Origin: an uncultured Bacteroidota bacterium
GTDB lineage: Bacteria; Bacteroidota; Bacteroidia; B-17B0; Aurantibacillaceae
Assembly: GCA_937873155.1 (NCBI GenBank)
Contig: CALMVZ010000013.1
Location: forward strand, 248,001-312,000
Direction: 5' to 3'
Length of the DNA: 64,000 bases
Position numbers and translations under genes: made by a program. The notes beneath the pieces are model-generated. The model was given only the letters and a program-made list of their open reading frames with translations, was not told where the DNA came from and ran no database searches. Positions 1 to 64,000 of the stretch are shown piece by piece (the stretch's first letter is position 1; each line of letters begins with the position of its first letter).

Positions 1-867
1 AAAGTTATTCGAGGCAGCGTTAAATGCCTTGGTTTGGGAGCATGTATTCCCGAATGCGGTTTTCCGGAAAGCTACGATCTTAACTGTTTGCATTATAAAG
101 CCACCTTTTGGAATTTCAAATTGTAGTTTAAACACACCGTTTTCTTCTTTGATAGAAAATAACTGACCGTAATCGCATTTATCTTTAGCTTCTCCTATTT
201 CCTGGTAAACTTTGTCATCCGGTTTAGGATTTTCAAGGCGTATAATATAAGTCAATGTGTTTTTCATCAACACTTCATTAGATTCCGTGATAAATATTTT
301 AAAGTCATTATTTACTTTTTCCCCGTCATCATACCATTCTTCAATGTTTTTACAAGGTTCACCGGAATTATAAAGTATCTTGCTTTTTGGTTTTCCATCG
401 GGATAATAGAACTCTTCCAAACCGTCTTTGATCCCTCTTTTAAAAGTTATTCTTTCCAGTATCCTGCCGGTTCTGTAAGTATAAACAGTAGAAGTACTGT
501 CAAACAACCCGTCTTTGAAATATATTTCAGAATATAATTTCCCGTCTTTATTAAACTCTTTCCATCCGCCATGCGCTTTTTTATTCCTGTACATTTGCAT
601 CGATCTTAAATTTCCGTTTTCATGGTATAAGAAAGTTGTATCTGATAAAGTATCTCTTACATAAAAGCGCCGTGACCTTAATTTTCCATTAGCAAAAAAT
701 TCTTTCGCTTCGCCGTGTTTAACACTATCAAGATAAGTGATACTTTGTTGTATCTTTTCTGTGTTCGGAAAATAAACTATTTTGACATTGGTTTTCGGTT
801 CATTCTTACAGGAAAAGAATAAGATTGAACAAAGAAAAAGGGGTCTTAGTATTTGGCCGCGAAGCAT
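1..867 (-). CDS. YwqK/MORN-like repeat lipoprotein (3' end outside window)
   Basis: The reading frame starts at 867 and is open for 289 residues to the window edge, so the C-terminus is missing. The N-terminus is a lipoprotein signal with a lipobox ending FFSC (Cys20), so it is probably anchored in a membrane. The body has repeated ~22-residue hairpins of the form YxxGKxxxxxxY (for example around NGKLRS, DGKLYS and DGKPKS), the pattern of MORN-variant/YwqK-family proteins. These were named as antitoxins, but most Bacteroidota members have no known role. It lies 7 bp downstream of a related gene on the same strand, so the two are probably co-transcribed and arose by duplication. Function unknown; family call moderately sure. 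Confidence 0.75.
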   Translation of the reverse strand, partial: MLRGQILRPLFLCSILFFSCKNEPKTNVKIVYFPNTEKIQQSITYLDSVKHGEAKEFFANGKLRSRRFYVRDTLSDTTFLYHENGNLRSMQMYRNKKAHGGWKEFNKDGKLYSEIYFKDGLFDSTSTVYTYRTGRILERITFKRGIKDGLEEFYYPDGKPKSKILYNSGEPCKNIEEWYDDGEKVNNDFKIFITESNEVLMKNTLTYIIRLENPKPDDKVYQEIGEAKDKCDYGQLFSIKEENGVFKLQFEIPKGGFIMQTVKIVAFRKTAFGNTCSQTKAFNAASNNF

Positions 868-874
868 AAGTGAT

Positions 875-1762
875 CTATTTCAGATTTTCTGTCTTTGTTA
901 CATTCCCTTTCTCATCATAGTATTTCCATTCGCCCGTTTTTTTAGGAATGGTGTTACTGGTGGCTTTTCGTATATGTTCATTTCCCTGCGCATCGTATGT
1001 TTTATTCGTGATATTACCGCTCGTATGTGTGTATTGTCCCTCCACTTTTAATGCACCGGTGTCGTAATATTCTTTATACTCGCCAAACTCAGAATCGTTT
1101 TTATAATTCATTTCCTTTATTAAAACGCCTTTGTCATTATAAGTTTTGTTAAGTCCTTCCTTCTTTCCATTGATCATTTTTCCTTCTTCCTTTGTTTTAA
1201 AATTAAGATGGAGATATTTGTAAGTACAGGTTTCGTTTTCGTCGTAGTTGGTTTGTTCTTCAACTAACTTAACAGTATCCCTCAATTTGAAAACGCCATA
1301 TCTTTTCCCGTCGCTGTATTGTCCTGTCTCTACTAAATAATAATTTCGCTCTTTTTGTTTATGATAGCGGGAGAAGGAACCATTGCATAAACTGTCTTTG
1401 ATCTGGTAGGTTAAACTATCGTACTCCCCACCGCCACGGTTTTCTTTTTCGTAGTAATAGCCCACACCGTTTTTCAGGATCTGGTAGCCATCCTGCTGCC
1501 ACATATTTATATATCGTGTCGGAGGAATTGAATTATTCTTACCTAATGGAAAATAACTTTCTGATTTTTTCTGGCCATCCTTATACCAATAGGTCCATTG
1601 GCCTGAAGGTTTACATTCTTTATCATCTTTAAGAGAGACGCAATACTTTTGTCCTTTCCATTTCATCTGACCTGAGCTGTAATACTCAATGTCATTTTCT
1701 ACTGTTTGGGCGAAATGGGAAAGAAACAAACAGCAAAGACCTGTTGCTAAAAAATTCTTCAT
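875..1762 (-). CDS. Secreted YwqK/MORN-variant repeat protein
   Basis: A 295-residue protein with an N-terminal signal peptide (about residues 1-19, ending near FAQT) and no lipobox. The rest is a series of beta-hairpin repeats with YYxxGQMKWKG, YWYKDGQKKSE, TYNDKGVLIKE and YYDTGALKVEG motifs, typical of MORN-variant/YwqK proteins. It is followed after 7 bp by the lipoprotein paralogue on the same strand, forming a likely two-gene operon. There is no toxin-like neighbour, so an antitoxin role is not supported here. It is probably a periplasmic or surface protein whose partner is unknown. Confidence 0.75.
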   Translation of the reverse strand: MKNFLATGLCCLFLSHFAQTVENDIEYYSSGQMKWKGQKYCVSLKDDKECKPSGQWTYWYKDGQKKSESYFPLGKNNSIPPTRYINMWQQDGYQILKNGVGYYYEKENRGGGEYDSLTYQIKDSLCNGSFSRYHKQKERNYYLVETGQYSDGKRYGVFKLRDTVKLVEEQTNYDENETCTYKYLHLNFKTKEEGKMINGKKEGLNKTYNDKGVLIKEMNYKNDSEFGEYKEYYDTGALKVEGQYTHTSGNITNKTYDAQGNEHIRKATSNTIPKKTGEWKYYDEKGNVTKTENLK

Positions 1763-1785
1763 GATTAAAAATACAGAAAATATTT

Positions 1786-3417
1786 TTAATGCACTATGCT
1801 AAATTTGAGGGTTTGGTTTGAGTTTTCAGACAGAACATTCACAAAATAAATACCGGCCATTAAATTTTGGGTTTCTATTTGTAAAGATTCCTCGTCCTTT
1901 ATAGCATATAGTATTAACTCTCTGCCGTTCATATCAAAGATCTTAACAGTTGAATTAGCCAACACGTTTGTAATTATGAGATGTGACGAAGCAGGGTTAG
2001 GATAGAGAGAGAACATTTGCACCTCGTTTATTGATTGATGTATACCGGATGGTGGTGTAAACAATTTAGAAAGAAAAAGATCAGAGCTTCCGTTGTTGTT
2101 TAAAGTGTTAGAATTGAAATTTATGGTAGCGCTGTTGTAAAAACCTGCTGCCAAAACATGATAGAACTGATCGGCAGCTATATCATTGATGCCATCATCG
2201 TTTATTCCTCCCTGATTCTCTGCCCAAATTGCAGTACCTGCTGAATTGAATTTAGCCACAAAACCATCACCAACACCATTACAGGTTAAAGTATAGGTGT
2301 CGAATGTTATCGAAGAGCTGTGAATGTGCCCGCCAATGAAAACATTACCTCCGGCGTCGCAAACTATACCATAGGGTATGTCGTCTAAATTTCCTCCAAA
2401 AGTTCTCGACCATATTTCATTACCGGAAGAATTGTAGTTTACCACGAAAACATCAGCGCTGGCTACACTTGCATTAGTAAATGTTGTTGAACCGAAACTG
2501 ATAGTTGTACTTTTGAATTGCCCTGTAACATATAATGTTCCAAAATCATACTTGATACTTGTCCCAGCATCATCAAAATTGCCGCCTTCACTTTTTGCCC
2601 ATAATTCATTTCCTAAAGCATCATAACGTATAACAAAAAAATCACCCATTCCGTTATTAGTTAAAGTATAGGTACCAAACGTTAGCTGCGGACTTTTAAA
2701 ACTTCCTGTAACGTAAATATCATTCGTATTTGAAATAGAAATATCGTAACCGATATCCAAACCGACATCTCCGAATCCTTTTGCCCATAATTCATTACCG
2801 TTATTGTCGTATTTCGCAGTAAATACATCACCGCCGCCATTACAAGTCAAAGTTCCTGAACCGAAATTAATAAGGTTGCTTTGGAACTGACCTGTCACAA
2901 AAACATTGCTGCCATCGGTAGTTATGCCAAAAGGTTCTTCAATCATATTATCGCCAAAACTTTTCGCCCACATCACGTTTCCATTAGGATCGTATTTAAC
3001 AACGAAAACATCTGTTCCGCCAATGTTAGTCAAAGTAAATGTCCCTATGGTTAAAGTATTGCTGGTGTAGTAACCTGTTACAAAAACATTTCCTGCATTA
3101 TCACACGCTACGGAATTAGTTACATCGTCAAATGCACCTCCGATACATTGCGCCCATAAAAAATTGCCATTATTATCATGTTTTGAAATATAAGCATCGT
3201 AATTACCGGCGTTAACCAGGACAGTACTGCTAAACGTTAGATTAGAGCCAAAGAAATAGCCTGTTGTAAAGACATTACCGGCATTATCAGTTGCAACAGA
3301 CGAACCATTATCAGTAGTTGTGCAGGTTCCGCTCTGCGCCCATTGCCATGAGGGAGATGGCTGAGCGTGTGAAAAGAGAAAGCCTAAGAGTATAAAGACA
3401 AATAGTAATGTTCTCAC
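1786..3417 (-). CDS. SBBP beta-propeller protein with T9SS type A sorting domain
   Basis: A 543-residue secreted protein. A signal peptide (about 1-18, ending SHAQ) is followed by about eight repeats of ~48 residues with the signature DxxGNxxxTGxF...FVxKYDxxGNxxWAKxxGG, the SBBP (seven-bladed propeller) repeat. The last ~75 residues contain the T9SS type A sorting domain (YPNPASSHLIIT, then VKIFDMNGRE and MAGIYFVNV), so it should cross the outer membrane through the type IX system and become surface-attached or released. A full paralogue lies at 41145-42809. It is upstream of, and co-directional with, the YwqK-like pair (23 bp gap). Binding target unknown. Confidence 0.88.
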   Translation of the reverse strand: MRTLLFVFILLGFLFSHAQPSPSWQWAQSGTCTTTDNGSSVATDNAGNVFTTGYFFGSNLTFSSTVLVNAGNYDAYISKHDNNGNFLWAQCIGGAFDDVTNSVACDNAGNVFVTGYYTSNTLTIGTFTLTNIGGTDVFVVKYDPNGNVMWAKSFGDNMIEEPFGITTDGSNVFVTGQFQSNLINFGSGTLTCNGGGDVFTAKYDNNGNELWAKGFGDVGLDIGYDISISNTNDIYVTGSFKSPQLTFGTYTLTNNGMGDFFVIRYDALGNELWAKSEGGNFDDAGTSIKYDFGTLYVTGQFKSTTISFGSTTFTNASVASADVFVVNYNSSGNEIWSRTFGGNLDDIPYGIVCDAGGNVFIGGHIHSSSITFDTYTLTCNGVGDGFVAKFNSAGTAIWAENQGGINDDGINDIAADQFYHVLAAGFYNSATINFNSNTLNNNGSSDLFLSKLFTPPSGIHQSINEVQMFSLYPNPASSHLIITNVLANSTVKIFDMNGRELILYAIKDEESLQIETQNLMAGIYFVNVLSENSNQTLKFSIVH

Positions 3418-3470
3418 AACCTAAAATTAAGAATAAGCAACACTAAATCCTAACTCCTCTATCCAGGATC

Positions 3471-4502
3471 CTAATAACTGGTGATTGATTTAATGAAAGA
3501 TTTCCCTTTTTCGCCTGTATAAACCAAAGAGATCTCCCATGCACCACGGCTGCGTGTATAATTCTTCAGATACGATGTGTTAAGGTCATAGCTGAAACGT
3601 AATGCATAACTATCCTGTTTCACGCCTAAATGAAATACCACAGCATCTTTGTAACGCCAGTCGAATCCGCCAATTACTTTCCAATTAACCGTTTTCACAC
3701 TGAAGTCGTCAGCTAAACTGTAAGTCATTAACATACCAACATTCACCTCGTAAGCTTTAGCCTGGTTAGCATAATAGAAGCGTGGTGTCATGATGAATTT
3801 TTCATGTGCCTCAAAATCGCAGCCGCCATTCACAATGAATTTAAATGGAATACGGTCAACAGTTCCTACGAATGAAGTATTCGAGCGGGTTAAATGCGCC
3901 ATCGAGAAACCTACAAACGGATGTGCTTTTTTGCCTTTCTCCAAATACTTATAATATAAACCAAAGTTCGCATCAAAGCGGGTTATGTTAAGCTTATTTT
4001 CTTTTTCACCGCTTGAAATACTCTCATCAAAGCTTCCTCCGTTATTATACGGATTGTACTGTACATCATAAGTTATATCGTTATTGAATGCTTTATAGAA
4101 CAAACCTAATTGCAAACCGGTAGTTAAATAATGAACCCCGTTCGCTTTCTTGTCTAAAATATTATAAGCACCCGATAGCATGAAACCTGTAGTATTAAAG
4201 TTACCCGGTCCTGTTCTGTTGTTGATGAAATACGCGCCGAATCCTACTTTCTTATCTTTAATAGTATAAGGCATATCGTAAGCAAGGTAAGTGGTAAAGA
4301 ATGGCTTTACACCAAAGGCGCGCCATTGCGAACGTGAATCCACATACACTTTGTAATCACCTTTTTCATCACCGTACATGCCGGTTAGGGCAGGGTTCAG
4401 GTACAGTGTACCTACATCATATTGTGAAATGTGAAAATCCTGGGCTTTCAAAACGCTTCCTGTTAAAACGAAAGCTGTGATATATGTTATATACTTTTTC
4501 AT
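3471..4502 (-). CDS. PorP/SprF family T9SS outer-membrane protein
   Basis: A 343-residue beta-barrel protein with a signal peptide (1-20, ending VLKAQ) and the family opening DFHISQYDVGTLYLNPALTGM. Further PorP/SprF signatures are the RSQWRAFG and FGAYFINNRTGPGN regions. Family members sit in the outer membrane; SprF is needed for SprB export, and PorP/SprF paralogues usually sit next to a gene for a large adhesin with a type B sorting domain. That is the case here: the gene follows the 3548-residue adhesin by 20 bp on the same strand. It is probably the dedicated partner for export or surface attachment of that adhesin. Confidence 0.92.
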   Translation of the reverse strand: MKKYITYITAFVLTGSVLKAQDFHISQYDVGTLYLNPALTGMYGDEKGDYKVYVDSRSQWRAFGVKPFFTTYLAYDMPYTIKDKKVGFGAYFINNRTGPGNFNTTGFMLSGAYNILDKKANGVHYLTTGLQLGLFYKAFNNDITYDVQYNPYNNGGSFDESISSGEKENKLNITRFDANFGLYYKYLEKGKKAHPFVGFSMAHLTRSNTSFVGTVDRIPFKFIVNGGCDFEAHEKFIMTPRFYYANQAKAYEVNVGMLMTYSLADDFSVKTVNWKVIGGFDWRYKDAVVFHLGVKQDSYALRFSYDLNTSYLKNYTRSRGAWEISLVYTGEKGKSFIKSITSY

Positions 4503-4522
4503 AGTCTTTTTGTTTTAAAGGT

Positions 4523-7500
4523 TTAACGTGATAAAATTACTTCGCCCGACATTCGAACTTCTTTTCCGTCCACGACTTCCCCTGTCAGTGTCCAGAGATA
4601 ACGGCCCGCGGTCTGCGGCGCACTCTTGAATGTTCCGTCCCAGCCGGTGCTTTGGACGTCGGATTTGAATATCTGGTTACCCCATTCATTAAAGATGCGG
4701 AACTCCATTGTTTTGAACGGACCACCTTTTACGAATAGAATATCGTTCTTACCATCACCATTCGGAGTAAATCCGGAAGGAACAGCAGGATTAGTCACAA
4801 TAGGATCATCATCAGAACAAGCAACCACACGTACTGTATCTCTGTGAGAAGCCACACAGCCTGAATCAGAAGTAACAGTCAATGTTACTATGTAAGTTCC
4901 TGTATCACTATAAGTATGATTAGGATTAGTTAATGCAGAGAATGTTGTATCTCCGAAATCCCAGCCCCATCCGGTAACATTCGGTGTAGTACTTGATGTA
5001 CTTGTGAACATCACTGAATCCTTGCACAATGGCTGGAAGGTGAATGTTGTGAACGGATTCGGATTGATGAATACATTTTTCACAATGGAATCTTTACAAC
5101 CACCCGAATTCGTTACTACTAAACTAACGGTCTGGTTACCTGTAGCAGTGAAAGTAGTACTCGCGCTTTGTGTTGTATAAGTATTCGCTCCTTGTGTCCA
5201 CAACCATGTTACAGGACTTCCTGTCGACATATCAGTAAATGTTGTTACAGTGTTAACACATTTGCTTGTTGAAACAAAGTTGGCGAGTGGTTTAGCCTGG
5301 TAGGTAACAACTACTGTATCTACAACCGCATTACATCCGCCATTATTTGTAGACGTTAAAATTAAGGTTACACTTCCCGCGGTTGTATCTGCAGAACTTG
5401 GTTGGTATACCGGATTCAACACGGTATTATTAGGACTGAATGAACCGCTTCCTAAAGTTGTCCATGTTCCTGTACCGGTTGATGAATAACCGTTAAGGTT
5501 TGCATCAGGAGAACTCTTACAACGGAAGACATTAGCTCCTGCTGCAACTAAAGGAGCAGGTGTGAAGTTGATGAGTAATGTATCTGTTACCGCGTTACAA
5601 TTTCCGTTTCCGGTTGTAGTTAAGTAAATGATCACACTTCCTGCAGTTGTATCTGCATTGCTGGGAATGTATGTTGTTCCTAGAGATGTATTATTAGGTG
5701 AGAATGTTCCCGTACCGGTTGTCGACCATTGTCCGCCGGATGCAACGGTTACAGAACCATTGAGAGCAACCGTAGCATTGTTTGCACAAAGTATCTGGTC
5801 TGTTCCGGCTGCTGATGTTGGTCCAGGTGTTATGGTTAAGGTCATTACGTCAGTTACCGCGTTACAACCTCCGTTGTTTGTTGTTGTCAATGTAAATGTA
5901 ACAACCCCGGTGGTCAGATCAGAAGCGCTTGGAATGTAATTACCATTGATCGTATTCGGTGAGAAAGTTCCTGTTCCGCTTGATGTCCAGGTTCCGGAAG
6001 AAGTACTTGAAAGACCATTCAGAGTCACACTCGAATTATTGGCACAAACCATTTGACTAGGTCCTGCTGTTACTGTAGGAATGCTGCTGAACGTTAGTAG
6101 TAAAGTATCAGTTACCGCATTACATGCTCCGTTACCTGTTGATGTATATACTATAAGCACACTTCCTGCTGTTGTATCAGCTGTACTGGGAATATAAGTA
6201 GGATTAGGAATTGTGTTATTCGGATTGAATGTTCCTGAACCTAAAGTGGTCCATGTACCTGTTCCTGTAGAAGAATATCCATTCAGTAAAGCATTAGGAT
6301 TATTTCGGCAAACAGAAACATTCGGTGCATTTACCAATGGAGCAGGAGTGAAGTTGACCACTAAACTATCAATACTGGCGAAACAACTTCCGTTTCCTGT
6401 TGTTGTTAAATAGATCGTTACACTTCCGGCAGTGGTATCTGCATTGCTTGGAATGTAATTTGTATTTAACGATGTGTTGTTCGGTGAGAATGTTCCTGTA
6501 CCATTCGATGACCATTGCCCGCCTGTAGCTATTGTAACAGAACCACCAAGAGCAACAGTTGCGTTATTCGCACAAACACTTAGATCACTTCCGGCATTAG
6601 CTGTCGGGCCGGGAGTAATGTTAACTGTCATTTGTGCTGTGATAGGTAAACAGGTTCCGTTATTTCCTGAGGTTACTGTTAATACTACAAAACCGGCGGA
6701 GATATCACTTGCACTTGGAACGTAAGTACCTGTTAATGCATTCGGACTAAATGATCCGCTTCCTGAAGTTGTCCATGTTCCAACACCTGTTGTACAAGTA
6801 CCGTTCAATGCAACAGCTGGATTATTAGAACAAACTGTTTGACTTGCACCTGCAGTAATTGTAATTGTGGATGTATAGATCAGCTGAATGGTATCTGTAA
6901 CTGCATTACAGTTTCCGTTATTGGTCGAAGTAATGATCATGGTTACACTACCTGCTGTTGTATCAGCAGTACTTGATAAATAAGTCGGATTCAGGATCGT
7001 ATTACTTGGTGTATAAGTTCCTGTTCCTAAAGAGGTCCATGTCACAGAACCTGTAGTTGAAGTTGCGTTTAAGTTAGCATTAGGATTATTTTTACAAACG
7101 TATTGTAAGTTTGGTCCGCCGTTTACAACGGGGGAAGGAGTAATATTGATGATCATCGTATCACTAACCGGATTACAATTTCCATTTCCTGTTGTTGTGT
7201 AAATGATAGCAACTGTTCCCGCAGAAATGTCACCTGCACTTGGTATGTATTGTGGATTTGGAATTGTATTACTTGGAGTAAATGTTCCTGTTCCGCTTGA
7301 TGACCAAATTCCACCGGAAGCAACGGTAACGGTTCCTCCTAATGAAATGGTAGCATTGTTAGCACAAACCGATTGATCTGTTCCGGCATTTGAAGTCGGA
7401 GCGGGTGTGATGCTCACTGTCATTGTCGCAGTTACAGCAGGACAACCTCCATTGTTAGTTGAAGTAAGAGTGAATGATGCCATACCTGCGGAAACCTCAG

Positions 7501-10500
7501 AAGCAGTAGGTACATATGTTCCGGTTAAGGCATTTGGCGAGAAAGTTCCTGTACTGCCTGATGTCCATGTTCCTGAACCTGTAGATGAAGTTCCGTTCAA
7601 TGAAATGGTGTTATTGTTAGCACAAACTACAGGAGAAGAACCAGTACTTAAAATAGCAGGGCTGCTCACCGTTACAGAGATCGTTCCAACAGGTCCGTTA
7701 CAACCACCGGCAGTTGCGAATACAGAATAGGTTCCGGCTTCCAGTGTTGTTACACCCGGTATGCTGGGATTCTGGGTTGAAGAAGTAAATGAATTTGGTC
7801 CTGTCCAACTATATGTTGCGCCCGGAATATTACTTGCAGTTAAGTTAAGAGTGCCGCCGATACATAATGGAGTATTAGCACCTGCAGTCGGAGCATTAGG
7901 CGCCGGATTAATAGTTACTGTTGTTAATCCGGCAGGACTATTACAACCTGCTACATTAGCATAAACAGAATACACACCTGCAGCTAATGTGCTTGCACTG
8001 GCTATAGTTGGGTTTTGAACACTTGATGTAAATGTATTCGGGCCTGTCCAGCTATATGTTGCACCGGCAACTGTACTCGCAGTTAAACTTAAAGTTTGGA
8101 AAGCACAGATCGGTGTGTTGTTAGCTGCAGTAGGTGAGGGAGGGATCGGGCTTACTGTTGCGCCTATTGTTGCATCAGGTCCGGTACAACCCGCAACTGT
8201 TACATTTAATGTATAGATACCATTCGCTAAAGCTGTTGCTCCTGGTATGGTTGGATTTTGAACGTTGGAAGTAAATGAATTTGGACCGCTCCAGTTATAG
8301 GTTGCACCCGGAATTGTATTAGCGCTGAAACTTAAAGTTGATCCGATACAAATAGGTGAGTTGTTAGTTGGAGTTGGTGCAGCAGGAATATCATTCACAG
8401 TTACACTCACAGTTCCGAAAGGCCCGGTACATCCTGCAACAGTAACATTTACCGAATAAATCCCTGTGGCTAATGTTGAAGCGCCGGCAATTGTCGGGTT
8501 CTGTACGTTATCAGTAAATGTATTTGGTCCTGTCCAGTTATAAGTTGCACCTGCAATGTTGCTTGCAGTTAAACTAATTGTAGATCCAGCGCAAAGCGGA
8601 GAGTTACTACCCGCAGCAGGAGCAGCAGGAGTCGGATTCACAATTACAGAAATTGTAGAACTTGCACTTCCGCAACCCATCACAGAAACTAAAACACTAT
8701 ATGTACCGGCCATCGCGGGAGTAACAGGAGCTAATGTCGGATTTTGAACTGATGACGTGAAACTATTTGGCCCGCTCCAGCTGTAAGTTGCACCCGAAAC
8801 GCTGGCTGATGTCAAACTTAATGTTTGTCCGATACAAGAAGGATTGGTCGCTGTTAAACTTGGTGATCCCGGAATTCCATAAACAGTAACACTGAATGTA
8901 CCGTCAGGTCCGGTACAGCCCGCAACCGTTGCATTAACGGAATATACACCCGTTGCTAAAGTAGAAGCACCCGGTATACTTGTATTTTGTGTAGATGCTG
9001 TGAAACTATTTGGCCCTGTCCAGTTATAAGTTGCACCTGCAATATTACTTGCAGTTAAATTGATTGTAGATCCTGCACAAAGTGTAGCAGTACCACCGGC
9101 CGTTGGAGCAGCAGGAGCAGGATTTACAGTTACTGTAGTTAAGCCTGCAGGACTATTACATCCTAATACATTCACATATGCAGAGTAAACACCCGCCGCT
9201 AACGTAGAAGCATTGGTTATAGTTGGATTCTGAATGTTCGAAGTAAATGTATTCGGCCCTGTCCAGCTATAAGTCGCGCCTGCAACAGTACCAACACTTA
9301 AACTTATCGTTTGCAATGCACAAATAGGAGAGTTGTTAGATGCTGAAGGAGCAGCAGGGACCGGATTAACTGTTACGTTGATCAATGCAACAGGCCCGAT
9401 ACAACCACCAACATTTGCGAATACAGAGTAAGTTCCGTTACCTGCCATTGTAATGGAAGGAATGGTTGGATTTTGTAATGAAGATGAGAATGTATTTGGC
9501 CCGCTCCACGAATAAGTAGCGCCCGCAATTGTATTTGCAGTTAAACTTAAAGTTTGTCCTGCACATATTGGTGAGTTACTGTTAGGAACAACATTCGGTG
9601 CGTCGTTTACAGCAACACTTGTTGTGCCGGCAGGTCCTGTACAACCTGCAACGGTAACACTAACGGAGTACATCCCTGCGGCTAATGTAGATGCACCCGG
9701 GATACTTGGATTCTGAGTATTTGAAGTGAATGTATTCGGCCCGGTCCAGTTATAAGTTGCACCGGCGATATTACTTGCTGTTAAATTAATTGTTGAACCC
9801 GTGCAAAGTGGCGAGTTGCTTCCTGCAACAGGAGCCGCAGGAGTTGGATTTACGATAACAGAGATCGTAGAACTTCCGCTTCCGCAACCCATCACACTTA
9901 CAACAACACTATATGTTCCCGCCATACCTGCTGTTACACCGGTAATAGTCGGATTTTGTACTGAAGAAGTAAATCCACCCGGACCTGTCCAGCTGTATGT
10001 TGCACCTGCAATAGTTTGTGCAGTTAAGAACATGGTTTGTCCGATGCAAGCCGGGTTAGTCGCTGTTAATGTAGGAGAGCTCGGCACATCATAAACTGTT
10101 ACACTTACAGTTCCGGCAGGGCCGGGACAACCGGCAACAGTAGCAAAAACAGAGTAGACACCGGTTGCTAAAGATGTCGCTCCGACAATTGTTGGATTTT
10201 GAATACCGGAAGAAAAACTATTTGGTCCGCTCCAGCTATAAGTTGCGCCCGGAATATTACTGGCAGTTAAATTGATGTTCGATCCTGCGCAAAGAGTTGG
10301 AGTACCACCTGCCGTTGGAGCAGGAGGAGCAGGATTAACAGTCACACTTGTTGTACTGATAGGGCTGTTACAACCTGCAACATTTACTGTTACTGTATAA
10401 TTTCCACTCGCTAAAGTAGAAGCGTTTGTTATTGTAGGGTTTTGAATATTAGATGTAAATGAATTTGGTCCTGTCCAGCTATATGTAGCACCTGCAACGG

Positions 10501-13500
10501 TTGAAGCAGTTAAACTTAAAGTTTGTAAAGCGCATATAGGTGCATTAGATCCTGCAGTTGGCGAAGCAGGAATTGGATTTACAGTCACGCTGATTGTTGA
10601 ATTTGTTCCTGTACAACCTGCAACCGTAACATTTACAGAATAAACTCCGCTTGCTAAAGTTGTAGCAGCCGGAATAGTTGGATTTTGAACGTTTGAAGTA
10701 AATGAGTTCGGCCCGCTCCAGTTATAAGTTGCACCGGCAATCGCAGTAGAAGTTAAACTTAAAGTAGATCCTGCACAAATTGGTGAGTTAGAACCGGGAG
10801 TTGGAGAACCCGGGATCGGATTAACAACAACATTTGTAGTTCCATTCGGACCAGTACAACCTGCAACAGTTGCTCTTACAGTATAAATACCTGCCGCTAA
10901 AGTTGTAGCGCCAGGAATTGTTGGATTCTGAATATTTGCTGTAAATGTATTCGGGCCTGTCCAGCTATAAGTTGCGCCTGCAATTGGAGAAGCAGTTAAA
11001 CTAATTGTTGAACCTGCGCAAAGCGGAGAGTTGCTTCCTGCGGTTGGAGCGGCAGGAGTTGCATTAATAGTAACTGCAACTGTTGAAGTCGCGCTTCCAC
11101 AACCCATTACAGTAACAAATAAACTATAGGTTCCATTCGCAGCCATTGTAACAGCAGGAATGGTTGGATTCTGAACGTTTGATGTAAATGTATTCGGACC
11201 TGTCCAGCTATAAGTTGCACCAACGATCGGTGTTGATGTTAAACTTAAAGTTTGTCCCGAACAAACAGGTGAGTTACTTCCTAACGTTGAAGAAGCGGGA
11301 ATACCATATACAGTTACACTAACAGTTCCTGCAGGACCAGTACATCCTGACACAGTTGCAGTTACTGAATACATACCGGTTGCTGCAGTTGTCGCTGCAA
11401 CAATAGTAGGATTTTGTGTTGTTGATGTAAATGAGTTTGGACCTGTCCAGTTATAAGTTGCACCTGCAATATTACTTGCAGTTAAATTGATATTTGAACC
11501 TGCACAAAGAGTCGGAGTGCCGCCCGCCGTTGGTGCTGCAGGAGTTGGATTCACTACTACTACACCTGTTCCGATTGGACTAGTACAACCGGCGACAACT
11601 GCTCTTACAGAGTATGTACCGGCAGCCAAAGTTGTAGCGCCTGCGATCGTTGGATTCTGTAAGTTAGAAGTAAAACTGTTTGGTCCGTTCCACGTATAGG
11701 TTGCGCCCGCAACAGGTGTTGCAGTTAAGCTTAAAGTTTGTCCTGAACATAAAGGCGAGTTAGAACCAACTGTAGGCGAAGTAGGAATTGGATTTACAGT
11801 AACGCTTATAGTAGAATTAGTTCCTGTACAACCGGCAACTGTAACGTTAACAGAGTAAACACCCGTTGCTAATGTTGTTGCTCCGGCAATTGTTGGATTC
11901 TGAACGTTTGAAGTAAATGAGTTTGGACCTGTCCAGTTATAAGTTGCACCTGCAATATTACTTGCAGTTAAATTTAAATTCGATCCCGCACATATTGGAG
12001 AGTTAGATCCTGGTGTCGGTGATCCCGGAATCGGATTCACTGTTACAGTTGTTAATCCGTTCGGACTTGTACAACCGGCAACAACTGCTCTAACGGTGTA
12101 CACACCTGCTGCTAAAGTTGTAGCGCCGGGAATTGTCGGATTCTGAACATTTGAAGTAAATGCATTTGGTCCGTTCCATGTATAAGTAGCGCCTGCGATA
12201 GGAGAGGCGGTTAAATTAATTGTTGAACCTGCACAAATTGGTGAGTTATTACCTGCAGTTGGTGCAGCAGGAATAGGATTAACTGTTACAGAAATGGTTC
12301 CACCAGGTCCCTGGCATCCTGCAACTGTAGCGCGAACAGTATAAATACCGCTCGCTAAAGTTGAAGCACCCGCAATTGTCGGGTTCTGCAAGTTTGATGT
12401 AAATGAGTTAGGTCCGTTCCAGGTATATGTAGCGCCTGCGATTGGCGAAGCGGTTAAACTTAAAGTTGATCCCGCACATATAGGAGAGTTCGCTCCTGCA
12501 GTCGGTGCAGCAGGAATAGGATTCACAGTTACGCTGATGGTTCCTACAGGTCCCGGACAACCGGCAACAGTTGCGCTTACGGAATAAACGCCGGTTGCTA
12601 AAGTGGTAGCACCTGGTATAGTTGGATTTTGAACGTTTGAAGTAAATGAGTTTGGCCCTGTCCAGTTATAAGTAGCACCTCCGATAGCAGAGGCAGTCAA
12701 ACTTAAAGTTGAACCGGCACATAAAGGTGTATTAGCACCTGCTGTCGGAGCTGCAGGAGCAGGATTCACAACTACAGTTACAGTTCCTGCGGGTCCCTGG
12801 CAGCCGGCAACAGTTGCTCTAACGGAGTATACCCCTGCGGCTAGTGTTGAAGCACCGGCGATCGTTGGATTTTGTAAATTAGAAGTAAATGAGTTTGGTC
12901 CGTTCCATGTATAAGTAGCACCTGCAATCGGCGAAGCACTTAAACTTAAAGTTTGCCCTGCACATAAAGGCGAATTAGCTGTCGCAGTTGGAGAAACAGG
13001 AGTTGGATTTACAGTTGCTGTTGTTGTTCCACCGGGTCCCTGGCAACCAGATACTGTTGCGATAACGGTATAAACACCGGCTGCTAATGTTGTGGCGCCT
13101 GCTATTGTAGGGTTCTGGACATTGGCTGTAAAACTATTGGGCCCCGTCCAGCTATATGTAGCACCGGCTATAGGACTCGCGGTTAAATTGAGAGCGGATC
13201 CCGCACATATTGGCGAGTTATTACCGGCAGTTGGTGCTGCGGGCAATGGATTCACTACAACGTTAACTGTTCCATTTCCACTTGTACAACCGGCAACTGT
13301 AGCATTAACAGAATAAACTCCGGCAGCGAGCGTTGATGCACCTACGATTGTCGGATTCTGAACCGCAGAAGTAAAACTATTTGGTCCGTTCCAACTATAA
13401 GCTCCACCCGAAACAGAGGATGAACTTAAAGCTAAATTTTGTCCCGCACATAAAGGTGAATTAGAACTAACAGTTGGCGTAGCGGGTACTGTATTTACAG

Positions 13501-15169
13501 TTACTGCAACTGTGCCTGGAGGACTTGTACACCCGGAAACGGTAGCGGTTACAGAATATGTTCCTGCATTTGCAAGAGTGACGCCGGAAATAGTTGGATT
13601 TATTAATGTAGATGTAAAACCTCCGGGACCTGTCCAGCTATAAGTCGCACCGGCAGTAAAACTGGCAGTTAAACTTAGAGTCTGGCCAACACATAACGGT
13701 GTGTTCGCACCGGCAATAGGAGCTGCGGGAACGAAAGGAGGACAGTTAACAGTATTTCCCTGGTAATCACGAACCACTTCACTCAATAAAACTCCTGCAC
13801 GATACTCAGACACTTTCACCCCAAATACATATTGTCCAAGCGAGTTTGCAACGCCGGTCATCCATCCTGTCGGGCTAAGTGTAACACTTGGCGAAGGTGA
13901 GTTAAAAGGGCTGTTAGCAGAATATCCGGGCTGCCAGGTAACCGGGTTCACAAATAAAGTGTTGTTTGGAAATAATGGAGGGTTCGGTGTATTGTTGTAC
14001 GGCGTGTACATTGAATAAATAAGGTTATCTCCATCAACATCTGTGGCAGAGCAGTTGATAGAAAAAGAATTCGTTGCACAGAAAATAAGTGGTGGGAGAT
14101 TATTAAAATAGGGACTGCTATTTGCCATGAACGTATTATCATATACGTTTACCATATCAAAATAATATTGTTCATCGTTAGGTGAATTCGCACCGTGGGC
14201 TGTACGAACAAATATTTGAATGGTATTTCCAATTAAACCGGTGGCAGTTGCAAAGATGTTCGCATCAAAGTCATTGAAGCGTTGACCATTTACCGGGAAC
14301 AGAACTTTTGGACCGCCATTCAATGAGTAGAATACTTTTATAGAGTCGCTGTTCTCTAATGTATTTCCTACAGGATCAGAATAATTCACGCTTAAATTAA
14401 CACCTAAAGCATAAGTATTGATAGGAATAACCTGCGATGCCCAAATAACATGTCCTGCAGTTCCGCTGTTCTGACTTATAATTTCAAATAATCCATTATT
14501 GACCTGCGCCGTCGGAAGAGGGGCAGCTACATTTATTGTACGGGTCCACGCTGTTGGCCCGGCATCTACTGTTGTTCCATTAGCCAAATTAAAATCTTCA
14601 CTCCACACTGTGTTATAGCAAGGGATGTAAGCATAAAAAGTTTCACCAGCAGCACCAGGACCTACAATATTTGAAATACTTCCGTTCCGGCAACAAACCG
14701 ACCAGACAATATGCATACCTCCCGGCGAGGGAGCAAGATTAACAGTATTCGTATATATCCTTTGTTCAACACATGGTAAAACGCTTGGAGAAGTTGCACA
14801 GGGTGGTAATACCGGAGGGATTGGAGTTACAGTTCCGCCATTTGCCGTAAAGTTCCTGCTCGGAGCAAATACAGATCCATCAGCTTGCAATACAGTAAAA
14901 GTTACAGCTGCAGGAAATGCCGCTGAACCTGCTCCGCAATCACGGTACAAGATCATTTGTACCGTATAATTATTTCCGCCATTATATGTATAGGTGATCA
15001 CACCTCCGACAATATGTGTCGAGAATCCCTGGAAAGGGAATATGACCAGGAACAAAAAAGCTAAAATGAAATTACGGATGTATTTATTTACCCAAACCGC
15101 ATCTAAAACCTTAGAGGCGGAACAAATAGTGTTAGGGGTAAAATTGACAGGCTTGTAATTTTTTACCAT
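4523..15169 (-). CDS. Giant Ig-like-repeat adhesin with gliding-type (T9SS type B) C-terminal domain
   Basis: A 3548-residue surface protein. A hydrophobic signal segment at about residues 28-50 follows a long N-region; no closer Met gives a better start. A globular N-terminal part (about 50-480) starts with HIVGGVITYTY and includes a jelly-roll-like insert. Then come 25 Ig-like repeats of 81 residues (about 481-2503; SPICAGSTLSLTAS, YSWTGPNSFTS, QNPTI, GVYSV, VAGC), nine repeats of 85-89 residues (about 2504-3288; VCANN, GTGTFSPNN, TAGSV, NNGGCNAV) and two PKD-like domains (WGWDFGDTT). The last ~90 residues are a CHU_C/gliding-type sorting domain (PSGFTPNGDGKNDIL, FRIFNEWGNQIF, GWDG, GRYLW). 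The adjacent PorP/SprF gene fits SprB-like export. Each repeat carries two cysteines that could form disulfides. Ligand unknown. Confidence 0.93.
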   Translation of the reverse strand: MVKNYKPVNFTPNTICSASKVLDAVWVNKYIRNFILAFLFLVIFPFQGFSTHIVGGVITYTYNGGNNYTVQMILYRDCGAGSAAFPAAVTFTVLQADGSVFAPSRNFTANGGTVTPIPPVLPPCATSPSVLPCVEQRIYTNTVNLAPSPGGMHIVWSVCCRNGSISNIVGPGAAGETFYAYIPCYNTVWSEDFNLANGTTVDAGPTAWTRTINVAAPLPTAQVNNGLFEIISQNSGTAGHVIWASQVIPINTYALGVNLSVNYSDPVGNTLENSDSIKVFYSLNGGPKVLFPVNGQRFNDFDANIFATATGLIGNTIQIFVRTAHGANSPNDEQYYFDMVNVYDNTFMANSSPYFNNLPPLIFCATNSFSINCSATDVDGDNLIYSMYTPYNNTPNPPLFPNNTLFVNPVTWQPGYSANSPFNSPSPSVTLSPTGWMTGVANSLGQYVFGVKVSEYRAGVLLSEVVRDYQGNTVNCPPFVPAAPIAGANTPLCVGQTLSLTASFTAGATYSWTGPGGFTSTLINPTISGVTLANAGTYSVTATVSGCTSPPGTVAVTVNTVPATPTVSSNSPLCAGQNLALSSSSVSGGAYSWNGPNSFTSAVQNPTIVGASTLAAGVYSVNATVAGCTSGNGTVNVVVNPLPAAPTAGNNSPICAGSALNLTASPIAGATYSWTGPNSFTANVQNPTIAGATTLAAGVYTVIATVSGCQGPGGTTTATVNPTPVSPTATANSPLCAGQTLSLSASPIAGATYTWNGPNSFTSNLQNPTIAGASTLAAGVYSVRATVAGCQGPAGTVTVVVNPAPAAPTAGANTPLCAGSTLSLTASAIGGATYNWTGPNSFTSNVQNPTIPGATTLATGVYSVSATVAGCPGPVGTISVTVNPIPAAPTAGANSPICAGSTLSLTASPIAGATYTWNGPNSFTSNLQNPTIAGASTLASGIYTVRATVAGCQGPGGTISVTVNPIPAAPTAGNNSPICAGSTINLTASPIAGATYTWNGPNAFTSNVQNPTIPGATTLAAGVYTVRAVVAGCTSPNGLTTVTVNPIPGSPTPGSNSPICAGSNLNLTASNIAGATYNWTGPNSFTSNVQNPTIAGATTLATGVYSVNVTVAGCTGTNSTISVTVNPIPTSPTVGSNSPLCSGQTLSLTATPVAGATYTWNGPNSFTSNLQNPTIAGATTLAAGTYSVRAVVAGCTSPIGTGVVVVNPTPAAPTAGGTPTLCAGSNINLTASNIAGATYNWTGPNSFTSTTQNPTIVAATTAATGMYSVTATVSGCTGPAGTVSVTVYGIPASSTLGSNSPVCSGQTLSLTSTPIVGATYSWTGPNTFTSNVQNPTIPAVTMAANGTYSLFVTVMGCGSATSTVAVTINATPAAPTAGSNSPLCAGSTISLTASPIAGATYSWTGPNTFTANIQNPTIPGATTLAAGIYTVRATVAGCTGPNGTTNVVVNPIPGSPTPGSNSPICAGSTLSLTSTAIAGATYNWSGPNSFTSNVQNPTIPAATTLASGVYSVNVTVAGCTGTNSTISVTVNPIPASPTAGSNAPICALQTLSLTASTVAGATYSWTGPNSFTSNIQNPTITNASTLASGNYTVTVNVAGCNSPISTTSVTVNPAPPAPTAGGTPTLCAGSNINLTASNIPGATYSWSGPNSFSSGIQNPTIVGATSLATGVYSVFATVAGCPGPAGTVSVTVYDVPSSPTLTATNPACIGQTMFLTAQTIAGATYSWTGPGGFTSSVQNPTITGVTAGMAGTYSVVVSVMGCGSGSSTISVIVNPTPAAPVAGSNSPLCTGSTINLTASNIAGATYNWTGPNTFTSNTQNPSIPGASTLAAGMYSVSVTVAGCTGPAGTTSVAVNDAPNVVPNSNSPICAGQTLSLTANTIAGATYSWSGPNTFSSSLQNPTIPSITMAGNGTYSVFANVGGCIGPVALINVTVNPVPAAPSASNNSPICALQTISLSVGTVAGATYSWTGPNTFTSNIQNPTITNASTLAAGVYSAYVNVLGCNSPAGLTTVTVNPAPAAPTAGGTATLCAGSTINLTASNIAGATYNWTGPNSFTASTQNTSIPGASTLATGVYSVNATVAGCTGPDGTFSVTVYGIPGSPSLTATNPSCIGQTLSLTSASVSGATYSWSGPNSFTSSVQNPTLAPVTPAMAGTYSVLVSVMGCGSASSTISVIVNPTPAAPAAGSNSPLCAGSTISLTASNIAGATYNWTGPNTFTDNVQNPTIAGASTLATGIYSVNVTVAGCTGPFGTVSVTVNDIPAAPTPTNNSPICIGSTLSFSANTIPGATYNWSGPNSFTSNVQNPTIPGATALANGIYTLNVTVAGCTGPDATIGATVSPIPPSPTAANNTPICAFQTLSLTASTVAGATYSWTGPNTFTSSVQNPTIASASTLAAGVYSVYANVAGCNSPAGLTTVTINPAPNAPTAGANTPLCIGGTLNLTASNIPGATYSWTGPNSFTSSTQNPSIPGVTTLEAGTYSVFATAGGCNGPVGTISVTVSSPAILSTGSSPVVCANNNTISLNGTSSTGSGTWTSGSTGTFSPNALTGTYVPTASEVSAGMASFTLTSTNNGGCPAVTATMTVSITPAPTSNAGTDQSVCANNATISLGGTVTVASGGIWSSSGTGTFTPSNTIPNPQYIPSAGDISAGTVAIIYTTTGNGNCNPVSDTMIINITPSPVVNGGPNLQYVCKNNPNANLNATSTTGSVTWTSLGTGTYTPSNTILNPTYLSSTADTTAGSVTMIITSTNNGNCNAVTDTIQLIYTSTITITAGASQTVCSNNPAVALNGTCTTGVGTWTTSGSGSFSPNALTGTYVPSASDISAGFVVLTVTSGNNGTCLPITAQMTVNITPGPTANAGSDLSVCANNATVALGGSVTIATGGQWSSNGTGTFSPNNTSLNTNYIPSNADTTAGSVTIYLTTTGNGSCFASIDSLVVNFTPAPLVNAPNVSVCRNNPNALLNGYSSTGTGTWTTLGSGTFNPNNTIPNPTYIPSTADTTAGSVLIVYTSTGNGACNAVTDTLLLTFSSIPTVTAGPSQMVCANNSSVTLNGLSSTSSGTWTSSGTGTFSPNTINGNYIPSASDLTTGVVTFTLTTTNNGGCNAVTDVMTLTITPGPTSAAGTDQILCANNATVALNGSVTVASGGQWSTTGTGTFSPNNTSLGTTYIPSNADTTAGSVIIYLTTTGNGNCNAVTDTLLINFTPAPLVAAGANVFRCKSSPDANLNGYSSTGTGTWTTLGSGSFSPNNTVLNPVYQPSSADTTAGSVTLILTSTNNGGCNAVVDTVVVTYQAKPLANFVSTSKCVNTVTTFTDMSTGSPVTWLWTQGANTYTTQSASTTFTATGNQTVSLVVTNSGGCKDSIVKNVFINPNPFTTFTFQPLCKDSVMFTSTSSTTPNVTGWGWDFGDTTFSALTNPNHTYSDTGTYIVTLTVTSDSGCVASHRDTVRVVACSDDDPIVTNPAVPSGFTPNGDGKNDILFVKGGPFKTMEFRIFNEWGNQIFKSDVQSTGWDGTFKSAPQTAGRYLWTLTGEVVDGKEVRMSGEVILSR
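5306..7657 (-). repeat. Nine tandem ~260-bp units of a second Ig-like class, organised as three 3-unit blocks
   Basis: Nine repeats of 85-89 residues follow the 81-residue array. They cycle through three types: a VCxNNxxxxLNG...GTYVPxASDxxxG type; a CANNATxxLGG or LNG type with SGGxWSxxGTGTF; and a C(K/R)xxPxAxLN type with TWTxLGxGx. The cycle repeats three times with a period near 263 residues (~790 bp). This is a higher-order repeat independent of the five-unit one upstream. Confidence 0.85.
7658..13729 (-). repeat. 25 tandem 243-bp units (81-residue Ig-like repeats), organised in 5-unit blocks
   Basis: Unit starts are at 13729, 11542 (unit 10), 10327 (unit 15), 9115 (unit 20) and 7900 (unit 25). 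Units 1-9 span exactly 9 x 243 bp. Units 10-14, 15-19 and 20-24 form three consecutive five-unit blocks of 1215, 1212 and 1215 bp. Each block opens with a unit reading GGTxTLCAGS and closing VYxI/V, then a VMGCG-type unit, a PAAPxAGSNSPLC unit, a variable unit, and an ICAxQTLSLT...TITNAS-like unit. Unit 25 restarts the cycle. The 3-bp shortfall is a one-codon loss in unit 18. Confidence 0.9.
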
Positions 15170-15323
15170 AGTGGGCAGGGTTTAGGGGTCCTACATTTTA
15201 ATTGTACGTTAATAAATGCTAAAGGGTTCTGTTAATTCGACAAAAGAGGATTATCTAAATACGAATTTTCATTAATCAACTATATATTATTGATTTATAA
15301 TTAGTTATTATGTTGTAAAATTC

Positions 15324-15947
15324 TTACTTTTTCTTGACAAAATCGCAGTTCGGGGCCATTACGCATTCTTCACAATGGGGGTTTGTCGGGCGGCAGGTTT
15401 CGCGGCCTAAAAAAGAAATATCCATTCCAACTCCCCAATCTTTTTGAGGCATCGCTTCCATTATTTGTTTTTCAATTTTTTTCGGATCGGTTCCTGTAGC
15501 AATTCCAATTCTTGGTGCAACTCTCAGCACATGAAGATCAACAATAACGCCTTCAGGTTTTATTCCTGCCTCTCGCATGATCACATTAGCAGATTTTCTT
15601 CCTATCCCAGGTAATTCAATCAGCTCTTCCATCGTTAATGGAATATTTTTATCATCCTTTATTTTTTGTGCGAGGTTGATCAGCCAATTCGCTTTATTTC
15701 CAAAGTTGCGGACTTTACTTATGAATTTGATCAGAGAATCCACATCGGCTTTAGCTAAAGCTTTCATGTTTGGAAATGCTTTAAAAAGATCCGGTGCAAT
15801 TTTATTGATGTTCTTATCTGAATCCTGTGCTGATAAGATCACCATCACCAACAATTGGTAAATGCTTTTGTACTCTAAAGGATGAGGTTTGTCTTTGTAC
15901 TTTTTGATTAGCGGTTTGAATGCTTCCGGCCAGTTGGTTTTGCCCAT
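15324..15947 (-). CDS. nth: Endonuclease III (DNA glycosylase/AP lyase)
   Basis: A 207-residue base-excision repair enzyme that removes oxidised pyrimidines and nicks abasic sites. The helix-hairpin-helix reads ELPGIGRKSANV, with catalytic Lys118; the catalytic aspartate is Asp137 in VDLHV (VDTHV in E. coli). The C-terminal [4Fe-4S] loop is intact with spacing C-x6-C-x2-C-x5-C (Cys185, 192, 195, 201). Length is normal for the family. The gene stands alone, 154 bp downstream of the adhesin start region on the same strand, and is divergent from the ECF sigma factor. Confidence 0.95.
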   Translation of the reverse strand: MGKTNWPEAFKPLIKKYKDKPHPLEYKSIYQLLVMVILSAQDSDKNINKIAPDLFKAFPNMKALAKADVDSLIKFISKVRNFGNKANWLINLAQKIKDDKNIPLTMEELIELPGIGRKSANVIMREAGIKPEGVIVDLHVLRVAPRIGIATGTDPKKIEKQIMEAMPQKDWGVGMDISFLGRETCRPTNPHCEECVMAPNCDFVKKK

Positions 15948-16037
15948 AAATGTGGATTTATGCCATAAAAATAACTATTTTTAAAACAATTGTGACTTTT
16001 TGAAACGCTGTTATTATGGTAATTAAAAGGGACACAA

Positions 16038-16634
16038 ATGTTAACGACCATTCATATGACAGAGATCGCTTCTTACCATCTCACCGCCGAAGAAATTTCT
16101 TTGGAAGAGAAGCAGATAAAAGCTGCACAGGCCAATCCCAGGGATTTCGAGCCTTTGTATAAACGATATTTTCAGAGGATCGCCAATTACATTTATCATC
16201 GTGTGGAAGATAAAGAAACCGCTTTCGAATTGACATCACAGGTGTTTTATAAAGCTTTGGAAAATCTTCCTAAATATAAACCCATGGGCGTTCCTTTTTC
16301 TGCATGGTTATTCAGAATTGCAGGAAATGAAATGAATCAATATTTCAGAAAAAATAAGACCATGCGCGTTTTAAGTATTGATCGCGATGGGTTAGGTGAG
16401 TTGAAAGGCGATATGGAAGAAAATGATCAGCCTGAAATTGATAAACAGTTGTTTGAAGCTTTACAAACTTTAAAAGAAGAAGACATGGAATTAGTGAACA
16501 TGCGTTTTTTCGAGAAGCGTTCTTTTAAAGAGATCTGTGAGATATTAGATATGAACGAAAGCGCGTGTAAGATGAAGTTATACCGTATTCTCGAAAAATT
16601 AAAACAACACTTAACACTAGCCACTAAGCACTAA
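16038..16634 (+). CDS. RNA polymerase sigma factor, ECF/sigma-70 family
   Basis: A 198-residue sigma factor. Region 2 spans about residues 45-115 (FEPLYKRYFQRIANYIYHR, then PFSAWLFRIAGNEMNQYFRK, the promoter-melting helix). Region 4 is at about 145-192 (MRFFEKRSFKEICEILDMNE, then CKMKLYRILEKLK, the -35 recognition helix-turn-helix). A second ATG at 16056 is also possible. The last codons are made from copies of a CACTAA-type repeat that runs through the stop codon. The next gene, 25 bp downstream, encodes a membrane-anchored protein that could act as anti-sigma or target; that link is inferred from context. Confidence 0.9.
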   Translation: MLTTIHMTEIASYHLTAEEISLEEKQIKAAQANPRDFEPLYKRYFQRIANYIYHRVEDKETAFELTSQVFYKALENLPKYKPMGVPFSAWLFRIAGNEMNQYFRKNKTMRVLSIDRDGLGELKGDMEENDQPEIDKQLFEALQTLKEEDMELVNMRFFEKRSFKEICEILDMNESACKMKLYRILEKLKQHLTLATKH

Positions 16635-16650
16635 ACTCTAACCACTAAAA
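16611..16650 (+). repeat. Degenerate CACTAA/CACTAAC heptamer repeats across a stop codon
   Basis: Four to five imperfect copies of (c/t)actaac-like heptamers run through the end and stop codon of the sigma factor gene into the 25-bp gap. A longer, cleaner array of the same heptamer is at 47670-47715, again across a stop codon. Confidence 0.6.
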
Positions 16651-16659
16651 AATTTTGCC

Positions 16660-18294
16660 ATGAGCAAGTACAAGATAAAAACAGATAAACAACCGCTAAC
16701 CGAAAGGGATATTGCCGGCAATATGAACTTTGATAAATTCTATTCGGGTTATTCAGCTGCTAAAACTTCCTGGTTAACTAAAGGCATGAAAACCTTTTTA
16801 GGTGGAACTATTGCAACGGTTGTAGTGGTAACATTAACATTTGCGATCTATAAATCCATAAAACATAAAGATTCAGAAGCAGCACAAGCCTTTATAAATC
16901 CACCTGTGCCGGAAATGAATTTGGTGTCTGACGAATTTGTTGTGGATAATAATAAAGATACAACCATTGTTTACAAAACCGGAACTGTAATTTACGTCCC
17001 TGCTAATTCTTTTAAAACAAAAGATGGAAAGGACGCGAAGAAAAAAGTAAAAATAAAATATCGTGAATTCCACGATCAGATCGATCAGATCTTTAGTGGC
17101 ATCCCAATGAATTATGATTCAGCAGGAATTATCCGTCCGTTCGAATCTGCAGGTATGTTCGAAGTACTGGCTTTTGAAGATGATTCAATACCTGTATACT
17201 TAAAGGACGGAAAAACATTAAAAGTGAATTTAATTTCACATAACGAAGAGAACAGGTTCAATGTTTATTATTTGGATACTGTCGCGAAAAAATGGGAATT
17301 GAGGCAGCAGGAAACTAAAGCACACAAGGAGGAATTGGATAAATTAAGTAAAGAGAAAGACGAATTCTTATCAAAACATAATTTACTCGATCCTTCTAAA
17401 CTGATCACACCAAGAAAAGCAAATGCTTCACTTAATAATTTTACAATTGATTATGATAAAGAAGAATTCCCGGAACTGGGAGTGTATGATGGTGTAAAAT
17501 TTGAAGTGAACCCGAACGATCCTAACTATACCAACGAATTCAGAAATACAGTTTGGGAAGATGTGTTCATCAGTCGTCACCCCGACGGAAAGAATTATAT
17601 TCTCACATTCAAAGTAAGGAAGCAAAGTACAAGTATCACAGCTAATCCGGTTTTTGATGAAAAGAATTTTGAAACAGCTATGAAAGAATATGAGAAGATC
17701 CGTTTACATCACAGTAAGATCGTTAAGGCGCAGGCAGATTCCTTGAACAGACTGGAACAGGAAGCTGATGCACATGTGATGCGAAGTAATTATAAGAACG
17801 AGCGATTTGAAGCTTATGTTCATGGTGGATCAATATACAGATCCATAGTTGTTGGTGCCACAGGTTTTTGGAATTTTGACAGGCCGCTTAACAACACTGA
17901 AATATATTCGGTTAAAACCGGAACTCCTGTAAATGGTGATCCTAATTATTATGGCGAAAGAGTAGAAGGAAAATTACCTACTGCATATTTCACTAACGAA
18001 ACTGATGGGAATAAAATAAATGTTCGTGGTGTATGGTTTATGAAGAGAAGTATAAATGCTACTTTTCCAATAGGTCCGGCTGATTTTACTGAATTTCCTG
18101 TAACAGTTGTGAATGGTGCTGATCTTTTAATTGTAATAGCAAATAATTATAAAGTGTATTATTTGAAGGATGAAAAATTAAAAACCACTGATCTTTCAGG
18201 TAAGGAGATCACTTTTAAGTTGAAAGAAATTAATTGTAACGGAGCCGGTAAAAGAGCTGATCTGGAGCGTATTAGAGAAGCAATAGGAATTTAA
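16660..18294 (+). CDS. Membrane-anchored beta-rich protein next to ECF sigma factor (possible anti-sigma)
   Basis: A 544-residue protein with one transmembrane helix at about residues 45-67 (TFLGGTIATVVVVTLTFAIY) after a 44-residue N-terminal segment that is probably cytoplasmic. The large C-terminal part has the stretch TIVYKTGTVIYVPANSF (about 100-117), a motif seen in Bacteroidota extracytoplasmic proteins with ZU5/carboxypeptidase-regulatory-like folds, and a coiled-coil-like charged stretch around 220-245. The position right behind an ECF sigma gene, and the topology, fit a sigma regulator, but I see no recognisable zinc anti-sigma motif in the N-terminal tail. Treat as an uncharacterised protein; the regulatory role is a hypothesis. 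Confidence 0.7.
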   Translation: MSKYKIKTDKQPLTERDIAGNMNFDKFYSGYSAAKTSWLTKGMKTFLGGTIATVVVVTLTFAIYKSIKHKDSEAAQAFINPPVPEMNLVSDEFVVDNNKDTTIVYKTGTVIYVPANSFKTKDGKDAKKKVKIKYREFHDQIDQIFSGIPMNYDSAGIIRPFESAGMFEVLAFEDDSIPVYLKDGKTLKVNLISHNEENRFNVYYLDTVAKKWELRQQETKAHKEELDKLSKEKDEFLSKHNLLDPSKLITPRKANASLNNFTIDYDKEEFPELGVYDGVKFEVNPNDPNYTNEFRNTVWEDVFISRHPDGKNYILTFKVRKQSTSITANPVFDEKNFETAMKEYEKIRLHHSKIVKAQADSLNRLEQEADAHVMRSNYKNERFEAYVHGGSIYRSIVVGATGFWNFDRPLNNTEIYSVKTGTPVNGDPNYYGERVEGKLPTAYFTNETDGNKINVRGVWFMKRSINATFPIGPADFTEFPVTVVNGADLLIVIANNYKVYYLKDEKLKTTDLSGKEITFKLKEINCNGAGKRADLERIREAIGI

Positions 18295-19029
18295 ATGCGT
18301 TTAACATCCTTAGCCATATTCATTTTTATTTCTTCCTTGTGTTTTTCTCAAGGCAAGACCTCTGTTATTAAAGTACGGGCAGGTATGGCGAAGTGCGAAT
18401 TTATTTGTCCTGAGAAATTTTACCTTGAAAGTGAGGCAGATGTTACTATAAAAGTAAAAGGACGTAATCCTAAAATTGATGTGCGTGTAAAGGGTTGTGA
18501 GATTCGTTCTGTAAAAGGGAATGTATATCATTTGCGGTTTTTAAATCCCGGCGTTTCTGTTATTACCGTTTACCAGGTAACGGAAAAAGGAAGCAGGATA
18601 ATAGGCGTGAAAAAGACAGATATCGTTCCGCCTCAATTTTATTTCTGTGGTTTAAAAATAGATTCCTCATCAAAGGTTCTGAAATTGGGTAAGATGCACT
18701 TGTATGCTTATTCAGAGATCTATAAAACTAAACTTCCTGTAAATAAATTCTACATGTTATATTATAAAGACTTCTCGGCTTCAGTTAAAAAAAGCAGGAA
18801 GCCAATTGCTGATACGATTAGAGCGGATACATGTAAGTTAACCAAAGCGATGCGCGAAAGGTTGAGGTATTTCCAGCCAAAAAGTGATAAGATCTATTTT
18901 TACGGACTTTATGTTACACTTCCTGATAAGTCCATCCGTCCGCTCGAACCCGTAGAATTACAGGCTGGTATGGATACCATAATTAATGATTACAGTGTTA
19001 TTTATTGGTTAAGAAGGAAGCAACTGTAA
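18295..19029 (+). CDS. Secreted protein resembling the GldM C-terminal domains
   Basis: A 244-residue protein with a signal peptide (1-19, ending CFSQG). Its start codon directly abuts the previous stop codon, so the two are translationally linked. The last ~90 residues (FYMLYYKDFSAS, then MRERLRYFQPKSDKIYFYG, then LPDKSIRPLEPVEL) resemble the last periplasmic domain of the T9SS motor protein GldM, which ends in a similar KPGxxVYFxxIxxxxPDGxxRxLxP pattern. The transmembrane helices of GldM are absent. The similarity is from memory and needs a profile search. It could be a periplasmic protein that docks to similar partners. Confidence 0.62.
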   Translation: MRLTSLAIFIFISSLCFSQGKTSVIKVRAGMAKCEFICPEKFYLESEADVTIKVKGRNPKIDVRVKGCEIRSVKGNVYHLRFLNPGVSVITVYQVTEKGSRIIGVKKTDIVPPQFYFCGLKIDSSSKVLKLGKMHLYAYSEIYKTKLPVNKFYMLYYKDFSASVKKSRKPIADTIRADTCKLTKAMRERLRYFQPKSDKIYFYGLYVTLPDKSIRPLEPVELQAGMDTIINDYSVIYWLRRKQL

Positions 19030-19154
19030 CCTCTGAATTCCTTTATTAGCGGGCTTTTTGGCCTCTATTTAACATTTCGCTTAAAATAATTTATGGAATA
19101 AGTTTTTGGGCTGCATCTCAATATTAAAAGTTTAACATTTTAATATATATCGTC

Positions 19155-22100
19155 ATGCAAACCACAAAAACAAAAAAACTATCGCACATCTTTGCAATAG
19201 CAGCTTTAACAGCTTCTGTAATTGCATGGATCACGCCGGCTTCATATTATCAAGCGGCAATGGAGAACGACCTGATAAAGTCGTTACGCAAAAAATTGAC
19301 CGAGTATAATGCACATGCACCGGAAGACAGGGTGTATCTGCAACTCGATAAACCATTTTATGCTCCCGGAGATGATATCTGGTTCTCGGCATATATACGT
19401 GATGGTTTAAGTTTAAAACCTTCCGGCAAAAGTGATATCGTTCACATCGAATTGATCAGTCCGAAAGGCACGATCGAAAAACGCATTAATGTTATTGCGA
19501 AAAATGGTAAAGCTGCAGGCGATTTTATGTTAGATAAAGAAGCTTTAGGAGGTATGTATAAGATCCGTGCCTATACGAACTGGATGAAGAACGAAGGAAA
19601 AGACAACCAGTTCGAAAAAGAGCTTCAGGTACAAGATGTAATTCTTCCGAATCTGAAAATGAAATTAGATTTCGAGAAAAAAGCATTTGGTGCAGGCGAT
19701 GAGGTGATCGCGAAACTGGAGTTAAATACCAATGAGAATAAACCTTTGGCTGATCATAAAGTGAAAGTTGTTGCTAACCTTAACGGACAAAAATTAATCG
19801 AGAAAGCTGAAGTTACGGATGAGAACGGTATGCGTTATATTAAATTCAATTTACCTAAAGAGTTAAAAACAAATGATGGTTTATTGAATATAATGATCGA
19901 TTATAACGGAAGTACAGAAAGTATTTCGCGTTCTATTCCAATTATATTGAACAAAGTAGAGTTCACTATGTTCCCTGAAGGTGGTGACCTTGTTTGCGGT
20001 TTAGATAACAATGTAGCATTCACAGCTAAAAATGAATTTGGAAAACCTGCAGATGTAGAAGGTGTTGTTTTAACTGAAAAGGGAAGTAAAGTAGCAAGTT
20101 TCTCGAGTTTTCATCAAGGGATGGGTTCTTTTAAATTCAACCCTCAAAGCGGCGAAACTTATCATGTAAAAATCACAAAGCCTGAAGGGATCACTGAAAT
20201 ATTTAAAGTACCATCTGTTTTAGAACGTGGTTATGTTTTAAACATTGATAATAGTAAATTAGGTGAAGTAGCGGTGAATATCAATACAACTGAAACTGAA
20301 AAATTAGCTGTAGTTGCACAGGTTCGCGGTAAACTGTATTATTCAACTTTAGTTGATGCTAAACCGGGAAGTAATAAATTCATTTTCTCAACAGATGAAT
20401 TTCCTATTGGCGTTGCACAGATCACTTTATTCGATTCAAAAGGAATAGCACGCGCTGAACGTTTAGCATTTGTGAACAAACACAAGCAATTGAATATTTC
20501 TGTTGATACGGAAAAAGAAAAGTACTTGCCACGCGAGAAAGTAAGAATGACATTAACTGTAAAAGATGAGCGAGGTCTGCCAATGCCGGCAAATTTATCA
20601 ATGGCAGTTGTGAACGATCAGTTATTATCGTTCGCTGATGATAAATCAGGAAATATCTTATCGCAATTATTATTACAACAAGACCTGAAACAAAAAGTAG
20701 AAGAACCTGCTTTTTATTTCAATGCTAAAGAACCGAAAGCAGATAAAGCTTTGGATTATGTAATGATGACCTCAGGCTGGAGACGTTTTAGCTGGGAAAA
20801 ATTAATGGAAGAGGAATTACCTGCTATCAATTATTTAGGTGAGCGTGCTATTATCGCAGGACAAATTTTCAATGGGGAAGACAGTAAGCCAATGTCGGGT
20901 GTGAAAATTAAAATTCCGGGCGGGGTTGAATACGAATCAGATTCTGACGGAAAATTTTCGCTTAAAAAGGTAGATCTTTCTTCTCCTGTTTCTTTAATAT
21001 TCAATTCTGAAGGATATTATCAGCAATCGCAGTATCTGCAGGATTATAATCAGAATTTAGTGTTGTATATGTACAAAAAGAATTACAACTACTATGGTTA
21101 TAATACGACAAGCAAACACAGGGCTAAATCCGGAAAGTCTGCTGGCGCACCTTCAGTTGTGGATATGGAAGATATCGCTTTGGCACCGGTGGCCGGTATG
21201 GTGAACGAAAAGGCGCCGATGTTAGATAACCTGGCAGCGAATAAAGCAGAACTTAGAAAAGAAGCTCAACCTGATGCTTCAAAGAAAAAAGAAGATGCTT
21301 TCAAGCAAGTAGAAGGTAAAAAAGTGACTCGCGATCAATCTAAGGCCGAAGAACAAAAAAGAAACAATAATAACGGACCGAAGGATATTGCCCAGGAAGA
21401 TGCAAAAGTTGTAAGTCAATCTGTAGCTGATCGCCGTTTTGATAAAAATGCAGGTGATGACCTGGATGAATGGGATGGTGAGCGAATGAATGGGAAAGCG
21501 ATCCAAACTTACTATCGTGCCCGTCAATTCTATGCGCCTACTTACGAAAAACAGGAGAATGTTGAAACACGTACTGATTTCCGCAATACAATTTACTGGA
21601 ATCCGAATGTTGAAGTAGGCTACAGCGGCAAAAAAACAATTGAGTTCTATACTTCTGATGATATCACCTCTTTCAGAACAACTATTGAGGGTATTGGTTC
21701 AGACGGAACTGTTGGCCGTACAGAAAAAAATATCTTTACTCAGTTACCTTTCAATATGTCAACCAAAATTCCGGTTGAAGTAGCAACTGAAGATTTTGTG
21801 TCAATCCCTTTAACTCTGAAAAATAATACGAATGGTCCTTTAGGTGGTGTGATCACAATTACAGCTCCTGATGGATTGAAAGAATTAGCAACTGTTCCTA
21901 GCGTACAAACGATTATGCCCGGTGCTGCTAAAACAATTTATTTAGATTATAAAGTGTTGGATAAGATCGGGACCGGTGAATTCACAATTGCATTCAAAGC
22001 TTGTGGTTTAGGCGATGCATTCACCCAGAAAATAAAGATTGCACCTAAAGGTTTCCCTGTGCAAACTTCATTCTCTGCACAGGAAGTTGAGAAAGAATAT

Positions 22101-23648
22101 ACTTTCGAGATCAATAAATTAGTGAATGGCTCATTAAAAGCGACTTTCACAGCTTTCCCGAATGTAGTTTCTGACTTGATGAAAGGTGTAGAAGGAATTT
22201 TGCAAGAGCCTTACGGTTGTTTCGAACAAACGTCCTGTACTGCTTATCCGAATGCAATGGTGCTGGATTATTTAAAATCAACTGATAGCAAAGACACCAA
22301 AACATTGGCAAAAGCAACTGATCTGTTGAACCGCGGTTACAAGCGCCTGACCACTTTCGAATCTAGTGAAAAAGGTTACGAGTGGTTTGGTGCAAATCCG
22401 GCTCACGAAGGTTTAACAGCTTATGGTATCATGGAATTTGTGGATATGAAAAATGCCGGTCAGGATATCGATCAAAAAATGTTAGACCGTACTGCTGAGT
22501 GGCTGATCAAGCATAAAGATGGTAAAGGTGGTTTCCAAAGAGAAAAACATGCGTACCATGATTTCGGAAGGATCAGCGATGATATTTTAAATTCTTACAT
22601 CGTGTATGCATTAACAGAAGCAGGTTATACGGATATCAAAAAAGAATTTGAAACCTCGTACAAAAAAGCAATGGATACAAAAGATCCTTACATGTTAGCA
22701 ATGATGACCAATGCGGCTTATGCAATGAAGGAAACAACAAAAGGTGATGAAGCATTGAATGCTTTAGTGAAGCAGCAAGCAAAAGATGGAAGCTTCACAG
22801 GTTCTTCTCATTCTATCACTTATTCGCAAGGACAGTCGTTAACTATTGAAACATCAGCTTTATCTATCATGGCAATTTTAAATTCGAATGGTAAACATGC
22901 AGGTGCTTTGAATAATACAGTTCAGTTCTTGACAAGCACTCGCAGTGGTTCAGGAGTATTCAGCTCTACTCAAGGAACGATCTTAGCTCTTAAAGCTTTA
23001 ACTGAGTATGCTAAGTTCAGCAAAAAAACAACTGAAGATGGTACCATCGAAATTTATATTGATGGCAAAAAAGCGATCACTAAAACATACAAAGCCGGAG
23101 ATAAAGGTGCAATCGTAGCTGAAGGTTTAGAAGAATTCATTAAGGGTGAAGGTAAGCACGAAGTAAAAGTAAAATACATTGGTGTAAAAACTCCTCTTCC
23201 TTATTCAATGTCGATCAACTGGAGTACTTCTTTACCTAACAGTGATAAGGAATGCGCTATCGATCTTAAAACAAAAATGGCAAGCAAAACTGCCAATGTA
23301 GGGGAAACAGTTCGCTTAACGGCTACTATCACTAACAAGAAAGCAGAAGAAGTACCAAGTACGATGGCGATCATTGGTATACCTGCAGGTTTCACTGCCC
23401 AACCATGGCAGTTAAAAGAATTGCAAGAGAAAAAAGTGTTCGATTACTATGAAATTAAAGGTAACAACATTGCGATCTACTACCGGGGCATGGGACCAAA
23501 AGCTGTAAAAGAGATCAACTTAGATCTTAAAGCAGAAATGCCGGGTGAGTATGATGCGCCTGCTTCAGCAGCTTACTTGTACTACACTAACGAATTCAAA
23601 ACATGGAGTGCTACCGATAAAGTAACTATCAAAAAAGCAAACTCATAG
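19155..23648 (+). CDS. Alpha-2-macroglobulin family protein with CFEQ thioester motif
   Basis: A 1497-residue protein with an N-terminal hydrophobic export signal (about 9-30) but no lipobox Cys, unlike many bacterial homologues. MG-type domains occupy the first ~560 residues (RVYLQLDKPFYAPGDDIWF is the typical MG1/MG2 opening). A carboxypeptidase-regulatory-like domain follows at about 565-640, then a charged low-complexity linker at about 655-775. The thioester signature YGCFEQTS has Cys1022 and Gln1025, which can form the internal thioester (CGEQ in vertebrates, CLEQ in E. coli YfhM). The complement-like helical domain follows. The family traps proteases; no penicillin-binding-protein partner gene is adjacent. 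It starts 125 bp after the GldM-C-like gene. Confidence 0.92.
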   Translation: MQTTKTKKLSHIFAIAALTASVIAWITPASYYQAAMENDLIKSLRKKLTEYNAHAPEDRVYLQLDKPFYAPGDDIWFSAYIRDGLSLKPSGKSDIVHIELISPKGTIEKRINVIAKNGKAAGDFMLDKEALGGMYKIRAYTNWMKNEGKDNQFEKELQVQDVILPNLKMKLDFEKKAFGAGDEVIAKLELNTNENKPLADHKVKVVANLNGQKLIEKAEVTDENGMRYIKFNLPKELKTNDGLLNIMIDYNGSTESISRSIPIILNKVEFTMFPEGGDLVCGLDNNVAFTAKNEFGKPADVEGVVLTEKGSKVASFSSFHQGMGSFKFNPQSGETYHVKITKPEGITEIFKVPSVLERGYVLNIDNSKLGEVAVNINTTETEKLAVVAQVRGKLYYSTLVDAKPGSNKFIFSTDEFPIGVAQITLFDSKGIARAERLAFVNKHKQLNISVDTEKEKYLPREKVRMTLTVKDERGLPMPANLSMAVVNDQLLSFADDKSGNILSQLLLQQDLKQKVEEPAFYFNAKEPKADKALDYVMMTSGWRRFSWEKLMEEELPAINYLGERAIIAGQIFNGEDSKPMSGVKIKIPGGVEYESDSDGKFSLKKVDLSSPVSLIFNSEGYYQQSQYLQDYNQNLVLYMYKKNYNYYGYNTTSKHRAKSGKSAGAPSVVDMEDIALAPVAGMVNEKAPMLDNLAANKAELRKEAQPDASKKKEDAFKQVEGKKVTRDQSKAEEQKRNNNNGPKDIAQEDAKVVSQSVADRRFDKNAGDDLDEWDGERMNGKAIQTYYRARQFYAPTYEKQENVETRTDFRNTIYWNPNVEVGYSGKKTIEFYTSDDITSFRTTIEGIGSDGTVGRTEKNIFTQLPFNMSTKIPVEVATEDFVSIPLTLKNNTNGPLGGVITITAPDGLKELATVPSVQTIMPGAAKTIYLDYKVLDKIGTGEFTIAFKACGLGDAFTQKIKIAPKGFPVQTSFSAQEVEKEYTFEINKLVNGSLKATFTAFPNVVSDLMKGVEGILQEPYGCFEQTSCTAYPNAMVLDYLKSTDSKDTKTLAKATDLLNRGYKRLTTFESSEKGYEWFGANPAHEGLTAYGIMEFVDMKNAGQDIDQKMLDRTAEWLIKHKDGKGGFQREKHAYHDFGRISDDILNSYIVYALTEAGYTDIKKEFETSYKKAMDTKDPYMLAMMTNAAYAMKETTKGDEALNALVKQQAKDGSFTGSSHSITYSQGQSLTIETSALSIMAILNSNGKHAGALNNTVQFLTSTRSGSGVFSSTQGTILALKALTEYAKFSKKTTEDGTIEIYIDGKKAITKTYKAGDKGAIVAEGLEEFIKGEGKHEVKVKYIGVKTPLPYSMSINWSTSLPNSDKECAIDLKTKMASKTANVGETVRLTATITNKKAEEVPSTMAIIGIPAGFTAQPWQLKELQEKKVFDYYEIKGNNIAIYYRGMGPKAVKEINLDLKAEMPGEYDAPASAAYLYYTNEFKTWSATDKVTIKKANS

Positions 23649-23665
23649 TCGGGATGGGGATCACG

Positions 23666-24049
23666 ATGAAATATAAATTGGATAGGAGGAGATTGATTCT
23701 CTTCCTGTCCTTTTTGTATTTAACTATTACTATCAATGCCCAAACCACTTTCGATATCAACGATCCCCGTAATCCGCATTGTCCTTGCCATAAATATCAG
23801 AAGTTAGCGGATGAAGAATACGCTAAATTAATCCGGATGAAGAATAAAGGAAATGGAGAAGTGGCAAGCAGATCAAATCTTCGGGAAGATAAGATCCGTA
23901 AAAACCGGGTTGATAGATACAGAAAACAAAAGCATAAAGCCAGGGATAAAAAAATAAGAACTCCGCGTTGGATCTATAAATTCAAAAATTGGGCGATATG
24001 GAAAAGGATAACGGATCCGGGTAAATGCCCGATATGGAATGACCGGTAA
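23666..24049 (+). CDS. Small basic secreted protein, unknown function
   Basis: About 127 residues from the ATG at 23666 (an in-frame ATG at 23654 would add four residues). A signal peptide is visible (LILFLSFLYLTITINAQ). The mature part starts with TTFDINDPRNPHCPCHKYQK, has a CPC motif, and is then very rich in Lys and Arg. It begins 17 bp after the alpha-2-macroglobulin gene and probably shares its transcript. Its stop codon is 1 bp from the end of the convergent DUF2911 gene. No family recognised. Confidence 0.65.
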   Translation: MKYKLDRRRLILFLSFLYLTITINAQTTFDINDPRNPHCPCHKYQKLADEEYAKLIRMKNKGNGEVASRSNLREDKIRKNRVDRYRKQKHKARDKKIRTPRWIYKFKNWAIWKRITDPGKCPIWNDR

Positions 24050-24050
24050 A

Positions 24051-25154
24051 TTAATTCACATCTTTACCTGCTTCCAGCTTTTTAATCATGCCTTCAATAG
24101 CAGCTTTGTTGGGTGGATTTGGAGCTAATGGCAAAGCAAGTTTAGCATTTGCTAAGGCTGTTTTATAATCACCAACTGCAGAATAGCCCCTGGTTAAGCC
24201 AGCGTAGGTTGTAAATTGTTTTGGATTTTTAGCTGCGTTCGTTTTAAAGATCTCTAAGGCCTCTTTACTTTTTTTCTGAGCTAATAATTGTTTTCCATAA
24301 AAATGCAGGTCATTCATAGAGCCTAATGGTAACGCAGCTTTCATAGCTGAATCAGCTTGAGTTTTCCTTCCTAAACTTTCAAGAATGCTCGATTTTGTAC
24401 TCAAGGTCTGAAAATTTTTCTGGTACAGAACTGCATTGTTAATCCAACCTAATCCTTCTTCTAAATTAGTATTATGCTGCAAACAAAATGTTGCCGCTTG
24501 TTCAAATGCCTGCCAGCTGAAACCTTTGTCGCTTTTTAATTGTTGACGGAATGCAGTTAAACTTGTATTGATCAGATCAACTTCTACTTTGAACGGAATT
24601 GAAACTTTTTCCCATTGCAATGCGATCACAGCTGAGTTATCGGTTTGATCTGTGAATTCATATTTTAACCACTCAACACTTTTGTCTAATGCAACAGGTT
24701 TTACTTTTACACGCAAAGCATCTTCTTTATCATCATAGAAAAAACTTCCCCATGCGCCATTCTCTTTCGAAAAAATAAGTATGCATTCATCTTTCCCATA
24801 AGCAACAAAGAATCCGTATTTTCCTTTGGCAAGATCTTTACCTTCTATTTTTACATCTGTAGTAAATTCAATTGTTGTATTCTCATTCGCGCCTGCTCGC
24901 CATGGAGAAGCCTTTGCTGTTCCAAAACCAAGGTTTTCGAAACCATCATGTACAACAGGTGTACTATAAATTTTTCCTTCGCGGCCTTTAACACCCGGAC
25001 GATCATAAGAGATCATTACATCAGTAATACCAATACGCTCTCCGCTCCATGCTTTTTTATTTCCGCCTGGAGGAGGAGAACTTAGAGAATTAACCTGAGC
25101 TTGCGAGATGCTTAGCGTAAAAATAAACAGGAATGATGTAAAAAGTTTTTTCAT
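24051..25154 (-). CDS. DUF2911 domain protein with C-terminal TPR repeats
   Basis: The start at 25154 is chosen because it gives a clean signal peptide (MKKLFTSFLFIFTLSISQAQ); an upstream in-frame ATG at 25205 would bury it behind 17 residues. The N-terminal half is DUF2911: residues about 25-175 with WSGERIGITDVMISYDRPGVKGREGKI, WRAGANENTTIEFTTDV and GKYGFFVAY. The C-terminal half (about 200-360) has TPR-like helices. DUF2911 proteins are common secreted proteins of Bacteroidota with no assigned reaction. A candidate -7 box (25232-25239) and an inverted repeat (25194-25207) lie upstream. Confidence 0.9.
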   Translation of the reverse strand: MKKLFTSFLFIFTLSISQAQVNSLSSPPPGGNKKAWSGERIGITDVMISYDRPGVKGREGKIYSTPVVHDGFENLGFGTAKASPWRAGANENTTIEFTTDVKIEGKDLAKGKYGFFVAYGKDECILIFSKENGAWGSFFYDDKEDALRVKVKPVALDKSVEWLKYEFTDQTDNSAVIALQWEKVSIPFKVEVDLINTSLTAFRQQLKSDKGFSWQAFEQAATFCLQHNTNLEEGLGWINNAVLYQKNFQTLSTKSSILESLGRKTQADSAMKAALPLGSMNDLHFYGKQLLAQKKSKEALEIFKTNAAKNPKQFTTYAGLTRGYSAVGDYKTALANAKLALPLAPNPPNKAAIEGMIKKLEAGKDVN

Positions 25155-25193
25155 GGTTTTATATTTGATTTTAAAAGTAACCCCTTTGTGTCC

Positions 25194-25207
25194 GGGTGTA
25201 ATCACCC
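25194..25207 (-). promoter_or_regulatory. GGGTG-N4-CACCC inverted repeat upstream of DUF2911 gene
   Basis: The sequence gggtgtaatcaccc, a 5-bp GC-rich inverted repeat with a 4-bp centre, sits 40 bp upstream of the start codon at 25154 and about 25 bp downstream of a TAnnTTTG box. The arms match those near the kinase/regulator operon (50920-50933, 53579-53594) but the centre differs. It could be an operator. Confidence 0.4.
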
Positions 25208-25231
25208 ATAATAGGGGATTCGGATGAACGG

Positions 25232-25239
25232 CAAATCTA
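25232..25239 (-). promoter_or_regulatory. Candidate -7 box TAGATTTG for DUF2911 gene
   Basis: It matches the Bacteroidota -7 consensus TAnnTTTG on the minus strand, about 80 bp upstream of the start codon at 25154. No convincing -33 TTG is seen. Confidence 0.4.
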
Positions 25240-25320
25240 AATCGATAGAGTAGGTATTTAAATACTATTGTATTTCTGCAGGAATTTGCTTTAATTTAAT
25301 GTATACAAAACTCCGGCAAT

Positions 25321-27840
25321 ATGAAGAAATTATTTACCCTTTCGATTGTTCTCTTTTCACTTTTAGTAAACGCACAGCCAACTTCTTTTTCTTCACGTGG
25401 TATCGGTGGAGGAGGTGCATTGTTCGCAGTAGCTATTAACCCGGCAAATAATAATGAGTATTATGTGTCATGTGATATGGGTGAATTATTTCATACCACA
25501 AACTTTGGTACAACATACGACCAGGTTAATTTTACCCAGTTGATAGGCGGTCATAATTCAAAAGTATGTTATACGAATTCGGTTGGTTTATTGTATTCAG
25601 TAAGCTATGCAAACAATATGGTGGTGCCCATGAAAAGTACCGACAACGGAGTAAATTGGACCGCGCTTTCGGGGAATCCTGATAATACGGAAGAAACATT
25701 CAGTATTGATGCGGATTACAATAATCCTTTGCGCGTAATTATTTCTTATTACGGGGAAATTCATTTTTCAAATAATGGCGGAAATACGTTCACCCAAATT
25801 CATACGGCCTTGACCGGATCAGGAAATACTGTCGGTGGTGTGTTTTGGGATGGAAATAATATTTACATAGGAACAAATGATGGCGTTTTAGTTTCAACAA
25901 ACGGGGGGACTACATGGACAACTGCAACGATCACAGGTTTACCAACCAATGACCGTATCTGGAGTTTTGCGGGGGCGAAAGTTGGTTCTGTAACAAGGTT
26001 CTTTTGTATCACTGCTGATGTTGCTGATCTGTATGTTGGAATTGTTGGTTCAGATTATTTCAATTATGCAAAAGGAATTTATTCTGTTGATTACGGTGCG
26101 GGCAATTGGGTTTCAAAGAGCACCGGGATCAATCTTACTACAACATTCCCGATGTTCGTAGGTATGGCTACGAATGATATCAATACAGTTTATTTAGCGG
26201 GAAGTAATAATAATTCTGAACCGACTGTTTTAAAAACTACAAACGCCGGTACAAGTTGGGCCAATACATTCCAGACTGCAGGAAATGCAAACATTATTAC
26301 AGGCTGGAGCGGACAAGGCGGAGACAGGGGCTGGAGTTATGGTGAATGTCCTTTTGGTTTAGCAGTTGCACCGAACAATGCGAATTCGGTTATTTTTGGT
26401 GATTTTGGTTTCGTACATAAAACAAGTAATGGAGGCGCAGGTTGGTCACAAGCTTATGTCAATGCAGCTGATCAGCATCCGGCGGGAGCGAATACACCAC
26501 CGTTCGATACCTATCAAAGTGTAGGAATTGAAAATACAACCTCATGGCAAGTGCATTGGATGAACGCGAATAATATGTGGTCGTGTTTTTCTGATATCCG
26601 AGGAATAAGAAGTACAGATGCGGGAAATTCATGGTCGTTCAACTATACAGGTTACAACGCCAACTCTTCTTACCGTATTGTTCAGCATCCTACTAATGGA
26701 ACTTTATATATGGGAACATCGAACATTCACGATATGTATCAAAGCACACGTTTACAGGATGCGATCCTGGATGCTACAGATGCTAATGGAAAAATAATGT
26801 ATTCAACAAACAATGGAGCTTCATGGACACAACTCCGGAACTTTAATCACCCTGTATTTTGGATTGCTCTGGACCCGAACAATTCTAACCGTGCCTACGC
26901 GAGTGTAATTCATTATGCAGGAGGTGCAGGAACAGGTGGAGTTTGGGTGACAAGCGATCTTAATAATTTAGCAACTTCAACATGGACATTATTACCAAAT
27001 CCTCCTCGTACAGAAAAACATCCGGCGAGCTTAGTGGTTTTGAATGACGGAAAATTAGTAGCTACTTATTCCGGAAGAAGAACAAGTGCCGGTGCTTTTA
27101 CAGCGAGCTCCGGGGTTTTCATTTATGATCCTGCAACTAATACATGGTCTGATGTTTCACATACAGGTATGTATTACTGGACAAAAGATATTGTGATCGA
27201 TCCGAATGATCCTTCTCAAAATACATGGTACGCGAATGTATTCAGCGGATGGGGCGGGCCACCAAATGGTTTAGGAGGAATTTATAAAACAACGAACCGT
27301 GGAACGAGCTGGACAAAATTAACAGGCACAACTTTAGACCGTGTAACATCTTGCACTTTCAACCCTTTGAATCCAAATCAAATTTACATTACAACAGAAG
27401 GACAAGGTCTATGGATCAGTCATAATATTAATAACGTAACACCAACATTTTCAATGGTGCCAAGTTATCCTTTCCATCAACCGGAGCGCGTCTTCTTTAA
27501 TCCTTATGTACCGGGTCAAATTTGGGTAACCAGTTTTGGAAACGGTATGAAAACGGGAACTGTTACAACTACAGGAATTGCAGAATTTACTGATGTTGAG
27601 AATGGAAATGAAATTTATCCGAATCCTGCAGTTAATGAGATCACGATCAAAACAGATTTTAAGTCAACTGATAAAGGAATGGTTGTTGTGAGAGACATTA
27701 CAGGAAGAAAACTATATGAAGGTGAATTAAATTCAGAAACCAAAGTTGATATTTCAAATTTTGCCACCGGAACATACGTTGCTTCAATTTATCTGAACGG
27801 AAGTTTAGTAAAAACAAGGAAGTTTGTAAAAGTTGAATAG
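25321..27840 (+). CDS. GH74/BNR-type beta-propeller protein with T9SS type A sorting domain
   Basis: An 839-residue secreted protein with a signal peptide (1-18, ending VNAQ). The body has many sialidase-type Asp-box/BNR repeats (STDNGVNW, SNNGGNTF, STNGGTTW, TTNAGTSW, STDAGNSW, TTNRGTSW), the arrangement of the two seven-bladed propellers in GH74 xyloglucanases and sortilin-like proteins. The last ~80 residues form a T9SS type A domain (YPNPAVNEITI, then VVVRDITGRKLYEG, then FATGTYVASIY). A glycosidase role is possible, but I could not confirm GH74 catalytic aspartates, so enzyme activity is uncertain. The DUF1801 gene starts 1 bp after the stop codon. Confidence 0.85.
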   Translation: MKKLFTLSIVLFSLLVNAQPTSFSSRGIGGGGALFAVAINPANNNEYYVSCDMGELFHTTNFGTTYDQVNFTQLIGGHNSKVCYTNSVGLLYSVSYANNMVVPMKSTDNGVNWTALSGNPDNTEETFSIDADYNNPLRVIISYYGEIHFSNNGGNTFTQIHTALTGSGNTVGGVFWDGNNIYIGTNDGVLVSTNGGTTWTTATITGLPTNDRIWSFAGAKVGSVTRFFCITADVADLYVGIVGSDYFNYAKGIYSVDYGAGNWVSKSTGINLTTTFPMFVGMATNDINTVYLAGSNNNSEPTVLKTTNAGTSWANTFQTAGNANIITGWSGQGGDRGWSYGECPFGLAVAPNNANSVIFGDFGFVHKTSNGGAGWSQAYVNAADQHPAGANTPPFDTYQSVGIENTTSWQVHWMNANNMWSCFSDIRGIRSTDAGNSWSFNYTGYNANSSYRIVQHPTNGTLYMGTSNIHDMYQSTRLQDAILDATDANGKIMYSTNNGASWTQLRNFNHPVFWIALDPNNSNRAYASVIHYAGGAGTGGVWVTSDLNNLATSTWTLLPNPPRTEKHPASLVVLNDGKLVATYSGRRTSAGAFTASSGVFIYDPATNTWSDVSHTGMYYWTKDIVIDPNDPSQNTWYANVFSGWGGPPNGLGGIYKTTNRGTSWTKLTGTTLDRVTSCTFNPLNPNQIYITTEGQGLWISHNINNVTPTFSMVPSYPFHQPERVFFNPYVPGQIWVTSFGNGMKTGTVTTTGIAEFTDVENGNEIYPNPAVNEITIKTDFKSTDKGMVVVRDITGRKLYEGELNSETKVDISNFATGTYVASIYLNGSLVKTRKFVKVE

Positions 27841-27841
27841 T

Positions 27842-28267
27842 ATGAGCGATCTTAAAACAAAAATAACCGACGATAGCGTTGAAGATTATATTGAAGCTTT
27901 AAAGAACGAAAGGCAAAGAAAAGATTCTTTAGTTCTTTTGAAGATGATGAAAAAGATCACCAAAGCTACTCCAAGATTATGGAGTCACGGTGCTATCGGT
28001 TTCGGGTCCTATACTTACAAAGGTGCAAGCGGACGGACAGGAGAGTGGTACATCACCGGTTTTTCTCCGCGCAAGCAAAATATTTCGATTGTTCTTATGG
28101 CCGGTTTTGGTCATAACAAAGATCTGCTAAAAAAATTAGGTAAGCATAAGACCGGCGGCGGATGTTTGTACATTAATTCATTGGAGGATGTAGATAAAAA
28201 AATTCTGGAAGAATTAATCAGATCAAACACCAAAAAGTTCGCTGAAATTCAGAAAAAGAAATCCTAA
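27842..28267 (+). CDS. DUF1801 domain protein (YdhG-like)
   Basis: A 141-residue cytoplasmic protein from the ATG at 27842, 1 bp after the previous stop codon. Family features are the opening SVEDYIEAL, the central KATPRLWSHGAIGFGSYTY with GEWYITGFSPRKQNISIVL, and GKHKTGGGCLYINSLEDVD near the end. DUF1801/YdhG folds are small alpha/beta domains related to iron-chaperone and frataxin-like proteins, without a firm role. Length is normal. No operon logic with the secreted propeller upstream is obvious beyond spacing. Confidence 0.9.
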   Translation: MSDLKTKITDDSVEDYIEALKNERQRKDSLVLLKMMKKITKATPRLWSHGAIGFGSYTYKGASGRTGEWYITGFSPRKQNISIVLMAGFGHNKDLLKKLGKHKTGGGCLYINSLEDVDKKILEELIRSNTKKFAEIQKKKS

Positions 28268-28346
28268 AACATCTAAATGTTAAAAAGAAGTAGTTTTTCA
28301 CATTCTTTACGGGATAAATCAGGCTTTTCCACTACAAATTAAAGAT

Positions 28347-28354
28347 TATATTTG
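28347..28354 (+). promoter_or_regulatory. Candidate -7 promoter box TATATTTG
   Basis: It matches TAnnTTTG and lies 26 bp upstream of the start codon at 28381, giving a leader of about 20 nt. The -33 region is T-rich but has no clear TTG. Confidence 0.5.
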
Positions 28355-28380
28355 TTTCACTCTGAAGAGAGTTAAAAGCA

Positions 28381-29469
28381 ATGGAACAAGCCTCAAATAA
28401 TAGTGTCGGAGCAGCACCTTTTTCGTGTACGTTCAATCCGCAGTTACCCGAGCTATTATTGAAATTGAAATGCAGCATCGCTATCTCAACATACCAGGCC
28501 AACAAACTTATTTTCATTAGTCCTGTTGACGAGAACCGCATCACGCAATTGCCGCGTGATTTTGTGAAGCCAATGGGTTTCGAAATTGCGGGTGATAAAA
28601 TGATATTGGCAACAAAAGACGAAGTTCATTATTTCGAAAATTCTAAAGACCTCGCTAAACACTACCCGAATAAACCAAGCACTTACGATAGTTTATTTTT
28701 ACCACGTACCACTTTTTATACAGGACAAGTGGACATGCATGATGTTGCATTAGGTAATGATGGGATTTGGGCGATCAATACTTCTTTTTCTTGTTTGTGC
28801 CAGGTAACAGGTAATTTTAATTTCATTCCTAAATGGAAGCCTTCTTTTATCTCTGATCTTGTTTCAGAAGACCGTTGTCATTTGAACGGATTGGTTATGG
28901 TGAATGGTAAACCGAAATATGTTACCGCTTTAAGCCAAACAGATGCACACCAGGGCTGGAGAGAGAATATTGTGAATGGCGGTGTTCTGATAGATGTTGA
29001 GACGAACGAAATCATTCTTGATAAATTACCAATGCCGCATTCGCCGCAGATCCATAATGGTTCATTCTATTTGCTTTTATCTGCAACAGGTGAATTAGTT
29101 AAAGTGGATGTCAAAGCAAAGAAGTATGAAGTGATTAAAAAGTTTGAAGGTTTTTGCAGGGGGATGGATATAGTTGGTGATCATGCATTTGTTGCCTTGA
29201 GTAAATTGCGTAAGAATTCTTCAACCTTCGCCAAACTTCCGTTCGCCGATAAAGCTGGAATTGCCGGAGTAAAAATTGTTCATCTGCCAACTAAAGCTAT
29301 AATTGGAGAACTGACCTATCTGGCAAGTGTTGATGAGATCTATGCCCTGAGAATTTTGCAGGATAGTATCCGTCCAAATATTCTGAACACCATAAACCCA
29401 TTGCATAAGTATTCTTTAAGTATTCCGGGGAAGACCTTCTGGGCCAAACCTGATGAACAAAGCCAATAA
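28381..29469 (+). CDS. TIGR03032/DUF4915 family protein
   Basis: A 362-residue protein with no signal peptide. The family signatures are strong: STYQANKLIFIS near the N-terminus, VDMHDVALGNDGIWAINTSFSCLC, then EDRCHLNGLVMVNGKPKYVT, a GWR motif, and the MPHSPQIHNGSFYLLLSATGEL block. Members are predicted beta-propellers often found near tetratricopeptide or glycan-related genes; the biochemical role is unknown. It has its own candidate promoter and is followed after 32 bp by the FG-GAP T9SS protein on the same strand. Confidence 0.88.
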   Translation: MEQASNNSVGAAPFSCTFNPQLPELLLKLKCSIAISTYQANKLIFISPVDENRITQLPRDFVKPMGFEIAGDKMILATKDEVHYFENSKDLAKHYPNKPSTYDSLFLPRTTFYTGQVDMHDVALGNDGIWAINTSFSCLCQVTGNFNFIPKWKPSFISDLVSEDRCHLNGLVMVNGKPKYVTALSQTDAHQGWRENIVNGGVLIDVETNEIILDKLPMPHSPQIHNGSFYLLLSATGELVKVDVKAKKYEVIKKFEGFCRGMDIVGDHAFVALSKLRKNSSTFAKLPFADKAGIAGVKIVHLPTKAIIGELTYLASVDEIYALRILQDSIRPNILNTINPLHKYSLSIPGKTFWAKPDEQSQ

Positions 29470-29501
29470 TAACAGTATATTTACAAACCAAAAAAAGCAC
29501 A

Positions 29502-30854
29502 ATGAATAAAAACTACAATTACAATGAGTTGGTCAGGTTTTACAACCGGAGCCTAAAAAAATTGAGAAGCTTGCTGGCGCTCGGAAAGAATCCGTATAAG
29601 CAGGATATTCTCACACGCCGTATCACGCGTTTAGCTGAATTGTTGAAAGGTATGCAAACACAACTTAAACTTAGTCATGCAACTGCAGTGTTAGCAACAG
29701 GTTTTGTTATGTTTCAACCCAATGCAGCAAAAGCACAATCATTTCCAACTATAGTTGCAAACCCTTATGGTTTAACTGCAGTTCCAACTGCATCAGCAGC
29801 ATGGTCCACACCTTGGTTTGTTGACCTTGATAACGATGGAGATAAAGATATCATGAGTGGTTCAGGGCCCGGTGATTTTTACTATTACCAAAATACCGGA
29901 ACACCTTCAGTTCCGTCTTTCTCTGCACCTGTAATGAATCCTTTTGGTTTAAGCGCACCTTATTCTACGTATTCACAATCTAGTTTTGTGGATATTGATA
30001 ATGATGGCGACCTGGATATGTTCGCCGGTGTTCAAAGCGGAGACATATGGTATTGGGAAAATAACGGAACGGCATCGGTTCCAAGTTTTACTTTAGGTTA
30101 TACTAATCCAAATCCGTTTGGTTTAACAATCATACCTGATCCTTACGGATATTCAGCGGGTTCTTTTGTTGACATTGATAATGATGGCGACATGGATTTC
30201 GTTTCAGGAAGTTATTATGGAAATACTTATTATTATGAAAATACAGGAACTGCTTCTGCAGCTGCTTTCATTGCACCGGTAATGAATCCTTTCGGTATAA
30301 CAGGTACCGGTTCAGTTTATTCGACTGCAACTTTTGTTGATCTTGATGGCGATGGCGACAAAGATATGTTCGCATGTGATGGACCTTATTTCGATTATTT
30401 CCAAAATACCGGTACAGCATCTTCTCCTGCATTTGCGCCATTAGTACAAAACCCTTTTATGTTAACTGTCCTCACAGGAAGTTTGAACGGAGCATCTGCT
30501 TCTTTCGCAGACTTAGATGCTGATGGCGACCTTGATCTTATCTCGGGCGCTTCAAATGGAAATTTGTTCTACTTCCAGAACGCAGGCAGCACAGGTGTTG
30601 CAAAAATTGAAGAGTTCGCCGGTGTAAGTGTTTATCCTAACCCGACAACTTCGAATGTAACACTTAAATTAAATAACACTTCTGAAGCATTATCGATTCA
30701 GGTTACAAATGTACTTGGACAAGTAATTTCTACTTCTACTATCAGTAACTCAACAAATGTTATTGAATTGCCGGAAGCAAAAGGAATGTATTTTGTTAAA
30801 GTAAGTACGCTGACTGACGACAAGAGTAAAATGTTCAAGATCACAAAGAATTAA
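29502..30854 (+). CDS. FG-GAP/VCBS repeat protein with T9SS type A sorting domain
   Basis: A 450-residue protein. It has at least four repeats with a DxDxDGDxD calcium-binding loop (DLDNDGDKDI, DIDNDGDLDM, DIDNDGDMDF, DLDGDGDKDM, DADGDLDL), each followed by YYxNTGTxSxPxF, as in FG-GAP/VCBS propellers. The C-terminal ~75 residues are a T9SS type A domain (YPNPTTSNVTL, VTNVLGQVIS, AKGMYFVKV). The export signal is unusual: the hydrophobic segment (HATAVLATGFVMFQPNAAKAQ) comes only after ~58 mostly basic and polar residues. No internal Met gives a shorter N-region except Met52. A strong terminator follows. Confidence 0.88.
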   Translation: MNKNYNYNELVRFYNRSLKKLRSLLALGKNPYKQDILTRRITRLAELLKGMQTQLKLSHATAVLATGFVMFQPNAAKAQSFPTIVANPYGLTAVPTASAAWSTPWFVDLDNDGDKDIMSGSGPGDFYYYQNTGTPSVPSFSAPVMNPFGLSAPYSTYSQSSFVDIDNDGDLDMFAGVQSGDIWYWENNGTASVPSFTLGYTNPNPFGLTIIPDPYGYSAGSFVDIDNDGDMDFVSGSYYGNTYYYENTGTASAAAFIAPVMNPFGITGTGSVYSTATFVDLDGDGDKDMFACDGPYFDYFQNTGTASSPAFAPLVQNPFMLTVLTGSLNGASASFADLDADGDLDLISGASNGNLFYFQNAGSTGVAKIEEFAGVSVYPNPTTSNVTLKLNNTSEALSIQVTNVLGQVISTSTISNSTNVIELPEAKGMYFVKVSTLTDDKSKMFKITKN

Positions 30855-30873
30855 TTGTTGATCTCACATAAAT

Positions 30874-30913
30874 AAAAAAGACCCCCAACAGTATTGTTGG
30901 GGGTCTTTTTTTT
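30874..30913. terminator. Strong bidirectional intrinsic terminator
   Basis: A perfect inverted repeat with a 10-bp core (acccccaaca / tgttgggggt) and a 4-nt loop is flanked by an A run on the left and a T run on the right. It can terminate both the FG-GAP gene (plus) and the convergent small sorting-domain gene (minus). Confidence 0.93.
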
Positions 30914-30927
30914 GAAATGAATTTATT

Positions 30928-31254
30928 TTATTGTTTTACTACTTTAGTAACAAAACTATTTTTACCGCTTTCGATTTTGATGTAGTAAGTGCCCTGCGGT
31001 AATTGTGAAGTGTTCAATGTTTTTACTGTAGCACGATTCTCAAAGTAAGAGTGTAAGATACGTTTACCAACTTCATCTGTTAAACTTACTTTCACATCAG
31101 CATCCATAAAAATATTCATGCGTATGGTCACATCGTATGAGAAAGGGTTTGTTGAGATCGAGAAAGAATCTTCAAAAGTTTTTCCTTCAGATATACCTTC
31201 TGCGTTTACAGAGAAAGATAAAAGAGAGATAAAAAGTATCAGAATTTTTTTCAT
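30928..31254 (-). CDS. Minimal secreted protein consisting of a signal peptide and a T9SS-type C-terminal domain
   Basis: From the Met at 31254 the protein has 108 residues: a signal peptide (MKKILILFISLLSFSVNA), a ~15-residue linker, then a single beta-sandwich domain of ~75 residues with the T9SS type A pattern (STNPFSYDVTIRM, VKVSLTDEVGKRIL, LPQGTYYIKIESG, ending KVVKQ). No passenger domain precedes the sorting domain. It could be an autonomous domain protein or a decayed cargo gene. The frame is intact and has a plausible promoter and an upstream inverted repeat, which argues against decay. Confidence 0.8.
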   Translation of the reverse strand: MKKILILFISLLSFSVNAEGISEGKTFEDSFSISTNPFSYDVTIRMNIFMDADVKVSLTDEVGKRILHSYFENRATVKTLNTSQLPQGTYYIKIESGKNSFVTKVVKQ

Positions 31255-31272
31255 AATTGATTTTATGCGCCG

Positions 31273-31280
31273 CAAAGATA
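31273..31280 (-). promoter_or_regulatory. Candidate -7 box TATCTTTG for small sorting-domain gene
   Basis: On the minus strand it matches TAnnTTTG, 19 bp upstream of the start codon at 31254. No -33 TTG is visible at the right distance, which would suit an activator-dependent promoter. Confidence 0.5.
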
Positions 31281-31319
31281 TCAAAACTCTGTTCTTTTAC
31301 CATACTATTTGTGTTAAAT

Positions 31320-31337
31320 GAGGGTAGTTTTCCCCTC
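31320..31337 (-). promoter_or_regulatory. GAGGG...CCCTC inverted repeat upstream of small sorting-domain gene
   Basis: On the gene strand this reads GAGGGGAAAACTACCCTC and lies 40 bp upstream of the -7 box, a common activator position. Its GGGGAAAAC core resembles the GGGTGAAAAC motif near the kinase/regulator operon. Confidence 0.4.
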
Positions 31338-31535
31338 TAAAAGTTTCCTAAAACGATTTTAAGTACAGTGCTTGTAAGCTCACAGCTTGTAAAATGACCA
31401 CTTTTTAATTTATAACCTTAAGCTAATGATGTCCCTCTTTTAACGAATATAAAAGAGGTTGCCTGAAAGCCGCTGTAATTTTGAACTATAAACATCAGGA
31501 AGATAAGTGAAGAGTCCTGAATAAAAGTTAAAGTC

Positions 31536-31925
31536 ATGAAACGAATAATGAATTACCTGCTACTTTTTTCCTTGTTATTTTGCATGGAAAGTGTGGCACA
31601 AAAGGTACAGAACAAGCAGCCGTTGAGTAATAAAACAACTATTAAAGGAAAACGTGAATTACGGAGAGAGATGCGGATCCATAAAGCTTCTTTAGGTCTG
31701 GCTGCACAAAATGAACGTAAGGCACGCAAGGAGCACAAACTCGGAACAGCCAATCATCACGATTCAAAAGCTAAAAGACTGGGAAAAGACAGACGGAAAG
31801 CTAAAGAGAAGAAAGAGCGTGAAGAAGTGAAAGCAGCAAAAACTGAAGCGAAGAACGGACGCGAGGCAAAAGACCGTGAAGATAAGATCGTAAAAACGGA
31901 ACCTTCAGACAGCGGAAAAGGTTAA
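31536..31925 (+). CDS. Small, highly basic secreted protein
   Basis: A 129-residue protein with a signal peptide (about 1-21, ending ESVAQ). The mature part is almost entirely charged, with very high Lys, Arg and Glu (KGKRELRREMRIHKAS, DRRKAKEKKEREEVKAAKTE), and is likely disordered or helical. No domain recognised. A TAATTTTG box at 31476-31483 could be its promoter. The next gene, 31 bp downstream, encodes an acidic protein. Confidence 0.6.
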   Translation: MKRIMNYLLLFSLLFCMESVAQKVQNKQPLSNKTTIKGKRELRREMRIHKASLGLAAQNERKARKEHKLGTANHHDSKAKRLGKDRRKAKEKKEREEVKAAKTEAKNGREAKDREDKIVKTEPSDSGKG

Positions 31926-31956
31926 ATACTAAAGCACCATTCAGGTAAAAAGTACT

Positions 31957-32283
31957 ATGGCAAAAAGAACTGATAAAAAGCAAGTCACTCCTAAGAAGGA
32001 GGGCTCTGATAAGAATAAGACCGCAGGATACAAACGGTATCCTGCACACGAGGATATCTACCGCAGGCAGAAAGAAGAAAAAGACATTGATCCGGAAGAT
32101 ACCACAAAATTGAAATCGCCTATAGAAGAATTGGATGAACTGAACGAAAAAGATTTTGAAGATGATCTTGTTGGAACAGATCTTGATGTGCCGGGTGCTG
32201 AATTGGATGATGATATGGAGGATATCGGAAGTGAAGATGAAGAAAATAATTATTACAGCTTGGGCGGCGATAATCATTTGTAG
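31957..32283 (+). CDS. Conserved acidic Bacteroidota protein, unknown function
   Basis: A 108-residue soluble protein with a basic N-terminus (MAKRTDKKQVTPKK) and a strongly acidic C-terminus (EKDFEDDLVGTDLDVPGAEL, then DIGSEDEENNYYSLGGDNH). I recall near-identical C-terminal motifs in small proteins of many Bacteroidota, so this is a real conserved family without assigned function; the recollection is unverified. It is 23 bp upstream of the Omp85-like gene and probably co-transcribed with it and the basic protein upstream. Confidence 0.75.
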   Translation: MAKRTDKKQVTPKKEGSDKNKTAGYKRYPAHEDIYRRQKEEKDIDPEDTTKLKSPIEELDELNEKDFEDDLVGTDLDVPGAELDDDMEDIGSEDEENNYYSLGGDNHL

Positions 32284-32306
32284 GCTTTAAAGAGAAGGAG
32301 GCGACC

Positions 32307-34127
32307 ATGTTTTGTAAAATTACATCCCGCTTCAGGATCATATGTATAATAATACCGTTAGTGTATGCTTCTTCGAACGCACAAACAGATTCAACTGCGA
32401 TCTACAAAAAAATTAAAGAGTTCTCAAGTAAACGGAAACTAACAACGTGGTTATACCAGGCGATCTTCGTTGATCCCAAACCACAAGAGTATCCTGTGCA
32501 GCCTGCCTCTACTGAAGAAAAAAATGTCAATCCCTACCTGAAATACGAAGGTAGGATCATAAAAAAGATAAACGTTACTGTATATGATCCGTTCGGACAT
32601 TCAGTTAACGATACAATTGTCCGCAAGATCAACACATTTGAAAAAGGGGCAAACCGGGCACATATTACTACAAGGCACTGGGTAATAAAGAATAAACTTT
32701 TATTTAAGGAGAATGATGAACTGGAGGCAATAGAACTCAGCGAGAGTGAACGTTTGTTAAGGCAATCTGTTTTTATAAGTGACGCCCGTGTTTTTATCAA
32801 CGAGATTAAAAATACCGACAGTATAATTGTGAATGTCCTGGTTCAGGATAAATGGGCTGTTACAGCACCGGTAATTCTTTCAGATATTTTAGTGAACGCG
32901 CGATTCAGGAACCAGAACATGTTAGGAACCGGGCAGCAATTCGAGCAGTTCGCTGAATTCAGGAAGCCAAATGAACACATCTTCAGCGGTATTTATACTA
33001 TAGCCAATCTTGATAATACTTATATCTCATCGGCATTAAGTTATCATACTGATAAGGTAGGAACTCAAGTAGGCCTGGCATTCGACAGGCCGTTCTTTTC
33101 TCCTTTAACGGAATGGGCGGGCGGTGTTTCTTTGAATTATACACAACGGTTTTACGATTATTCAGATACACTCGATGGAAGAAGAAAATGCGCCAATCTT
33201 ACTATGTATAATTATGATGTGTGGGCCGGAAAAAGTATCAAATTAAATACAACACGATCGTTCTTCAACCAAAGTACAAACATTATTCTCGGCGCAAGAT
33301 ATTATTCTTCACCGTACATTAAACGGCCTGATATTGCAGATAACATCATGAGAAGAAATCACAACACTTCTGCTTTTATCGGGAATGTCGGATTCGCTGT
33401 GCAGCAATTCTATAAAGATAAATTCATATACAGGTTCGGCGCCAATGAAGATGTTCCGGAAGGACTGATAGTTCAGCTATTGTATGGAGGTGAAAAAAAA
33501 GAGATCTCGCCTTTGCGCTATTATACAGCAATTGAGATAGCCCGGGCGAAACATTTTGATTTCGGATATCTGACATCCACTTTTTCGCATAATATCTTCT
33601 TTAGTAAGTATTCTGCTAATAATATAACTTCCCATTACAAACTTTATTACTTCAGTAACCTGTTGAGACTAGGAAAGTGGTACATGCGGGAATTTGTAAA
33701 TTATAATCTGACTTATGGTGAAAATAAACCCGCGGACGAAAGAATTACATTGACCGGTAGCGACCTGTACGGTTTTAATGCCGGATCTCTTCGAGGGACC
33801 AAAAAAATGGTAACGAATTTCGAAACAGTGGCCTATGCACCGTATAACGTGATCGGTTTCCGTTTCGCACCTGTGCTTATGGTTGGTTTAGGAGTGATCG
33901 GTGATGAGAAGAATAAATTATTCCGAAGCAATTTGTACCAGGCTTATTCCCTCGGATTAATGGTGAGGAATGAGAACCTCGTAAGCAGTACATTTCAAAT
34001 GACCGTTGGATTTTATCCCCTGTTGCCGGACGGTAGAAAGGAGTATGTAGTTTATAATCCGGTGCTGAGTTTTACTTTAAGGGTGAGAACTTTCCTGGTG
34101 TCGAAGCCGGCTTTCATCGCGTATTGA
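32307..34127 (+). CDS. Omp85/BamA-like outer-membrane beta-barrel protein
   Basis: A 606-residue protein with a signal peptide (about 1-25, ending SSNAQ). An N-terminal POTRA-like region (about 70-200: YEGRIIKKINVTVYDPFG, then ESERLLRQSVFISDARVFIN, then VNVLVQDKWAV) precedes a ~400-residue barrel rich in alternating aromatic strands. The FRNQNMLGTGQQF motif resembles the first barrel strand of BamA/TamA family members. The start has an unusually good Shine-Dalgarno sequence for this phylum (gaaggagg, 32294-32301). Its 3' end overlaps the convergent MCE gene by 14 bp. The substrate is unknown; it is not the housekeeping BamA, which has five POTRA domains. Confidence 0.8.
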   Translation: MFCKITSRFRIICIIIPLVYASSNAQTDSTAIYKKIKEFSSKRKLTTWLYQAIFVDPKPQEYPVQPASTEEKNVNPYLKYEGRIIKKINVTVYDPFGHSVNDTIVRKINTFEKGANRAHITTRHWVIKNKLLFKENDELEAIELSESERLLRQSVFISDARVFINEIKNTDSIIVNVLVQDKWAVTAPVILSDILVNARFRNQNMLGTGQQFEQFAEFRKPNEHIFSGIYTIANLDNTYISSALSYHTDKVGTQVGLAFDRPFFSPLTEWAGGVSLNYTQRFYDYSDTLDGRRKCANLTMYNYDVWAGKSIKLNTTRSFFNQSTNIILGARYYSSPYIKRPDIADNIMRRNHNTSAFIGNVGFAVQQFYKDKFIYRFGANEDVPEGLIVQLLYGGEKKEISPLRYYTAIEIARAKHFDFGYLTSTFSHNIFFSKYSANNITSHYKLYYFSNLLRLGKWYMREFVNYNLTYGENKPADERITLTGSDLYGFNAGSLRGTKKMVTNFETVAYAPYNVIGFRFAPVLMVGLGVIGDEKNKLFRSNLYQAYSLGLMVRNENLVSSTFQMTVGFYPLLPDGRKEYVVYNPVLSFTLRVRTFLVSKPAFIAY

Positions 34128-34911
34128 TCTGCTTTTCATTCAATTTTTTGCGCATAGATCTTTTTTCTTCGCGGCGTTCTTTACGTTCGGCGCGTTTTTC
34201 TTTCCAGGTTTTTTTATCGGTAGTTTCTTTCTTATCTTTTTTGTTCTTTTCCTTATCCTTGAAAAAACCTTTCAATAAAAAGCTGTGTTTAGCAGCTTCC
34301 ATGTTCTTTTTGAAACCTCCTGAACCTTCTTTTAAATTAACAACTGTTTTATCAAGTGTATTTGCAAAAGCAGGATCCATTAATAGTTTTCCAACTGTAC
34401 CCTTTCCTTCTTTTACATTCTCCATCAGTATAGCAAGATTGTCACTTATAGTAACAGCATTTTCACCGGTTGCTTTTAATTTAAAAAGTATATCATCAAT
34501 ATTTACAGCCTCTGTGGTGGCAAGATGATCGTTATTCTCTACTACTTGATTTCCCGTAGCGCCCGGGATAATGATCAGGATCGTATTTCCGATAAGGCCA
34601 TCAGTTCCGATAATTGCTTTTGCGCTTTTTTTAATGAACTTACGCGACTTCTCATCAATTACAAGATCAACTTTAACAGTGGAATCACTGGCGATCCGGA
34701 TACTTTCTACTACTCCGACATTAATTCCGGACAGACGCACATTATTCCCAACCTGTAATCCCATTACATCTTTGAACACGGCGCTGATCTGGAAAGTAGT
34801 ATTGAATAGTTGTTGTTTTTTGCTGATGTAATACAATCCGGCCATGATCAAAAGAAAAGCGAGCGTGACAAGAACACCCGCTTTTCCTGTAGTATTTTGT
34901 TTTTTCTTCAT
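34114..34911 (-). CDS. MlaD/MCE family lipid-transport protein
   Basis: A 265-residue protein with one N-terminal transmembrane helix (about 11-29) and one MCE domain (about 38-120: FQISAVFKDVMGLQVGNNVR, then VRLSGINVGVVESI, then GTDGLIGNTILIIIPG). MCE proteins form hexameric rings that move lipids between the inner and outer membranes, usually with a YrbE/MlaE permease and an ATPase; neither is adjacent. The C-terminal ~55 residues are very Lys/Arg/Glu-rich. The stop overlaps the Omp85-like gene tail to tail by 14 bp. It follows the Lmo0937 gene after 6 bp. Confidence 0.92.
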   Translation of the reverse strand: MKKKQNTTGKAGVLVTLAFLLIMAGLYYISKKQQLFNTTFQISAVFKDVMGLQVGNNVRLSGINVGVVESIRIASDSTVKVDLVIDEKSRKFIKKSAKAIIGTDGLIGNTILIIIPGATGNQVVENNDHLATTEAVNIDDILFKLKATGENAVTISDNLAILMENVKEGKGTVGKLLMDPAFANTLDKTVVNLKEGSGGFKKNMEAAKHSFLLKGFFKDKEKNKKDKKETTDKKTWKEKRAERKERREEKRSMRKKLNEKQINTR

Positions 34912-34917
34912 AACAGT

Positions 34918-35076
34918 TTAATCAACAGGGTTACGGCCTTGAATGACACGTAAAAGAATTGCTATTACAGCAAGGACCAATAACAAATGAATTAAACTTC
35001 CGGCTGCATATCCTAAAAATCCAATAGCCCAGCCGATTATCAAAATGACGGCAATTACATACAAAATATTTCCCAT
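34918..35076 (-). CDS. Lmo0937 family small membrane protein
   Basis: A 52-residue protein starting MGNILYVIAVILIIGWAIGF and ending RVIQGRNPVD. It has two hydrophobic helices separated by a glycine-rich turn (GYAAGSLIHLLLVLAVIAIL), the pattern of Lmo0937-type membrane proteins, which are often stress-induced. It is 6 bp upstream of the MCE gene on the same strand, so the two form an operon. A TTACCGAA-type site (variant, 35158-35165) lies 82 bp upstream. Confidence 0.85.
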   Translation of the reverse strand: MGNILYVIAVILIIGWAIGFLGYAAGSLIHLLLVLAVIAILLRVIQGRNPVD

Positions 35077-35157
35077 AACAATTAGTTTTTAATTATCCGC
35101 TTAAGGCAGATTCGTTTACTGTAAAGATGCATTGGTTTTAAACGAAATGTCTAAGTA

Positions 35158-35165
35158 TTCGGTAC
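35158..35165 (-). promoter_or_regulatory. Variant TTACCGAA site (GTACCGAA) upstream of Lmo0937-MCE operon
   Basis: Seven of eight bases match the intergenic motif found upstream of several operons in this window. It has the same orientation (coding strand) and a similar distance (82-89 bp) from the start codon at 35076. Confidence 0.35.
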
Positions 35166-35244
35166 GCATACTATATCAATAGCCTTTTACCTGAATAGAA
35201 TAGGTAAATGATCGGATGAAAATGAAACGGGAAATTTGAAAAGA

Positions 35245-35604
35245 TCACAGCGATGTAAGTTCAATGCAGGCTTTTTCGCAAACAGATCTTATTCTTGAGA
35301 ACCTGGTCTTGATCTCCTCCATATCGGCATGTTCGGCGGCCAATGCTTCTATTTCTGAAACTTCTTTTTCAATGTATTTATCAATACCGATGAAGGGTAT
35401 GGTAGATCGTAATTTATGAGCAGTTGCTTTTATAGTATCATAATCCTTATCCCTGATCGCTGTTTCAAGGGATTTGATCTCTTCAGGATTTTCCGAAAGA
35501 AAGAGATTGATCATTTCTTTTACGAATACCTTATTTCCATTGGATAAGCGTACCAGATAGGAAAGGTCGGTTATCTTTTCTTCATCTGTCATTGTCGTTT
35601 TCAT
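35245..35604 (-). CDS. Orphan histidine phosphotransfer (Hpt) domain protein
   Basis: A 119-residue single-domain protein. The Hpt signature is TIKATAHKLRSTIPFIG, with phosphorylatable His63, after an ENPEEIKSLETAIRDKDYD helix. Such proteins relay phosphate between a receiver domain and a final receiver. It follows the receiver gene by 36 bp on the same strand, so the pair looks like the C-terminal REC-Hpt part of a hybrid kinase in split form. No histidine kinase is adjacent. A second Met (residue 5) is an alternative start. Confidence 0.9.
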   Translation of the reverse strand: MKTTMTDEEKITDLSYLVRLSNGNKVFVKEMINLFLSENPEEIKSLETAIRDKDYDTIKATAHKLRSTIPFIGIDKYIEKEVSEIEALAAEHADMEEIKTRFSRIRSVCEKACIELTSL

Positions 35605-35640
35605 GCGGATCAGTTTTAAATATTGGTTTTATTTCTTTTC

Positions 35641-36072
35641 CTATAGTTTGTTTTCCTGGTTTTCCACAACCGTAGAGAACAGATAATTGACAGTTAAATT
35701 ATATAACTCTTCTTCTATAATAGGTTTTCCCAAATAGTCATTCATCCCGGAACTTAAACAATTCTTACGTTCTTCTTCCGATACATGAGAGGTCATTGCA
35801 ATTATTGGCAGTCCCAGCTTTAATTTCTGCCTAATATATTTAGAAGTCTGATGGCCGTCCATTTCCGGCATCTGGATATCCATGAGTATAAGATCGTATT
35901 GTTTGATCTTAAGATTCTCCAGGGCTAATTTTCCATTTGCAACTGTATCGTGATGAAACCCCCACTTATCAAGTAAGAAGGAGGTTAGTTTTCTGCCAAG
36001 AAGATTATCCTCAACCACAAGGATATTGATCTTTTCTTTTAACTCTTTTGGTATGACTCTGTCGGTTAGCAT
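35641..36072 (-). CDS. Orphan receiver-domain response regulator (no output domain)
   Basis: A 143-residue protein consisting only of a REC domain: acidic pocket VVEDN (about 19-23), phospho-acceptor Asp65 in LILMDIQMPEMDG, the switch Thr in IIAMTSHVSEEER, and the conserved Lys in YLGKPI. This sequence type is like the receiver of hybrid kinases (EDNLLGRKLTSFLL). It is co-transcribed with the Hpt gene and divergent from another receiver gene at 36297. Confidence 0.92.
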   Translation of the reverse strand: MLTDRVIPKELKEKINILVVEDNLLGRKLTSFLLDKWGFHHDTVANGKLALENLKIKQYDLILMDIQMPEMDGHQTSKYIRQKLKLGLPIIAMTSHVSEEERKNCLSSGMNDYLGKPIIEEELYNLTVNYLFSTVVENQENKL

Positions 36073-36209
36073 ATTTAATTGATCTTATGATCCGAAGATA
36101 CTTTTCGTGTTACTATATTTTTTAAGCATTCGATAAAACGGTCAATTAAATAGCCCGGGCCATTTTACTTTAACGAAAATTTACATAATTGCAATATCCA
36201 TTAAGGCTT

Positions 36210-36217
36210 TTACCGAA
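36210..36217 (+). promoter_or_regulatory. TTACCGAA site upstream of receiver gene
   Basis: An exact 8-mer on the coding strand, 79-87 bp upstream of the start codon at 36297 and 50 bp upstream of the TAACTTTG box. It is part of the recurring motif described in the findings. Confidence 0.45.
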
Positions 36218-36267
36218 GTTAAGTATGCTGTTAGCGAAAAATTAAAAATGCCCTCTCAAACCAAAAC

Positions 36268-36275
36268 TAACTTTG
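36268..36275 (+). promoter_or_regulatory. Candidate -7 box TAACTTTG
   Basis: It matches TAnnTTTG, 21 bp upstream of the start codon at 36297. There is no clear -33 TTG. Confidence 0.5.
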
Positions 36276-36296
36276 TTATAATAACGGATTTACATT

Positions 36297-36683
36297 ATGA
36301 ATATTTTAATTATAGAAGACGATAAGCTTACATCATTCTCTCTGAAGCATGTGATGGAAAGTTGGGGACACAATGTTGATGTGAGTGAGAATGCAGAAGA
36401 GGGAATGAACATGATCAACGAGGGAAAGTTTGACATTGTATTTTGTGATATCATGATGCCGGGTATCTCCGGACTGTCGTTGTTATCGATCTTGCGCACT
36501 GTTCACCTTGTAAAAACGCCTGTTATTGCAATGTCGGTTTTGAATGATCAATCACTTAAAGACGCAGCTTTCCAGGCGGGAGCAAATGATTTTTTACATA
36601 AACCGTTCAGTACTGACAGCCTGGAAGAAAAATTGAAAAAGTTTGAGCACGGCCTCCCTACCGAAAGCGGAAATAAAAAGTAA
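36297..36683 (+). CDS. Single-domain response regulator
   Basis: A 128-residue REC-only protein: acidic residues IIEDDK (about 5-10), phospho-acceptor Asp51 in VFCDIMMPGISG, a Ser at the usual Thr switch position (VIAMSVLND) and Lys in FLHKPF. It is divergent from the receiver-Hpt pair, so this locus holds two receivers and one Hpt, enough for a phosphorelay chain if a hybrid kinase elsewhere feeds it. A TTACCGAA site and a -7 box lie upstream. Confidence 0.92.
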   Translation: MNILIIEDDKLTSFSLKHVMESWGHNVDVSENAEEGMNMINEGKFDIVFCDIMMPGISGLSLLSILRTVHLVKTPVIAMSVLNDQSLKDAAFQAGANDFLHKPFSTDSLEEKLKKFEHGLPTESGNKK

Positions 36684-36721
36684 ACCAGCACATTCCTTTT
36701 TTGGCTACAGATTTTACGGTG

Positions 36722-36729
36722 TTACCGAA
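36722..36729 (+). promoter_or_regulatory. TTACCGAA site upstream of PD40/OmpA gene
   Basis: An exact 8-mer on the coding strand, 61-68 bp upstream of the start codon at 36790 and 28 bp before a TAGATTTG box. It forms an imperfect palindrome with the preceding ttttacggt. Confidence 0.45.
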
Positions 36730-36757
36730 AAGTGAAAATGTTGTATAAATGTTAATC

Positions 36758-36765
36758 TAGATTTG
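36758..36765 (+). promoter_or_regulatory. Candidate -7 box TAGATTTG
   Basis: It matches TAnnTTTG, 24 bp before the ATG at 36790. A TTG at 36741-36743 is a possible but short-spaced -33 element. Confidence 0.5.
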
Positions 36766-36789
36766 AATAATAGTAGTTTGGTTGATCCC

Positions 36790-38661
36790 ATGAAAAACGG
36801 CATTGCATTTTTATTTTCTGTACTAAGTTTAATTGTTCCCGGCCAGGTTTCGATGCTGGACAAAGATGATGCCCAAAAACTTTTTGAAAAGAAACGGTAC
36901 GCAGCGGTTTGGAAATATTACCGTGATATTACCGATAAAGATTCTTTGAATGCCGACCTTAACTACAAAATGGGCGTTTGCTACCTGAACTCAAGATCAC
37001 AGAAAGATAAAGCGATCCGTTATTTTAAAAGAGCTACCGGTGGGGACATTGGCATCAACGGATCTACACCCGCGTACAAATCGTTAGGGGATGCCTGTTA
37101 TCGGACAGGTGATTTCGATCAGGCCATTACCAATTATGAAAAGTACAAAAAGATAATTTTAAATGACAGATCACGTTCAGCTTTTGAAATAGAGGAGATC
37201 AGTTACAAAATGGAACTTTGTGCAATGGTCGCTGAACTTAAAGAATTGAAAGAGTCAGTGGATGCCTTCGCTGCTCATCAGTGTAATGGTAAAACAAAAG
37301 ACAAAAGTTCATTCCTGCCAGGTAATGTGCAGGTTCAGAAGTCCCTAGCTTCTGTAGATCTTATTAAGCCGCGCAGCACCGCAAGAATTAAAGACAGGGA
37401 CCTTTTTGAGAGCAATACATTAGTTAAACCACGTTTTGATCCTGTTGAAAGAAAAAAAGACGACGATACTACTTTAACTGAAACTACAGTTGCCGCTTCG
37501 GTCGATGGCCAAATAATTTTAATTTACAGGAATGAAAAAGGTGAGGCGAATTTCTATACTTCATTTCTGAATGGAAATCAATGGACAGTTCCGGAAAAAG
37601 TAGATAAACTGATCGATAATAAAAGCTGGGAGCCAAACGAATTTGTTTCTGCAGATGGTAATGCTATGTATTTCTCAAGTGAGCGTGAAGGAGGATTTGG
37701 CGGAAAGGATATTTATAAATGTGTGAAAATGCCGAACGGAGAGTGGAGTAAGGCAAAGAATTTGGGACCGGAGATCAATTCGAAATTCAATGAGGAAGCT
37801 GCATTTATTCATCCTGATGGCGTAACATTGCATTTTAGTTCGGATAGGAAAAGAACGAATGGTTACTTCGATAATTTCGTAGCTACTTTTTCTGATACCG
37901 GTTGGACAGTTCCTGTTCCTTCAGGATATCCTTTGCATAAGCAGGTTAAAACAAAAGAAAAAGTAAAGGAGAATGCTGCGAAGATCGCTGAGAAGGATAA
38001 TTACATGGTCACTTTCAATGGCCGGAAGAAAGTTCCGATCACACTGATCAAACGGAATATCAGGACCAACAGAGGGAACATCCCGGTTTACACAGAAGTT
38101 ATTGTATCGGATAATGAGACCGGAGAGCTTTGTGGGGTATATCATCCGGATCCGGCTACAGGAAAATTCCTGTGTATAATTCCTTCAGAAAAGAATAACA
38201 ACATTACTTACGAAGCAGATGGATATCTGTTCTATTCAGAAAATATAAATGCCTCGAAAGAAGCAAGTTTTTATGAAGTGCAGAAAGCTGTGAAATTGGT
38301 TCCGATTGAAGAGGATTCGAAGATCACATTGAATAATATCTTTTTTGAAGAAGGACAATCCAGGCTCACCGGGTCATCTGACCTGGAATTGAACCGTTTG
38401 ATGAATTTCTTTAATTCTTACCCAAAAGTAAACGTTGAACTTTCAGTTACGCTGGATAAAAAAAGTTTATACGATGAGATCAGGGTTACAGAAGAGCGGT
38501 TACGTTCTGTAAAAAAATATCTGGCCGATAGCGGCATTTCCGAAAAAAGAGCGGAAACTAAAGTTTATTTCAAACAAAAGAAGAATAAGAAAAAGAATAA
38601 AGATGAGCCGGATGAGATCTCTTTCGGAAAAGTAGAAATGAAGATTTTAAGTATAGAATAA
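36790..38661 (+). CDS. TPR-PD40 protein with OmpA-like C-terminal domain
   Basis: 623 residues from the ATG at 36790, which gives a clean signal peptide (MKNGIAFLFSVLSLIVPGQ). TPR-like helices are at about 20-130 (AVWKYYRDITDKD, YKMGVCYLNSRSQ, KSLGDACYRTGDFDQAI). PD40/WD40-like strands follow at about 230-370 (MYFSSEREGGFGGKDIY, then LHFSSDRKR). The last ~110 residues resemble an OmpA/MotB peptidoglycan-binding domain (NNIFFEEGQSRLT, ELNRLMNFFNSYPKVNVEL, RVTEERLRSVKKYL) with a degenerate ligand loop. This is the usual layout of Bacteroidota envelope proteins near PorP/SprF loci. It heads an operon with the phosphohexomutase and DUF2383 genes. Confidence 0.88.
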   Translation: MKNGIAFLFSVLSLIVPGQVSMLDKDDAQKLFEKKRYAAVWKYYRDITDKDSLNADLNYKMGVCYLNSRSQKDKAIRYFKRATGGDIGINGSTPAYKSLGDACYRTGDFDQAITNYEKYKKIILNDRSRSAFEIEEISYKMELCAMVAELKELKESVDAFAAHQCNGKTKDKSSFLPGNVQVQKSLASVDLIKPRSTARIKDRDLFESNTLVKPRFDPVERKKDDDTTLTETTVAASVDGQIILIYRNEKGEANFYTSFLNGNQWTVPEKVDKLIDNKSWEPNEFVSADGNAMYFSSEREGGFGGKDIYKCVKMPNGEWSKAKNLGPEINSKFNEEAAFIHPDGVTLHFSSDRKRTNGYFDNFVATFSDTGWTVPVPSGYPLHKQVKTKEKVKENAAKIAEKDNYMVTFNGRKKVPITLIKRNIRTNRGNIPVYTEVIVSDNETGELCGVYHPDPATGKFLCIIPSEKNNNITYEADGYLFYSENINASKEASFYEVQKAVKLVPIEEDSKITLNNIFFEEGQSRLTGSSDLELNRLMNFFNSYPKVNVELSVTLDKKSLYDEIRVTEERLRSVKKYLADSGISEKRAETKVYFKQKKNKKKNKDEPDEISFGKVEMKILSIE

Positions 38662-38700
38662 GGCTTACACAAGCTCAGTAAACAATTTAAATAAATATAT

Positions 38701-40221
38701 ATGACAACTATAAAATTTGGAACTGATGGCTGGCGGGCAATAATCGCAGATGAATATACTTTAGAGAATGTGGCACGCGTAGCTGATGCCACAGCACAAT
38801 GGTTGCTAAAAACCGGTAATGAGCCAAAAGTGGTGATCGGATACGATACACGCTTTGGTGGAAAACTTTTTGCTGAAACAACAGCAATGATCCTGTGTGA
38901 TCAGGGTATAAAGGTTTTTTTATCAAAAGGATTTGTGTCAACGCCCATGGTTTCATTAGGAACTGTCAGGCAAAAAGCTGATCTCGGAATTGTGATCACC
39001 GCAAGTCATAATCCTCCTTCGTACAATGGTTTTAAATTGAAAGGAGCATACGGAGGCCCGCTTTTGCCGGAAAAGATTGAAGAAATTGAAAAACTTATTC
39101 CTAAAAGGAATCCTTACAAATTAGGTGATCTCACTTTAAAAGAATTTACTGATAGCGGCATGTTAGAGTACATTGATCTTGAAACTATGTATTGCGAACA
39201 TATTGCATCTAATTTCGACCTGGATCTTATCCGAAGATCTCCTCTTAAATTCGGGTACGATGCGATGTTCGGGGCAGGCCAGAATGTGATCAGTCGCATA
39301 TTGCCGGATACTGCATTGCTGCATTGTGAGAATAATCCTTCATTTAACGGCCAGGCTCCTGAACCCATTCATAAGAATTTACAGGAATTTTCAACGCTTA
39401 TAAAAAGAAGCGGGATCATTGATTGTGGTTTGGCTACGGATGGGGATGCTGACAGAATAGGTCTGTATGACCATGAAGGAAATTTTGTGGATTCTAATCA
39501 CATTATGTTGCTTCTGATCAAATATCTCTGCGAAGTAAAAGGAATAGAAGGAAAAGTTGTTACGTCTTTTTCTGTAAGTCCGAAAATAGAAAGAATGTGC
39601 GAGCATTTCGGTTTAGAACACCAGGTGACAAAGATCGGGTTTAAACATATTGCGGGCATAATGGTAGCTGAAGATGTATTGATCGGGGGCGAAGAATCAG
39701 GGGGAATTGCGATCAAAGGTCACATTCCTGAGAGAGACGGGATCTGGATCGGCTTAACGATCTGGGAATATATAGCTGCCTCAGGAAAATCATTACAGGA
39801 ATTAATTAAAGATGTTTATGCAATCGTTGGTCCTTTTTCTTTCGAAAGATCGGATCTTCACTTGCAGGAGACAGTTAAAAATAAAATAATCAATAACTGT
39901 AAAAAGAATGCTTATAAGAATTTCGGGGAGTATGAGGTTGTTAAAACTGAAGATCTTGACGGATACAAATATTATTTTTCAAATGAAGAGTGGTTATTGA
40001 TCCGTGCATCAGGTACAGAACCTGTTCTCCGTAATTACGCAGAATCCGGTTCTAAAAAAAGGACATTAGCGATCTTAAAGGCTGTTGAAGAAACATTGTT
40101 ATATGATGCCCAGGGAAAACCTAAGTCAAAGAACGGTCGTATATCAAAAGAGATCAAAACCACTGCGTTGGGAATGCCTTCTGAAAATATGGATGTAACA
40201 CCGGGAGAAGTCTCAATTTGA
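38701..40221 (+). CDS. Phosphoglucomutase/phosphomannomutase family enzyme
   Basis: A 506-residue alpha-D-phosphohexomutase that interconverts hexose 1- and 6-phosphates. All four signature loops are present: the phosphoserine loop TASHNPPSYNG (Ser102), the metal loop DGDADR (247-252), the sugar loop GGEESGG (329-335) and the phosphate loop RASGTEP (435-441). Length and the FGTDGWRAIIADE N-terminus are normal. Substrate preference (glucose or mannose) cannot be read from this. It is 39 bp after the PD40/OmpA gene and 22 bp before the DUF2383 gene, and would feed nucleotide-sugar or glycogen pathways, which fits the GT and GH57 genes elsewhere in the window. Confidence 0.95.
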   Translation: MTTIKFGTDGWRAIIADEYTLENVARVADATAQWLLKTGNEPKVVIGYDTRFGGKLFAETTAMILCDQGIKVFLSKGFVSTPMVSLGTVRQKADLGIVITASHNPPSYNGFKLKGAYGGPLLPEKIEEIEKLIPKRNPYKLGDLTLKEFTDSGMLEYIDLETMYCEHIASNFDLDLIRRSPLKFGYDAMFGAGQNVISRILPDTALLHCENNPSFNGQAPEPIHKNLQEFSTLIKRSGIIDCGLATDGDADRIGLYDHEGNFVDSNHIMLLLIKYLCEVKGIEGKVVTSFSVSPKIERMCEHFGLEHQVTKIGFKHIAGIMVAEDVLIGGEESGGIAIKGHIPERDGIWIGLTIWEYIAASGKSLQELIKDVYAIVGPFSFERSDLHLQETVKNKIINNCKKNAYKNFGEYEVVKTEDLDGYKYYFSNEEWLLIRASGTEPVLRNYAESGSKKRTLAILKAVEETLLYDAQGKPKSKNGRISKEIKTTALGMPSENMDVTPGEVSI

Positions 40222-40243
40222 TCTGACATTAAGAATTTTACAA

Positions 40244-40702
40244 ATGCAAAATAGTCGTGAAAACATAGAAATGCTTAACAGGCTCGTCGAGATCAATAAT
40301 TGCAGGTTCGAAAGCTACTGCCAGGCTGCAAAGGAGGCCGATGGCCCAACGTTGAAATATTTGTTCGGACGCCTTGAAGAGAATAGCCGTACTTGTAAGG
40401 AAGAATTGAGTAATGAGATCAGGAAACTGGGAGGAATCCCAAAGGAGGGTATTTCAGCGTCAGGAAAAATATTTACAGCTTGGATGAGAGTCAAGATCGC
40501 TTTAAGTAACAAGAACAAAAGGGTGATCCTTAATTCATGTGCTTATGGTGAAGATATTAATATTAAAGCGTACGAAGATCTGCTTACTGTGTCTGATGAT
40601 CCTGCAGATGCCTACCATCACTTAATTGAAAAGCAATATTCAATGTTGAAAGCAGATCACGAACGGATACAAAACCTTGGAAAGGCTTTGTTTAAAGCTT
40701 AG
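40244..40702 (+). CDS. DUF2383/PA2169-like four-helix-bundle protein
   Basis: A 152-residue, all-helical soluble protein: LNRLVEINNCRFESYCQAAKEA, then LKYLFGRLEENSRTCKEELS, GWxR-like TAWMRVKIALSNK, NSCAYGEDINIKAYEDLL. This matches the DUF2383 (ferritin-like, PA2169) family, whose members are often stress-induced. It is the last gene of the 36790-40702 operon and is followed by a terminator. Confidence 0.88.
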   Translation: MQNSRENIEMLNRLVEINNCRFESYCQAAKEADGPTLKYLFGRLEENSRTCKEELSNEIRKLGGIPKEGISASGKIFTAWMRVKIALSNKNKRVILNSCAYGEDINIKAYEDLLTVSDDPADAYHHLIEKQYSMLKADHERIQNLGKALFKA

Positions 40703-40724
40703 CTGAATAAAATTTAGTTAGGAG

Positions 40725-40757
40725 GAGAGGAATAACGAAAGTGTTCCTCTTTTTTTT
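40725..40757 (+). terminator. Intrinsic terminator after DUF2383 gene
   Basis: Stem agaggaa / ttcctct with a loop of about 12 nt is followed by a run of nine T. It ends the phosphohexomutase operon. Confidence 0.8.
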
Positions 40758-40767
40758 TGTGCAATGA

Positions 40768-40929
40768 TCAGCGGGTCAGAAAACCATAAAGAATAGAATC
40801 AACAACAACAAGTAAGCCAATTGAAAATCCGATAACAACTAATTTGAAAAGCACCTCATTTAACGCCTGGGGTTCATTGTTGCCCGGACTAAAAAGAAAA
40901 TCAATTGCAGCGTTGAATGTTTTTTTCAT
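40768..40929 (-). CDS. Small single-helix membrane protein, unknown
   Basis: 53 residues from the Met at 40929 (an upstream ATG at 40953 would add eight). An N-terminal amphipathic part (MKKTFNAAIDFLFSPGNNEP) precedes one hydrophobic helix (LFKLVVIGFSIGLLVVVDSILYG cut by polar ends). No family recognised. It lies between the terminator of the plus-strand operon and the stem-loop repeat cluster. Confidence 0.5.
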   Translation of the reverse strand: MKKTFNAAIDFLFSPGNNEPQALNEVLFKLVVIGFSIGLLVVVDSILYGFLTR

Positions 40930-40963
40930 GACTTTATAGTTAATATTCCACATGCGCAGTTAC

Positions 40964-41136
40964 AAAAAAACCGGTCGGCCTTACGGGGCTTACCCGGTTT
41001 TTGGTTTCATTTTCCCGGTCGGCCTTACGGGGCTTGCCCGGTTTTGTTTTATTTTCTGGTCAGCCTTACGGGGCTTATCCAACTTATGTATTGATGTACT
41101 AACCGGTTAGTCTTACGGGACTTACCCGATCAATAT
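40964..41136. repeat. Four copies of a 30-bp stem-loop repeat with compensatory changes
   Basis: Copies are at 40971-41000, 41015-41044, 41056-41085 and 41103-41132. Each has an outer stem, an inner 4-bp stem and an invariant TTACGG loop. Inner stems are GGCC/GGCT (copies 1 and 2), AGCC/GGCT (copy 3) and AGTC/GACT (copy 4). Outer stems are CCGG/CCGG (copies 1 and 2), CTGG/CCAA (copy 3) and CCGG/CCGA (copy 4). Copy 1 is bounded by A and T runs, so it could also terminate transcription. The array lies downstream of the SBBP gene and upstream of a small membrane protein gene. Confidence 0.85.
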
Positions 41137-41144
41137 TTTAAATT

Positions 41145-42809
41145 CTATTTATGCACTACAATTTTTTTCGTAGCTACAGTTTTATCTTCACTTTTCACTT
41201 CTATAAAATAAACGCCATTTTCTAAAGCTGACAGATCCATTGTTGTTTTAGAAGATGTTTTGCTTGTTTTTGTATCAACGGTTTGTCCCAGACAATTGAT
41301 CACATTCAATTCATATTTAGCGGTGACCTGGTCATCAAAATCAATTGTGAAGTTTCCTGTTCCGGGGTTCGGATATACTTGAATGCTCTTTTGTTTGTTG
41401 CTTGTTAGTGTATTTATGCCAACCATTTGATTTATTTTCGTTAAGAACGCATCTGCATTTCCCCAGCCGCTTAAAGTTATGCTTCCGAAAGTACCGCCAT
41501 TCAATAAAGAGCCTGATGCATAAACATTGCCGGAAGGTTCTGCGCAAATACTCTGTCCCGATTCAAAAGTAGTTGGATCAAACGCATCCGGAGGGCCTCC
41601 TACAGAAGATGCACTAAGGAACGTTCCTGTATTACTTAAAGAAGCAAAGAATATATCCGAGCTATCTGCTGCAGTTAAATTGGTTGAACCGAAAGTTGCA
41701 GAAATTCCGAACTGGCCTGTGATGAAAAGATTACTTCCGTCACAACCAATTCCTCGCGCGCGGTCTGATAATGGCCCGCCTGCACCTTTTGCCCAGACAG
41801 GATTTCCATTCTGATCGTAGCATGCAACAAACACATCGGCATTTCCATTTGTAATTACCTGTGTTGATCCAAAGTATACTGCCGCATTGAATTCACCTGT
41901 AATGTAAATTAAACCTGCATTATCCATGGTGATCGCCCATCCTGCATCGTCCCACGGTGCACCTGCAGTTCTTACCCATACTAAATTTCCGCTAGGGTCA
42001 TATTTGGCAAGGAATACATCTAAGTATGCACTGTTTGCATTTGTTGAATAAGTAGTTGTTCCAAAAACACAGTTGTCAGAATAATATCCTACAGCATAAA
42101 TGTTTCCTGATGCATCGCAGCGCACACCTTTTACTTCATCTCTTCCGGGACCGCCGATAGTACGCACCCATTGGAAATTTCCATTCGCGTCGTATTTTAC
42201 TATAAAGCAATCTTCAGCGCCCATGGTATTTGTTGTAACACTTCCGGCCCAAGTGATCGGTTGTTTGAATTTTCCTACGCAATACACATTACCGGAATTA
42301 TCGATCGCAACACCTTCCGCTTTTTCACTTCCCCAGCCGCCTTCAGCTCTTGCCCATAATAAAGTACCGTTAAGATCATATTTGGCAACCATGAAATCAT
42401 TGTCGTTATAAGCAGTTAAAGTGATCGTTGATCCGGGAAAAGTAATAATATCTCCCATGGCACCTTCAATCTCTCCGGCAATAACAACATTACTTGATCC
42501 GTCACATGTAACAGCGTGCGCGTAATCTCCGATAACACCACCTGCAGTTCTTAGCCAGGTTAAACTTCCTGACGGAGAATATTTAGCAAGAAAGATGTCG
42601 TGGTTGCCTGCGCAATTCACAGTTTGACCACTGAATACAGCGTTCAATTCGTATTTACCAGCCATGTATACGTTACCTGCATTGTCAAGTGTAACGCCCA
42701 TTCCGTAATCATAGGTCCAAAGACCTTCAGCTTTAGCCCAGTTAAAGGTTTGAGATCTGAATTCGTTAAGCATAAAGCTTAAAAGTATTAGAGTATAGAT
42801 TCTTTTCAT
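41145..42809 (-). CDS. SBBP beta-propeller protein with T9SS type A sorting domain (second copy)
   Basis: A 554-residue paralogue of the protein at 1786-3417. A signal peptide (about 1-18, ending FRSQ) is followed by ~50-residue propeller repeats (DNAGNVYMAGKYELNAVFSG, then DIFLAKYSPSGSLTWLRTAGG, repeated about seven times) and a T9SS type A domain in the last ~75 residues (YPNPGTGNFTIDF, VINCLGQTVDT, ALENGVYFIEVKS). It should be exported by T9SS. The gene has a TTACCGAA site 88 bp upstream and is followed by the stem-loop repeat cluster. Ligand unknown. Confidence 0.9.
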   Translation of the reverse strand: MKRIYTLILLSFMLNEFRSQTFNWAKAEGLWTYDYGMGVTLDNAGNVYMAGKYELNAVFSGQTVNCAGNHDIFLAKYSPSGSLTWLRTAGGVIGDYAHAVTCDGSSNVVIAGEIEGAMGDIITFPGSTITLTAYNDNDFMVAKYDLNGTLLWARAEGGWGSEKAEGVAIDNSGNVYCVGKFKQPITWAGSVTTNTMGAEDCFIVKYDANGNFQWVRTIGGPGRDEVKGVRCDASGNIYAVGYYSDNCVFGTTTYSTNANSAYLDVFLAKYDPSGNLVWVRTAGAPWDDAGWAITMDNAGLIYITGEFNAAVYFGSTQVITNGNADVFVACYDQNGNPVWAKGAGGPLSDRARGIGCDGSNLFITGQFGISATFGSTNLTAADSSDIFFASLSNTGTFLSASSVGGPPDAFDPTTFESGQSICAEPSGNVYASGSLLNGGTFGSITLSGWGNADAFLTKINQMVGINTLTSNKQKSIQVYPNPGTGNFTIDFDDQVTAKYELNVINCLGQTVDTKTSKTSSKTTMDLSALENGVYFIEVKSEDKTVATKKIVVHK

Positions 42810-42896
42810 ATTTTTCGTTTAAATTTTGTTACTGAGCTTGTCGAACTATTAATTTATTGTAAACCTAGTAAGAGATAAAGTTGTTTTTTAGTGTTT

Positions 42897-42904
42897 TTCG
42901 GTAA
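42897..42904 (-). promoter_or_regulatory. TTACCGAA site upstream of SBBP gene
   Basis: An exact 8-mer on the coding (minus) strand, 88-95 bp upstream of the start codon at 42809. Confidence 0.45.
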
Positions 42905-42942
42905 TACGGGTTTTTAGTTAGCTAAAAAAGTATAATTATTAT

Positions 42943-44184
42943 TCAGGGAATCGGGGTGTTATTGCCCGTGTTCACCGTAATTGTTTCCTGTTGTACCAGT
43001 ACTATAGGCTGTTCAATTTCTGTTTCTTTTTCTGTTAATTTATTTTTCAGCGGGTCACCACTCTTAATAACTGCGTATTTTTCTTTTAAGGCAAGGAATG
43101 GAAGCTCCAGGTATTTATAGGATAAATAAGTCACTGCTGCTAAAGAAACATGAACAACGGCAAGAAACATAAAGTAATTCTGCCAATTGTATTTAGCGAA
43201 TAACTGGATCAGTAAAAATATGACTACAGGATTGAACATATAAATACCATAAGAAGCTTTTCCGAATTGCAATAGGATATTTGGCTTATGCATAGGGAAC
43301 ACTGCGGTTGGATTGAACAGGAAATTACCCATCCAATATGCGCAAGGAAGTACATATAAATATTTTTTCATCGTGTCAATTAAAAAGTTTCCGCTGTCAA
43401 CATAATTTACATTAAGGAATAGCAAAATAAAAGTGGAATAGATAACGAAACGGATCGGTAATGAATGATTAAAAGTTATTTTCCTGTAGTAAAATAAGTA
43501 TCCGAACAAAGCACCAAGAGCTAAAATATCAATCCGGCTTAAAGTATGCACATAATAAGACATGCCGTAATCTGCTGTAGATGCCAGGAAATAGCCACGG
43601 AAAACAATGCATGCTAAAATGATCATCAATAAAATTTGAGGTAATTTTCTTAATGGAATTAATCCTATTAACAGAGGGCAGAATAAGTAAAAGTGTTCTT
43701 CAATGCAAATAGACCATAAATGATTTGTTGCAACGGATTTCGGTCCGTTCGCTATAAGATCAAAATTTCCCAGGAATGTGAAGTGTAATGCATAGGAAGG
43801 ACTTTGTTCATTAAAGAAATATACAAGCAAAGGCGCCAGCAGGATCATGAAGAAATATAAAGGCCATATCCTGAATGCACGGCGGATGTAAAATTTCATT
43901 ACGTCTACTTTTCCATTCTTTTCGCGTTCGTTTAAAAGTAAATAAGTAAGAAGGAATCCACTGATGATAAAGAACACATCAACACCAAATGAAAAATTGT
44001 GCATGATCAATTCAAATCTGTCCATTTGTGATGGTGAAAGGGAAGATGCTAAGAAACCCGGATCGCCGAATTTCACCTGCCAGCCAAAAAAGCAATGCAG
44101 CAATACGATCATATAAGCTGCAATAAATCTTAAAATATCCAGGTTCCTGAAATATATCCGTTGTGTATCTATTGTTTCTGCCAT
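42943..44184 (-). CDS. Acyltransferase 3 (OafA/YrhL-type) membrane protein
   Basis: 413 residues from the Met at 44184 (MAETIDTQRIYFRNLDILRF), preferred over an upstream ATG at 44244 that would overlap the preceding gene. About ten transmembrane helices carry the family motifs RNLDILRFIAAYMIVLLHCFF and FSFGVDVFFIISGFLLTYLL, then a RRAFRIWPLYFF loop and NHLWSICIEEHFYLFCP. These enzymes move acyl groups onto extracellular polysaccharides or lipids. It follows the 240-residue anchored protein after 11 bp, and is back to back with the STAS-GT2 glycan locus, so modification of that polymer is a reasonable guess. Confidence 0.93.
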   Translation of the reverse strand: MAETIDTQRIYFRNLDILRFIAAYMIVLLHCFFGWQVKFGDPGFLASSLSPSQMDRFELIMHNFSFGVDVFFIISGFLLTYLLLNEREKNGKVDVMKFYIRRAFRIWPLYFFMILLAPLLVYFFNEQSPSYALHFTFLGNFDLIANGPKSVATNHLWSICIEEHFYLFCPLLIGLIPLRKLPQILLMIILACIVFRGYFLASTADYGMSYYVHTLSRIDILALGALFGYLFYYRKITFNHSLPIRFVIYSTFILLFLNVNYVDSGNFLIDTMKKYLYVLPCAYWMGNFLFNPTAVFPMHKPNILLQFGKASYGIYMFNPVVIFLLIQLFAKYNWQNYFMFLAVVHVSLAAVTYLSYKYLELPFLALKEKYAVIKSGDPLKNKLTEKETEIEQPIVLVQQETITVNTGNNTPIP

Positions 44185-44195
44185 TGTAATAGGTT

Positions 44196-44918
44196 TTATT
44201 CTGAAATTTTTTCTTTCGTGAAGCAAATAAAGTCGAAATACCATTTATGTTCAGGCGTAAATCTTTCTACATTCTCGAAGGCAATTATAACGGTATGCAA
44301 TCCGCTTTTACGGGATATATTCAATATGCCATCTCCGGCATTCGGATTATTGTCTGTAAAATCTTTTAAGGGAATAGAGACCATTTCCCATTTTCCGGTA
44401 GAGTACAATGGTATTTTATAGAACCAGCTGTCATCTTTATCCGTATCAAGTGTTCCGTTAAAGTTGTCATCTTCTTCAAGCATAAGTTTGAGAATTGTTG
44501 TGTCGGCATTTGTTTTAGGAACAAATACCCTGAAATTGAAATGATCTTTTGCTGTATTAAGTTCGACGTTTTTTCCAACACCTTTTCCCCAGCCTCCATA
44601 ATTATAAGCGCCGCCCCATTGAACCTTTACACAATTCTTAGAAGCAATTGTATTTTTGTCATTTTGCGTACTGTCAATTGAGATATGCGCATTTCCGTAA
44701 CCGAAAAAACTTGCATTCTTTAAAGATGTGGTATCGGTCAGCCCTTCAAAGTCATCAATAAGCAATGCAACCTGGTTGACCCACTTAATTGATTCATACT
44801 TTGAAATGCTTTCGCCTCTTAATTCACGCACAAGGAATTTTTTCTCAATACTGAATATAAGCGCGACAACGATCAGTAATACAGATAATGTCTTTAATGC
44901 AGGTTTGTTTTGTTCCAT
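44196..44918 (-). CDS. Membrane-anchored beta-sandwich (possible carbohydrate-binding) protein
   Basis: A 240-residue protein with one N-terminal transmembrane helix (about 7-24) and an extracytoplasmic domain with LLIDDFEGLTD, then KVQWGGAYNYGGWGKGVG, FNFRVFVPK, SIPLKDFTD and KWYFDFICF. The order of motifs (IDDFE...GGWG...ISIPLKDF...) resembles CBM11/galactose-binding-like jelly rolls. It is the first gene of a two-gene unit with the acyltransferase, so it may bind the glycan to be acylated. The fold assignment is tentative. Confidence 0.7.
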   Translation of the reverse strand: MEQNKPALKTLSVLLIVVALIFSIEKKFLVRELRGESISKYESIKWVNQVALLIDDFEGLTDTTSLKNASFFGYGNAHISIDSTQNDKNTIASKNCVKVQWGGAYNYGGWGKGVGKNVELNTAKDHFNFRVFVPKTNADTTILKLMLEEDDNFNGTLDTDKDDSWFYKIPLYSTGKWEMVSIPLKDFTDNNPNAGDGILNISRKSGLHTVIIAFENVERFTPEHKWYFDFICFTKEKISE

Positions 44919-44994
44919 TCTTTCTACGTTTTGAATAAAGACTTGTGTTAATTAATGGCAATTTATGTTTGATTTTGAAAGCGGAAGAAGCTAA

Positions 44995-45002
44995 TTCGGT
45001 AA
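44995..45002 (-). promoter_or_regulatory. TTACCGAA site upstream of the acyltransferase operon
   Basis: An exact 8-mer on the minus strand, 77-84 bp upstream of the start codon at 44918. The surrounding 13 bp (44993-45005) are identical to those at 60532-60544, upstream of the GT4/GH57 operon. Confidence 0.5.
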
Positions 45003-45209
45003 TGCCTTAGATCGCGTGGTTTAAAACCTAAGATCTATGGTTGGAATTATGAATATCAGAATGATAGTATCCTGGTGAAAGAATAGATAAACTTAACCGA
45101 TCTTCGGCTATGTTAAATATCCGATTAACGAATTGTAAAAAAAATGATGTGAATGCTATACTAATTTTATAGTAAATAAGAATAGAAAATGTAATTGAAT
45201 CGGGGAATT

Positions 45210-45554
45210 ATGGAAAAGAAAGACGAAACTAAAATTGATGCCGTACAAAACCAAACAGAAGCTTTACCGGAATCAAATTTAATTTTTATTACTAAGCGGA
45301 AACTTGAAGGGGAGAACAGCGGAGTAGATGAATTGAATATAGACAACAGGGTGTCCGGAGTTTATTGTAATGGCGTACAATATTATGACCTGAACAACAT
45401 CAGGTTCATTAATAATACGGGAATTGCAAATCTCATCAGCCTGATGAGATCGCTTCTTAAAAAAGGAGTGGTGGTAAAGTTTGTGAATGCAAATAATATA
45501 ATTAGGGACAAGATCAAGTCGTTCGGGCTTGAAAAATTCATTAACCTGGGTTAA
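45210..45554 (+). CDS. STAS domain protein (anti-sigma antagonist type)
   Basis: 114 residues from the ATG at 45210. The second half has the STAS fold pattern: YYDLNNIRFINNTGIANLISLMRSL, where the DxSG phosphorylation loop is replaced by RFINNTGI, then KGVVVKFVNANNIIRDKIKSFGLEKF. It stops 3 bp before the GT2 gene. A STAS protein next to a processive glycosyltransferase suggests control of polysaccharide synthesis by a partner-switch mechanism, but no RsbW-type kinase or PP2C phosphatase is seen nearby. Confidence 0.82.
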   Translation: MEKKDETKIDAVQNQTEALPESNLIFITKRKLEGENSGVDELNIDNRVSGVYCNGVQYYDLNNIRFINNTGIANLISLMRSLLKKGVVVKFVNANNIIRDKIKSFGLEKFINLG

Positions 45555-45557
45555 ACG

Positions 45558-47399
45558 ATGAGGCGAAAGAGTTTTTACTTTGATAAGTTTGAGAACAGAG
45601 TACCTTATAAAGCGATCCCGGAAAACAAATACAGAACTTTTTTATTTCAGTTCACCGGGACGCTCACTATAGCTCTGGGCATTGCCTACTTGAATTGGCG
45701 GTGGAGGTATTCATTTAACTACGAGGCCATGTGGTTCTCTGTGTTGCTTGTTACTGCAGAAACTTTAAGCTTTATAAGTACAGTAATGGTGATCATCAAT
45801 TTTTGGTCGAACAAAGATGTGCCTCAAACACCGCCTGTGCAATACCTTTCAGAAATCGAAGACTTACAAGGCAGGCCCGACCGTTCTATAAAAATAGACG
45901 TGTTCATCGCTACGTATAACGAAGATGTAGAGTTGGTCCGTTTAAGTATCATTGATGCAAAGAGAATGAAGTATCCTCACGATAATGTTGTGATAAAGAT
46001 CTATGTTTTGGATGATGGCCGCCGTGATGGAAGAAATCCTGCAAAAGAAAATATGAAAGTTGTTGCTGAAGAAGAGGGTGTAGGCTATTTATTGCGTGAA
46101 CATAATGAAGGTTATAAAGCAGGAAATCTTAAGAATGCATTGGAGCAGACTGATGGTGATATATTTGTGATCCTCGATGCGGATACGCGTCCTTTTCCTG
46201 ATTTTCTGATCCATACCATCGGTTATTTCAGGAACAGGAAGATGGCATGGGTTCAAACACCACAATGGTTCTATGATACTACAGAACCTGAAAAACTGAG
46301 TGATATCATCAGCACAAAATTCAGGATCAAAAAAGAAGGAGTTAAAAAAGGGGTAGAAAAAATTTTCGGCAAGATCATTGTGAATGAAGACATCTATGGA
46401 AATGACCCGCGTTTATTCTATGATGTTATTTTGAGAAAGAGAAATTATCATAACGCCGCTTTTTGTTGCGGTGCGGGATCAGTTCACCGGCGTGAAGCTA
46501 TAATGAGTTTGGCTGTAAAAGATTTTTCGGAGGAGATAAGGAAACTGGAAGAGGAGTTGACCATACTTAACAGAAGTAGCAATGAAATTGAAGAGAAAAC
46601 AAAAAAGCTGATCATCGACCAGGAAATCATCCCTTTTAAATTCCATGCTTCAGAAGATATTTATACTTCTATTATGCTGCATGCTGATAAAGAGAACAGG
46701 TGGGAAAGCCTACAGCATCCGGAAGTAGAATGTAAAATGCTGTCTACACAGGACCTCGATAGCTGGATAAAACAACACCAGCGTTATGCAGAAGGTTCAC
46801 TCGATATTGCATTAAAAGATAATCCGATCTTTAAAAGGGGACTAACCATTCGTCAGAAAATTTGTTACTTCAGTACGATCTGGTCGTACTTTGCGCCATT
46901 CTGGATATTGATCTTCCTTATTAGTCCGATCATTTTCTTTTTCACATTAACACTTCCTGTAAAAGCCTACAGTTTCGATTTCTTTAAATACTTTTTGCCA
47001 TTCCAGATCATGAATACGTTTGCTATGTTGCTCGGATGTTGGGGGATCTCAACCAAGCGCGGTGATCAGTATTATATCTCGGGTTTTTGGTATATGCTGA
47101 TGTCGTTGTTTACTGTAGTGAGCGGAAAGAAAGTAAAATTCAATGTCACTTCTAAAGATCTTAATTTCTCAAATAATTTGCCGCATATTGTTCCGCACCT
47201 TGTTTTAATAGGTTTAACGCTTTTAGGCATTGGGTACAATATCGTTTTAATATATATGGGTGTTCATCCGACGCCTTCCGGATTTGCGGCGAATGCCTTT
47301 TGGTGCATATTCAATATCATTTCTTTAAGTATTATGATCCGGGCCGCCTACTGGAGGCCTCGTTCAGTATTAGAACCAGGTAAAATTCAAACGTCATGA
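45558..47399 (+). CDS. Cellulose-synthase-like processive GT2 glycosyltransferase
   Basis: A 613-residue inner-membrane enzyme. Two helices (about 28-45 and 58-80) precede the cytosolic GT-A domain (about 110-420) and further helices follow (about 435-600). Catalytic motifs are DDG (Asp152-153), DAD (207-209) and SED (365-367), and QHQRY at 406-410 in place of QxxRW. FCCGAGSVHRREA and TPQWFYD are also typical. A charged helical insert at about 325-352 lies before the SED motif. No PilZ domain is visible. It sits between a STAS gene and a small membrane protein gene, so it likely makes and extrudes an unknown beta-glycan. Confidence 0.9.
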   Translation: MRRKSFYFDKFENRVPYKAIPENKYRTFLFQFTGTLTIALGIAYLNWRWRYSFNYEAMWFSVLLVTAETLSFISTVMVIINFWSNKDVPQTPPVQYLSEIEDLQGRPDRSIKIDVFIATYNEDVELVRLSIIDAKRMKYPHDNVVIKIYVLDDGRRDGRNPAKENMKVVAEEEGVGYLLREHNEGYKAGNLKNALEQTDGDIFVILDADTRPFPDFLIHTIGYFRNRKMAWVQTPQWFYDTTEPEKLSDIISTKFRIKKEGVKKGVEKIFGKIIVNEDIYGNDPRLFYDVILRKRNYHNAAFCCGAGSVHRREAIMSLAVKDFSEEIRKLEEELTILNRSSNEIEEKTKKLIIDQEIIPFKFHASEDIYTSIMLHADKENRWESLQHPEVECKMLSTQDLDSWIKQHQRYAEGSLDIALKDNPIFKRGLTIRQKICYFSTIWSYFAPFWILIFLISPIIFFFTLTLPVKAYSFDFFKYFLPFQIMNTFAMLLGCWGISTKRGDQYYISGFWYMLMSLFTVVSGKKVKFNVTSKDLNFSNNLPHIVPHLVLIGLTLLGIGYNIVLIYMGVHPTPSGFAANAFWCIFNIISLSIMIRAAYWRPRSVLEPGKIQTS

Positions 47400-47689
47400 A
47401 AAAGTATAAATTCTTAGTAAAGCCGATTCTTTTTATTTTTAATTTGATCTTCGCAACCTGGCTGGTATTTGCGATAGAATCTGTAACTCCTTCCGATTTT
47501 GGCCGATACGGATATTTATTCGAAGATCCTCCTGCATTAACCACCAAAAAACTGAAAAAAGAACATCTCATCCGTATCTGTGCCGACTATAAAGCAGGCA
47601 AACTAGATACCTCCGACCTCGTTGAAAGGATAGATATGTACCTCGCTTTACCGGAAACAACATCCATATCACTAATCACTAATCACTAA
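47396..47689 (+). CDS. Small membrane protein co-translated with GT2
   Basis: A 97-residue protein whose ATG overlaps the GT2 stop codon (ATGA). One hydrophobic helix (PILFIFNLIFATWLVFAIES) is followed by a short soluble tail (KLKKEHLIRICADYKAGKLD). It may be an accessory subunit of the transferase. Its last residues (SLITNH) are encoded by the CACTAAT/CACTAAC heptamer array, so the true C-terminus may have been altered by repeat insertion. Confidence 0.72.
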   Translation: MKKYKFLVKPILFIFNLIFATWLVFAIESVTPSDFGRYGYLFEDPPALTTKKLKKEHLIRICADYKAGKLDTSDLVERIDMYLALPETTSISLITNH

Positions 47690-47715
47690 CCACTAACCAC
47701 TAACCACTAACCACT
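47670..47715 (+). repeat. Tandem CACTAAC/CACTAAT heptamers
   Basis: About six and a half tandem 7-bp units, two as cactaat and the rest as cactaac, run from inside the last codons of the small membrane protein gene through its stop and into the intergenic region. Confidence 0.85.
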
Positions 47716-47790
47716 CTTTATTATTAACTCCGAACTTACATGATCCCACCGATATTTGTGTCTTTTTTGGCTTGTTTTATACCCCTCTCA

Positions 47791-47802
47791 CCGAATTACC
47801 GG
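47791..47802 (+). promoter_or_regulatory. Degenerate TTACCGAA-like double site upstream of AraC-type gene
   Basis: The sequence ccgaattaccgg holds two overlapping near-matches (ACCGAAT and TTACCGG), 53-64 bp upstream of the start codon at 47855. Downstream lie TTG (47805-47807) and TACCTTTA (47824-47831), possible promoter elements. Confidence 0.3.
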
Positions 47803-47854
47803 CCTTGACGCGCCTCTCAGGAGTACCTTTAGCCTAAACTAAAACAATACTCAC

Positions 47855-48496
47855 ATGTTACAACACAACCAAAGAGTTCTACAGAACCCACTACTACCCA
47901 ATACCATGCCTAAAAAGCCATACCTTGAAACAAAAGAAACTGAAAATAGCGGTGAAGAAAAAGCATCCGCCAACGAATTAGAAACTGCTTTAGCTAAAGT
48001 GAAGACCGAGCTTGCTAATAATAAGAAAAACCTTTTGATCGAAGGTATAAAAAAAGCCGTTATCGACCAGATCTATTATTCAGAAAAGCAGATGAAGGTC
48101 AACTTCTCTGATTATTTAAGCCAGGCATTAGGTTATCATTATACTTATATGGCAAATCTTTTCACGAAGATCCATGGTAAGAGTGTTCAAAGCTTTATCA
48201 TCGAGACAAAGATTGAGCGGGTGAAAGAGTTATTGGTGTACGAAGGTATGACCCTGACAGAGATCTCTTTTAAATTGCATTACAGTAGTGTAGCGCATTT
48301 ATCGAACCAGTTCAAGAAGATCACCGGCATGAGCCCGTCAAAATATTTAGCATCAATCACTAAAGAAGATCTTGCCAAGATGAAGACGGAGGAAACATTT
48401 CCTACTACCATCACTCATCTTCATGAAAATGTGAGTAACTATCCAACCCAGCATTTAAATCAGAATAATAATCAACAAATTTCAGATCAGATCTAA
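47855..48496 (+). CDS. AraC-family DNA-binding regulator
   Basis: A 213-residue protein. The AraC-type double helix-turn-helix covers about residues 80-178: NFSDYLSQALGYHYTYMANLFTK, then FIIETKIERVKELLVYEGMT, then LTEISFKLHYSSVAHLSNQF and KKITGMSPSKYL. The N-terminal ~60 residues are polar and coiled-coil-like, without a sugar-binding cupin, so it may work as an accessory or partner-bound regulator. An earlier Met at residue 18 (MPKKPYLE) does not change the domain. It stands alone, followed by a terminator. Confidence 0.88.
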   Translation: MLQHNQRVLQNPLLPNTMPKKPYLETKETENSGEEKASANELETALAKVKTELANNKKNLLIEGIKKAVIDQIYYSEKQMKVNFSDYLSQALGYHYTYMANLFTKIHGKSVQSFIIETKIERVKELLVYEGMTLTEISFKLHYSSVAHLSNQFKKITGMSPSKYLASITKEDLAKMKTEETFPTTITHLHENVSNYPTQHLNQNNNQQISDQI

Positions 48497-48538
48497 GATC
48501 CGGAATAATTCATAGTATCATGTTTTGTTAATGTTTGT

Positions 48539-48575
48539 AAAGCCCTTGGCAGCAATGTCGGGGGCTTTGTGTTTT
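48539..48575 (+). terminator. Intrinsic terminator after AraC-type gene
   Basis: Stem aaagccc / gggcttt with a 16-nt loop is followed by gtgtttt, 43 bp after the stop codon. Confidence 0.75.
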
Positions 48576-48645
48576 AAGGATATATTCGCTTAAACATTTC
48601 TCTAAGCCTTTTTGTCCGCCCAAAAAGATGCAAAAAGCTCTTGAT

Positions 48646-48972
48646 TTATAATTTGATTATTGCTTTTATATACTGCTTAGAATGGGGATTATAACCGTCA
48701 GCTGATTCAAAACATTCTTCATCTTCTAATATAACTACGTTCCTTATAAATTCTACCCTGTATTGTTGCCATCCGGGCAGAATTTTAGATGGATTAGATG
48801 AAACTCCGCCTATTTTCCAAATATCCATATTTACATTTCCGGAAGTTGGATGAATGAAGACTGCGTGAGGATGGCCAATTCGTATACCTGCTACATGGTC
48901 TGGAGCATGATACTCATAATGAAATGGTTTTCTTAACTGAATTGCTTTTTTAATTATGTCTAAACATTCCAT
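48646..48972 (-). CDS. Hypothetical 108-residue protein, last gene of a small-gene run
   Basis: A soluble protein with no signal peptide. It has a beta-rich core (FHYEYHAPDHVAGIRIGHPH, then AVFIHPTSGNVNMDIWKIGG, then QYRVEFIRNVVILEDEECF). The pattern resembles WYL-like beta domains only loosely. It is the most downstream of seven minus-strand genes with short gaps. No function assigned. Confidence 0.6.
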   Translation of the reverse strand: MECLDIIKKAIQLRKPFHYEYHAPDHVAGIRIGHPHAVFIHPTSGNVNMDIWKIGGVSSNPSKILPGWQQYRVEFIRNVVILEDEECFESADGYNPHSKQYIKAIIKL

Positions 48973-49012
48973 ATCTATAGTTTAAAATTTGCTATTTATT
49001 GATTTATATTAA

Positions 49013-49363
49013 CTATCCCCCATGCTGCCAGCATTTTCCGTTTGAACTGGTTGTATTTCGTTTGCAACGAGAGCCTTTTTTAGTTGTTGCGGTGCATTGA
49101 GAGGAAGTGGCGTTCCTGTTATAATCAGTTACCTTCTCTTCTTTTACTTCTGTTTTTTTGGAAACAGATTGTGGTGGTGCACAAACTTTACAGGCGCCAT
49201 AGCCTTGATTGATGGCATCAGTAAGTTCAATTGTAATCTTGCTTTTTGCCAGGTACCTGCATGAGCCGCGATGGTATTTTTCGCCGGTATTGGTAACATA
49301 AACAGTTTGTGCGCTAAGGTTTAGCGCAACAAATAATAAAAGAAAGGAAAGGATTTTTTTCAT
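49013..49363 (-). CDS. Secreted small cysteine-rich protein (Ada-like metal site plus DUF5763-like tail)
   Basis: A 116-residue protein with a signal peptide (MKKILSFLLLFVALNLSAQ). The first mature domain has TGEKYHRGSCRYLAKS and GYGACKVCAPP, a Cys-x-Cys spacing like Ada-type metal-binding domains. The tail SQCTATTKKGSRCKRN, then GKCWQHGG, has the Cys/His pattern of DUF5763 (CxAxTKKGxxCxR...CxxH), probably a zinc site. Its start codon shares one base with the stop codon of the upstream gene (TAATG). Confidence 0.72.
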   Translation of the reverse strand: MKKILSFLLLFVALNLSAQTVYVTNTGEKYHRGSCRYLAKSKITIELTDAINQGYGACKVCAPPQSVSKKTEVKEEKVTDYNRNATSSQCTATTKKGSRCKRNTTSSNGKCWQHGG

Positions 49364-49641
49364 TAAACTAAACCGTGTCTTGTTGGTTTATTCTGGCCCC
49401 AATGAAGTACCAATTTCGGCTTGCAATATCCTTTGCAGCACTCTTCAAAAATTGAAATTATACCTTTTATTGCGTTACTCTCAAGAGTATCAGAGCCGAA
49501 ATAAGCTTCCCAAACCGTGTCAATATCCCGTCCGGGCTCACGAACCTTATTTACATGTTTCATTTCAAGACATTCGTTTATTTTATCCCGATCCTCTTTT
49601 GATACTCCGGGGAAATCTGCTGTTATTAGAACATATGGCAT
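49363..49641 (-). CDS. Hypothetical 92-residue protein
   Basis: A cytoplasmic protein with the opening MPYVLITADFPGVSKEDRDKI, then VREPGRDIDTVWEAYF and IISIFEECCKGYCKPKLVLHWG. It looks like a small alpha/beta (ferredoxin-like) domain in which the helical start after VSKEDR resembles tautomerase-like or dabb proteins; this is not a firm call. It is translationally coupled to the next gene by a 1-bp overlap. Confidence 0.6.
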   Translation of the reverse strand: MPYVLITADFPGVSKEDRDKINECLEMKHVNKVREPGRDIDTVWEAYFGSDTLESNAIKGIISIFEECCKGYCKPKLVLHWGQNKPTRHGLV

Positions 49642-49652
49642 ATTTATTTTAT

Positions 49653-49868
49653 TTAGTCGAATTTATCTTTCACATGTTTTTGAATGAAGCTGCACAGTCC
49701 CTCACCATTTATTGCAAGCCTTTTCATTTGTTCAACATTACCTGCTCCGGCTTTGCCATAGCTATATGTGTAAATTTTTCCACTGGTAAACTCTACACTT
49801 ATTGAATCCTGATGAATGTTGTAACCACTTACTCCCGAATCTCCTCTTTTATTTTTATATCTTTCCAT
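49653..49868 (-). CDS. KTSC-like domain protein
   Basis: A 71-residue protein. The order SGVSGYNIHQDSISVEFTSG, KIYTYSYGKAG, and EGLCSFIQKHVKDKF fits the KTSC domain (Ser-x-x-YD...L.V.F.sG..Y.Y...S.G.ffn..I...Y), a small single-domain family of unknown role, found also in phages and lysyl-tRNA-synthetase-associated proteins. It lies 11 bp upstream of the next minus-strand gene. Confidence 0.65.
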   Translation of the reverse strand: MERYKNKRGDSGVSGYNIHQDSISVEFTSGKIYTYSYGKAGAGNVEQMKRLAINGEGLCSFIQKHVKDKFD

Positions 49869-49901
49869 AGTAATCTGTAAGAACTGTATTATTTTCTTTT
49901 T

Positions 49902-50399
49902 TTAGTCTTTTAAATTATATGCCGCTTTCATTTCTTCGTAATTAGTGTTATCTACTCCGGGTTTTATCATGGCAGGTGGTATGACCACTACTTTTAATTG
50001 AACTGTTGTGCTGTAAAATGTATTGGGACTGCTACCAAGTCCAACACCATTATATACCCATTGCGGCTGAACGTTACCAACGCTTGTAGTATAATTAAAA
50101 AAATAGTTAGTTGATGCTACTTCAGTATAAGGTAAAGCCCACCAATTTGTTCCGCTATTTGTACTGAAAAAAACCTGCACTCCCGCAGAGTTTAAATTCG
50201 ATGACGTCAATGCAGGTACACTTAAATTCACGTACCATGCCGATGATCCGCTTATCCAAGAACTCACATTATATGTTGTTGAATTAATATTAGCAGCGCC
50301 GTCTTTTCCATCTTTTCCGGATGGCCCGGTGTCACCTTTTTTACAAGCGGTAAGCAAGAGTAAATTAATTGCGAATGCGATTAGGATTTTTGTTTTCAT
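49902..50399 (-). CDS. Lipoprotein with collagen-like linker
   Basis: A 165-residue protein with a lipobox LLTAC (Cys19), then a short collagen-like stretch (GDTGPSGKDGKDGAA) and a beta-rich domain with SSWISGSSAWYVNLSVPALT and FYSTTVQLKVVVIPP. This is the common Bacteroidota type of small collagen-linker lipoprotein. No enzymatic motif is present. It is part of the seven-gene minus-strand run. Confidence 0.78.
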   Translation of the reverse strand: MKTKILIAFAINLLLLTACKKGDTGPSGKDGKDGAANINSTTYNVSSWISGSSAWYVNLSVPALTSSNLNSAGVQVFFSTNSGTNWWALPYTEVASTNYFFNYTTSVGNVQPQWVYNGVGLGSSPNTFYSTTVQLKVVVIPPAMIKPGVDNTNYEEMKAAYNLKD

Positions 50400-50410
50400 A
50401 GTATTTGGTT

Positions 50411-50671
50411 TTAGTTTGGTTGTATTTGATTTGAACTGTTTATTGGTTCCACATTGGTTTTGCTTCCATCGTTATCCAGGCTGCTTTTAATGTAGTAACC
50501 TGCAATTGATAACAGTAAGGCAATAATTCCGCCAATAATTGTCCTTGTATACCAATTAGGATTGGATTTCTTTTTTGTATAGGCGCGTTTAGGCCTGGCA
50601 TCGATTTTTATGTCGATAGTATTGTTGTTATTATTTGTATTAACATTAGTTGGGTTATCCTTTACAGCCAT
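50411..50671 (-). CDS. Small single-pass membrane protein
   Basis: An 86-residue protein with an Asn-rich N-terminus (TNVNTNNNNNTIDIKIDARP), a basic patch (KRAYTKKK), one transmembrane helix (TIIGGIIALLLSIAGYYI) and a polar tail. No family recognised. It is 11 bp from the lipoprotein gene downstream and 2 bp after the DUF3606 gene. Confidence 0.6.
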   Translation of the reverse strand: MAVKDNPTNVNTNNNNNTIDIKIDARPKRAYTKKKSNPNWYTRTIIGGIIALLLSIAGYYIKSSLDNDGSKTNVEPINSSNQIQPN

Positions 50672-50673
50672 TT

Positions 50674-50844
50674 CTATTTATTCTTCTTTAAAAATTCTTT
50701 TACTTGTTTTACTGTCCGGCCGCCGGTCAGAACTGCGTTGATCAATTCATTTTTCCTACAATCCAACTTTTCACACCAGTATTCTATTTCGTTCTTGTCG
50801 AAAATATCGATCGTTTTATTTATCGGTTTTCCTGTTTTCGGCAT
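50674..50844 (-). CDS. DUF3606 domain protein, first gene of the small-gene run
   Basis: 56 residues from the Met at 50844 (MPKTGKPINKTIDIFDKNEI); a longer frame to 50931 would overlap the operator-like repeats and lacks support. The DUF3606 pattern is clear: INKTIDIFDKNEIEYWCEKL, then CRKNELINAVLTGG, then VKQVKEFL. These are small helical proteins found widely with no known role. Confidence 0.78.
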   Translation of the reverse strand: MPKTGKPINKTIDIFDKNEIEYWCEKLDCRKNELINAVLTGGRTVKQVKEFLKKNK

Positions 50845-50893
50845 CAGAAAAATGTAATGAACTAAAGTAGATGAAGTGTTTAGTTTTATCAAC

Positions 50894-50956
50894 GGGCGTA
50901 AACACCCCTTTTTGGCTATGGGTGAAAACACCCTATTGCATGCGTGTTTTCACGGG
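50894..50956. promoter_or_regulatory. Cluster of three GGGTGAAAACACCC-type inverted repeats
   Basis: Sites are gggcgtaaacacccc (50894-50908), gggtgaaaacaccc (50920-50933) and, inverted, gcgtgttttcacggg (50942-50956). Centres are about 25 and 22 bp apart, roughly two helical turns. The second and third also form a larger hairpin (gtgaaaacac / gtgttttcac). They lie between the divergent DUF3606 run and the 51016 signalling unit, so they could control both. Confidence 0.6.
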
Positions 50957-51015
50957 TTTATGTTTTTTATTAAAAAGATAATCTACTGTAAAGTAGCTGT
51001 TTATGAATTCAAGGT

Positions 51016-51450
51016 ATGACGAAAGCCGGAATCAAAAATCCTGCGAAAAATACTTTTGGAATCAAAAAAATGAAAAAGAAAATTAATGTAACACGCAAAG
51101 GAAAAATAAGTTTAAGCGAATTAGGAAGAATTATTAAAAAGTTCACCGGCTTTGAGGATCATCGTATCAGTTTGCAAGAAGCCTCTGCAATGACGAGAGC
51201 ATATAGGGAAACTCATCCCGGGCAAACCATAGGCCACTTTTTTGGTAAAAATGCTATAGTGGATATATTAAATCAAAACGGTTGTGTTGGAATAAGAATT
51301 TATTACGCCAATGATCCTTCAACCGGTCAACAACATTTGGTTATAGTTGGTGCGGATGCTGATCAGAATGATATTTTTAGTGGGTATATTGCAGAAAGGG
51401 CAATGCGTTGTCCCACAAATTGCGGCAATCCAAATCCGCTTAATTCATAA
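51016..51450 (+). CDS. Conserved Bacteroidota hypothetical with CPxxCGxxNPL tail, first gene of a signalling unit
   Basis: 144 residues; an internal Met at 51070 (MKKKINVT) is an alternative start. The C-terminal ~95 residues carry ISLQEASAMTRAYRETHPGQ, then HFFGKNAIVDILNQNGCVGIRIYYA, then HLVIVGADADQNDIFSG and a cysteine tail MRCPTNCGNPNPL. I recall similar proteins from other Bacteroidota with the same ASAMTRxYR...GCVGIRIYYA...GxDxxxND order and a Cys-containing tail, but none with a known function. It is 23 bp upstream of a multi-pass membrane protein gene, with kinase and regulator genes following. Confidence 0.72.
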   Translation: MTKAGIKNPAKNTFGIKKMKKKINVTRKGKISLSELGRIIKKFTGFEDHRISLQEASAMTRAYRETHPGQTIGHFFGKNAIVDILNQNGCVGIRIYYANDPSTGQQHLVIVGADADQNDIFSGYIAERAMRCPTNCGNPNPLNS

Positions 51451-51473
51451 ATTGAAAAAGATTATCTTTAACA

Positions 51474-52121
51474 ATGAATTTAAAAAGTTTTTACAGTAAT
51501 TTACAAGTTGTATCCGGCTTTTCAATATTTGTTACTTTACTTTTTGTACTACTTTACCGAAAAAGTATTTCAAAAAAATTTGTTCCTTTAGCGATCCTTG
51601 TCGGAATTGCTTGTATAACCGAAGTGATAAATTTTGTTTTTCTTGCTAAAGATCAGAATAACGATTTAGTAATACGAGTATACACTATTTTTGAAGCAGT
51701 TCTGATTTCTTATTTTTATTTTCTGTTTTTTAAAGGGAGTTTTAGTGCAAATTGGTTTTTAATAATACTTATTATTTTCTTTTTTGTGGCGATTATTGAT
51801 CTATATTTTAATGGTATTCAAAATTTTGATAATTATGCTACCTCATTTGAATCTATTACATTTTCCGCAATGTCATTATGGGCCTTTTATTTTATTGCAA
51901 AAAAGTTCCTTTTTGAAAAAATATTGAGTGAACCGGTATTTTGGTTTAATGCTGGCATATTAATCTACTTTGGCGGAAATTTAATTCTCTTTATTTTCGA
52001 TAACTACATGCTTAAATACCGAACTTCAAGTCATATTGCTCTTTGGACCATGCACTCAGTCCTCAATATTTTTTATAATATTATCTTAGCGGTTGGATTT
52101 TGGAAAACGAAGCGGGCATAG
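51474..52121 (+). CDS. Multi-pass membrane protein of the kinase operon
   Basis: A 215-residue protein with six or seven hydrophobic helices (about 12-28, 36-58, 70-88, 92-112, 128-146, 156-178, 188-210), no signal peptide and few charged residues outside loops. Its 3' end overlaps the kinase gene by 22 bp, so they are co-translated. It could be the sensory module in split form for the kinase that follows, which has only one helix of its own. No family recognised. Confidence 0.72.
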   Translation: MNLKSFYSNLQVVSGFSIFVTLLFVLLYRKSISKKFVPLAILVGIACITEVINFVFLAKDQNNDLVIRVYTIFEAVLISYFYFLFFKGSFSANWFLIILIIFFFVAIIDLYFNGIQNFDNYATSFESITFSAMSLWAFYFIAKKFLFEKILSEPVFWFNAGILIYFGGNLILFIFDNYMLKYRTSSHIALWTMHSVLNIFYNIILAVGFWKTKRA

Positions 52122-52915
52122 AGATTCCTATTTTGATTGTAATTGCTACAGTCGGGATACTTGTTTTCATATTCTTTGTGATCCTTTTTGTTCTGTTCTA
52201 TCAAAAGAAGGAATTAAAGAATAAAGTATTGAATGAGGAGAAGGAAAAGAACCATCAGCGAGAATTACTGAATGCAACAATTGAGATCGCCGAAGCAGAA
52301 CGCAGGCGAATTGCAGATAATCTTCATGATGATATAGGCGCCATTATTAACCTGGTTAAACTTAATATCGGAAAAATAGAGAGAAGTACTTCGGATAAGA
52401 CTGTTGTGAAGGAATTAAGTAATGAAAGCGCAGGCCTTTTAGAAACTACCATGGAGAATATCCGGAGTATTTCACGTGACCTGGCACCGCCTGTTTTAAG
52501 GCAGTTAGGATTTGAAGAAGGGCTTAATGACCTGTGTCAGAAATTAAATAATTCAGGGGCTGTTAAAATAAATTTTACCAGGCCCGGTAAGGAAATAAAA
52601 ATGCCGCAAAAAACAGAACTGCAACTTTACCGCATCATTCAGGAGGTTATTAATAATACCTTAAAACATGCGGCGGCCACTGAAATAAGTATCAGCCTGA
52701 ATTCTTTTTCTGATAAATTTGTAGTGATGTTGATCCATAATGGTAAGGGCATAACTAATATTTCAATTGACGCTTTAATGAGGGACGGTAAAGGTTTAGG
52801 TTTAAAAAGCATTCAAAGCAGGGCGCAGATCATCAACGCCGTTGTAAACTATAGCAGTAACAATGCATCATCATCGATACTAATTGAAACACCTTTACAT
52901 GAAAAGAACGTTTAA
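52100..52915 (+). CDS. NarX-type (HisKA_3) sensor histidine kinase
   Basis: 271 residues. The TTG start at 52100 is required to include the transmembrane helix (IPILIVIATVGILVFIFFVI, about 9-33); no ATG lies before it. A coiled coil (about 36-60) leads to the phosphoacceptor helix AEAERRRIADNLHDDIGAII with His76. The ATP-binding domain shows the N box IIQEVINNTLKHA and the G box GKGLGLKSIQSR. There is no large sensor domain, so input probably comes from the membrane protein encoded just upstream. The regulator gene overlaps the 3' end by 17 bp. Confidence 0.9.
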   Translation: MENEAGIEIPILIVIATVGILVFIFFVILFVLFYQKKELKNKVLNEEKEKNHQRELLNATIEIAEAERRRIADNLHDDIGAIINLVKLNIGKIERSTSDKTVVKELSNESAGLLETTMENIRSISRDLAPPVLRQLGFEEGLNDLCQKLNNSGAVKINFTRPGKEIKMPQKTELQLYRIIQEVINNTLKHAAATEISISLNSFSDKFVVMLIHNGKGITNISIDALMRDGKGLGLKSIQSRAQIINAVVNYSSNNASSSILIETPLHEKNV

Positions 52916-53552
52916 GATCGCGATAGCTGATGACCAGCTTTTGTTCAGGAAAGGATTAATATCTATGCTAAAGGATTTTCCTGAAGTAAATATTGTTATA
53001 GAGGTTGGTGATGGCGATGAGTTGCTGGAGGAAATGAAGAAGAAAAAAGTGGATATAGTGCTGCTCGATCTTCAGATGCCTAAGATCGATGGTTTCGAAG
53101 CAACAGAAACTATTAGTAAAAAGTATCCTGATGTTAAGATCATTATTCTTACAACACATAATGAGGAATCTTTCATCCATCATTTAATAAAGAAAGGCGC
53201 GCACGGGTTCATTGTTAAAGACCAGGATATAGAAGTGATAATTGATGCTATATATGGTGTAATCGGTAACGGGTATTATTTTAATGACCGTGTTTCACGG
53301 GCGATGGTGAAAGGATTAATAGAGAGTGACAAAATAAGACCGACGTTCAGGAAAGTGAGCTTAAGTCCGCGGGAATTAGAGATAGTAACCCTAATGAGCA
53401 AAGAATACACGGCAAAGGAGATAGCGGAAAAATTATTTATCAGTGAAAGAACTGTTGATGGTCACCGGGAAAGAATACTTGAAAAAACAAAGGCGCGTAA
53501 CACGGTTGGCATTGTTATGTATGCTGTTAAACATCATTTGTTAGATCTCTGA
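52899..53552 (+). CDS. NarL/FixJ-family response regulator
   Basis: 217 residues from the ATG at 52899. The receiver domain (about 4-122) has acidic DD (11-12), phospho-acceptor Asp57 in LLDLQMPKIDG, Thr in IILTTHNEES and Lys in FIVKDQD. The LuxR-type helix-turn-helix is at about 150-212 (LSPRELEIVTLMSKEYTAKE, then LFISERTVDGHRERILEKT). It is the output of the kinase encoded upstream. The GGGGTGAAAACACCCC repeat 26 bp after its stop, and three similar sites before the operon, are candidate targets. Confidence 0.93.
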   Translation: MKRTFKIAIADDQLLFRKGLISMLKDFPEVNIVIEVGDGDELLEEMKKKKVDIVLLDLQMPKIDGFEATETISKKYPDVKIIILTTHNEESFIHHLIKKGAHGFIVKDQDIEVIIDAIYGVIGNGYYFNDRVSRAMVKGLIESDKIRPTFRKVSLSPRELEIVTLMSKEYTAKEIAEKLFISERTVDGHRERILEKTKARNTVGIVMYAVKHHLLDL

Positions 53553-53578
53553 TTTTTGAAAAATTGATTGTTTAGTAC

Positions 53579-53594
53579 GGGGTGAAAACACCCC
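53579..53594. promoter_or_regulatory. GGGGTG-AAAA-CACCCC inverted repeat after the regulator gene
   Basis: A 6-bp perfect arm pair with an A4 centre, 26 bp after the stop codon at 53552 and followed by attttt. It may be an operator matching those at 50894-50956, or a short intrinsic terminator, or both. Confidence 0.55.
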
Positions 53595-53757
53595 ATTTTT
53601 AATAGGTAATTTCTCACTTTCATTACTTTTCATCTGTGGTAATTGATTAATTTTCATCAATTTGAATTTTTTAGCAGGATTTTAGATTTTCGCACGATGC
53701 ATCCACGTAAAATTTATATAAGCGAGAATATTTAATTTTATAGAACTTGCTTTACTG

Positions 53758-53958
53758 ATGGGATATTTCGAGCATAAACAAAAACTCGATAGCGCTATTT
53801 TTTTTATTAAAAACAGATCGGCTGTTAATGTAGATTCATTGTCTGAGAAATTAAGTGTATCACGGCGAACTGTTCTAAGGTTAGTTGATGAGATCAAACT
53901 TCAAGGTATCGATCTTAAGTTCTGTAAGAAGCGTAAAGTTTATTTTATTGAAGAATAA
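53758..53958 (+). CDS. Tiny winged-helix DNA-binding protein
   Basis: A 66-residue protein that is a single HTH_11/DeoR-like winged helix: KLDSAIFFIKNRSAVNVDSL, then SEKLSVSRRTVLRLVDEIKL (recognition helix), then a beta wing IDLKFCKKRKVYFIEE. It has no effector domain. It lies directly upstream of three tandem genes of one repeat family, with a 10-bp perfect palindrome between, so it probably regulates them. The 205-bp region before it has no clear promoter match. Confidence 0.82.
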   Translation: MGYFEHKQKLDSAIFFIKNRSAVNVDSLSEKLSVSRRTVLRLVDEIKLQGIDLKFCKKRKVYFIEE

Positions 53959-53977
53959 ATATTTTGTTAAAAAAATC

Positions 53978-54000
53978 TGAGTGCCAAGTTTTGGCACTCA
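53978..54000. promoter_or_regulatory. Perfect 10-bp palindrome TGAGTGCCAA-GTT-TTGGCACTCA
   Basis: It lies 20 bp after the winged-helix gene and 34 bp before the first repeat-family gene. The arms are perfect with a 3-nt centre, which suits a dimeric regulator. On the minus strand the hairpin is followed by a T run, so it could also stop antisense transcription; on the plus strand there is no T run after it. Confidence 0.65.
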
Positions 54001-54033
54001 CTCCAGATAGTTTTGTTACATAATTCAAAGATT

Positions 54034-54465
54034 ATGTTACATTATCAGACAGGTCAGCTTTTAAATGCAACCGAGACCAATATAAATGAGCGGGTTAAGT
54101 ATACCGCGAACACCGGCGTTGTAATTGTAGACACTGCAAATACAAACACAGATGGTACAGGAACATTAGGGACTGTAATAACAGGTGCATCCAATGGCAC
54201 ATTAATACAAACTATAACAGTAAAGGGTATTGCTACTGATACTCCCGGTATGGTAAGGTTGTTCATTTATGACGGCACAAGCGTAACAGCTTTGATTGAT
54301 GAAATAGATATCCCGGCTGTAACACAATCATCCATTCAGCAAGCCTTTGAAGTTTGTTATGATGTTGATATTAGCCTTAAAAGCGGATGGTCTTTAAAAG
54401 CAAGTACACAAACAGGCGATGATTTTATAATAATTGCTGAAGGTTTGGATTACGCATATCCATAA
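54034..54465 (+). CDS. One-unit member of a repeated ~125-residue domain family
   Basis: 143 residues from the ATG at 54034. It has no signal peptide. One copy of the unit is present: VKYTANTGVVIVDTANTNTDGTG..., TGASNGTLIQTITVKGIA, GMVRLFIYDGTSVTALIDEI, then SGWSLKASTQTGDDF and IIAEGLDYAYP. The pattern predicts an all-beta jelly-roll-like domain. It is the first of three tandem paralogous genes. No annotated family comes to mind. Confidence 0.72.
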   Translation: MLHYQTGQLLNATETNINERVKYTANTGVVIVDTANTNTDGTGTLGTVITGASNGTLIQTITVKGIATDTPGMVRLFIYDGTSVTALIDEIDIPAVTQSSIQQAFEVCYDVDISLKSGWSLKASTQTGDDFIIIAEGLDYAYP

Positions 54466-54518
54466 GATTGCTTTAAAAACAAATAAACATAAATATTTAA
54501 AAATTAAACTATAAAAAT

Positions 54519-55334
54519 ATGGCAGCAGAAACACAATACACGGCAAACACAGGATTAGTTCAGATCACTACAGCAAACACTTCGCTTACAGGTTCAGGTA
54601 CTGTTGGTACCGACATTTATAATGTTATTACAGGTGCATCAAATGGTACTTTAATAAAATCTTTTATCATAAAATCAATAGCTGCTACTTCAGAAGGAAT
54701 GGTGCGGTTATTTGTTTATGATGGTACAAATACCAGACTTTTAAATGAAATTCATGTTCCCGCCAATACTCCATCGGCAACCAATCCGGCATTTGAATAT
54801 ACATGGAATTGTAATATTAAATTGGAATCAGGTTTTATAATAAGGGCAACAACGCAAACAGGTGATGATTTTAATATCATTGCGGAAGGTTTAGATTGGG
54901 CTTATTATGGAAGCGGGGTTAGGCCTGAAAGCACTAACTATACTGCTAATACCGGTGTTACATTGATCACTACAGCAAACACTTCATTAACCGGATCAGG
55001 CACATTGAATACTGATATTTGGACAGTTATTGCAGCCGGTGCATCCGGATCAGGCTGGAAAGGCTTAAAAATAGAGTCGATAAATATTAAAGCTATTGTA
55101 ACTACAACAATGGGAATGGTGAGATTGTTTTTGTACGACGGAACAAATACGAGATTAATGACTGAAATACCTGTTCCTGCTGTTACACAATCTGCAACCG
55201 AACCAACTTTTGAACGTAAAATTACACTTGGCAACTTTAACCTTAAGGCCGGTTGGGAAATAAGGGCTACTACTGAGAAAAGCGAATCGATCTCAATAAT
55301 CGCAGAAGGTAACGATTGGAAATACCCTGCTTAA
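54519..55334 (+). CDS. Two-unit member of the repeated ~125-residue domain family
   Basis: A 271-residue protein with no signal peptide. Two units run about 3-133 and 140-271, each with YTANTGxxxITTANTSLTGSGT, an NGTLIK or SGWKGLKI strand, GMVRLFxYDGTNTRLxxEI and an IIAEGxDW end. The first unit ends GLDWAYYG and the second GNDWKYPA. The three genes share the unit order, so this gene came from the one-unit form by internal duplication, or the reverse by loss. It starts 53 bp after the previous gene. Confidence 0.75.
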   Translation: MAAETQYTANTGLVQITTANTSLTGSGTVGTDIYNVITGASNGTLIKSFIIKSIAATSEGMVRLFVYDGTNTRLLNEIHVPANTPSATNPAFEYTWNCNIKLESGFIIRATTQTGDDFNIIAEGLDWAYYGSGVRPESTNYTANTGVTLITTANTSLTGSGTLNTDIWTVIAAGASGSGWKGLKIESINIKAIVTTTMGMVRLFLYDGTNTRLMTEIPVPAVTQSATEPTFERKITLGNFNLKAGWEIRATTEKSESISIIAEGNDWKYPA

Positions 55335-55379
55335 TTAATGCACATTGAATTTTGAATTTTTAAATTATTGAATTAAAAC

Positions 55380-56180
55380 ATGGCAGAAGAAACGCAATAT
55401 ACAGGAAATTCAGGCGTAGCTATTTTAACTACCGCCAATTCTAACCTTAACGGGACCGGCACTTTGGCAACAATTTTAACCGGTGCTTCTAACGGCACCC
55501 TGATTAAAAATCTTTTCATAAAACTAAGGGTTACGTCAACTTCAGGCATGGTTCGTTTTTATATTGATGATGCTACAGGGAGCAATATCCGTTTATTAAC
55601 TGAAGTTAAAGTACCGGCACGGGCACAAGCAAGTACCAGCACAACTTTTGAAGCACGCATCCCTATCAACTTTTGTTTAAAAGCAGGGTACATATTAAAA
55701 GCTTCAATACAAAATGCACAATCAACAATTGTGTACGCCGAAGGTTTAAACTGGGCCTATTATGCTACTTCGGTTAGACACGATACAACACTTTATACTG
55801 CGAATAACGGGATAGCACAAATATCAACGGCAAATAATACATTAACCGGAGGTACGACAGTACAAATATGTGCAGCAGGTGCTTCCGCTTCCGGGTTTAA
55901 AGGCCTATCCATAAGTGAGATCACAATAAAAGGTAGTGTAAGCGTTAATCCGGGTATGGTTAGAATTTGGGCAAAAACCACCGGCGCTGTAAAGTATGTT
56001 TTATGGGAAATCCCTGTACCTACTGTAACAAAATCAGGCACGGATCAAACATTTACGCATACAATTGTTTTTGATAACGATTTTGAATTACCTGCTGATT
56101 GGAGTTTATGGGCAAGTACCGAACTGGCAGAGAACTTTAATGTTATTGCCATTGGCAACGATTGGAAATATGAAGCGTAA
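55380..56180 (+). CDS. Second two-unit member of the repeated ~125-residue domain family
   Basis: A 266-residue protein with no signal peptide. Two units run about 3-130 and 137-266 (YTGNSGVAILTTANSNLNGTG, TGASNGTLIKNLFIK, GMVRFYIDDATGSNIRLLTE; then YTANNGIAQISTANNTLTGG, GMVRIWAKTTGAVKYVLWEI). The first unit again ends GLNWAYYA and the second GNDWKYEA, like the preceding gene, so this gene is a duplicate of the two-unit gene. Function unknown. Confidence 0.75.
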   Translation: MAEETQYTGNSGVAILTTANSNLNGTGTLATILTGASNGTLIKNLFIKLRVTSTSGMVRFYIDDATGSNIRLLTEVKVPARAQASTSTTFEARIPINFCLKAGYILKASIQNAQSTIVYAEGLNWAYYATSVRHDTTLYTANNGIAQISTANNTLTGGTTVQICAAGASASGFKGLSISEITIKGSVSVNPGMVRIWAKTTGAVKYVLWEIPVPTVTKSGTDQTFTHTIVFDNDFELPADWSLWASTELAENFNVIAIGNDWKYEA

Positions 56181-56227
56181 AATATTAAGCAATAATTAAA
56201 AAATGTAATTATGAAGAAAAAGAGAAA

Positions 56228-56473
56228 TTGAAAGTGATTATAAATTCTGCTGAAAACTATTTAAGCCAAAAAATAGATACTTTTACGAAACCAATAAATT
56301 TATCTGGTTCACCAATCGACTCTAATGACGTAATGCCATCAAATTATGTGGTTTGTTTAGACAATGTTTGTTGCGTAACCCAATGTTGGACTGAGAACGG
56401 AAAGACTAAATGTTATACAATTTGTGTGCAAAAAACCGGGGAAGTTGGTCATCAGTTTCATAAATATACTTGA
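56228..56473 (+). CDS. Possible small cysteine-rich protein with TTG start
   Basis: An 81-codon open frame with a cysteine cluster (VVCLDNVCCVTQCW, then TKCYTICVQKT). The only in-frame start is TTG; an ATG at 56212 is out of frame by one base and meets a stop after 13 codons. It could be a real gene with a rare start or a frameshifted remnant. No signal peptide is seen. Confidence 0.4.
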   Translation: MKVIINSAENYLSQKIDTFTKPINLSGSPIDSNDVMPSNYVVCLDNVCCVTQCWTENGKTKCYTICVQKTGEVGHQFHKYT

Positions 56474-56518
56474 GTTTCATAATTAAATTCATATCTTGGT
56501 AAGTATAAAACTTTACTC

Positions 56519-56761
56519 ATGAAAAAAGTATTATTAAGTATAATTTGTTTATTTGTTCTATTGTGCATGTCATGTTCTCAATCTTCACATTCTCAAAGAG
56601 GTGTTAAAAGTTTTGAAATAATAAAGGGAGATACATTTAATTTATTAGACGCAATGGGAAAGCAGGGTGTTTGGGTTCCGTCCATAACAAACAAATTAAA
56701 AGACACAGTGATTTATAGAAATGATTCTATTATAAAAGATAAATTAAATGAGGGAATTTAA
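56519..56761 (+). CDS. Small lipoprotein, possibly the 5' part of a broken gene
   Basis: An 80-residue protein with a lipoprotein signal MKKVLLSIICLFVLLCMSCS (lipobox LCMSC). The mature part is short and has no recognised domain. The frame ends in several consecutive stops (taataataaat), and 20 bp later a second open frame with a thioredoxin motif begins. Together they resemble a TlpA-like thiol-disulfide lipoprotein split into two. Confidence 0.6.
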   Translation: MKKVLLSIICLFVLLCMSCSQSSHSQRGVKSFEIIKGDTFNLLDAMGKQGVWVPSITNKLKDTVIYRNDSIIKDKLNEGI

Positions 56762-56781
56762 TAATAAATAATAATAATTAA

Positions 56782-57324
56782 TTGAGTTTACTTAGTGATA
56801 ATAATATAGATTTTCAGAGGAGCATTCCCAATAAGTCGGATTTCAAAATTTCGGGAGGAATCCATTCAAGTTTTCTGATAAACAATTCGATCTTGCAGCA
56901 GGAATTTGAAAAATTTGTAATTTCCCTGAAAGCAAAAAACGCACATCTTTTAGAAAAAAGATACTATTATATTAATATTTGGAGCATGGCTTGTAAACCT
57001 TGCTTAGACGAAATTCCTTTGATAGATTCTTTATTAAGCTCATTTACTAACCAAATAACATACGTAATGGTTTCTTCACACAGTAACGAGGCGGTGAGCA
57101 ATTTTCTGAAGAACAAAAACATAGAAATGAAAAATTTCGTCTTTCTTAATGAAATGATTGACTTTATTTCCGGTATTTATAACGAAATCGAAGTTAAAAA
57201 ACAATCTTTTCCTTTACATGTGGTGTTAGACAAAAAAGGAAATTGCCTTGCTTATCTCTTTGGAGCAATTCATGATGAAAATTCTGCGGCGCCGTTAATT
57301 AATTTTATTAAAACTTTAAAATAA
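56782..57324 (+). CDS. Thioredoxin/TlpA-like domain protein without its own signal peptide (possible fragment)
   Basis: A 180-codon frame that can only start at TTG (56782). A thioredoxin-like fold is indicated by YYYINIWSMACKPCLDEIP with the redox pair Cys71-Cys74, then ITYVMVSSHSNE and FPLHVVLDKKGNCLAYLFGA. Extracytoplasmic TlpA/ResA-like proteins need an export signal, which is absent here but present in the lipoprotein frame just upstream in a different frame. Either a two-gene arrangement or a disrupted gene is possible. Confidence 0.6.
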   Translation: MSLLSDNNIDFQRSIPNKSDFKISGGIHSSFLINNSILQQEFEKFVISLKAKNAHLLEKRYYYINIWSMACKPCLDEIPLIDSLLSSFTNQITYVMVSSHSNEAVSNFLKNKNIEMKNFVFLNEMIDFISGIYNEIEVKKQSFPLHVVLDKKGNCLAYLFGAIHDENSAAPLINFIKTLK

Positions 57325-57680
57325 CCTGATTTTTAAGATGATTATGAGAAATGGTAAAGCGACATATAAACTCTCGTCCTTTATCCGGGATATTCTCTTC
57401 TTCTATATACTCTCAACCAGACAAACTATTAATTTTCTTAGTTAGTCTGAGTGTAATTAAAACAAATTTTTTTGGAAAGGTATGAAAGAAAGGAAGGGGT
57501 CATGCCTTCCACATAGTGGTCCCTTCTGGAAAAAAGCAGAGAAAATTTTCTTGCCCCTAATCAAAAAATCAATAAAAAGAAATGTTACCCATGAGTCCTT
57601 ATCGGTTTGCAGGCACGACAAAAACAAGGGTAACATTTTGAATCCGCCGAGGCGGACGTTCAACTTCTTTATTTAAGATT
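57325..57680. other. 356-bp region without a convincing gene, containing inverted repeats
   Basis: Short frames on both strands look random. Structures seen are an 11-bp inverted repeat aaatgttaccc (57580-57590) / gggtaacattt (57628-57638) enclosing 37 nt, and a GC-rich 6-bp palindrome tccgcc-ga-ggcgga (57643-57656) just before the end of the convergent GH57 gene, which might help terminate transcription. Confidence 0.5.
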
Positions 57681-59117
57681 CTATATTGCTAGCTTGAGGT
57701 CAGAGATCTCCTCATCCTTTTCTTCATTGCTAACTTCAGTAGAAAAATCTAAACTCACTTGGTCAGGATTTAAACTGTTTTTGATCTTGTGTTCCCACTC
57801 ATTGTATATATTCGAGAAGAACATCAAAGCGTTATAAGGGGAAACTTCTTCAAGTGTCCCATTCGCTTCAACCGGAAGGTCTAAACTGATCTGGTTCGCT
57901 TTCATTAGGGCTTCTGTTGCGGCAGTAGCTTCTTTCAGGTCATTCAATTTACATTCCAGGTCACTGAATACATTCATGAAGAACATATAAGCGTCGTAAG
58001 GTGAATCGTAAGGACTGAAATATTTATGTACATCACCATCATTCCAGAATTTAGTACACATATAATAGAAGTGATCAGATGTGGTCAATCTTTCCCATGT
58101 TCTCAAAAGATCCGGATCACCACAATTCATAACGGTTTCTTCAATAGAATAGATCTGTTTAAGGGCTTCATGCTGCATCGAATTACTTAACCACGCCGAA
58201 AGATCACGTTCTGTATCTGCCCACGAAATAAAATCATGTGCGTCATAAGTATCTCTTGTAGGATAGGTATCTATAACTTCTGATGGTGTTTTAAAATCAA
58301 AGTCAGGATGTTTGAATATTTCCGCAGGAAGATGATCAAGGAAATTGAAAATTCCTGTAGATTCCCATTGGTGTTCACCAAATGTTTCGTAATCCATGAA
58401 TAGGTTAATAGTTTCACCCTGTCCGGCTACAGAATGTACCCAGGTTGCAAATTTGTTCGCTGTTAAAGGAAATTCCTTCCAACCCTGGTCTGAAAAACGG
58501 AAAGCAATATCATCCGATAAAAGATGATTCTTTAGTAATAGTTTTGTTTTAGGGGCACCAACCGGTTTATAAAGGTAATTCGGACTTCGGCCATTCAGTA
58601 AACGGTCAACGCCTTCGCAAATAACGCCTTTGTATCCCATTTGCTCCATAAAAACGGCTAATTCGTTATTAAAGATCAATTCAGTATTCCTGAATACTTT
58701 TGGTTCCTGGTTAAAATGTTTTTTAATGATCGCTCCGTGTTTTTTAACTTGGCGCACAAATTCTTTCTTCGAATAAACGAAACTCAAAGAGTGAGAGTAG
58801 GTCTCTGCTAAAAATTCAACACAACCTGTGTTAGCAAGGTCGATGAAAGATTGCAGCACATCCGGCCTGTATTTTTCAAACTGTTCAATCACAGTTCCGC
58901 TTAAAGAATAACAGATCCTGAATTTTCCGTTATGCCGCTGAATTAATTCCAGCATCTTGCGGTTTGTTTTTAAATAGCATTTCTCAGCTACTTTATTTAA
59001 GATCTCTTCGTTCTTCTGATCGTCTTCATACTGATCTGATCTTCCGATATCGAAAAAAGAATAATTTCTGATCCTGAAGGGTTGGTGAACCTGGAAGTAA
59101 AAACAAATGGATGTCAT
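57681..59117 (-). CDS. Glycoside hydrolase family 57 (alpha-amylase/amylopullulanase type)
   Basis: A 478-residue cytoplasmic enzyme acting on alpha-glucans. GH57 motifs are present: YFQVHQP near the N-terminus (His11), the nucleophile region VFRNTELIFN with Glu146, and the acid/base region LFMDYETFGEHQ with Asp242. The C-terminal helices (about 330-440) fit the family. It is preceded by the GT4 gene at a 20-bp gap, a pairing of a GH57 and an NDP-sugar transferase that is common in bacterial glycogen or maltodextrin loci. Confidence 0.93.
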   Translation of the reverse strand: MTSICFYFQVHQPFRIRNYSFFDIGRSDQYEDDQKNEEILNKVAEKCYLKTNRKMLELIQRHNGKFRICYSLSGTVIEQFEKYRPDVLQSFIDLANTGCVEFLAETYSHSLSFVYSKKEFVRQVKKHGAIIKKHFNQEPKVFRNTELIFNNELAVFMEQMGYKGVICEGVDRLLNGRSPNYLYKPVGAPKTKLLLKNHLLSDDIAFRFSDQGWKEFPLTANKFATWVHSVAGQGETINLFMDYETFGEHQWESTGIFNFLDHLPAEIFKHPDFDFKTPSEVIDTYPTRDTYDAHDFISWADTERDLSAWLSNSMQHEALKQIYSIEETVMNCGDPDLLRTWERLTTSDHFYYMCTKFWNDGDVHKYFSPYDSPYDAYMFFMNVFSDLECKLNDLKEATAATEALMKANQISLDLPVEANGTLEEVSPYNALMFFSNIYNEWEHKIKNSLNPDQVSLDFSTEVSNEEKDEEISDLKLAI

Positions 59118-59137
59118 GGGCCTGTTTTTTTTAATTA

Positions 59138-60406
59138 TTAAATAAAATTACGTGATGAATAAGCGTTCATTATTTTTTGTGCCGAGATATCCCAGGTAAT
59201 ATTGTCAAGGTTCTCGCGGGCATCGTTCACTATCTTGTTTTTAAATACTGAGTCATTCAGTAAACTTAAAATATGACTTGCTGCTTTGTTGATATCCCAA
59301 TGATCGAATGTAAGCGCGCCTTTTAAAACTTCGGCAACACCGGATTGCTTTGAGATCACACAAGGAATTCCGAAGTGCGCTGCTTCCACAGCTGATAAAC
59401 CAAAAGGCTCAGATACGGAAGGCATGCAATACACATCGCTTACTGAAAATAAATAATGTAATTTTTCTGCATTTAAAAAACCTGTTAAGTGAAAACGGTT
59501 TCCAATATTTTTGTAAGAACTTTGTTCTAACATCGAACGGAAGTAATCCCCGGTGCCGGCCATTACAAAACGCACGTTAGGGTCTTTTTCTAAAACTTTC
59601 GCTGCAATCTCTAAAAAACGTTCGGGACCTTTTTGTCTTGTTAAGCGACCAACGAACAGAACAGTCTTTTCTTTGTAATTCCTTTTGCTTTGATATGACT
59701 TTACACTTGTGCTGCCATTATGGATAACTGACATCTTTTGTTTGTCGATCCCGTAGTATTTATAAATATTCTCTGCAGTGAAATTGCTTACCGGCATTAA
59801 CATGTCGGCATATTCCATGCCTTTTTTCTCCAGGTCATAAACCCAGCCTTTGCTGTCAGGTCCGCTGCGGTCAACTTCTAACGAATGAACATGTACAACC
59901 AGTGGTTTTCCTGTTTGCTGTTTTATTTTCATGCCTGCGATCATGGTCATCCAATCATGCGCATGAATAACATCAAAATTAAGGGTAGAGGCAAGCGAAG
60001 CAGTAATATCACTGTACTGATGCACTTTCTTTATCACATCGCCGCCGTATAGATTATCAATATCGAACGGATTTGCGTTTTTTTTTCCTTCACCCGGTTT
60101 ATCGGTAGCGGAAGCATCAGTCGTTGAAGTGTAGTAAGGATTAAGATCAGCAGGAACGGAATGTAGTGTGAATGGTGTATTACCTTTATTATGACTTGAA
60201 AAAGCATTCGGATCAATATTATTTATACCTATAAGGTTCACATTTTTAGTTTTAAAATCGAGACTTGATTTTGGAACCACCATTGTTATATTGGCAAAAT
60301 TCGACATAGCGCTCGACAGATCGTGGCAAGCAACACCCAGTCCGCCATTGATCAGCGGCGGAAATTCCCATCCTAACATCAGTACTTTTGGTAAGTTCTC
60401 TCTCAT
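59138..60406 (-). CDS. GT4/GT5-type glycosyltransferase (glycogen synthase-like)
   Basis: 422 residues from the Met at 60406 (MRENLPKVLMLGWEFPPLIN), chosen over one at 60478 because a good ribosome site (aaggag) precedes it. The GT-B fold shows WEFPPLINGGLGVACHDL (donor-side glycine loop), HAHDWMTMIAG, LFVGRLTRQKGPERFLEIA and the nucleotide-sugar motif PSVSEPFGLSAVEAAHFG with Glu at the EX7E position. It probably builds an alpha-1,4-glucan with ADP- or UDP-glucose. It forms an operon with GH57; a TTACCGAA site lies 128 bp upstream. Confidence 0.9.
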   Translation of the reverse strand: MRENLPKVLMLGWEFPPLINGGLGVACHDLSSAMSNFANITMVVPKSSLDFKTKNVNLIGINNIDPNAFSSHNKGNTPFTLHSVPADLNPYYTSTTDASATDKPGEGKKNANPFDIDNLYGGDVIKKVHQYSDITASLASTLNFDVIHAHDWMTMIAGMKIKQQTGKPLVVHVHSLEVDRSGPDSKGWVYDLEKKGMEYADMLMPVSNFTAENIYKYYGIDKQKMSVIHNGSTSVKSYQSKRNYKEKTVLFVGRLTRQKGPERFLEIAAKVLEKDPNVRFVMAGTGDYFRSMLEQSSYKNIGNRFHLTGFLNAEKLHYLFSVSDVYCMPSVSEPFGLSAVEAAHFGIPCVISKQSGVAEVLKGALTFDHWDINKAASHILSLLNDSVFKNKIVNDARENLDNITWDISAQKIMNAYSSRNFI

Positions 60407-60533
60407 TTTAATTTTTTCTCCTTGAAATTTTTTTTGAAACCGGAATTTTTCCTCACGATTCTTCACAGAATTGTGCATTATTCCTGTAATCTAACTACGA
60501 ATCTATTGGAGAATAAGGCTGTTTAAGATTGAA

Positions 60534-60541
60534 TTCGGTAA
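60534..60541 (-). promoter_or_regulatory. TTACCGAA site upstream of the GT4/GH57 operon
   Basis: An exact 8-mer on the coding (minus) strand, 128-135 bp before the start codon at 60406. Its 13-bp context is identical to that at 44993-45005. Confidence 0.5.
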
Positions 60542-60652
60542 TGCACTGATTCGGATAGCCAAACGAGGAAAAAGGTTGGCTTGGAATTATTACATAAATG
60601 AGAAAGTAAAAATGTGGAAAATATAAGTCTTTGTTCTTCTTTCTTGAAGAAC

Positions 60653-60684
60653 AAAAACCCCGCTATCGCAGTGATAGCAGGGCT
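60653..60684 (-). terminator. Intrinsic terminator of the clan-A glycosidase gene
   Basis: On the minus strand the hairpin gctatc / gatagc with flanking ccc/ggg pairs is followed by ggttttt, 23 bp after the stop codon at 60707. Confidence 0.8.
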
Positions 60685-60706
60685 TCTGAAAAACAGAACG
60701 TGATCT

Positions 60707-62398
60707 TTATTTAACCAGCATGATCTTTGTTGTTTTAAGGATATCCTCGTATTTTACTCTTACTATATACATTGCTGATGCAAGTGAGCTTGAAGAAAGG
60801 TCTAATTCTTCAATTCCTTTGTGAAAATTGGCTTTTTTCTCCATAACCAATCTTCCCTGCATATCAAAAACTTCCATTCCATATTCTCTTTCCTCGTTGT
60901 TGTTCTTGTTCAACTGGATCTTGATCTTATTTTGAGTGGGGTTTGGATAAGCTTTCGCGATCTCAAATTCAGGCCCTGATTCTTCACCGTTATTAACAGC
61001 TACACCTGTTGCAAGGTATTGCGTCATAGTCGGAGGCTGGTTATTGGCAGCGTGAGTATTAAGAGAATATTCATATTTCTTAATTAGCTGGCCCGATGGA
61101 CTAAAAACAAGTAATACAGTTGACTGACTTTGGATCATATCAGTGTATTCAACATTTACGTTTGCATTTATATTGATATTTAATGCCGCTGTTGCAGTCA
61201 TTGCACTTGTGTTTAATTTCACTTTATAATTATAACCCGCTGCCTGGTCCTGGTTTAAGATCATAACAGCGATCTGTTGTCCGTTGTTGCTGCCGAAGGA
61301 TTTTACACTCGTTTTATTAGTAGTACCATTCACAAAATTACCTTTGAAATTATCAGCCATCATTTTAAAATGGTAATAAGAAGGTTTCTTGTTATTGTTC
61401 GAAGGCTCAATGTAGCCAATGTTCGTATTAGCTCCTCCGCCACCTTCCTGTACACTCCAGAAGTTAACGAAATCAACACCTTGTTTCAACGATACTGCCA
61501 TCATCTCAGCCCAGTATTGTCCGCCAATAAAACTGCTCGCACCTACACCCCATAAATTATCACCGGGAGCATTTTGCCATCCGATATTTGCTTCAGTAAT
61601 TGCAGTTTTTAACTTTGACGAACCGCTTCTTCCGTGTGCGGTATTACAAGCGGCAACACGTGTATTCAAATAGATCAGGTTATCCTGCAATCCGCCCGGT
61701 TGTGTTAATTTTGAAATAACCTGGTTCCTGTTCTGTGAACCGTCAAAACCATAAGAGTGGAATGAAATGATGTCAAGATAAAATCTGCCATTAGCATCTC
61801 TGCCTGTAACGTCATCCGGACCGTTAGGAGTAGTTAAACCGTTAATTATATTCTGGTTGAACCACGCAGTTTCAGGTCCCATAATGAGAATTGTAGGATC
61901 CACATTTTTCATCGCAGTTGCAAAAGCTTTAACGTAAGCTGCCACTTGTGATGAATTTGTGTAAGCATAACCAAGATCCGGTTCATTACCGATACTCCAG
62001 TACTTAACGTTTCTGCCGCTGGTGATATTAATGAACTTAACAAGATCAGCAGCTTGTTGTGCCGTGAACTTCCATTTATCAAAAGGCACCTGGAGGGTAG
62101 GCTCCATACCGTTAGAACGGATAGCATCGATCATTTTAAGGAATTGGGTTTTAGTTGGCATTTCCCTGTCAGCACCAATACCGCCAAAACGGATGAAATG
62201 CGGATTACTTGCTTTAATGTCCGGCCATAACTGGTGCAATTTACCGCCATAGTATGTTTTACCAATAGAATCCGGCATCCATGCATTCTGGCCGAAGAAA
62301 TGCGGAGATATAGCCTGGGCATTTATAATTCCTGCTTTGAATAAAAAGCCTGCTGCGATGATCAAACTTAACTTTAATGATCTTATTATGTTTTTCAT
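60707..62398 (-). CDS. Clan-A glycoside hydrolase with T9SS type A sorting domain
   Basis: A 563-residue secreted enzyme with a signal peptide (about 1-28, ending NAQ). The TIM barrel resembles GH39/GH51-type arabinofuranosidases and related enzymes: RFGGIGADREMP, then YWSIGNEPDLG with acid/base Glu139, DIISFHSYG, and AITEANIGW with nucleophile Glu269, then NFWSVQEGGG. A beta-sandwich follows (about 340-450), and the last ~80 residues are a T9SS type A domain (YPNPTQNKIKI, MEVFDMQGRLVMEK, ASAMYIVRVKY). The exact family and substrate are not certain. Confidence 0.88.
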   Translation of the reverse strand: MKNIIRSLKLSLIIAAGFLFKAGIINAQAISPHFFGQNAWMPDSIGKTYYGGKLHQLWPDIKASNPHFIRFGGIGADREMPTKTQFLKMIDAIRSNGMEPTLQVPFDKWKFTAQQAADLVKFINITSGRNVKYWSIGNEPDLGYAYTNSSQVAAYVKAFATAMKNVDPTILIMGPETAWFNQNIINGLTTPNGPDDVTGRDANGRFYLDIISFHSYGFDGSQNRNQVISKLTQPGGLQDNLIYLNTRVAACNTAHGRSGSSKLKTAITEANIGWQNAPGDNLWGVGASSFIGGQYWAEMMAVSLKQGVDFVNFWSVQEGGGGANTNIGYIEPSNNNKKPSYYHFKMMADNFKGNFVNGTTNKTSVKSFGSNNGQQIAVMILNQDQAAGYNYKVKLNTSAMTATAALNININANVNVEYTDMIQSQSTVLLVFSPSGQLIKKYEYSLNTHAANNQPPTMTQYLATGVAVNNGEESGPEFEIAKAYPNPTQNKIKIQLNKNNNEEREYGMEVFDMQGRLVMEKKANFHKGIEELDLSSSSLASAMYIVRVKYEDILKTTKIMLVK

Positions 62399-62867
62399 GT
62401 TTTTGTCTTTTTAAATTAGTATTTACTCTTTTTAACTTTTACTGTCAGTAATCTTTGAGCCTTTCTTCAACCATTCCTGGCTATCTTTTTTGCCCGTTTG
62501 GCTATTGACGATTACGTTTACGCATATACTTTTTTAAGGTTGTTGAATTAACAGAATCTTAACAGTTCCCACCAATGTTTTTCAGGCGTACAGCTATTTT
62601 TTTCAGGCTTTCACCAATGAGAATCTCAAATCGGGAATGCTTCTTAAAGTGGTGTTAAAAAATGTAATTTATCTGAAACCTTTTTCACGAATGAAAAAGC
62701 AAAGTTGTATTTATGCAAATTTCTGTAAGCATTTCTTTTTTCTGCTTCTGGCGAGGCAAAACAGAATTTGAACGAAAACAGAAATCGCTCACTTGCATCG
62801 AAAGTATCTTTACCATTAACGTTTGAAAATATTCCCGTAACGTGAAACAAATTTTAAAAAATGTACT
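62399..62867. other. 469-bp intergenic region between divergent genes
   Basis: I see no convincing gene. Small minus frames at 62644-62939 lack domain character. It must hold the promoters for both flanking genes; a TTG followed 21 bp later by taacgtttg (near 62817-62825) is a weak promoter candidate for the DksA-like gene. Confidence 0.5.
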
Positions 62868-63314
62868 ATGGAAAACCGACAACTTAACTACAACAACAAA
62901 GACAACTCCAGCCAAATGCCATTGATCCGAGAACAACATGTTGTGCGTTATTCGGATGCTGAATTGAATGAATTCAAAGAATTGATCACTGAAAAACTGA
63001 ACAGGTCAAAAAACGAATATGAATTGTTGAAAGAGATCCTTTCACATAAAAGTGATAATGGCATCAATGATACTTTACCTGCATTTAATCTTATAGAAGA
63101 TGCTTCTGATGCAACGGCAAAAGAAGATATGTCGAACCAGGCGATGCGTTTGTTGAAGTATATGGAACACTTGAAGAATGCATTAATAAGAATTCAAAAC
63201 AAAACTTACGGTATATGCAGCGTAACAGGTGTACTGATCTCAAAAGAAAGATTAAGAAGCGTGCCGCATTCAACATTAAGTATGGACGCTAAATTGGGGA
63301 TAAAAAATAAGTAA
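62868..63314 (+). CDS. TraR/DksA family protein with degenerate zinc finger
   Basis: A 148-residue protein. A coiled-coil part (about 30-110: DAELNEFKELITEKLNRSKN, MRLLKYMEHLKNALIRIQNK) is followed by the DksA/TraR end YGICSVTGVLISKERLRSVPHST. Only one Cys (in YGIC) remains where classical DksA has four, a form I recall as usual in Bacteroidota. The family binds the RNA polymerase secondary channel and affects stringent control; here it is 18 bp upstream of a surface protein gene. Confidence 0.88.
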   Translation: MENRQLNYNNKDNSSQMPLIREQHVVRYSDAELNEFKELITEKLNRSKNEYELLKEILSHKSDNGINDTLPAFNLIEDASDATAKEDMSNQAMRLLKYMEHLKNALIRIQNKTYGICSVTGVLISKERLRSVPHSTLSMDAKLGIKNK

Positions 63315-63332
63315 GCATTAATCCATTATTAA

Positions 63333-64000
63333 ATGAAAAAAATAATTACTCTTTCTTGTTTATTCTTTTTTCTTGTTACGAGGTCGCAGGTCTTTTCAGG
63401 AGCTTCAGGACCTATACTAAATAATGGACAAGTCACTTTTTTTCCAATAGTTGTTTCAGGAGTCACTCCGGCACAAATAGATAGTACTTTTGGTTTAGAG
63501 CAGGTATGTTTTAGTATTTCGCATGCAAACGTTGCAGAGCTGGATCTTTTTCTTGTATCACCGGCAGGTACATTCATTCAATTGAATTCAGGAAGCAGTT
63601 CACAGGGCGGTACTGATTTTTTGAATACATGTTTAGATAGTAAGCCGGGTACAAGTATCACCACCGGTGCAGCACCTTATACCGGAACTTTCAGGCCTAT
63701 AGGTTATTTAGGTCGCTTCAACAAGGGACAACCGGCGAACGGAACGTGGAATTTAATTGTATTCGATCAAAACACTTCAGTTAATTCAGGCGTATTGCTC
63801 TCTTGCAGTATACAATTTGGAACTGCACCATCAAAACCTGTTGTATTTAGATCTTCCAATCTCCCGATCGTTTTTGTTAATACATCCCAGGTTATTGGTG
63901 AAACAAAAATAATGGCGACGATGGGAATTGTTGATAATGGCGCAAATAGAAATTATGTAACTGACGGATGGAATGCATACAATGGTAAAGCCGAAATAAA
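63333..64000 (+). CDS. P-domain/CotH-like secreted protein (3' end outside window)
   Basis: A signal peptide (MKKIITLSCLFFFLVTRSQ) is followed by a proprotein-convertase P-type beta-sandwich (about 25-165: FSISHANVAELDLFLVSPAG, then GQPANGTWNLIVFDQN). From about residue 175 the motif SNLPIVFVNTS, then KIMATMGIVDNG and NAYNGKAEI, matches the opening of CotH-kinase-like surface proteins. The protein continues beyond the window, so the kinase core and any T9SS sorting domain cannot be seen. Confidence 0.8.
   Translation, partial: MKKIITLSCLFFFLVTRSQVFSGASGPILNNGQVTFFPIVVSGVTPAQIDSTFGLEQVCFSISHANVAELDLFLVSPAGTFIQLNSGSSSQGGTDFLNTCLDSKPGTSITTGAAPYTGTFRPIGYLGRFNKGQPANGTWNLIVFDQNTSVNSGVLLSCSIQFGTAPSKPVVFRSSNLPIVFVNTSQVIGETKIMATMGIVDNGANRNYVTDGWNAYNGKAEI

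Follow-up and report, generated by a model that had tools for sequence, protein, structure and literature searches.

Response regulators of the NarL family bind as dimers to inverted repeats. In NarX/NarL- and VraS/VraR-type systems such a regulator, built of Response_reg and GerE domains, is paired with a kinase carrying HisKA_3 and HATPase_c domains, and kinases of the NarX type carry their own sensor. Other signalling systems, such as sensory rhodopsin II / HtrII and further 7TM receptor-transducer pairs, use a separate 7TM protein adjoining its signalling partner. The closest described operator is that of the NarL-family regulator ComA of Bacillus subtilis, which recognizes the inverted repeat TTGCGG-N4-CCGCAA with an optimal spacer of 4 nt (PMC4797271).

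The locus studied here lies in the window, by which we mean the whole 64,000-nucleotide stretch of Bacteroidota DNA that was analysed. It contains a unit of four genes, coding for a small Cys-tailed protein, a 7TM membrane protein, a HisKA_3 kinase and a NarL/FixJ-family response regulator, accompanied by inverted repeats. As with ComA, a NarL/FixJ-family regulator is encoded within a signalling operon next to inverted repeats with a 4-nt spacer that would serve as dimer sites. The ComA operator however combines a single inverted repeat with a direct repeat, whereas here two to four inverted repeats stand in tandem 21-27 bp apart; the half-site xxGTR, the 7TM partner and the sensorless kinase are features of the present system. 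Kinase and regulator have the domains of the NarX/NarL and VraS/VraR types, but a membrane anchor is all that the kinase has in place of a sensor, and a gene for a separate 7TM protein always precedes that of the kinase. This arrangement resembles sensory rhodopsin II / HtrII, from which it differs in that the 7TM protein belongs to no sequence family and has no significant structural match, its coupling to the kinase being presumed. We propose, with a probability of about 0.84, that the repeats at 50894-50955 are dimer-binding operators of the operon's own NarL-type regulator, through which it would control both its own operon and the divergent gene.

Results

The regulator matches PF00072 and PF00196 above the cut-offs, i.e. 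the receiver and GerE/LuxR-type HTH of the NarL/FixJ family, and its best relatives in the PDB are VraR, NarL and DevR. The kinase matches PF07730 (HisKA_3) and PF02518 (HATPase_c) above the cut-offs, as expected of a HisKA_3 histidine kinase, and no sensor domain was found in it. The membrane protein matches nothing in Pfam or NCBIfam; its predicted structural model, of high confidence (pLDDT 94.5), shows seven helices, and the weak best matches of a PDB fold search were 7TM receptors and rhodopsins, none of them significant (best E 0.031). A microbial rhodopsin was considered and rejected, there being no Pfam match and no internal lysine in helix 7 (about 184-210), where K207 and K209 stand only at the end. 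The Cys-tailed protein is small and soluble, without a match in Pfam or NCBIfam, and a fold search with its predicted model (pLDDT 84.5) gave no significant match. In the window this protein carries an N-terminal extension not seen in its orthologs. An inner ATG at 51070, giving 126 aa and a site-to-start distance nearer to that of the orthologs, may be the true start.

Table 1. Coordinates of the genes, inverted repeats and candidate promoter elements in the window.
Feature	Position	Strand	Remarks
Divergent DUF3606 gene (PF12244)	50674-50844	-	start at 50844 taken from homology
Candidate -7 element of leftward promoter	50862-50869	-	TACTTTAG; 5/6 to TAnnTTTG; 24 bp from site 1; weak
Candidate -33 TTG of leftward promoter	50890-50892		paired with TACTTTAG; weak
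Putative operator site 1 (distal)	50894-50907	.	GGGCG-TAAA-CACCC; one non-pairing position
Putative operator site 2	50920-50933	.	GGGTG-AAAA-CACCC; perfect
Putative operator site 3 (proximal to four-gene operon)	50942-50955	.	GCGTG-TTTT-CACGG; reversed orientation
Small Cys-tailed protein	51016-51450	+	no Pfam family
Membrane protein	51474-52121	+	predicted seven-helix bundle
HisKA_3 / HATPase_c histidine kinase	52100-52915	+	one N-terminal hydrophobic stretch
NarL/FixJ-family response regulator	52884-53552	+	Response_reg + GerE; ATG 52899; recognition helix SERTVDGHRERIL
Site 4 (3' of regulator gene)	53579-53594	.	GGGGTG-AAAA-CACCCC; probable operator, possible intrinsic terminator
Third perfect GGGTG-N4-CACCC of the genome	25194-25207	.	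single site, intergenic, divergent genes either side

The unit of Cys-tailed protein, 7TM protein, sensorless HisKA_3 kinase and NarL-type regulator is conserved across Bacteroidota and beyond. Of 87 genomes from the same family, 40 encode a relative of the Cys-tailed protein (41 by profile); in a sample of 395 genomes drawn from the class the figure is 74, weak matches counted in. Named records with such relatives include Bacteroidota, Ignavibacteria, Zixibacteria and Neomarinimicrobiota, many being metagenome bins, and a search of a plasmid collection returned no relative. The order of the four genes is the same in nearly all ortholog loci. Searches of the open-access literature for the four-gene unit and of the literature for the repeat motif found no paper on either.

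The four inverted repeats that a sequence-only reading of this DNA had pointed out are all present where it placed them. It had also put them about two helical turns apart, which holds for sites 2 and 3 (22 bp start to start, about 2.1 turns) and fails for sites 1 and 2 (26 bp, about 2.5 turns). Site 3 is diverged, with perfect pairing limited to CGTG/CACG. The GTG start that the ORF caller assigned to the divergent gene falls within site 2; since homology to DUF3606 starts at the ATG at 50844, and not at this GTG, sites 1-3 are intergenic. The tandem inverted-repeat score of the intergenic region (50845-51015, 171 bp) was reached by none of 20,000 dinucleotide-preserving shuffles, and amounts to 49 at this locus, against 25 for the second-highest position in the window. 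In the whole 4.85 Mb genome the exact sequence GGGTGAAAACACCC occurs twice, both times at the four-gene operon, and GGGTG-N4-CACCC with zero mismatch three times, all within the window (25194, 50920 and 53580). The first of these is possibly a further target, or else due to chance. The plain count of the 14-mer, which with 3 mismatches totals 8 in the window, is unexceptional taken alone; the locus stands out by its tandem arrangement and its exact copies.

Absence of the repeats beside orthologous operons had been named in the same reading as grounds for giving up the idea. The window's literal motif is indeed missing from almost all ortholog loci, and this at first looked like a refutation until lineage-specific repeats were seen upstream of the orthologs: two to four tandem inverted repeats, their letters differing from locus to locus. 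An earlier half-site scan, lacking a background model and a spacing, had been swamped by A+T-rich matches. We scanned 146 non-identical loci from -300 to -70 relative to the start for chains of sites with the same half-site and a spacing of 20-28 bp, assessing significance by log-odds scoring against shuffles. With a 4-nt spacer, tandem inverted repeats were found at 51 of the 146 loci at p<=0.01 and at 63 at p<=0.05. At p<=0.01 the odd-spacer controls (3, 5 and 7) gave 4, 6 and 6 of these loci and a coding control 1 kb downstream gave 1 of 135. The even spacers 2 and 6 also score, as expected of palindromes with a shared centre, and the largest number of significant loci was obtained with spacer 4, the spacer of the ComA-type NarL-family operator. 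At the remaining 83 loci no tandem repeat reached significance (p>0.05), though some of them, e.g. L129, have asymmetric sites that the scan misses.

The geometry of these chains is that of the window. Distances between adjacent sites, taken without a spacing constraint, peak at 22-23 and 25-26 bp; sites lie 21-27 bp apart and usually wider distally, the most distal interval exceeding the next in 24 of the 27 loci that have at least three sites. The window's own 26/22 spacing recurs at L089 and L130. Near-literal triads are retained at L129 and L130, the window's nearest relatives outside its genus, again with 26/22 spacing and a likewise reversed third site, and with arms that mix GTG and GTA, as in AGGTG-AAAA-CACCC of L130. 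Beside orthologs it is thus the architecture that has been kept, and at most loci the literal sequence has not. At L083, of the same genus, the recognition helix SVRSVDGHRERIL is nearly identical to that of the window, yet there is one degenerate site only and no clear triad.

Half-sites are mostly xxGTR (most xxGTA), with the xx specific to each locus; that of the window is GGGTG, and a minority class has AGGG or AGGGA. For 34 loci the sites were significant and the regulator could be aligned; in these we compared the outer two bases of the half-site with the recognition helix. With receiver distance removed the two are correlated (partial Mantel r=0.376, p=0.0002), and the outer bases do not follow the receiver once helix distance is removed (r=0.059, p=0.17). 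When the set is reduced to 23 representatives sharing less than 70% identity, the correlation with the helix persists (r=0.307, p=0.0003) and the receiver given the helix again shows none (r=-0.056, p=0.81). With receiver distance likewise removed, the full 5-bp half-site gave a marginal result (r=0.15, p=0.058), and the inner bases do not follow the helix, so that the dependence holds for the outer two bases only. Characteristic pairs are TVD[NH]HK with AGGTA, TIE[SG]HRYN with AAGTA and TVEG[HY]RKS with ACGTA; the regulators of L060 and L076, 35% identical, have the helices IENLR and IENIR (TIEN[LI]R) and both go with GAGTA. The correlation is moderate in size, Mantel tests remove phylogeny imperfectly, and the outer bases were chosen after the sites had been seen, so that we regard it as strong though not blind evidence.

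Together with the ortholog architecture and the ComA-like 4-nt spacer, this co-variation supports the claim of the sequence-only reading that the repeats are targets of the adjacent regulator. They might instead be operators of another DNA-binding protein, such as the HTH_11 protein at 53758 or a global regulator, the NarL-type regulator acting elsewhere. Two loci speak for this: at L069 and L080 clear AGGGA sites occur with no regulator gene adjoining the kinase. We nevertheless consider it quite unlikely, as the locus-specific half-sites track the recognition helix of the operon's own regulator and the motif is confined genome-wide to this operon, unlike the site of a global regulator. The sites of L069 and L080 form triads of the type TAGGGA-N4-TCCCTA beside a kinase in an operon that has no regulator gene, and the protein binding them must therefore be encoded elsewhere in those genomes.

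Site 4 lies 27 bp past the regulator stop and folds at -11.2 kcal/mol, with ATTTTT after it. Among 27 non-redundant loci with enough sequence, repeats with the same half-site occur within 250 bp after the regulator in 8 (11 sites), the window's site 4 among them; they are about 64-fold denser there than in the rest of the loci, and the reversed half-site control gave none. Because such repeats recur just 3' of the regulator in these 8 loci, site 4 is probably an operator for what follows, and it may double as a transcript terminator. A small HTH_11 protein (53758-53958) directly after site 4 is a candidate target. A strong terminator-like hairpin, TGAGTGCCAAAACTTGGCACTCA, with a T run is found on the minus strand at 53978-54000.

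The properties of site 4 also bear on whether the repeats act as RNA, i.e. as intrinsic terminators or other hairpins such as attenuators, and not as protein-binding DNA. Its fold and T run would fit, and RNA stems would likewise keep inverted repeats conserved. Site 1, however, folds at -4.5 kcal/mol, no better than shuffles, and sites 1-3 separate divergent genes, an arrangement in which there is no transcript to be terminated. We accordingly rejected sites 1-3 as intrinsic terminators, and the earlier suggestion that the 50894 repeat could be a short terminator appears unlikely, given that its fold is weak and no gene reads into it. At many orthologs the sites (AAGTA, GAGTA) contain too much A+T to act as terminators, and the downstream copies in other loci are A+T-rich as well and often paired. 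An Rfam search gave no match, and hairpins leave unexplained the identical tandem half-sites, their 22-26 bp phasing and the correlation with the recognition helix. On balance we hold a role as RNA in place of protein binding to be very improbable. A dispersed REP-like element or chance can practically be dismissed: palindromes this short and GC-rich would suit REP elements, but these have many copies and the 4.85 Mb genome holds two exact ones, both here, while chance is at odds with 0 of 20,000 shuffles and with orthologs sharing the geometry in other letters.

Discussion

If the repeats are operators of the operon's own regulator, a signalling route can be outlined. Since the kinase has no sensor and the gene order is constant, we infer that the 7TM protein perceives the input and regulates the HisKA_3 kinase. 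This kinase would in turn phosphorylate the NarL-type regulator, and dimers of the phosphorylated regulator would sit on each of the GGGTG-N4-CACCC-type sites 1-3, the two proximal ones about two turns apart and the distal one half a turn out of phase. From there the regulator would control the rightward operon, i.e. its own expression, and the leftward DUF3606 gene. Site 4 would probably be a further operator for the genes that follow and could also end the transcript.

Leftward control had originally been proposed for a divergent run of seven genes. Comparison across genomes supports it for the first gene only: DUF3606 lies divergently upstream of the operon, with the repeats in between, at 25 of 147 loci including the window. 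At L058 the DUF3606 gene instead lies 3' of the regulator, and there it is preceded by a pair of same-half-site repeats of its own. The literature searched holds two mentions of DUF3606, both incidental. The candidate TTG / TACTTTAG pair of the leftward promoter puts site 1 near -43, a typical position for an activator. As the candidate promoter places the distal site there, activation seems slightly more likely than repression. A perfect TAnnTTTG 23-24 bp from the distal site was seen at 4 of 36 non-redundant loci, which is suggestive only.

From a broader point of view, we give even odds to the idea that the four genes form an undescribed widespread signalling unit, often with a divergent DUF3606 gene, in whose copies operator letters and recognition helix drift together while the triad geometry is kept and paralogs are insulated from one another. 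If this were correct, the ortholog loci would represent a naturally occurring set from which the protein-DNA code of NarL/LuxR-type helices could be read. It would follow a testable rule, with a fixed geometry and two variable base pairs per half-site that depend on a few recognition-helix residues, and would provide ready natural variants for DNA specificity tests in the NarL/LuxR superfamily. Operators and regulons could then be predicted in a simple way across a large group of two-component systems of the Bacteroidota that await characterisation, and the 7TM protein would be a candidate receptor feeding a kinase without a sensor of its own. A second copy of the four-gene unit is present in the same genome (L085, G000:C38:70088-70384), with GTA-type half-sites (GAGTA/GGGTA) and the helix TVDNHRLN. 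This suggests that paralogous copies may be insulated by their differing operator letters. The region 3' of the unit in the window (54013-56180) holds three consecutive genes of repeated YTANTG...TANT modules (150-271 aa).
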